From: a virus
IMG/VR virus record: IMGVR_UViG_3300025840_004665
Location: 1-23,245 of that record
Strand: one strand, 5' to 3'
Length of the DNA: 23,245 nucleotides
A model generated the notes under the pieces. That model ran no database searches, was not told where the DNA came from, and saw nothing but the letters and a program-made list of their open reading frames with translations. A program made the translations under genes and the position numbers. Of this stretch, positions 1 to 23,245 are shown one piece after another; position 1 is the stretch's first letter; each line of letters starts with the position of its first letter.

Positions 1-1
1 T

Positions 2-499
2 GATAAGATTTTATCAGAATGTAACTACCTTAAAAAACAAGGATATAACGAATCTTTAATCAACGAAGGGTTCTTAGAAGTTATGTCTGATTTATTCAAT
101 AACGAAGGTCCACAATTTTGGGATAGTGTAAAAACAAAACTATCAGATTACATCTCATCAAAATTTGGTGTTGATAACTGGATGAGAGATAAAATGATTG
201 AAGGTATCGGAAGTGTTGAAATTGATGAAATTCCTTTATTATTTACAGACTGTAGATTCTTAGTTCAGAAGATTACAGATGCAGCCATGGAAGGGTTTAA
301 TGAGAATATACCTGTAGAAGGAGGTAGCAATACAGTTCCTGGTATATTCAGACAATCTCTTGATAATGTCGTTGGAGGTGATGACTTTAGAAGGAATTTG
401 GAAGACTCTTTCACTACTGTCGTTTGTCCAGCCATGGGACAAATCAATCAAAACATGGCAAACAAACTTGAGGACTTCAAGAAAACGATGTTCTCATAA
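2..499 (+). CDS. Unknown phage protein, 5' end cut off by the window edge
   Basis: An open frame runs without a stop from base 2 to the TAA at 497-499, giving 165 residues. The internal ATG at 83 is not a convincing start, because the frame upstream of it is open and protein-like (it reads NESLINEGFLEVM just before MSDLFNNEG). The true start therefore lies outside the window. The visible protein is soluble and mixed-charge, with no signal peptide or membrane segment. It contains a short Cys-bearing stretch (LLFTDCRF) and a C-terminal amphipathic helix. I do not recognise a family or a catalytic motif. A strong hairpin terminator follows at 535-562, so this is the last gene of a plus-strand unit that starts to the left. 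Confidence 0.8.
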   Translation, partial: DKILSECNYLKKQGYNESLINEGFLEVMSDLFNNEGPQFWDSVKTKLSDYISSKFGVDNWMRDKMIEGIGSVEIDEIPLLFTDCRFLVQKITDAAMEGFNENIPVEGGSNTVPGIFRQSLDNVVGGDDFRRNLEDSFTTVVCPAMGQINQNMANKLEDFKKTMFS

Positions 500-534
500 A
501 CTTTCTAAAAGAAAGGAGGGGTTCTTATCTAAGG

Positions 535-562
535 AAGGTGTACGAGAGTACACCTTTTTTTT
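535..562 (+). terminator. Rho-independent terminator
   Basis: A 9-bp stem AAGGTGTAC/GTACACCTT closes a GAGA (GNRA-type) tetraloop and is followed by a run of T. It lies 35 nt after the stop of the gene ending at 499 and just before the 3' end of the oppositely oriented tRNA. Confidence 0.85.
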
Positions 563-618
563 ATTAGTACCGCGAGCCGGACTCGAACCGGCACGAACAT
601 TACTGTTCAAGGGATTTT

Positions 619-1289
619 CATACCCACTACGACTTTCGTCGCCATATATTATGTTTGGGGTCTGGACTTTCTCTTAACCCTCGTCTTTACGTTAGGGTCC
701 TTCCCGTCAAGTCTCTACACGTTCCCTTTCGGGCTTCGCTCGGGATTACCATTTAACAGGCTTCCCCGAATTTGAGAAGTTCTACATTGAGGATTTCTCC
801 TCAAGCACTCAAATGTTTTTTCCTCTGTATGTGTGTGTTTGTGAGTGACAATTAGGGCAAACTATTCTTAAATTAGAGAATTTATGATTTGTCCTATCTC
901 CATCTATATGGTCAAGTTCTAAAGATAATTTCTCACCTAACCATTCATCAATACCACACACTTCACAGTTTGGTGTCTTTAATCCCTCATCTATGAGACG
1001 TTTCCTTAGCTTATTAGTTTGATAATATGGGTGTTTACCTTCAATAATTTCACTTAGTAATATTTTATTACCATTATGTTTTTTATTAATCCCTTTACCT
1101 GATTGATTTGGGGAGTAAACACCTAATTCTAACGCTCTTCTTTTTAAAGTGTTAAAATGTATTTTCAAACGACTAGCTGCACGTGACATAGTGAGTTCTT
1201 CCTCACAAGCTTTAATGATATCTTCGTTAGTTACTTTCATACTAATAAATATCAAACACTTGTAAAAAAGTCAGACATACAAACTCTTT
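619..1289 (-). mobile_element. Group I intron (IC3-like) in tRNA-Leu(UAA)
   Basis: The 671-nt intron begins AAAGAG and ends with G at 619. P1 is visible: 5'-exon GGACUU pairs with intron GAGUUU (about 1286-1281) across an AAA loop, leaving the expected U·G pair at the 5' splice site. Downstream of the HNH gene the catalytic core is clear. It has a segment resembling the P4-P6 region of the cyanobacterial intron (TCGGGGAAGCC, then GGTAATCCCGAG), GAGACTTGACGGGA, and GAAAGTCC. P7 pairs GACUU (713-709) with AAGUC (669-665). A P8-like hairpin CCCUAA..GAGGGUU lies between them and a P9 hairpin GGCGACGAAAGUCGU precedes the 3' splice site. The order and wording closely follow the cyanobacterial tRNA-Leu intron as I remember it. 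An HNH endonuclease is embedded in the 5' part, between P1 and the core. Self-splicing is inferred, not shown. Confidence 0.9.
809..1240 (-). CDS. Intron-encoded HNH homing endonuclease
   Basis: A 143-residue protein inside the tRNA-Leu group I intron. The N-terminal ~45 residues look like a small helix-turn-helix (ACEEELTMSRAASRLKI...TLKRRALELGV), probably for site recognition. The C-terminal half is an HNH domain of a type common in phages: C92-x2-C95, DH at 110-111, N123, and CPNCH at 128-132, i.e. two zinc-binding Cys pairs around the catalytic His and Asn. I take the ATG at 1240 as the start. An in-frame TTG at 1255 would add five residues and lies closer to the 5' splice site. No ribosome-binding site is evident. 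The expected role is to cut intronless tRNA-Leu alleles and promote intron spread. It could also be a free-standing endonuclease that invaded the intron. Confidence 0.9.
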   Translation of the reverse strand: MKVTNEDIIKACEEELTMSRAASRLKIHFNTLKRRALELGVYSPNQSGKGINKKHNGNKILLSEIIEGKHPYYQTNKLRKRLIDEGLKTPNCEVCGIDEWLGEKLSLELDHIDGDRTNHKFSNLRIVCPNCHSQTHTYRGKNI

Positions 1290-1368
1290 AAGTCCCTCGT
1301 GTCTACCATTTCACCACCGCGGCATAAATTCAAAGAACGTACAATTATGGTTACCCTTAATTGTTATA

Positions 1369-1399
1369 CAAATATACGTTACAAAAAACTCTTTGACAA
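1369..1399 (-). promoter_or_regulatory. Bacteroidota-type promoter for tRNA-Leu
   Basis: On the minus strand, TTG (1399-1397), a 20-nt spacer, then TATATTTG (1376-1369). This matches the Bacteroidota housekeeping consensus TTG-N19/20-TAnnTTTG. It lies ~45 nt upstream of the tRNA 5' end and overlaps the 3' end of the HNH gene above it. Confidence 0.75.
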
Positions 1400-1882
1400 G
1401 TCCTGTTGGAAATCTTCCCAAATATTTTCAACAGTTTCACTAACAACAACAGAAAATACTGTTGGTTTGTAAGGTTTGATTTTTAATTTCATACCAGCTT
1501 CTTCAGGAGTTCTATTATCTTTTAAACTATTACACCTACTACAACAAGTAACCATATTCTCCCACGTATTAAGCCCGCCACGAGATTTAGGTAATATATG
1601 GTCCAATGTGAGATTCTTTTTAGAGCCACAATATCCACATTCATGACCATCTCGTCTAAATACACGTTTTCTACTTACTTTAACACCTTTTGAACGGTAT
1701 CTAACGTAGTTTAGTAATCTAATAACTAAAGGACGAACAAAGTTACCAATAGTGGTAATAATATCTTCATCACCTTTTTTTAATATTTCAGCCTTACCCT
1801 TATCAACTAAAACAAAACCTCTTCGTAGGGTGGTTACATTTAATGGTGAATAATCTGAATTTAATACAAGAACTGTTTCCAT
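1379..1882 (-). CDS. HNH endonuclease family protein
   Basis: 167 residues. The C-terminal half is an HNH (McrA-like) nuclease fold: C82-x2-C85, LDHILPKSRGG at 93-103 with DH at 94-95, N109, and a second Cys pair C114-x2-C117 followed by N118. The N-terminal 60 residues (VLNSDYSPLNVTTLRRGFVLVDKGKAE) match the leader usually found in the short stand-alone HNH proteins of Bacteroidota and cyanobacteria. This is a different subtype from the intron HNH next door, so it is not a simple duplicate. In phages such proteins act as homing endonucleases or as packaging-associated nickases. It is too far from the terminase to argue for the latter here. The start ATG at 1882 is followed by a typical N-terminus. 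Confidence 0.88.
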   Translation of the reverse strand: METVLVLNSDYSPLNVTTLRRGFVLVDKGKAEILKKGDEDIITTIGNFVRPLVIRLLNYVRYRSKGVKVSRKRVFRRDGHECGYCGSKKNLTLDHILPKSRGGLNTWENMVTCCSRCNSLKDNRTPEEAGMKLKIKPYKPTVFSVVVSETVENIWEDFQQDLSKSFL

Positions 1883-1929
1883 ATAGTTTAATTATATCGA
1901 TTAAATTTAACTTATTTTATATTGTTAGT

Positions 1930-1953
1930 CAAATGTATATTTATATATAAATA
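1930..1953. promoter_or_regulatory. Divergent regulatory region with a 16-bp perfect palindrome
   Basis: Bases 1938-1953 read TATTTATATATAAATA, a perfect palindrome that places the phage motif TATTTATA on both strands. On the plus strand it is 17 nt before the amidase ATG. On the minus strand it lies 63 nt before the HNH start. A host-type -7 box TACATTTG (1937-1930, minus strand) also faces the HNH gene, but no clear TTG sits at the proper distance. Confidence 0.55.
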
Positions 1954-1962
1954 ACTAAAATT

Positions 1963-2907
1963 ATGATTTTAAAAAAAGGTTCAAAAGGAAATGAGGTTAA
2001 ACTTATCCAAGAATTTCTTGGAATTGAAAACGATGGTATTTTCGGACCGGGTACGGAAAGAGCTGTCAAAAATTGGCAAAGGGAAAACGGTTTATTGGCC
2101 GATGGTATTGTGGGTCCTGCCACTTGGAACGTTATGGGTATTGTTAGCACTGACAATACAGAAACGACACAGACAACGCCAGAGGGATTAATTATCCATA
2201 AAGATTACCTACCTAAGGGTGAATATTTTACGGGTCCTGTGACCCCTGAATATTTGTTTATACACCACACTGCAGGATGGAATAACCCTTATAACACCAT
2301 ACGTAATTGGGCTAATGATAGTAGGGGTAAAATAGCAACAGAGTTTGTCATTGGTGGTCAATCTGTAAAAGGTAATGATGACAAATATGATGGTGAGATT
2401 GTTCAAGCATTTCCTCACGGTGGTTATGGTTGGCATTTGGGAACAGGTAACAGTTATATGCATAGAAACTCTGTTGGTATTGAAGTTTGTAACTTTGGAT
2501 ACCTTGAAGAGGGTGGTTACTTTAAATGGGATAATGTAAATAGAAAGAATGTGTGGATTGAAAAGACACCAGGTAAGTTTTACACTTATGTTGGTACTGA
2601 GGCTGCAGAATCACAAATTGTTAAGTTGGATAAAGAATTTAGAGGACATCTATATTGGCATAAGTATTCTGACCAATCGTTGTATTCGTTGAAGGAGAAC
2701 ATCCTTTATATTGCAAATAGAGATAATATTAATATTACTGAAGGTTTACCTAAGTGGATTAGAGAAAAAGGCGCAGATGCTTTTGAATATTCTTCAGATG
2801 CTAGAAATGGTAAGATTCGAGGACTATTGTCACACACTAATGTTCGAAAGGATAAGGTGGATATGTTCCCACAACAAGAGTTAATGGATATGTTACTTAG
2901 TTTATAA
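1963..2907 (+). CDS. Endolysin: peptidoglycan-binding domain plus N-acetylmuramoyl-L-alanine amidase
   Basis: 314 residues without a signal peptide. Residues 1-60 form a PG_binding_1 domain (GSKGNEVKLIQEFLG, DGIFGPGTERAVKNWQ, DGIVGPATW). Residues ~95-305 form an Amidase_2 (T7 lysozyme-like) zinc amidase: IHHTAGW with the first zinc His at 101/102, the substrate-groove GYGWHLG with H158, SVGIEVCNFG, and the closing motif SHTNVRKDKVDMFP, which supplies H291 and D300. The family cleaves the bond between MurNAc and the L-Ala of the peptide stem. The order (binding domain first) and the lack of a signal peptide fit a phage endolysin released through a holin, or a virion-associated enzyme. The gene ends at a bidirectional terminator shared with the convergent DUF6011 gene. 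Confidence 0.93.
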   Translation: MILKKGSKGNEVKLIQEFLGIENDGIFGPGTERAVKNWQRENGLLADGIVGPATWNVMGIVSTDNTETTQTTPEGLIIHKDYLPKGEYFTGPVTPEYLFIHHTAGWNNPYNTIRNWANDSRGKIATEFVIGGQSVKGNDDKYDGEIVQAFPHGGYGWHLGTGNSYMHRNSVGIEVCNFGYLEEGGYFKWDNVNRKNVWIEKTPGKFYTYVGTEAAESQIVKLDKEFRGHLYWHKYSDQSLYSLKENILYIANRDNINITEGLPKWIREKGADAFEYSSDARNGKIRGLLSHTNVRKDKVDMFPQQELMDMLLSL

Positions 2908-2912
2908 AAGAA

Positions 2913-2939
2913 AATGGGGTCACTGACCCCATTTTTTAT
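2913..2939. terminator. Bidirectional terminator between convergent genes
   Basis: A 9-bp stem AATGGGGTC/GACCCCATT around a 3-nt loop, with A-rich sequence before and six T after. It lies 6 nt after the amidase stop and overlaps the stop codon of the minus-strand gene. Confidence 0.8.
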
Positions 2940-3688
2940 TTAACCTTCATGATAAGTGAAGCTGAACCATTCCATTGTACGATTTGACGTTTTGGAATCC
3001 AAAATTCGAATTCACCGATTTCGTCAATCTTTTTGGACATGTCGGCTTTGAACTGTTCAACATCGTTTTTTGTTTTTGGGTGTTCAACACCTACGTATTT
3101 TGCACATACGGGACCGATACCTGTTACTTGAGACATGTAGTCGGTTAGGGTCTTTCCACAACAACGACAGATACCACCGTTCTCTTTTGTGAGTTTTGCC
3201 TTTAGTTTCATCGCTCTGTTTGACATGGTTACGATTTCGGTAACGTCAACCAAGATGGGGTGGAATTCTAAGTTGTTTTCTTCTTTGATGTCACGAGCGA
3301 TGTTGCGACCCAACTTGATGGTGTTTCCTACCAATTTGATGTTTACCTCTTTTTGAGAGTTCTTTTGAATCTCACGGTCAATAGCTTGGTAACCCGCTTG
3401 AACTTGTTTTTCGGTTAGTCTGCGGTATTTCTTGTATTTCTCTTGAAGGTCCAATACGAATTTAGACTCACCTTTGTATTCAACGATTGCTCGAAGGTTA
3501 GTAGGTAGTTCTTCTACGTTAATCTCCGTTTGACGTTCTTCTTGGATGATGAGTTTCTCAGCCACTGCAAATTGTTTTGGGGTTAGACGACCGTACTTCA
3601 TAAGACCTGGTTTTAAACCTTTGATGAAGTCGTTGTTTCCTTCGTAGTTTCTTACTTTTTCTTCGATGTTGATTCCTGTTACTGTCAT
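2936..3688 (-). CDS. DUF6011-like zinc-binding protein with two internal helical repeats
   Basis: 250 residues from the ATG at 3688 (MTVTGINIEE). A longer reading to 3745 would run over the promoter at 3716-3745, so I reject it. The C-terminal part has CRCCGKTLTD (C174, C176/C177) and TGIGPVCAKYVG (C195), the short treble-clef-like zinc motif of DUF6011-type domains. Ahead of it, MKYGRLTPKQFAVAEKLI (30-47) and KKYRRLTEKQVQAGYQAI (87-104) are two copies of one helical unit. Such motifs accompany nucleic-acid-binding or nuclease-fused phage proteins, but no catalytic domain is visible. The function is unknown. Codon use looks less A/T-biased at third positions than in the structural genes (runs such as ACCGTACTTC). 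Confidence 0.75.
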   Translation of the reverse strand: MTVTGINIEEKVRNYEGNNDFIKGLKPGLMKYGRLTPKQFAVAEKLIIQEERQTEINVEELPTNLRAIVEYKGESKFVLDLQEKYKKYRRLTEKQVQAGYQAIDREIQKNSQKEVNIKLVGNTIKLGRNIARDIKEENNLEFHPILVDVTEIVTMSNRAMKLKAKLTKENGGICRCCGKTLTDYMSQVTGIGPVCAKYVGVEHPKTKNDVEQFKADMSKKIDEIGEFEFWIPKRQIVQWNGSASLIMKVK

Positions 3689-3715
3689 GATGGTGATGAT
3701 TAAATGATTACAATA

Positions 3716-3745
3716 CAAAGATAAGCAAAAAAGTTTATTGCACAA
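3716..3745 (-). promoter_or_regulatory. Bacteroidota-type promoter for the DUF6011-like gene
   Basis: On the minus strand, TTG (3745-3743), a 19-nt spacer, then TATCTTTG (3723-3716). The predicted transcript start is about 20 nt before the ATG at 3688. Confidence 0.7.
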
Positions 3746-3781
3746 AAAATGCCGATTAAAATATCAAACTTTAATCGGCAT
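3743..3781 (-). terminator. Terminator of the tmRNA gene
   Basis: Minus-strand reading: a 12-bp stem (ATGCCGATTAAA at 3749-3760 pairing with TTTAATCGGCAT at 3770-3781) followed by six U. It starts 5 nt after the encoded CCA of the tmRNA. The distal U-run overlaps the -33 element of the next promoter. Confidence 0.85.
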
Positions 3782-3785
3782 ATAA

Positions 3786-4172
3786 TGGTGGAGGTGGCGG
3801 GAATCGAACCCGCGTCTTGCTCAGTCTACCCATAAAGGACTACACGCTTAGGTCAATGTTGATTCTCAACATTCCGAAATATTCAGTTGAATTTTACATC
3901 CTCTACTGATAACCGATGTACGACTCGATTTCGGGTTCAGTCGTTTTTCCACCTTTGTAAGGACTTCTGTTCATAGGTTATATGTCCCCCGACCCGCTTC
4001 GCTGTTTACGTCTTACGCTACAGTTACTTCTTCAGTGCGTAGAAGACCTACTGCCTGAAGTTTGTCAATAGTGTTGCCACTTAAAAAATTGCCTCCATAG
4101 ATTAGAGTGATAGGAAACCTCTCACTGCGTGCCCCGTATGACTAACCCTGCCAATCAATACCGGTCACCCCC
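3786..4172 (-). ncRNA. ssrA: tmRNA (transfer-messenger RNA)
   Basis: A 387-nt one-piece tmRNA. The 5' end GGGGGUG (4172-4166) pairs with the 3' end CACCUCC (3796-3790), followed by encoded ACCA (3789-3786). The third pair is G·U, the alanine identity element. GACCGGUAUUGAUUGGC is the tmRNA D-loop-like segment, and GCGGG-TTCGATT-CCCGC is the T arm. The 5' part has a pseudoknot-like element AGUGA/UCACU, then the message. The most plausible resume codon is GGC at 4078, in context UUUUUUAAGU; Bacteroidota tags usually start with Gly. This gives a 21-codon tag from GNTIDKLQAV to LLRTEEVTVA with UAA at 4015-4013. A rival frame (GCA at 4077) gives ATLLTNFRQ and UAG. Either tag is unlike the usual short ALAA-ending tag. 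Its role is to rescue stalled ribosomes and tag their products. It has its own promoter and terminator. Confidence 0.93.
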
Positions 4173-4197
4173 ATTATTATTTCAAAGAACTATTTTA

Positions 4198-4228
4198 CAA
4201 ATATAAATAGATTTTTTTCTTCTGACAA
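4198..4228 (-). promoter_or_regulatory. Bacteroidota-type promoter for the tmRNA
   Basis: Minus strand: TTG (4228-4226), a 20-nt spacer, TATATTTG (4205-4198). Transcription would start near 4191, leaving a leader of about 20 nt to be removed by RNase P. Confidence 0.78.
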
Positions 4229-4230
4229 CA

Positions 4231-4238
4231 TATTTATA
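4231..4238 (+). promoter_or_regulatory. TATTTATA motif, candidate late promoter
   Basis: TATTTATA ends 17 nt before the ATG at 4256, the same spacing as for the amidase gene. It is one of about a dozen copies before genes in this window. Confidence 0.5.
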
Positions 4239-4255
4239 TATAAAATAATTTAATT

Positions 4256-4852
4256 ATGAAAAAATTTATAATTTCAGAAGAGGAAAGAAGTAGAATTCTT
4301 TCAATGCATGAATCGGCAACTAAAAGACATTATATAAATGAACAAGCTGCTGAACCAACTTTACCTAAAGGTTTAAAACAAGATAATCCTGATAGTGTAA
4401 CAATTAAACAAGTTAGGAACGATGGAACAAACTCAATCACATTCAATAAAAATGGTACATTCAAGTCAACCTTACCTATGCAAAGTGGAAATGCTAAATC
4501 GACCAGTGGAAGTTGGAAAATTAATTCAAAATCTGGTTCACAGTTTGGTGGTGGTTACATTGACTATTATGTTGGTGGTTATAAAGTATTTAGTCAAGAA
4601 TTAAATTCAGACATTTCTGGAAATGATGCCTTAAGTGAGTTGATTTCTACAAATAAACCCGCATATGCAAAACTACCCGTTATGACAAAGTTGGCTAATT
4701 TAGCCACATCCGATTACACGGTACCAGGACAAGGTGGGGAAGGACAAAGTGCTCAGGTGGCAGGTGCTAAAACACCTGGTTGTCCGGCAGGTTGTATTAA
4801 AGACCCTAATTATACGGGCACACCACAAAAATGGGCACCTGTAAATGGGTAA
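4256..4852 (+). CDS. Unknown protein with the shared N-terminal ISEEER..I..MHES motif
   Basis: 198 residues. The N-terminus MKKFIISEEERSRILSMHES resembles those of the M15 peptidase (MGSKLIITESDRNHIRRLYE) and the protein at 22286 (MKIVISEKQLKNIQ). It may be a capsid- or virion-targeting peptide (see findings). Residues ~50-135 are polar and beta-rich with many Gly and Ser (NGTFKSTLP, SGSWKINSKSGS, GGGYIDYYVGGYK), a style seen in small lipocalin-like or virion accessory proteins. The C-terminal tail is Gly/Pro-rich with two Cys (TPGCPAGCIKDPNY). There is no signal peptide. I do not recognise the family. The gene stands alone between the divergent tmRNA promoter and a bidirectional terminator. 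Confidence 0.75.
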   Translation: MKKFIISEEERSRILSMHESATKRHYINEQAAEPTLPKGLKQDNPDSVTIKQVRNDGTNSITFNKNGTFKSTLPMQSGNAKSTSGSWKINSKSGSQFGGGYIDYYVGGYKVFSQELNSDISGNDALSELISTNKPAYAKLPVMTKLANLATSDYTVPGQGGEGQSAQVAGAKTPGCPAGCIKDPNYTGTPQKWAPVNG

Positions 4853-4880
4853 TGAGATATTATTTTACATTTATAATAAA

Positions 4881-4907
4881 AAAAAACCCACATATGTGGG
4901 TTTTTTT
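4881..4907. terminator. Bidirectional terminator between convergent genes
   Basis: The palindrome CCCACATATGTGGG is flanked by seven A on the left and seven T on the right, so it can end transcription from both sides. Confidence 0.85.
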
Positions 4908-5439
4908 ATTGGTTAAAAACGTCTAAAGAAACTACAAGATACTTTCCAAAATATTTTTGGTCTCTGATTACAAAATTGGTACTCATAACACTAACAGCTC
5001 CATAGTTAAAAATATCAGTTAATAATACATCATTATGTAATGGTGAATTTTTCCACAAATCAACAACTAATTTGGCGATAACAATATTCTTAGTGTCTTC
5101 ATTTTGAAAAGTATCGGGAAGATATGCTAAGTTTTCACCTGAATATGCATACACATTAAAATTAGTAAATCTTTTTACAAAATCGGGTTCCTCAATGAAA
5201 TTAGGTACATTAACTGTTTGGTCGTGAGTTAACAAACCACTTAATTTCATATAGGTTGATTGATTTTTAGCAACTTTATATACATCATTGTTCCAAACAA
5301 TTTTGTTAAGACCATTTTCCTGACGATAAAGGTTAACTTCATTTAAAATTGAAATCTCTACACTGCTTTGTGCGTTAACATTTACACTTAAACCAAAAAA
5401 AGACACAATGATTATTAATATGTTTTCCATAATTTTCAT
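4906..5439 (-). CDS. Secreted CAP (SCP/PR1-like) domain protein
   Basis: 177 residues from the ATG at 5439 (a second ATG at 5430 is also possible). Residues 1-23 are a signal peptide with a hydrophobic core (ILIIIVSFFGLSV) and an Ala site before Q24. The rest is a CAP domain: LNEVNLYRQENGLNKIVWN (helix 1), H72 in LLTHDQTV, GENLAYL with E102, and LWKNSPLHNDVLL with H135. These His/Glu residues form the CAP cavity. CAP proteins are extracytoplasmic, and their biochemical role in bacteria is poorly known. A secreted CAP protein is unusual phage cargo. A longer frame to TTG 5466 would cover the promoter, so it is rejected. A host-type promoter (5444-5474) sits almost on the start codon, so the mRNA may be leaderless or nearly so. 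Confidence 0.88.
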   Translation of the reverse strand: MKIMENILIIIVSFFGLSVNVNAQSSVEISILNEVNLYRQENGLNKIVWNNDVYKVAKNQSTYMKLSGLLTHDQTVNVPNFIEEPDFVKRFTNFNVYAYSGENLAYLPDTFQNEDTKNIVIAKLVVDLWKNSPLHNDVLLTDIFNYGAVSVMSTNFVIRDQKYFGKYLVVSLDVFNQ

Positions 5440-5443
5440 ACAA

Positions 5444-5474
5444 CAAATATAGGGAATAATATTCAATTATCCAA
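5444..5474 (-). promoter_or_regulatory. Bacteroidota-type promoter for the CAP protein
   Basis: Minus strand: TTG (5474-5472), a 20-nt spacer, TATATTTG (5451-5444), directly upstream of the ATG codons at 5439 and 5430. Confidence 0.72.
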
Positions 5475-5483
5475 ATAGTCAAG

Positions 5484-5490
5484 TATTTAT
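5484..5490 (+). promoter_or_regulatory. TATTTAT motif, candidate late promoter
   Basis: TATTTAT ends 20 nt before the TTG at 5511. Its distance supports TTG as the true start of that gene. It is divergent from the CAP promoter. Confidence 0.45.
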
Positions 5491-5510
5491 CTATAATAAA
5501 ATCAATTACG

Positions 5511-6611
5511 TTGAGAAGGTTAGGAAAAATACTTGTTGAACAGGCGAATGAAGATAGTGATTTCATGAAACTATTGGCACTATCTAAGGGTAGATTATCT
5601 GATAATGAAGTTGAGTTTGATGCCGATTATATCTACGGAGTAAAAGATGGGTATCTTCTTTTTTGGTTTGATGAAGATGAAGACTTTTTAGAAAAGTTTG
5701 GTGATTTTGATGAATATGAAGCCAAAGACATCCTTTGGATGTATCACGACCCACACAATTATGAATTTACGGATTACTATTCTGCTGAAGAAGATTGGAA
5801 AGAGGGGTATGTTTGGTATAGTTTAAGTCCTGAGAGTAAGAAAGAAATAAAAAAATTATTTAACCTAATTGACATGGATGTAGATGTCGAGTCGGGTTCC
5901 GATGAAACAGCTAGAGAAATGAGCAGTCTGATTTCAAATGTGTTTCCTGGATTGGCTGAAAAACTAACTGAGAGATATTATTATGCTAAAGACGGTGCTA
6001 TTTCTAATGGTATTGAAAATTACATGAGAGGTGAGTTTCTTAACGATTTGTATAGACCATTAAAACTTGAGAGTTGGGGTGATAGTTTCAAAAAACTTAA
6101 AATGCCTTTATCACAGCTTATGTTAATCTATTCATTTTCAGGTTCTTTAAATGACAGTATAGATGATGTCTTAGAAAGATACATGTCAACAAGAGGATAT
6201 AAGATGTTACCTGGTAATCCGAGAGAGGATTACTATAGTTATGAGGACGGTGAATATTTTAACAATGAGTTTCATAAAGAATCGTCTTGGGATATTGAAA
6301 AGACAATATCTGATTTAGAAGATGATGAAGAAAAGTTGGAGAATTATAAAAAGTATGCCGAAATTATTAAGTTCGTCAATAAAGTCATTGGATTTAATAA
6401 AGAAAAGAACTTAGGAAAAAATCCTGATGGTACTTACACAATGTTAAAAGTTATAGATGTTGAACCTGATACAGGTAAATTAAATGTTGAATTTAGAAAA
6501 AAAGAAAATCCGAATACTTGGTCTAGTATGGATTTCAAACGAGGAAAAATCAAACAGTCGACTCTCGGTAATTTAATTAACAATCATCAACTGTTTGATA
6601 TCTTTGATTAG
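5511..6611 (+). CDS. Unknown large acidic protein
   Basis: 366 residues with a probable TTG start (MRRLGKILVEQ). The next in-frame Met is at about residue 19, but the TATTTAT motif at 5484 fits the TTG better. The protein is rich in Asp, Glu, Tyr and Trp in its first third (DYIYGVKDGYLLFWFDEDEDFLEKF with WMYHDPHNYEF after it). A helical middle follows, with a C-terminal beta-like segment (YTMLKVIDVEPDTGKLNVEF). There is no signal peptide, membrane segment or recognisable catalytic motif. Its stop overlaps the stop of the convergent peptidase gene (6608-6611), with no terminator between them, so antisense read-through is possible. Confidence 0.75.
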   Translation: MRRLGKILVEQANEDSDFMKLLALSKGRLSDNEVEFDADYIYGVKDGYLLFWFDEDEDFLEKFGDFDEYEAKDILWMYHDPHNYEFTDYYSAEEDWKEGYVWYSLSPESKKEIKKLFNLIDMDVDVESGSDETAREMSSLISNVFPGLAEKLTERYYYAKDGAISNGIENYMRGEFLNDLYRPLKLESWGDSFKKLKMPLSQLMLIYSFSGSLNDSIDDVLERYMSTRGYKMLPGNPREDYYSYEDGEYFNNEFHKESSWDIEKTISDLEDDEEKLENYKKYAEIIKFVNKVIGFNKEKNLGKNPDGTYTMLKVIDVEPDTGKLNVEFRKKENPNTWSSMDFKRGKIKQSTLGNLINNHQLFDIFD

Positions 6612-7678
6612 TACTGTTGAATGTACCTTTTCTGTAGGTGTTCATAAAGGGTGAATATATCATCCTCATCCAAATACACTTCTGTACCGTAGAACTTATC
6701 CTGAATCAAGAGTCCTGTAACGTCTTCGACAATTTTTGTAAATTCATTATCGATAACCACTTCTTCATCAAAATCTTCGTAATCATCTTCATCATCTACA
6801 GTATTAAACAAGTTACTGTAATCTGAAAAATTTTTGTATGAAGGTACCTCGTATTGGTACTCTTGTTTCTCGTAACCAAACTCACTCACCATTGATAACC
6901 CCAAACTAATAGCTCGGTCCACATCGTCCAACACAATAAATTCATTGGTGGTGTGCATGTTGTAATAACCACATGAGAAGTTAATACAAGACACGTCAAC
7001 CTTTTTCTTGAGTTGTGATACATCTGTGTATGGGTGTGACTGTAAAAGTGGTTCTACAGCCATTGTTTGTGTGAATAGTTTCTTAGTACGTGTAATGAAG
7101 TCACCATCTTTTTCGAACAAACGAACTCCCGAGCAAACCTCGGTAATTAGTTGATTCCCTGGTGCGTCATATTGAATGATGTAACCTACATCGTGAAGAA
7201 AGGTGGGGTCACACTTGCTAGAACCATGGCAACCAGTCTCTTCAGATACAAAAAACCCTACTTTGACATTCGAGAGTACTCGTAGAAGTTCTAAACAAAT
7301 GAAGACCCCACACTTATCATCTCCACCAATACCTGTTGGCTGACCTGTTGAGGTTTGTCCAATCAACGATTCATGTTGCGTTCCATCGAACGTCATACCG
7401 AAGGTTTTTGGTTTGCTCAACTGTGTTTCTTTCACAACGATTTTGTCTTCGACAATGTTGTGTACGGTATCGGTGTGTGCAACAAACATTGGAAAATAAT
7501 TCCCTTCAGACAACTCACCTTTCTTTGCGTAAATGTTCATCATCTCATCGCGGTAATAAGTTACCCCTGGCATCGTGTCCAATACTGAACAGATGTGTTC
7601 TACCATCATTTCTTCTTGGTACGTTTTTGACGGTACTGAGAGAAGGTTAATAAAGTTGTCTTTTGTTAGTTTATCCAT
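6608..7678 (-). CDS. M20/peptidase T-like zinc metallopeptidase
   Basis: 356 residues. The metal-ligand pattern of M20/M28-clan di-zinc peptidases is complete: HTD (H68, D70), GIGGDDKCG (D120/D121), SEETGCHGS (E146-E147, general base and ligand), D171 in IIQYDAPG, and H242 in YNMHTTNE. This pattern is typical of tripeptidases and aminopeptidases (PepT, PepD) that finish the breakdown of peptides released by Clp-type proteases. The family's dimerisation (lid) domain seems shortened. After ~residue 270 there is an acidic tail (DDEDDYEDFDEE) of unknown role. The gene faces the same way as the Clp unfoldase, which ends 63 nt upstream. It has its own host-type promoter with an overlapping TGACCAAATGTCA palindrome. 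Cytoplasmic; exact substrate unknown. Confidence 0.87.
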   Translation of the reverse strand: MDKLTKDNFINLLSVPSKTYQEEMMVEHICSVLDTMPGVTYYRDEMMNIYAKKGELSEGNYFPMFVAHTDTVHNIVEDKIVVKETQLSKPKTFGMTFDGTQHESLIGQTSTGQPTGIGGDDKCGVFICLELLRVLSNVKVGFFVSEETGCHGSSKCDPTFLHDVGYIIQYDAPGNQLITEVCSGVRLFEKDGDFITRTKKLFTQTMAVEPLLQSHPYTDVSQLKKKVDVSCINFSCGYYNMHTTNEFIVLDDVDRAISLGLSMVSEFGYEKQEYQYEVPSYKNFSDYSNLFNTVDDEDDYEDFDEEVVIDNEFTKIVEDVTGLLIQDKFYGTEVYLDEDDIFTLYEHLQKRYIQQY

Positions 7679-7696
7679 GTCTGTTAATTTGAACTA

Positions 7697-7727
7697 CAAA
7701 TATAAAACAAATATTTTAATTGACCAA
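7697..7727 (-). promoter_or_regulatory. Bacteroidota-type promoter for the peptidase
   Basis: Minus strand: TTG (7727-7725), a 20-nt spacer, TATATTTG (7704-7697), 18 nt before the ATG. The -33 element lies inside the palindrome at 7721-7733. Confidence 0.75.
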
Positions 7728-7733
7728 ATGTCA
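7721..7733. promoter_or_regulatory. Operator-like palindrome TGACCAAATGTCA
   Basis: TGAC-N5-GTCA, extended by one more T/A pair on each side. It differs by one base from the site at 9852 read on the opposite strand (TGACAAAATGTCA). It covers the -33 element of the peptidase promoter, as a repressor site would. Confidence 0.6.
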
Positions 7734-7740
7734 AGGGGAA

Positions 7741-9759
7741 TTATTTCCCCTTAACAATGATTTCTTCTTGTCCTTTCATCTGAAGAGAATATTTTGAACC
7801 CATTATGATATTCTTCTTAAGAATTTCTTCAGAGATGAGGTCTTCAATTTTCTCTTGAATGGCTCGTTTGATAGGACGTGCTCCGTACTTCTCATCGAAT
7901 CCAACTTTGGAGATGAAATCTTTCACACCTTTTGTGATGGAGATATCATAACCAATCTTTTTAACTCTTTTGAGAAGTTTGGTAACCTCAATTTCAACAA
8001 TTTGTTGAACTTGTAGTTCTTTTAGTGGATTGAACACAACAACTTCGTCAACACGATTTAGGAACTCAGGGGTGAAGAAGTTTTTAAGTTCTTTCTCCAA
8101 CAATACCTTTTTAAGTTCTTCGTCTTTTGACATTTTTGTTGTGGTGTCAAATCCGATTCCTGTTCCGAAGTCTTGAAGTTTTTTAACTCCCAAGTTTGAT
8201 GTCATGATAATCAAACAGTTTCTGAAGTTAATCTTTCTACCAAAACTATCGGTAAGGTGACCATCGTCTAACAGTTGTAGTAAGAGTGAGAAGATGTCTT
8301 TGTTTGCCTTTTCAATCTCATCGAACAATACTACAGAGTAAGGTTTGTTTTTCACTGCTTCTGTTAGTTGTCCACCTTCGTTGTAACCCACATATCCTGG
8401 AGGGGAACCAATCAATCTACTCATTGAGTACTTTTCTTGGTATTCAGACATATCCACACGGATTAGTGATTCTTCATCTCCGAAGATTTCTTCAGCCAGA
8501 CGTTTAGCTAAGTGTGTTTTACCGATACCTGTTGAACCCAAGAAGATGAATGAACCGATTGGACGGTTGGGGTCTTTGATACCCACACGATTTCTACGGA
8601 TTGCCTTTGAAATCTTTGTTACCGCTTCTGACTGACCAATAACTGATTGGTTAAGGTTGTTCTCCAAGTTCAATAGTGACTCCACTTCATCGGTGTTGAG
8701 TTTGGATACTGGAATTTTCGTCATGGTTGATACCACTTCATATACCATCTCCTCAGTCACATTACTACGGTTGGTGTTTTGTTCCTCCTCAAACTTCTTC
8801 TTTTCCTCTTCGAGTTTCTTTAGAAGTTTCTTTTCACGGTCACGTAGGTGTGCCGCCTCCTCGTACTTTTGTAGTTTAACTACCTTAATCTTATCCTCTT
8901 TGATTTGAGAAGCCTCGGCTTTCAACTCTTCGATAACTTCAGGTAGTTGTACATTGATTTGACTTTTCGCACCCACTTCATCCATTACGTCAATCGCCTT
9001 ATCAGGAAATTCACGGTCTGTGATGTAACGACCTGCAAGGGTTACACAAGCATCCAACGCCGCGTCAGTGTAGTTCACTTTGTGGTGTTTTTCGTAGAAC
9101 GGTTTTAGACGGTTAAGGATTTCCAAAGTTTCCTCAGGTGTGGCACCATCTACCATGACCTTTTGGAATCTACGTTCCAATGCTCCGTCTTTTTCGATGT
9201 TCTCACGATACTCATCCAATGTGGTTGCTCCGATACATTGGAGTTCACCACGAGCAAGTGCGGGTTTAAAGATGTTTGACGCATCCAATGAACCTGATGA
9301 ATTACCCGCTCCGATAATCGTATGGATTTCATCAATGAATACGATAATTTCAGGATGGTCATGAAGTTCATCTAAGATTACTTTTAGACGCTCTTCAAAT
9401 TGTCCACGATATTTTGTTCCTGCGACAATCGATGTCATATCTAATGATACAATACGCTTGTCAGCTAAGTTTGTAGGACAATCACCTTGAAAAATCTTCA
9501 TTGCCAATCCTTCAACGATTGCAGTTTTACCACAACCAGGTTCACCAATAATGATAGGGTTATTTTTCTTTCTACGTGAGAGAATCTGAGCAATGCGAGC
9601 AATTTCGCGGTCTCGCCCAATAACAGGGTCCAATTTACCTTGTTCTGCGAGTTTAATTAAATCTCGTGAGAAGTTATCAAGTACAGGTGTACCTGTTGTC
9701 GATACCTCACCTCTACTTTTACGTCCTCCTTTTTCGTTTGGGTCTACTTCTTCAATCAT
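7741..9759 (-). CDS. clpC: ClpC/ClpA-like double AAA+ unfoldase lacking the N-domain
   Basis: 672 residues. D1 has Walker A GEPGCGKT (72-79), Walker B IVFIDEIH (139-146) and pore loop KYRGQFE (117-123). A middle domain follows with a UVR motif ([21 protein letters not shown], 296-316 region), the ClpC hallmark. D2 has Walker A GSTGIGKT (408-415; the usual GPTGVGKT is altered), pore loop GYVG (455-458), Walker [10 protein letters not shown] (477-485) and a C-terminal arginine-finger region ending [11 protein letters not shown]. The ClpP-docking loop is present as IGF at 535-537. The adaptor-binding N-domain (~150 residues in ClpC) is missing: the protein starts ~26 residues before the D1 linker [11 protein letters not shown]. 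It should unfold proteins and could feed host ClpP. The start is the ATG at 9759, just downstream of a host-type promoter. Confidence 0.95.
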
Positions 9760-9785
9760 TTTCTTTCTATTAAAGTTTTACTGTA

Positions 9786-9816
9786 CAAATCTAACAAAAA
9801 TTGTGATATAATCCAA
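9786..9816 (-). promoter_or_regulatory. Bacteroidota-type promoter for the Clp unfoldase
   Basis: Minus strand: TTG (9816-9814), a 20-nt spacer, TAGATTTG (9793-9786), 26 nt before the ATG. A palindrome (9821-9833) begins 4 nt upstream of the TTG. Confidence 0.75.
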
Positions 9817-9820
9817 TGTT

Positions 9821-9833
9821 TGTCAAAATGTCT
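9821..9833. promoter_or_regulatory. Operator-like site TGTCAAAATGTCT
   Basis: An imperfect copy of TGACAAAATGTCA (two end-half mismatches), just upstream of the Clp -33 box. Its centre is 31 bp, about three helical turns, from the perfect site at 9852-9864. Confidence 0.5.
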
Positions 9834-9851
9834 GTTATTTTTTTCTACTAC

Positions 9852-9864
9852 TGACATTTTGTCA
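9852..9864. promoter_or_regulatory. Operator-like palindrome TGACATTTTGTCA
   Basis: A perfect TGACA-N3-TGTCA palindrome in the 201-bp region between the Clp unfoldase and the UVR gene. It lies 7 bp before the TATTTATA motifs that face the UVR gene, so one regulator could act on both. Confidence 0.58.
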
Positions 9865-9871
9865 GTTATTA

Positions 9872-9885
9872 TATTTATATTTATA
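9872..9885 (+). promoter_or_regulatory. Two overlapping TATTTATA motifs, candidate promoter of the UVR gene
   Basis: TATTTATA occurs at 9872-9879 and again at 9878-9885, about 75 nt before the ATG at 9961. That is farther than at other genes. The rest of the 9886-9960 leader is A/T-rich with no other feature I can name. Confidence 0.4.
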
Positions 9886-9960
9886 AGTGGCACACTTTTA
9901 TCAGTATTGTCCACAAATAAACATTACAAAGATAATAAACTATTATTAAATAAAAAAACT

Positions 9961-10407
9961 ATGTTTGGAAAAAAAAGAAATTTCAATGACCTGTTTAACA
10001 TGTTCAACGACATGGACTCAATGTTCAATCAACCCTTTTTCGTAAAAGGTAAAACGAATTCTGAAAGCGGAACCGATGAAAATGGTGAGTGGCATAAAGA
10101 AAGTTTTATCTCTGATGATGGTTCCTATTCAGTTACCAGTATCGTTAGAAGTTATGGTAGTTCATCTACAACCTCAAACAATAAAAAGTCATCTACAGAA
10201 ATCTCTTCATTAAAGAAAGAGATGGAACGTTGTGTTGAGGAACAAAATTATGAAAGAGCTGCCGAGCTTAGAGACCAAATTAAAAAACTCGAAGAAAACG
10301 AAGAAAAGATTTCTGAGTTACAAACAAAACTCGATAAAGCAGTTAAAGAACAGAATTTTGAAGATGCTATTAAACTACGAGACCAAATAGGTAAGTTAAA
10401 AGGTTAA
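9961..10407 (+). CDS. Tandem UVR-motif protein, possible Clp adaptor (McsA-like C-terminus)
   Basis: 148 residues from the ATG at 9961. The frame stays open to 9820, but that stretch contains the operator and TATTTATA motifs and has only a TTG start, so I reject it. Two UVR motifs fill the C-terminal half: EISSLKKEMERCVEEQNYER with AAELRDQIKKLE after it (80-111), and ISELQTKLDKAVKEQNFEDA with IKLRDQIGKL after it (117-146). UVR helices are found in UvrB/UvrC, in ClpC middle domains and in the ClpC activator McsA. The N-terminal 75 residues (MFGKKRNFNDLFNMFNDMDS, then a Ser/Thr/Gly-rich stretch) contain no zinc Cys pairs, unlike McsA. The gene is divergent from the Clp unfoldase, whose middle domain bears the same motif. 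Action as its adaptor or activator is inference. Confidence 0.82.
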   Translation: MFGKKRNFNDLFNMFNDMDSMFNQPFFVKGKTNSESGTDENGEWHKESFISDDGSYSVTSIVRSYGSSSTTSNNKKSSTEISSLKKEMERCVEEQNYERAAELRDQIKKLEENEEKISELQTKLDKAVKEQNFEDAIKLRDQIGKLKG

Positions 10408-10412
10408 TCAAC

Positions 10413-10442
10413 AAACCCCTCCCACAAAGAGGGGTTTTTTAT
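10413..10442 (+). terminator. Rho-independent terminator
   Basis: A 9-bp stem AAACCCCTC/GAGGGGTTT with a 7-nt loop and a T-run, directly after the UVR gene. Confidence 0.85.
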
Positions 10443-10465
10443 TTTAATTTTTTTAAAAATTAAAA

Positions 10466-10472
10466 TATTTAT
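10466..10472 (+). promoter_or_regulatory. TATTTAT motif very close to the start of the M15 gene
   Basis: TATTTAT ends 4 nt before the ATG at 10477. If it is a -10-type element, the transcript would be leaderless. It may otherwise be chance in AT-rich DNA. Confidence 0.3.
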
Positions 10473-10476
10473 CATC

Positions 10477-11394
10477 ATGGGTAGTAAATTAATCATAACC
10501 GAAAGTGATAGAAATCATATAAGAAGATTATATGAAAACGGAGATTCAAAACCTTCGAAAAAACATTCATTGATAAATGACCAGGTTGACCCTGATTTTG
10601 AAAACTTACAAAGAAATCAATCAAATGAATTTTCCGACACTTTAAGTTATGCTTTAAAATATGATATAGATTTAAAACCAACGGCCTCTAACCCTGAATA
10701 TCGAGCTACATGGGGAGATATTGGGATTGACCCAAATACCTTACCTCAAAATATTAAATCATTATACCCAATATTTATTCCCGAATTATTATCGGGATTA
10801 AAAAAAGGTCAATCTCATAGACTTAAAGACTTATTAGATGTTGTTAAGTTAGTTGAAGAAAGAAGTGGTTTTGATGTTACTGTGACAGGTGGGGTGGATA
10901 AATACCATAGAGAAGAAAAACCTAATAGTGGACATAACACAGGAAAAGCCTTAGATTTTGTAATTGATAATAATAGTGATAAAAATCAAGAAACAATAGA
11001 AGAGGTTATTGGAAATATTGCAAGTAATGAGCACAAAGATTTATCATTTATAAATGAATACAAAAGAGACACTGGTGGTACGGGTGGTCATTTCCATATA
11101 AGTTTTATACCAGAAAAAAATTATTATCATTTTTTTGATGAAGGTTTTAGAAAAGAAGGGGATGAACATTACCAATGTTGTGAAAAGAACCTAAGATTAG
11201 AGTTTGGTAAAGAGACGAATTTTAATGGTGCTGTGCGTAATGGTAGAGCAAAAGAACTTATTAAATTACCACCAAAATCGATTGATACTTCTAAACTGAA
11301 CGTACAAAGTCCAAGAGATATTAAAAAAACGCCTGAATATCTACAAATTCCGGATAATTCAGAAAAGGAACCTTGGTGGAGAAGAAATAAATAG
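10477..11394 (+). CDS. M15-family D,D- or L,D-peptidase (cell-wall hydrolase)
   Basis: 305 residues. Residues ~105-215 carry the M15 zinc peptidase signature: TVTGGVDKYH, SGHNTGKALDF (S151, H153, D160: SxHxxGxAxD) and GGHFHISF (H205, H207: the HxH pair). The family hydrolyses peptide bonds in peptidoglycan stems or cross-links (VanY, phage T5 endolysin type). The N-terminus MGSKLIITESDRNHIRRLYE shares the motif of the 4256 and 22286 proteins and may target the enzyme to the virion. There is no signal peptide. The C-terminal ~90 residues are Lys- and Pro-rich and probably disordered (KKTPEYLQIPDNSEKEPWW). With the amidase at 1963 this makes two wall hydrolases of different specificity. One may act in lysis and one in entry; the sequence does not say which. 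Confidence 0.86.
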   Translation: MGSKLIITESDRNHIRRLYENGDSKPSKKHSLINDQVDPDFENLQRNQSNEFSDTLSYALKYDIDLKPTASNPEYRATWGDIGIDPNTLPQNIKSLYPIFIPELLSGLKKGQSHRLKDLLDVVKLVEERSGFDVTVTGGVDKYHREEKPNSGHNTGKALDFVIDNNSDKNQETIEEVIGNIASNEHKDLSFINEYKRDTGGTGGHFHISFIPEKNYYHFFDEGFRKEGDEHYQCCEKNLRLEFGKETNFNGAVRNGRAKELIKLPPKSIDTSKLNVQSPRDIKKTPEYLQIPDNSEKEPWWRRNK

Positions 11395-11467
11395 AATCAA
11401 ATTTCTTATTTTTTAGTAGGGTTTTTTATTTTAACACATTTATTATACTTAATAAAAAAGTATAGTT

Positions 11468-11716
11468 ATGGCAGTAAAAAGTGAAAAAATCGAAGGTAAA
11501 CAAATCATCAATGAGATTGAATCTAGTAATCTAATTAAGACGGTATATGACACTGGCGAAAAGACGTTAACAGTTACATTCAAAAACGGTGCACAATATC
11601 TATATGAAGATGTACCACACTCAGCATATACAAAATTCAGGATGGCAGAATCTCAGGGTAGTTTCTTTAACAAAGAGATATCTAAGAAATACCAATACAA
11701 AAAACTTACAAACTAA
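11468..11716 (+). CDS. KTSC domain protein
   Basis: 82 residues that are almost entirely a KTSC domain: IESSNLIKTVYDTGEKTLTV, FKNGAQYLYEDVPHSAY, and AESQGSFFNKEISKKYQYKK. The domain is named after a Lys-Thr-Ser-Cys tetrad at its C-terminus in other members; here that end reads YKKLTN. KTSC domains occur alone or fused to lysyl-tRNA synthetases and are frequent in phages. Their role is unknown, with RNA binding suggested. It is preceded by CATTTATTATA (from 11437), a weak version of the TATTTAT motif, 24 nt before the ATG. Confidence 0.9.
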   Translation: MAVKSEKIEGKQIINEIESSNLIKTVYDTGEKTLTVTFKNGAQYLYEDVPHSAYTKFRMAESQGSFFNKEISKKYQYKKLTN

Positions 11717-11726
11717 TATTTCTTAC

Positions 11727-11734
11727 TATTTATA
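11727..11734 (+). promoter_or_regulatory. TATTTATA motif before the nucleotidyltransferase
   Basis: TATTTATA ends 5 nt before the ATG at 11740, in a 23-nt gap. A leaderless transcript would result if it is a core promoter. Confidence 0.35.
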
Positions 11735-11739
11735 TAGTA

Positions 11740-12498
11740 ATGGAAAATTTTGATAACATAATTAAGAGTTTTTATGTTAAGGATGAACTCAACCCAAAAA
11801 TATGGGAGAATCCTGACAATCCTTCTGATGCCAAAATGAAAGAAGATATCAGAAAAAGATTGATGGAGATTGCATATGAGTTTGTTAATTTTTTAGGGTT
11901 AGAAATTTTCGTACAAGATGTGACAATGACAGGGTCACTAGCAAATTATAATTGGTCTGAATTCTCTGATGTGGATTTACATATCATGTATGACTTTAAT
12001 GAGTCAGGTGATAAGAAAGAGTTGGTTCAAGAATTATTTAAAATCAAAAAAACATTATTTAACTCAACACACGATATTACTGTAAAAGGTTATGACGTTG
12101 AGTTATACGTACAAGATACTAACGAACCTCACGTATCAAGTGGGGTTTATTCTGTTTTATACAATAAGTGGATTAAAGAACCATCACCAGAAGAGGTAAC
12201 AATAGATGAAGAAAAACTAAAACAAAAGGTTGACCAATGGAAAGACATCATTGATTTGGTGATTGATGATATTGAAGAAGGTGATGAAGACTTAGATACC
12301 GTCATCGAAAAATTAGACAAAGTAAAAGACAAACTTAAAAAATATAGAAGTTGTGGATTAGAAAAAGATGGTGAATATTCGTATGAGAATTTGGTGTTTA
12401 AGTTCTTAAGAAGAAACGGATATATTCAAAAACTTTTTGATTTTCAAAACGACATTATGGATAAACGCCTGTCCTTAGAAGGGGAAGAAAACATTTAA
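11740..12498 (+). CDS. Nucleotidyltransferase (Pol beta-like NTase fold)
   Basis: 252 residues. The N-terminal half is a minimal nucleotidyltransferase: MTGSLANYNWSEFSDVDLHI has the GS motif (G65, S66) and the metal-binding D77-x-D79, and DVELYVQD (E121 region) supplies the third acidic strand. The C-terminal half is a charged helical bundle (IDDIEEGDEDLDTVIEKLDK, then VKDKLKKYRSC). Enzymes of this fold transfer a nucleotide to RNA, protein or small molecules. The substrate cannot be told here. Such stand-alone NTases are frequent in T4-like phages of marine and freshwater bacteria, near structural genes. Cytoplasmic, no signal peptide. Confidence 0.85.
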   Translation: MENFDNIIKSFYVKDELNPKIWENPDNPSDAKMKEDIRKRLMEIAYEFVNFLGLEIFVQDVTMTGSLANYNWSEFSDVDLHIMYDFNESGDKKELVQELFKIKKTLFNSTHDITVKGYDVELYVQDTNEPHVSSGVYSVLYNKWIKEPSPEEVTIDEEKLKQKVDQWKDIIDLVIDDIEEGDEDLDTVIEKLDKVKDKLKKYRSCGLEKDGEYSYENLVFKFLRRNGYIQKLFDFQNDIMDKRLSLEGEENI

Positions 12499-12545
12499 GA
12501 AAAATCTTAAATATAAAGAAAATTGGAAAAACACAACAATTCGTA

Positions 12546-12552
12546 TATTTAT
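12546..12552 (+). promoter_or_regulatory. TATTTAT motif, candidate late promoter of the morphogenesis block
   Basis: TATTTAT ends 15 nt before the ATG at 12568. It is the first motif of the run that leads through the structural genes. Confidence 0.48.
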
Positions 12553-12567
12553 TAATAAAAAATAGTT

Positions 12568-12741
12568 ATGGCAATTACTGGATGTACTGACAATTATTAT
12601 ACGTATGAAATACCATGGAACGCAAGTGGTGATACGGTAACGGCTCCACACCCCGTTTATACAGATGGAAAAAATCAAAATGTTGGGGCACAACAATGTA
12701 GTGCAGTTACATTAGGTGGTTTCAGCGGATTAAACAATTAA
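12568..12741 (+). CDS. Small unknown protein (57 residues)
   Basis: An ATG 15 nt after a TATTTAT motif opens a 57-codon frame ending TAA at 12739-12741, 22 nt before the next gene. The product begins MAITGCTDNYYTYEIPWNAS and ends TLGGFSGLNN, with two Cys, many Gly/Thr/Asn and almost no Lys or Arg. This composition suggests a small beta-rich virion component rather than random translation. It is a plausible first gene of the structural operon. The family is not recognised. Confidence 0.65.
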   Translation: MAITGCTDNYYTYEIPWNASGDTVTAPHPVYTDGKNQNVGAQQCSAVTLGGFSGLNN

Positions 12742-12763
12742 AAAATTAAATAAAAAAAATAAA

Positions 12764-14302
12764 ATGGCAGATTTAAGACCTATCGGAAGTGAAAAATTAG
12801 AAGGTTCAGATAAATTAAGACGTATTATGGAAATAGCCAATTACGGTAAATCTTCTAATCTTAACGAATCATCATCTTCATCAGAATATACAATTCAATT
12901 AGCTGATGGAAATTACTATGGTATCGTAAAAGAAAAATCAGGATACATTGTTAAAAGTGGTATCAATGAGTCAGAATTAGACTACATTGACCCAATGAAA
13001 AACAGAAAGTATCATAATTCATATTCACAAGCAATGAAGAAAATCAATTTGATTGCAGGTGAATTAAATAGACTTCATGAAAATGTTGAAGGTATTAACC
13101 TTATTGGTGAGCAAAAGAAATTTGTTTTGAAAACACCAAAACCAGCTGAACCTGAAGTTGACGCTTCTGTTGAAATGGATGTACCCGCACCTGCTCCTGA
13201 CGCAGCACCTGAAGGTGGTGAAGAAATGGATATGAGTATGGATGCAGCACCTGAAGGTGGTGAAGAAATGGATATGAGTATGGATATGGACACACCTGAA
13301 GGAGGTGAAGAAATGGACATGAGTATGGATATGGACACACCTGAAGGAGGAGATGACGATGAAGAAATGTCATTTAAAACAATTCAAAAATTAACAGGAA
13401 AGTTAGGTCAAAAATTAAGAACATTCGACTCATCACAAGGAATGTCTTCTGAAAATATTAAATATGTTTTAAATTCAATTTTATCTGCCTTGGATTTATC
13501 AAAACTTACTGAAGAAGATTACGATGATATTATGTCTAAGTTTGAAGAAGATGAAGATGAAATTGACTACGGTGTAGAAGACGAAGCAGACATCGATGTA
13601 GAAGCTGGTGATGAAATGATGGACTTAGATATGGACATCGAATCAGACGTTGAACCTGAAATGGGTGAAATGAAAGAATACTTCTATGACGACATGGATT
13701 TAGGTGACGGTGAAAAAAGTAAATTTGACCGTGACAGATATGCATTACACCAATATGATGCAGGATGGTTTGATGAAGATGACAGACGAATGGACGATTT
13801 TGAAGATTATGATGAAGAGATTGAGTTTGGTCCCGAGGATTATGAAAAATTCCTTGAGTTATCTCCTGAAAATGCGAGATGGAATCCAAAGATGGACAAA
13901 CATTATTACGACACTCATATGAAAAACCAACATCCTCTTAAACTTCGTATTAAAAGAGCTATGGGTGAAGGCTCTAAATCATATGAAAAAACAATGGATG
14001 AAATTTTCTCAGAATCAAAAATCGAAAAAGTATTATCAAAATACTTTGTAGTTTCTGAAGAAGAACAAAAAATGAATAAAGATAGAGATGTAAAAAAATA
14101 CATCACTGAAAGAGTTAAGAATTCTTTGGTAAGAAAAGAAATCAAAAATCTTTCAGAATCAGTAGAACAAGAATTAACTTCAGATTTTATCATTAAAGAA
14201 CACAACACTGTTAAGTTCATCGGAAAAACAAACAAAGGTAACTTGGTTTTTGAAGCAGATGGAAAAACAATTAAAGTTTCTTCTAATGGTGAAATCCTAT
14301 GA
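12764..14302 (+). CDS. Large acidic phage protein with tandem Met/Glu/Asp repeats
   Basis: 512 residues. The N-terminal ~120 residues are folded-looking (SEKLEGSDKLRRIMEIANYG, then YTIQLADGNYYGIVKEKSGY). Residues ~146-202 are four copies of a unit like APEGGEEMDMSMD. A strongly acidic middle follows (DEDEIDYGVEDEADIDVEAG), then a Tyr/Asp-rich part and a basic helical end (KKYITERVKNSLVRKEIKNL). Acidic, Met-rich proteins are typical of prohead cores and scaffolds in T4-like phages, but I see no specific homology to gp22 or gp67. It starts the chain of overlapping genes: its stop overlaps the next ATG (ATGA at 14299-14302), indicating translational coupling. Confidence 0.85.
   Translation: MADLRPIGSEKLEGSDKLRRIMEIANYGKSSNLNESSSSSEYTIQLADGNYYGIVKEKSGYIVKSGINESELDYIDPMKNRKYHNSYSQAMKKINLIAGELNRLHENVEGINLIGEQKKFVLKTPKPAEPEVDASVEMDVPAPAPDAAPEGGEEMDMSMDAAPEGGEEMDMSMDMDTPEGGEEMDMSMDMDTPEGGDDDEEMSFKTIQKLTGKLGQKLRTFDSSQGMSSENIKYVLNSILSALDLSKLTEEDYDDIMSKFEEDEDEIDYGVEDEADIDVEAGDEMMDLDMDIESDVEPEMGEMKEYFYDDMDLGDGEKSKFDRDRYALHQYDAGWFDEDDRRMDDFEDYDEEIEFGPEDYEKFLELSPENARWNPKMDKHYYDTHMKNQHPLKLRIKRAMGEGSKSYEKTMDEIFSESKIEKVLSKYFVVSEEEQKMNKDRDVKKYITERVKNSLVRKEIKNLSESVEQELTSDFIIKEHNTVKFIGKTNKGNLVFEADGKTIKVSSNGEIL
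13199..13369 (+). repeat. Four in-frame tandem repeats of 42-45 bp
   Basis: Units at 13199-13240, 13241-13282, 13283-13327 and 13328-13369 (the last diverged). Each encodes (D-A-A or D-M-D-T)-PEGGEEMDMSM. Units 1 and 2 are nearly identical in DNA, so the array is likely prone to gain or loss of units. Confidence 0.9.
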
Positions 14303-14700
14303 AACTAATTTACGTTAACGAACTCGGACCTAATTTCAAGGGAGATAACGTATACGAATTTATCTTCTCCACACAAGAAGATGTATGGGGTGATGATTGG
14401 GACGTTGAACCAGCTTCAGGGAGACCAACACCACCCCATATTAATTTTATAGAAAAGGTGGGGGTTTTGAAAAACTCAGGTATAGAGTTAAACTTAATTC
14501 AAAACTCTGATTTCTTTTCAGTGTTTGACTCTGTTGAAGGAGTTATCGCTCTCGGATGGGAAGATTCTGATTGCGAAGCCGTAACCGACAAAAAATATAC
14601 TCGTTTGGTTTTCCATTACGGTGAAAGTGAAAAATCGGTTGCAGATAAATTATATGAACGAGATATAATTCTCAAATGGGAAAAAAGTTTAGTAGAATGA
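14299..14700 (+). CDS. Conserved-looking unknown phage protein
   Basis: 133 residues, coupled by ATGA overlaps to the genes on both sides. It is a compact acidic protein with a WGDDWDVEPASGRPTPPHIN segment, a helical C-terminus (SVADKLYERDIILKWEKSL), and no signal peptide or membrane segment. I do not recognise the fold. Its fixed place between the acidic structural-type gene and the next one suggests a role in head assembly or a scaffold partner. Confidence 0.82.
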   Translation: MKLIYVNELGPNFKGDNVYEFIFSTQEDVWGDDWDVEPASGRPTPPHINFIEKVGVLKNSGIELNLIQNSDFFSVFDSVEGVIALGWEDSDCEAVTDKKYTRLVFHYGESEKSVADKLYERDIILKWEKSLVE

Positions 14701-15542
14701 AAACTAATGATATTAGAGTAATAAAATTGATGAAAGAGGGTTTTGCGTTTGAAACCCTTCGTAATTTGAATGAAAGCCAAATCAACATTCTTTATAAAAG
14801 AATGATTAAAGAACAGGGTACAGTTACAGTACCTAAAGATACTGAACCAAGTAAAATTGCAGATATTGCAAAACAAGGTACAAATGTACAAGTTGCAGGT
14901 GAGGGTGAAGTTTCTGAAGATGATGTTGAACCCTTAAAACCTTATAAAGGACAGCAGACACAAGACCCAAAACAAGTAGGCCCAGATTCTAATGATGGTA
15001 TGGGTAATTACCAAGACGGTATGGATGAGAGTGAAATTAAAGAAAAATCAGTTTCAAAGCAACAACAAAAAATTATGGGTTTAGCACTATCGGTAAAAAG
15101 AGGTGAAACTCCTAAAAGTGAAGTTTCTAAAGAAGTTTTAGATATGGTTGATAGTATGAGTGAAAAAAAATTAGAAGACTTCGCAAGTACTGAACATAAG
15201 GGTTTACCAAAAAAAGTTGAAAAAACAAAAAAAGAAAGTTATATTCGTAATGTAAAGATGATTGAAGAATCATTGATTAAGTTAGTTCAAAAACACATTA
15301 CACCAAGTATGACAAAGAAAGATTTATTGAATTTAGTAGAACAGGGTCCTGGTACAAAGGAAGCACCACCAAAGGTAAAACCAGGTACTAAGGAAAATCC
15401 TGGTAAAAAAAGATGGAACCAACCAAAACACACACCAGCACCAAAAGCTAAAAAAGATGATGAAACATTTGCAATGCAATTACCATCATTTTTACATTTT
15501 GATAATTTAGATATAACATTTAGTGATGAAAAAAAATCTTAA
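14697..15542 (+). CDS. Unknown lysine-rich phage protein in the structural operon
   Basis: 281 residues from the ATG at 14697, which overlaps the upstream TGA as ATGA, like the junction at 14299. An in-frame ATG at 14676 would add seven residues but give a longer overlap. The N-terminus MKTNDIRVIKLMKEGFAFET is followed by RNLNESQINILYKRMIKEQ, which has the L-N-E-S style common in this genome. The middle is low-complexity and polar, and the C-terminus is Lys/Pro-rich (PPKVKPGTKENPGKKRWNQP). This is probably a largely disordered or helical virion or scaffold protein. Not recognised. Confidence 0.8.
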   Translation: MKTNDIRVIKLMKEGFAFETLRNLNESQINILYKRMIKEQGTVTVPKDTEPSKIADIAKQGTNVQVAGEGEVSEDDVEPLKPYKGQQTQDPKQVGPDSNDGMGNYQDGMDESEIKEKSVSKQQQKIMGLALSVKRGETPKSEVSKEVLDMVDSMSEKKLEDFASTEHKGLPKKVEKTKKESYIRNVKMIEESLIKLVQKHITPSMTKKDLLNLVEQGPGTKEAPPKVKPGTKENPGKKRWNQPKHTPAPKAKKDDETFAMQLPSFLHFDNLDITFSDEKKS

Positions 15543-16800
15543 AGAAGCACCAATTAGTTATGGTGACAGTCCTGAAAGAATGGCACCAGACATACAGAGT
15601 AAAATAGAAAAAGGAGAAACACCTTTATCTGATTCACCTGCATTTCCTGAACAGGAAGGTGAAGATAGATTTGAGGAGTTAATTGCATCTAAAAGATTTA
15701 AAGATGTTGTTAACAAAGTCAAACAATATACAGGTTTAACAAACGTATCAGGTCAAAATGCTTTTATGCAACTTCAAATGATGTTGATGCAAGCAGTACA
15801 AAAGGTAAAGTCCATAGAAAATGGTAATGAGGAATATTTGGAAAATTTAGCTGTAGATTTAGTTAAAAAAGAAATGTCTATTCCTGAGGATAGTTTCCTA
15901 TTTGATGTTGAACTAATAGGTTCTCCATCACAAATGGATACATCAAAAATGAGAAAACAATCAGAAGAGCCATCTTCAGAAGATATTGAACAAATATTCG
16001 GTGTGAGTGAAGATGAGGCTGAAGAAGATTTGGACAACTTCATGGAGGCATTCGATAAGTTTGATATGGAAAAAGCCAAAAGAAGATTTATTAATTCACT
16101 TATACAAGGTGCATCTAAAAAGGGTCACTACATGTTTAATTTGGTAGAAGAAGAATTAAATCGTTTGAATCCTGAATTATTAAACTTATATGGTGTGTTA
16201 ATGTCAATCAATGATTTAATTTATTGGATTATGCCGGATGAGGCGGCACAAATGATGGCTGATTCAGGTCAAGGTGTTGCAGGTTCAGAAGAGATTGATG
16301 ATAGTACAGACCCACCAACAATTAAAGCTAAGGGTATGTTCTTCCCTGTATTAATACATGAGTTATTAAAAGGTGTATATGAGATTATGGGAACTCACGG
16401 ATTACCTGATGACCCAAAACAAGCTGAAATGGTTATGGCATCACAAGATACCTTACCATATGAAATATGGGATTTAAGATTAGGTCCTGTTATTTGGGAA
16501 AAATTCTTAGAGGTATATCCTGATGAGTTATTTGAAGATGATATGAGAGAAATTCAAAACTATTTATTCTCTCGTTTCTCAGCATTGAGTACTGAACAAT
16601 TCTTTGAATTGGCTAAAGAAATACTTTCAGGTAGTGAAGATGGTAAAAAGGCGGTTAGAGCCATGGTTGATGAAATCATACAAGAAATTAAAGATGAGGA
16701 ATACGAAGAATCTATGGGTCAGTTTAGAGATGACGATGAGGATGAAGGTTTTGATTTAGATGATTTCTTAGATGGTTTAGGTATTGGTCCTGCCGAATAA
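15526..16800 (+). CDS. Unknown acidic helical phage protein upstream of the terminase
   Basis: 424 residues from the ATG at 15526 (a GTG lies one codon earlier), overlapping the previous gene by 17 nt. Almost entirely alpha-helical in appearance, it has acidic N- and C-terminal tails (SEDEAEEDLDNFMEAFDKFD; DDDEDEGFDLDDFLDGLGIG). A more hydrophobic centre follows (LLNLYGVLMSINDLIYWIMP, then KGMFFPVLIHELLKGVYEIM). The position directly before the large terminase would fit a small-terminase-like or head-completion role. However, the length is more than twice that of gp16 and no DNA-binding motif is evident, so I leave the function open. Confidence 0.83.
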   Translation: MKKNLKEAPISYGDSPERMAPDIQSKIEKGETPLSDSPAFPEQEGEDRFEELIASKRFKDVVNKVKQYTGLTNVSGQNAFMQLQMMLMQAVQKVKSIENGNEEYLENLAVDLVKKEMSIPEDSFLFDVELIGSPSQMDTSKMRKQSEEPSSEDIEQIFGVSEDEAEEDLDNFMEAFDKFDMEKAKRRFINSLIQGASKKGHYMFNLVEEELNRLNPELLNLYGVLMSINDLIYWIMPDEAAQMMADSGQGVAGSEEIDDSTDPPTIKAKGMFFPVLIHELLKGVYEIMGTHGLPDDPKQAEMVMASQDTLPYEIWDLRLGPVIWEKFLEVYPDELFEDDMREIQNYLFSRFSALSTEQFFELAKEILSGSEDGKKAVRAMVDEIIQEIKDEEYEESMGQFRDDDEDEGFDLDDFLDGLGIGPAE

Positions 16801-16819
16801 AAAATAAAGTGATGACAAT

Positions 16820-18589
16820 ATGGGTTTATCAAGAGAACAGGCAATACTCGAATATGCACGTTGCGTAAAAGATACCCCATACGCTTTAAAGACCTATCTA
16901 CAAACCTACGATAACACTCAGTCTAAATACGTTCCATTAGAACTATTTCCCGACCAAGTTAGTCTTATTAATGATTATGATACTCATGAGGAAAATATTG
17001 CCTTAAAGTATCGTCAGGCGGGTGTATCTACCGTTACCTCAGCATGGGTTTCAAAACGATTAGTAACTGCCCCTAAAACAAAACCAGAAAAGATTCTTAT
17101 TATTGCTAACAAACTTGATACGTCTCAAGAAATGGCTAATAAGATTCGTTCTTTTGTGGACCAATGGCCGTCATGGTTTGGTATTAGTTTTTCTGCAGAA
17201 AAGAATTCACAAAGACACTTTAAATTATCTAATGGGTGTGAGGTAAAAGCTGTTGCAACATCAAAAGATGCACTTCGTGGTTATACTCCTACTATCCTAA
17301 TATTTGACGAGGCTGCGTTTATTGAAGCGGACAATGACTTCTGGTCTGCCTGTATGGCATCTCTTTCTACGGGAGGTAAAGTAATTGTTATATCTACCCC
17401 TAACGGATTTGACCCAATCTATTATTCGATTTACAATCAAGCAGTAAAAAACATGAATGATTTCAAAATCACTGAAATGTTTTGGTACCGTGACCCCCGA
17501 TATGCCGATGACTTAAAACTTATTAAGGTAAAAGATATTGTTCATTATATGTTAAATCGTGAAGATTATAACGATGATGAGATTATATTAGACTATTCTG
17601 ATGTGGACCCAATGAAAAGGGACTTCAAAGAAATAAGTAAAAAGTTTGAAGATGGATACAAACCATATTCTACGTGGTTTGAGAAGATGTCAAAGAAATT
17701 AAAATTTGACAGACGAAAAATTGCACAGGAATTGGAGTGTAACTTCTTAGGTTCAGGGGATAATGTTATTCCTCAGGTTACTATGGACCGTATGAAGGAT
17801 AATGATATATGTGAACCTGAAAACAAATTTATGGGTGGTGCTATATGGCAGTGGAAAGAACCTGTTGAAGGTCACAAATATATTATGGGTATTGACGTTT
17901 CTCGTGGTGATAGTGAAGACTTTACCACATTTACGATTATAGACTTTGATGAGAGGGAACAAGTCTTAGAATACATCGGAAAGATACCACCTGATGTTGC
18001 GGCTGAGGTTGCATTTAAATGGGCGACGATGTATTCGGCATTTATTGTGATTGATATTACTGGTGGTATGGGAGTATCCACGTCTCGTAAACTACAAGAG
18101 ATGGGATATAAGAATTTATATGTTGATGGGTTAAATGCTGCAGATAAGTGGAAATATAACCCTAAAATTAATGAGAAGATACCTGGATTAAACTTTAATT
18201 CAAAACGTGTTCAGATTATCGCATCTTTTGAGGAGGCGTTACGTCACGACTTTAGAGTACGCTCAATGAGATTGTTTAATGAGTTGGGGACCTTTGTTTA
18301 TGTTAATGGTAGACCTGACCACCAAAAAGGACAACACGATGACCTGATTATGGCGATGGCTATGGCGATATATGTTGGTGAAAGTTCATTTAGTCAATTA
18401 GAAAAGGTTACAGAACAGACTAAGGCTATGATTGATAGTTGGGCTGTTTCAACAAATGAGTATAAAAATAAGTCACAAGATTTTAATCCCTCATTACCTG
18501 TTATGCCTAATCACAACGTTAATCGTGGTATAAATTCGAACCCAACCAGAAATGATTATGAGAAGTATTTATGGTTATTCGGTAAGTGA
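16820..18589 (+). CDS. Terminase large subunit (T4 gp17-like)
   Basis: 589 residues. The N-terminal ATPase has the adenine/Walker A region KYRQAGVST (63-71), Walker B ILIFDEAAF (159-167) with catalytic Glu, and the coupling motif STPNG (192-196). The C-terminal RNase H-like nuclease has MGIDVSRGDSEDFT (D359), IVIDITGGMG (D412) and HDDLIMAMAMA (D507/D508), the three acidic metal sites. It packages DNA into the prohead through the portal and cuts the concatemer. The canonical GKT lysine of T4 gp17 is replaced (GVST); Lys63 just upstream may substitute. No small terminase is recognised in the window. Nineteen bases separate it from the previous gene, so it belongs to the same unit. Confidence 0.96.
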   Translation: MGLSREQAILEYARCVKDTPYALKTYLQTYDNTQSKYVPLELFPDQVSLINDYDTHEENIALKYRQAGVSTVTSAWVSKRLVTAPKTKPEKILIIANKLDTSQEMANKIRSFVDQWPSWFGISFSAEKNSQRHFKLSNGCEVKAVATSKDALRGYTPTILIFDEAAFIEADNDFWSACMASLSTGGKVIVISTPNGFDPIYYSIYNQAVKNMNDFKITEMFWYRDPRYADDLKLIKVKDIVHYMLNREDYNDDEIILDYSDVDPMKRDFKEISKKFEDGYKPYSTWFEKMSKKLKFDRRKIAQELECNFLGSGDNVIPQVTMDRMKDNDICEPENKFMGGAIWQWKEPVEGHKYIMGIDVSRGDSEDFTTFTIIDFDEREQVLEYIGKIPPDVAAEVAFKWATMYSAFIVIDITGGMGVSTSRKLQEMGYKNLYVDGLNAADKWKYNPKINEKIPGLNFNSKRVQIIASFEEALRHDFRVRSMRLFNELGTFVYVNGRPDHQKGQHDDLIMAMAMAIYVGESSFSQLEKVTEQTKAMIDSWAVSTNEYKNKSQDFNPSLPVMPNHNVNRGINSNPTRNDYEKYLWLFGK

Positions 18590-18616
18590 TATTTAATTTA
18601 ATTAAATATTTAATAC

Positions 18617-18623
18617 TATTTAT
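18617..18623 (+). promoter_or_regulatory. TATTTAT motif before the portal gene
   Basis: TATTTAT ends 15 nt before the ATG at 18639, in a 49-nt gap. Confidence 0.48.
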
Positions 18624-18638
18624 GTAAAAAGTATTTGA

Positions 18639-20504
18639 ATGGCAGATAATAATTTAACTATATGGCAGAGGTTGGGTCAAGTATTTGGTCCTGATTCTAC
18701 GTTGGACCAACAGTCTCCTGTTTATAGGTTTGATAAGAAAGAACTTCTTAAGACACCTAACAAACAAGAGTACGAAAGAGAAAAACTTCAAGCCCAACAA
18801 TCATTATACTTGGGACAACAATGGACCAAGATTGAAAACAATCTATATACTCAAGCCGTATATTATGAACCAACAAGGTTGGCCTCTTATTATGATTATG
18901 AGAGTATGGAATATACTCCTGAAATATCTGCAGCACTTGACATCTACGCAGAAGAATCAACAACAACAAATGAAGATGGATATATATTACAAATTTATTC
19001 AGAAAGTAAACGTATTAAATCAGTTCTTGGTGACTTGTTCAACAATAGACTTGATATTAATACTAACTTACCTATGTGGACTCGAAATACTTGTAAGTTT
19101 GGAGACAATTTTGTTTACTTAAAATTAGACCCTGAAAAGGGTATCATGGGTGCACAACAACTTCCGAACATTCAGATTGAACGTTTGGAAAGAGGTATGA
19201 AGTATTCACCAAACAGTAAGACTACGACTACTACTGAAAACGATGCCTTGAAATTTGTATGGAAAGACAAAGATATGAATTTCAACACATGGGAAATTGC
19301 TCACTTTAGATTATTGGGTGATGACCGAAAACTTCCTTATGGTACCTCTATGTTAGAAAAAGCCAGAAGGATTTGGAAACAGTTATTATTAGCTGAGGAT
19401 GCGATGTTAATTTACAGAACATCAAGAGCACCTGAAAGAAGGGTATTTAAAATATATGTTGGTAATATGGACGACAAAGATGTCGAACCATACGTAAACC
19501 GAGTCGCCAACAAGTTTAAAAGAGACCAAATCGTTGACCCGTCAAATGGTAATGTCGATTTAAGATATAACCAAATGGCAGTTGACCAAGACTATTTTAT
19601 TCCTGTTCGTGACCCTAATGCACCAAACCCAATCGACACACTACCAGGAGCACAAAACTTGGCGGAGATTGCAGATATTGAGTATATTCAGAAAAAACTA
19701 CTTACAGCACTTCGTGTACCTAAAGCCTTTTTAGGATTTGAAGAAGTTGTTGGAGATGGTAAGAACCTGTCTTTACAGGACATTAGATTTGCTCGTACAA
19801 TCAATAGAATACAAAAATCTATGATTCAAGAGTTAAATAAAATTGCTATTATTCACCTTTACCTTTTAGGATTTGAGGATGAACTTAACAATTTCACATT
19901 AGGACTTACTAATCCATCAACACAAGCCGACCTTCTTAAGGTTGAACAATGGCAAGCTAAGATTCAACTTTACCGTGATGCGACAACAGACCCTGGTAAT
20001 GGTATCCTACCTGTTTCATCATCTTGGGCTAAGAAACATATTCTTGGATTCTCAGATGAAGAAATTAAATTGGATATTCAGCAACAGAGAATTGAAAAAG
20101 CAGTTGCTGCTGAACTTGAAAAGACTGGTGAAGTTATTACTAAGACAGGTATATTCGCTAACATCGATAAGTTATACGGTAACAAACCTGGTGAAGGTGG
20201 TAGTGCAACACCTGAGGGTGAAGTAACAGAACCAGCTGACACAGGATTCGGTGACTTAGGTGGTGGTGACTTAGGTGGTGACTTAGGTGGTGACTTGAGT
20301 GGTGGTTCTGAACCGGCACCTGATTTAGGTGGTGGAGCAGAAGCGGCACCCGCACCTGAATTAGCACCTGAATCTAAAAAGATGAACGATTTAAATCTTA
20401 TTTTAGAAGACGATATGATTAACGGTTTAGATACTTTAGATTTATCAAAAGGTAAAAGGTCGTTAAGTGAAATAGATGATAAATTGGGCGAGTTACTGAA
20501 ATAG
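18639..20504 (+). CDS. Portal protein (T4 gp20-like)
   Basis: 621 residues, about 100 longer than T4 gp20. It shows the typical gp20 flow: YYDYESMEYTPEISAALDIY, LPYGTSMLEKARRIWKQLLL, a clip/stem region with RTSRAPERRVFKIYVGNM, DPNAPNPIDTLPGAQNLAEI, and LRVPKAFLGFEE. It would form the dodecameric vertex ring that nucleates the prohead and docks the terminase encoded just upstream. The extra length is mostly a C-terminal Gly/Asp/Pro/Ala linker (~513-577, with repeats of DLGGG/DLGGD) followed by a 43-residue conserved-looking helix (SKKMNDLNLILEDDMINGLD). The linker would place that helix away from the ring, perhaps to bind core or scaffold. Confidence 0.96.
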   Translation: MADNNLTIWQRLGQVFGPDSTLDQQSPVYRFDKKELLKTPNKQEYEREKLQAQQSLYLGQQWTKIENNLYTQAVYYEPTRLASYYDYESMEYTPEISAALDIYAEESTTTNEDGYILQIYSESKRIKSVLGDLFNNRLDINTNLPMWTRNTCKFGDNFVYLKLDPEKGIMGAQQLPNIQIERLERGMKYSPNSKTTTTTENDALKFVWKDKDMNFNTWEIAHFRLLGDDRKLPYGTSMLEKARRIWKQLLLAEDAMLIYRTSRAPERRVFKIYVGNMDDKDVEPYVNRVANKFKRDQIVDPSNGNVDLRYNQMAVDQDYFIPVRDPNAPNPIDTLPGAQNLAEIADIEYIQKKLLTALRVPKAFLGFEEVVGDGKNLSLQDIRFARTINRIQKSMIQELNKIAIIHLYLLGFEDELNNFTLGLTNPSTQADLLKVEQWQAKIQLYRDATTDPGNGILPVSSSWAKKHILGFSDEEIKLDIQQQRIEKAVAAELEKTGEVITKTGIFANIDKLYGNKPGEGGSATPEGEVTEPADTGFGDLGGGDLGGDLGGDLSGGSEPAPDLGGGAEAAPAPELAPESKKMNDLNLILEDDMINGLDTLDLSKGKRSLSEIDDKLGELLK

Positions 20505-20507
20505 TAA

Positions 20508-20515
20508 TATTTATA
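20508..20515 (+). promoter_or_regulatory. TATTTATA motif after the portal gene
   Basis: TATTTATA ends 12 nt before the ATG at 20528. The surroundings (AATATTTATAAAATAAAATA) are almost identical to those at 22684. Confidence 0.5.
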
Positions 20516-20527
20516 AAATAAAATAGT

Positions 20528-21265
20528 ATGAAACCTTTCGGAAAAATTAAAACTAAAATTGAAGAGTCTATGGTTAAACTCTATGGTAAACAAGAGTTTA
20601 AAAATCATATGATAAATTTCAAAAAGAATATTTTAGAAAACAAAGAAATATCTAAAATTTTTTACATCTATGATGACTTATCATCTAAAAAGGGTTTAGA
20701 CAAAGAAATTGCCTCAGATTACGTAAATGAGTCTATTGAAGAATTACAAAAATTAATAGATAAAAACACAAAACAAATTACATCATTATCACAGTGGATT
20801 GATGGTGTATTATCTGAAGAAATTAATAGTAATTACTCAGACATTGATAATGTTGTTTATAACAACAAATCTATTAAAAACTTAGAGAATGTTTTAGAAT
20901 CAAAAAGAAATATTAAAAATTTAATTACAACAGTAAAAGAGAATGTTGTAATGAGTGAATCTATTAATATTCCATTATCATCGATGTTAAAAATAGCTTC
21001 AAATTCATTTAATAAAGAATTTGAAAATATTAGTGAAGAAGATAAAAAAGAATTAAAAGAACTTTTATCTCTAACAAAAAATGAGGTTAAAGTAAAACAC
21101 GAAGAATTAAAAGAATCTGTTTTAGGTAAATTAAAAAATAACCTAAATGAATCAACTGATTCTGAAATCACAGAAAAAATTAATTTAACTATTCAAAAGA
21201 TTTCAGAATCTAAAAGTGATTTAGTATCACTTTATAAACTAACACAATTAAATCAGGGATTATGA
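20528..21265 (+). CDS. Helical protein at the prohead-core position
   Basis: 245 residues, nearly all predicted helix and coiled coil (EELQKLIDKNTKQITSLSQW; EFENISEEDKKELKELLSLT), Lys/Glu/Asn/Ser-rich, with no Cys. Its place directly after the portal matches that of the T4 core genes 67 and 68. A role as an internal prohead core or scaffold protein is therefore inferred from context only. It is coupled to the next gene by an ATGA overlap (21262-21265). Confidence 0.78.
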   Translation: MKPFGKIKTKIEESMVKLYGKQEFKNHMINFKKNILENKEISKIFYIYDDLSSKKGLDKEIASDYVNESIEELQKLIDKNTKQITSLSQWIDGVLSEEINSNYSDIDNVVYNNKSIKNLENVLESKRNIKNLITTVKENVVMSESINIPLSSMLKIASNSFNKEFENISEEDKKELKELLSLTKNEVKVKHEELKESVLGKLKNNLNESTDSEITEKINLTIQKISESKSDLVSLYKLTQLNQGL

Positions 21266-21474
21266 AAAAAGTTTTAGAATTCATTAAAAAGGTGTTTGCA
21301 ATCTGCAAGGACTGGATTAAATCAAATGGTGTTGAAGGAGTATTGGGACTATTAGTAGGTCTTGTTCTTTGGGCTATGGGTTACAAAATTTGGGCTGGTT
21401 TCTCATTTGGTGTTTTTGCTACACGTAATTGGGATATCTTAAAGGGTTGGATTTTGTCAAAATTTAAAAACTAA
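21262..21474 (+). CDS. Small membrane protein with two hydrophobic segments
   Basis: 70 residues. A basic amphipathic N-terminus (MKKVLEFIKKVFAICKDWIK) precedes VEGVLGLLVGLVLWAMGYKI and WAGFSFGVFATRNW, two short transmembrane helices with a tight turn, and a basic tail. The size and topology would suit a holin-like protein, or a membrane-anchored factor for prohead assembly at the inner membrane. The latter fits its place in the head operon better. There is no direct evidence for either. The gene ends at a bidirectional terminator. Confidence 0.8.
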   Translation: MKKVLEFIKKVFAICKDWIKSNGVEGVLGLLVGLVLWAMGYKIWAGFSFGVFATRNWDILKGWILSKFKN

Positions 21475-21495
21475 GGTAAAAATTATTTAAAAATT

Positions 21496-21521
21496 AAAAA
21501 GTCCCCAATAGGGGACTTTTT
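21496..21521. terminator. Bidirectional terminator between convergent genes
   Basis: An 11-bp stem AAAAAGTCCCC/GGGGACTTTTT around the loop AATA. It serves both the membrane-protein gene and the bS21 gene, whose stop is at its right edge. Confidence 0.88.
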
Positions 21522-21718
21522 TATGAATCATATTCTTGGTCTCTTAGTTTCTGAATATATTTGGCTTTTTCTAATTTCTTTCTTCTCTTTTGAGATTTTT
21601 TTGTAAACTCTTGTCTTTTACGTACCTCGTCCATTTGTTTTGACTTAATGACTTTGTACTTGTACCTTTTTAAGGCTCTATCAATATTTTCTCTTTTTCC
21701 TACTTCTATTATAATCAT
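21521..21718 (-). CDS. rpsU: Ribosomal protein bS21, phage-encoded
   Basis: 65 residues matching bS21 over the full length: MIIIEVGKRENIDRALKRYK, VRKRQEFTKKSQKRRKKLEK and AKYIQKLRDQEYDS align with flavobacterial bS21 as I remember it. Tyr54 in KAKYIQ is kept. In Flavobacterium ribosomes bS21 helps cover the 3' end of 16S rRNA and so the anti-Shine-Dalgarno sequence. A phage copy could replace the host protein and shift which mRNAs are translated. The leader (AACTAACATATATG) has no Shine-Dalgarno sequence. To my knowledge host rpsU in this group has a strong one and is autoregulated through it. The gene is the only minus-strand one within the head block and has the TATTTAT motif, so it is probably expressed late. 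Confidence 0.92.
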   Translation of the reverse strand: MIIIEVGKRENIDRALKRYKYKVIKSKQMDEVRKRQEFTKKSQKRRKKLEKAKYIQKLRDQEYDS

Positions 21719-21735
21719 ATATGTTAGTTATGATA

Positions 21736-21742
21736 ATAAATA
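21736..21742 (-). promoter_or_regulatory. TATTTAT motif before bS21
   Basis: Minus strand TATTTAT (plus-strand ATAAATA) ends 17 nt before the bS21 ATG. No TAnnTTTG box is present, unlike other minus-strand genes. The remaining gap to 21823 is A/T-rich with no further feature seen. Confidence 0.45.
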
Positions 21743-21823
21743 TAAACGTTTATATCAAGTTTTGACTTGTAAGGAAAAATATTTTATTATTAATACAAAT
21801 AAACTAAAGAAATTTAAAAATGA

Positions 21824-22264
21824 ATGAAGAAAGGAAAGACTTCGAAATTAAATGTTTTCGAAAATGCTAAGTGTTTTTATGGTACAGTAGATTCAAAAGA
21901 ATTAAAATCAATTTACATAGTAATACAATCATGGGTTGAACCCAAAAAAGATGCACTAAATTGGGACCGAGTTGCGGGAAATTTAAAAAGACAAATACAA
22001 CATAACTTATTAGAATGTGTGGACTTAATCACATTCGATAGAAATTCAATAGTAGATTTAGATTTAAGAACAAGTGGAATTCAACTGGATAAACGTTCAT
22101 TTATGAATCTTGAAATCACACTCTTTATGAAAAATCAAAATGAAGATTTTAAATCACCAATATTAAAAGAAAAAATTAAAAAGATTGTCACATCAGTTTA
22201 TAATGATGAATTATACAGTTCTCCTTATTTTTGGTTATCAAAAACCAAAACAAAGAAAGTGTAA
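21824..22264 (+). CDS. Unknown phage protein between portal and prohead protease genes
   Basis: 146 residues, ATG at 21824. An ATG four bases earlier (21820) opens only a 16-codon frame. The protein is a basic alpha/beta type: FYGTVDSKELKSIYIVIQSW, then LDLRTSGIQLDKRSFMNLEI, and an aromatic end (YNDELYSSPYFWLSKTKTKK). The repeated beta-strand pattern and the position in the head cluster suggest a structural or assembly role. I do not recognise the family. Confidence 0.78.
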   Translation: MKKGKTSKLNVFENAKCFYGTVDSKELKSIYIVIQSWVEPKKDALNWDRVAGNLKRQIQHNLLECVDLITFDRNSIVDLDLRTSGIQLDKRSFMNLEITLFMKNQNEDFKSPILKEKIKKIVTSVYNDELYSSPYFWLSKTKTKKV

Positions 22265-22271
22265 TATTTAT
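22265..22271 (+). promoter_or_regulatory. TATTTAT motif before the gene at 22286
   Basis: TATTTAT ends 14 nt before the GTG start. This spacing supports the GTG. Confidence 0.45.
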
Positions 22272-22285
22272 TATAAAACTTTGTT

Positions 22286-22672
22286 GTGAAAATAGTCATC
22301 TCTGAGAAACAATTAAAAAATATACAAAAATCCCTAACTGAAGAAAAAGACCAGTTAGGGGTTTTAAACAATTATATGCCAAGTAAAATGGTATATGAAC
22401 ATGGTAATACTAAAGTTTATTTAAAAGATATAGAATTAGTTGGGGATAATGATGATATATCTATAGAAGCTAAAGTCAATAAGATATTACATGATAATGT
22501 TGATGTTAGTGAATTTGCCAAAATATATTCAATAATTGACGGATATACTTCTGATGATTTACCATTAGGTATGTTGATAAAAATATTCATTGTTGAGAAT
22601 ATAGATAATATGGTAAAGAAAGTATTACCTAATAATTTAACTGAGTATGATGTGGTTTTACATCTATATTAA
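22286..22672 (+). CDS. Unknown small protein with the shared N-terminal VISE motif
   Basis: 128 residues with a GTG start. The N-terminus MKIVISEKQLKNIQKSLTEE belongs to the same motif group as the proteins at 4256 and 10477. The rest is acidic (LVGDNDDISIEAKVNKILHD; TSDDLPLGMLIKIFIVENID) with mixed helix and strand. It lies directly before the prohead protease gene, where T4 carries head-core genes. It could be an internal head protein processed by that protease. No family recognised. Confidence 0.75.
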   Translation: MKIVISEKQLKNIQKSLTEEKDQLGVLNNYMPSKMVYEHGNTKVYLKDIELVGDNDDISIEAKVNKILHDNVDVSEFAKIYSIIDGYTSDDLPLGMLIKIFIVENIDNMVKKVLPNNLTEYDVVLHLY

Positions 22673-22683
22673 GTAATACTACA

Positions 22684-22691
22684 TATTTATA
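22684..22691 (+). promoter_or_regulatory. TATTTATA motif before the prohead protease
   Basis: TATTTATA ends 12 nt before the ATG at 22704, with the same flanking pattern as at 20508. Confidence 0.5.
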
Positions 22692-22703
22692 AAATAAAAT
22701 ACC

Positions 22704-23245
22704 ATGAAGATATTAGGTCCAAACGATTCAGGAAAAGGAATATTAGTAGAATGGGATGCTGGTTATATATCACCAAACGATTCAAGAAACGCAGAAGTTA
22801 TTAAAGAATCATATGGTCAATTAGACCACTCAAAACCATTCGTTTTTTATGCCGTACTTCAAAAGTTTGATACACCAAACAGAAACGGTCGTATCTATCC
22901 TGAAAAAATATTACGTAGAGAAGCTGAGAATTATAAAAAGGCTATTGATAAAGGTTTATCTATTTCAGAATTAAATCACCCTGAATCATCACTTATTGAT
23001 TTAGACCGTGTGTCTCACCTTATCACTGACATGTGGTGGGAAGGAAATGTGTTGATGGGTAAAATTAAATTACTTACTTCACCAGGTTTCCACGAAAGAG
23101 GTGTTGTTTCATGTCCTGGTGATATGGCGGCAAACCTTATGAGACAAGGTGTTACTATGGGTGTATCATCTCGTGGTGTTGGTTCATTAGTTAAAAAAGG
23201 TGAACGTAATGAAGTACAAGAAGATTTTGAATTAATTTGTTTTGA
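22704..23245 (+). CDS. Prohead core protease (T4 gp21-like), 3' end beyond the window
   Basis: 180 codons are visible. The start MKILGPNDSGKGILVEWDAG is followed by LQKFDTPNRNGRIYPEKILR, SELNHPESSLIDLDRVSHLI (probable catalytic His) and MGVSSRGVGSL (probable nucleophilic Ser in SSRG), then EDFELICFD at the edge. This is the pattern of the gp21-type serine protease that cleaves scaffold and capsid proteins inside the prohead, usually after I/L-x-E. The next genes outside the window are expected to be a gp22-type scaffold and a gp23-type major capsid protein. Confidence 0.94.
   Translation, partial: MKILGPNDSGKGILVEWDAGYISPNDSRNAEVIKESYGQLDHSKPFVFYAVLQKFDTPNRNGRIYPEKILRREAENYKKAIDKGLSISELNHPESSLIDLDRVSHLITDMWWEGNVLMGKIKLLTSPGFHERGVVSCPGDMAANLMRQGVTMGVSSRGVGSLVKKGERNEVQEDFELICF

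Follow-up and report, generated by a model that had tools for sequence, protein, structure and literature searches.

A tmRNA with a long conserved tag, a few genes from a ClpC-like unfoldase, suggests a virus-owned tag-and-destroy route in large phages

Can a virus carry its own tag-and-destroy route, from the peptide put on unfinished proteins to the unfoldase that reads it? This question is raised by the viral record IMGVR_UViG_3300025840_004665, of which positions 1 to 23,245 were analysed (hereafter the window, 23,245 nucleotides). The region at issue, 3786–10407, holds a tmRNA gene, a Clp unfoldase, a peptidase and a small protein with UVR motifs. The original prediction proposed that these four parts act together, with the phage tag routed to the phage unfoldase and with host ClpP as the protease. 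All four parts are real in the window, and the prediction as a whole is partly supported: relatives of the virus strengthen the core of the idea and weaken the UVR part. The hosts of these viruses are probably Bacteroidota bacteria.

The tmRNA (ssrA) gene lies at 3786..4172 on the minus strand, where ARAGORN and Rfam agree; the RF00023 match is full-length (model positions 1–374), with a score of 83.8 bits (cut-off 47; E 1.9e-31). Across 19 aligned tmRNAs, base pairs are backed by covariation, and 17 of them have a G.U at the acceptor pair G3.U70, the hallmark of an alanine-type acceptor stem. The tag reading frame (4013..4078, minus strand; positions 95–160 of the tmRNA gene, ARAGORN) has a resume codon and a stop, and encodes the predicted non-standard tag, GNTIDKLQAVGLLRTEEVTVA. 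Two elements precede the gene in the sequence: TATATTTG (4198..4205, minus strand), of a Bacteroidota-type −7 form whose consensus we take to be TAnnTTTG, and TATAAATA (4231..4238, minus strand), a T4-late-promoter-like element. TAnnTTTG is found before 43 of 55 tmRNAs of relatives, compared with 7.5% of 4,800 random 90-nt stretches. TATAAATA occurs nine times in the window (3.2 expected) and lies within 90 nt upstream of the tmRNA in 20/55 relatives, against a background of 2%. Shared promoter elements were one of the grounds for linking the parts, and TATAAATA does precede the tmRNA and sit in the Clp/UVR intergenic region of the window, but only 8 of 80 relatives have it within 120 nt upstream of the Clp gene. 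Because the tmRNA has promoter elements of its own, a single operon with Clp is not obvious.

The unfoldase gene (7741..9759, minus strand; Pfam, phrog_4871 and PDB matches) encodes a 672-aa protein with both AAA modules, including Walker A/B motifs and pore loops, and an M domain. The nearest solved chains in the PDB are those of ClpC (755 bits), followed by ClpB (662) and ClpA (505). The N domain of ClpC is the usual adaptor-docking domain; no Clp_N domain is found among the 25 best of the 31 Pfam matches of the window protein, which is why we call it ClpC-like. Its aligned relatives measure 658–708 aa. The IGF-type ([ILV]GF) ClpP-docking loop, on which the original prediction relied, and the D1 pore loop are present in 80/80 aligned proteins (the window and 79 of the 80 loci described below, one partial gene being omitted). 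A recent capture of Clp from a host is unsupported, as relatives in genome_contigs are at most 56% identical among the best 80 listed.

On one side of Clp lies a PepT-like metallopeptidase of the M20/M28/M42 kind (6608..7678, minus strand; phrog_4191 'peptidase'). It had been described as M20-type; the peptidase itself is real, but its Pfam matches to M42, M20 and M28 are weak, M42 passing the cut-off (25.2 vs 23.2) and M20 falling below it (19.0 vs 24.6), and the NCBIfam PepT-like model, at 36 bits, is below its cut-off of 274. HxD, GGD, EE, D and H, which we take to be the metal-ligand motifs of PepT/M20 peptidases, are conserved in the commonest forms listed. On the other side, divergent to Clp, a gene on the plus strand (9961..10407) encodes a 148-aa protein with two UVR motifs (Pfam UVR, E 8e-25). 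The start first assigned to it, a TTG at 9820, is probably too early, as many homologues begin at an MFG(K) methionine, which is at 9961 in the window. Its predicted model (pLDDT 70) consists of a helix, three strands and a helical UVR part; the NCBIfam McsA model scores 39.4 bits (cut-off 210), and a search of the phage collection gave no match.

How stable is this arrangement? At least 593 Clp relatives are found, and the main survey covered the 80 viral records that carry those nearest to the window protein. In the Clp search of phage records, many matches look like bacterial DNA by title and were set aside. A tmRNA scoring above the Rfam cut-off (RF00023) is present in 55 of the 80 records, always on the strand of Clp and 1,974–6,322 bp downstream of it, while ARAGORN alone badly under-counts these tmRNAs (8/80 loci). 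Where at least 6 kb downstream of Clp is available, the tmRNA is found in 46 of 47 records, and in the 47th a group I intron splits it in the T-loop. Searching with a second Clp seed that shares 63% identity with the window protein recovered 14 records that do not form one subclade; 11 of them have a tmRNA, with Clp–tmRNA gaps of 2,273–5,458 bp. The reverse survey found Clp in 47 of 50 tag-bearing records, the other three being fragments of 5.5–11.9 kb. One record (G105) has the tag together with a Clp interrupted by stop codons. In cultured phages, a DNA search with the tmRNA gave no match spanning 80% of the query, and the listed matches are to its 3′ end only. The peptidase is beside Clp in 76/80 loci, within 1.5 kb in 75 of these 76, and the remaining four loci have just 2–178 bp downstream. 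UVR homologues occur at 42 of the 80 loci, all divergent and at most 1.5 kb upstream of Clp; the gene is absent from 27 of the 55 tmRNA loci and, mapped on the Clp tree, has been gained or lost at least 11 times, so it is an optional part. Co-occurrence across related phages, the check that the original prediction had named, thus comes out strongly for the tmRNA, Clp and peptidase and only half for the UVR protein.

Among phages of a single clade, stable linkage can be no more than ordinary synteny. The tmRNA and Clp might be separate turnover genes that clade synteny keeps adjacent, with host ClpXP or another host protease reading the tag and Clp serving other substrates, such as in host takeover or head assembly. 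KTSC, NT252 and terminase genes are also near-constant in the region across relatives, the tmRNA carries its own promoter elements, and five huge phages whose Clp is a more distant relative (45–59% identical) retain it with no above-cut-off tmRNA nearby, three of the five lacking any above-cut-off tmRNA. We nevertheless consider this explanation rather unlikely: on the Clp tree, the orientation of the peptidase and the UVR content have shifted, whereas the strand of the tmRNA relative to Clp never has (55/55), and synteny leaves unexplained the conservation of the tag, to which we now turn.

A single tag family of 21–22 residues, with the consensus roughly GNVLNK[LM]xAVGL[ILV]R...VxVA, is found in 67/67 tmRNAs selected by covariance model, the window's included, under a peptide pattern that had been widened after reading the tags. 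Counted in these covariance-model-selected tmRNAs only, single-base codon changes in the tag comprise 67 synonymous and 42 nonsynonymous ones where 70% nonsynonymous would be expected (p 1.7e-11), and the other two frames of the region have no nonsynonymous deficit. A spanning-tree count over 59 tags gives 87 synonymous to 41 nonsynonymous changes, a biased figure that includes pattern-selected tags; an earlier column permutation of 30 tags, in which 5/200 permutations were at or below the observed ratio, is weak, distant pairs being saturated. The tag is conserved under peptide-level selection, especially in its middle, K-[LM]-x-x-[VIL]-G-L-[LIV]-R. That the conservation is instead an effect of RNA structure or recent common descent, with peptide function not involved, is highly improbable. 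The tag codons of the window can form a local hairpin (CTTCAG/CTGAAG, GTAG/CTAC; by eye), but the bases of this hairpin are not constant, and none of the helices in the consensus fold of 19 tmRNAs reaches into the tag region. Moreover, G11, L12 and R14 are kept with differing codons (GGT/GGA, CTT/TTA and CGT/CGC/AGA, respectively). With no consensus helix and a synonymous excess in the tag frame only, we reject RNA structure as the cause.

What, then, would read such a tag? Twelve Bacteroidota tmRNAs encode tags of 9 residues (e.g. GENNYALAA), and KLxAVGLxRTEE, one common core form of the phage tag, has no match in 84,980 bacterial and archaeal genomes (genome_contigs). A long, selected tag whose core form is absent from the searched cellular genomes fits a dedicated reader protein. 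Tag-like C-termini on other phage proteins were not found: 10 of 5,118 ORFs (≥50 aa, 80 loci) matched, and all are tmRNA tag frames. The final residue of the tag is A in 67/67 and the penultimate one V or A in 64/67, near the LAA-type C-terminal ends that ClpX reads. The VA/AA terminus could still be readable by host ClpXP, as the synteny explanation would have it, yet a short LAA-like terminus, such as host tags have, should be enough for host ClpXP, and the conserved middle would then be unexplained. Alternatively, the tag may be no Clp degradation signal at all, and may shield phage fragments from host ClpXP, mark proteins for another phage factor or mainly outcompete the host tmRNA, thereby freeing ribosomes. 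Ribosome rescue alone meets the essential role of tmRNA in some bacteria, and most phage tags replace the ALAA end of host tags by VxVA; against this, the ends still resemble a degron, and genes for a complete unfoldase and a peptidase are nearby. We regard such a non-degradative role as improbable. The reading we favour, tentatively and at a little under an even chance, is that the phage carries its own branch of trans-translation, in which a private degron is read by the phage Clp; that the phage Clp reads the tag is suggested by linkage and by tag conservation.

In this putative tag-and-destroy route, the phage tmRNA would act with the SmpB of the host or, in a few relatives, of the phage, to free ribosomes stalled on broken mRNA, as may arise while host mRNA undergoes destruction, and the phage tag would be put on the unfinished chains. 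The ClpC-like ring would then dock on ClpP of the host or the phage and thread these chains through the pores of D1 and D2, and the PepT-like peptidase may cut the resulting peptides down to amino acids for virion production. The UVR protein, where present, may serve as an optional adaptor or regulator pairing with the UVR motif of the Clp M domain. Own ClpP is encoded by 8 of 54 long relatives, many of the other 46 being fragments; 'host ClpP', as originally proposed, needs widening to host or phage ClpP. Own SmpB is found in 2 of 29 long relatives, 0.5–0.9 kb from the tmRNA, and the 27 without it again include many fragments. In a bolder version, which is somewhat less likely than not, this giant Bacteroidota phage lineage would have a degron read solely by its own N-domain-less ClpC-like ring, diverting the products of rescued ribosomes from host ClpXP to virus-controlled recycling, with an own protease or rescue factor in ClpP- or SmpB-bearing members.

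Published guesses at the role of phage tmRNAs extend from maintaining the hijacked machinery in operation to the recycling of host proteins (PMC9004378). A clade with a near-constant tmRNA, an unfoldase a few genes away and a selected long tag turns this into a direct biochemical question about a single tag and a single unfoldase. If the proposed route is correct, it would constitute a virus-owned degron system, provide a new orthogonal tag–protease pair for laboratory use and mean that a ClpC-type ring can pick substrates without an N domain.

Each component has known counterparts. With ClpC/MecB of Bacillota (PDB 6em8, 3j3r), the phage Clp shares two AAA modules, a short M domain with a UVR-type motif and the ClpP loop, but, unlike them, it has no N domain. 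The phage UVR protein has UVR motifs in common with the ClpC partners McsA and the plastid CLPF/EXE/UVR proteins; plastid UVR proteins are enriched with trapped CLPC1 (PMC8889267). The phage protein differs in having an N-terminal part of its own and in scoring below the McsA cut-off. Phage tmRNAs as such are known from huge phages, some with SmpB (Al-Shayeb et al. 2020, PMC7162821), and from mycobacteriophages and Bacillus phage G (PMC4131195); the passages describing them mention neither a conserved long tag nor a Clp linkage. Nor is a conserved long phage tag or a tmRNA–ClpC pair among the matches listed in a literature search over titles and abstract openings of open-access articles. A close case, compared by description, is Chryseobacterium phage MA9V-3, a Bacteroidota phage in which ~4 kb separate a tmRNA from a Clp gene, as here; that gene is annotated ClpX rather than ClpC-like, and its description reports no tag (PMC13120357). 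The overall parallel is bacterial trans-translation (tmRNA–SmpB, the ssrA tag and ClpXP/ClpAP) in its Bacteroidota form, with which the phage system shares the tmRNA fold, the Ala-type G.U acceptor pair and a glycine resume codon. It differs in that SmpB accompanies only 2/29 long phage records, that the tmRNA gene lies near a ClpC-like gene, and that the tag has 21–22 residues conserved throughout and mostly a VxVA end, instead of 9 residues ending in ALAA.

All four parts of the tagging-and-proteolysis system put forward in the original prediction were found in the window in their expected places: a tmRNA (3786–4172, minus strand; 83.8 bits with the Rfam tmRNA model RF00023), a Clp protein of 672 aa (7741–9759, minus strand), a peptidase (6608–7678, minus strand) and a UVR protein (plus strand, ending at 10407). 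Only the start of the UVR protein is better placed elsewhere, at 9961, because many homologues begin there with MFGK or similar. The window, a virus record of 23,245 bases, also encodes a T4-type terminase, and its tmRNA lies 3.6 kb downstream of Clp on the same strand.

Among solved proteins, the best match of the window Clp is ClpC (755 bits vs 662 for ClpB and 505 for ClpA), and a Clp_N domain is absent from the best 25 of its 31 Pfam matches. We aligned 80 Clp proteins (the window and 79 related loci, one partial gene being excluded; relatives of 658–708 aa). All 80 share an identical D1 pore loop, and all have the Walker A motif in both modules and the Walker B motif in the second. GYVG is seen in the D2 loop in the forms compared (8 of 17), and a UVR-type motif lies inside the M domain. 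An [ILVM]GF loop is likewise found in 80/80, from which docking of the phage Clp on a ClpP would be expected. Some long records carry a ClpP gene of their own (5 of 29 in one set, 3 of 25 in another), roughly 20–50 kb from Clp and the tmRNA region (seven of these eight are loci L197–L200 and L214–L216). Six of the eight ClpP sequences were compared, three of them identical, and all six have what we take to be the serine, histidine and aspartate motifs. An own SmpB is encoded in 2 of 29 long records (L201 and L202), convergent to the tmRNA at 525 and 865 bp.

The pairing of tmRNA and Clp extends to related phages. A Clp search gave at least 593 relatives, and the whole records behind the nearest 80 loci (best-segment identity 97% to 68%) were scanned with RF00023. 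A tmRNA above the cut-off was found in 55 of these 80 records (27/40 and 28/40; one truncated at a contig end), which include near-identical phages and so represent fewer than 80 independent events. All 55 share the strand of Clp and lie 1,974–6,322 bp downstream (median 2,436). The 25 records without a tmRNA lack it almost wholly because their contigs end: it is present in 40/40 records with at least 8 kb left beyond Clp, 46/47 with at least 6 kb, 49/51 with at least 5 kb, 53/55 with at least 4 kb and 55/61 with at least 3 kb. The sole miss at 6 kb or more (L009) has both the tag and the body of the tmRNA, the T-loop being interrupted right after GGGTT by a group I intron (17419–17645, 101 bits); the further miss at 5 kb or more (L055) has 5.6 kb beyond Clp and a widened Clp–peptidase gap. 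A second phage tmRNA, in the additional locus L119, carries an intron at the same point (13207–13423, 68 bits), and such T-loop group I introns are described for bacterial tmRNA (PMC11915505).

The association also holds in reverse. The tag core KLxAVGLxRTEE, searched for as a degenerate DNA pattern, retrieved 75 viral stretches, 63 of them from records outside the first set, and Clp is present in 47 of the 50 of these checked (interrupted by stop codons in G105 and cut in G082); the other three are fragments of 5.5, 8.4 and 11.9 kb. All 88 matches of the pattern in the loci covered lie in frames ending tag-like. Searching with a second seed, a Clp that shares 63% identity with that of the window, added 14 records, ten from the seed's own subclade (80–100% identical to it) and four at 63–64%. 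Here, 11 have an RF00023 tmRNA (8/10 and 3/4), on the Clp strand and 2,273–5,458 bp off; the remaining three have 1.1, 4.5 and 1.2 kb downstream of Clp. The linkage has a limit: under stricter filters, no tmRNA above the cut-off lies near Clp in five huge phages from published metagenomes (Clp 45–59% identical), nor anywhere in three of them.

The 67 tmRNAs of the window, the 55 records and the 11 second-seed records, picked by covariance model and not by tag, all encode a single family of tags, 21 or 22 residues long. G stands at position 11 in 67, L at position 12 in 66 and R at position 14 in 64; the final residue is always A, preceded by V in 61, A in three, L in two and I in one. Counted over a spanning tree that joins 48 distinct DNAs of 14 codons, and leaving out 46 codons that had changed more than once, single-base codon changes in the tag frame were 67 synonymous and 42 nonsynonymous, vs 70% nonsynonymous expected (p 1.7e-11, events taken as independent), and the other two frames have no nonsynonymous deficit (44:88 and 8:126). 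That constraint on the RNA explains this conservation is highly improbable; the consensus fold of 19 tmRNAs has no helix across the tag. Some other function of the tag is a doubtful, if less remote, explanation. The main rival, that tmRNA and Clp are neighbours by synteny only and the tag is read by host ClpXP, ranks above both and still appears unlikely: ClpXP would need just a short LAA-type end, yet conservation extends to the tag's central part as well. The data show the parts, their linkage and the conservation of the tag. The reading they support best, still tentatively, is that the phage has its own branch of trans-translation with a private degron, in which we infer that a tagged chain would pass to the phage Clp, then to ClpP and then to the peptidase. 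As a separate observation, the 80 Clp loci contain 1,530 ORFs longer than 100 aa, of which a single one has a VA end and none has an AA end, both being tag-typical. It is possible that phage ORFs avoid degron-like ends; composition and false ORFs could also enter this count.

The peptidase, too, lies beside Clp in 76 of 80 loci (median distance 85 bp; a gap above 1.5 kb in L055 only), with 55 in opposite and 21 in the same orientation; the four loci without it have 2–178 bp of contig remaining. Co-occurrence of the UVR protein stands for only part of the set: it is found in 42/80 loci, each time divergent from Clp and at most 1.5 kb upstream, and in 28/55 tmRNA loci, with at least 11 gains or losses on the Clp tree. 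It is therefore an optional partner. Direct contact with the phage Clp is plausible, given the UVR-type motif in the Clp M domain and the enrichment of plastid UVR proteins with trapped CLPC1 (PMC8889267).

Introns are not confined to tmRNA. In the window, a tRNA-Leu(UAA) gene (about 567–1323, minus strand) is interrupted by a group I intron (643–838, minus strand; RF00028) carrying an HNH endonuclease ORF (809–1255), which by visual inspection splits the gene in its anticodon loop; the same tRNA is unsplit in two relatives (L003 and L022). Several otherwise unlike window proteins (4256–4852, 10477–11394 and 22286–22672, plus strand) share a similar N-terminal leader (IISEEERSRIL, IITESDRNHIR, VISEKQLKNIQ), followed in some by an [LI]xE-like motif. 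These leaders may be of the T4 capsid-targeting type, removed by the prohead protease.

Within 90 nt before the tmRNA, TAnnTTTG, which we take to be the Bacteroidota −7 box, occurs in 43 of 55 cases (vs 7.5% of random stretches), and TATAAATA, presumably the T4 late box, in 20 of 55 (vs 2%). Directly 5′ of the mature tmRNA end, most of 14 relatives compared have a GTTCTTTGAAA-like stretch (GTTCTTTGAAAATAT or similar), which to us resembles rRNA boxA, an antitermination leader. Together with the glycine resume codon, these elements point to Bacteroidota hosts. They also suggest that the tmRNA has its own promoter. The 120 nt before Clp contain TAnnTTTG in 34/80 loci and TATAAATA in 8/80, and in the window two overlapping TATAAATA elements (9872–9885, minus strand) in the Clp/UVR intergenic region are directed at Clp. 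The promoter elements once cited as shared precede many tmRNAs and some Clp genes; with the tmRNA probably under a promoter of its own, they are at best a weak sign of joint function.

Our searches of open-access text turned up neither a conserved long phage tag nor a fixed tmRNA–ClpC pair. Published accounts include huge phages with tmRNA and SmpB (PMC7162821), tmRNAs in mycobacteriophages and Bacillus phage G (PMC4131195) and a Chryseobacterium phage with a tmRNA plus a ClpX-annotated gene (PMC13120357). Across 84,980 genomes of bacteria and archaea, KLxAVGLxRTEE is nowhere matched exactly; this pattern represents one form of the tag, and others such as KMETLGL fall outside it. A tmRNA above the cut-off is present in 12 of the 15 genomes from which Bacteroidota Clp loci were drawn, the best in each encoding a 9-residue tag, GENNYALAA or near; with these the phage tag has its first residue or two in common, and no more.
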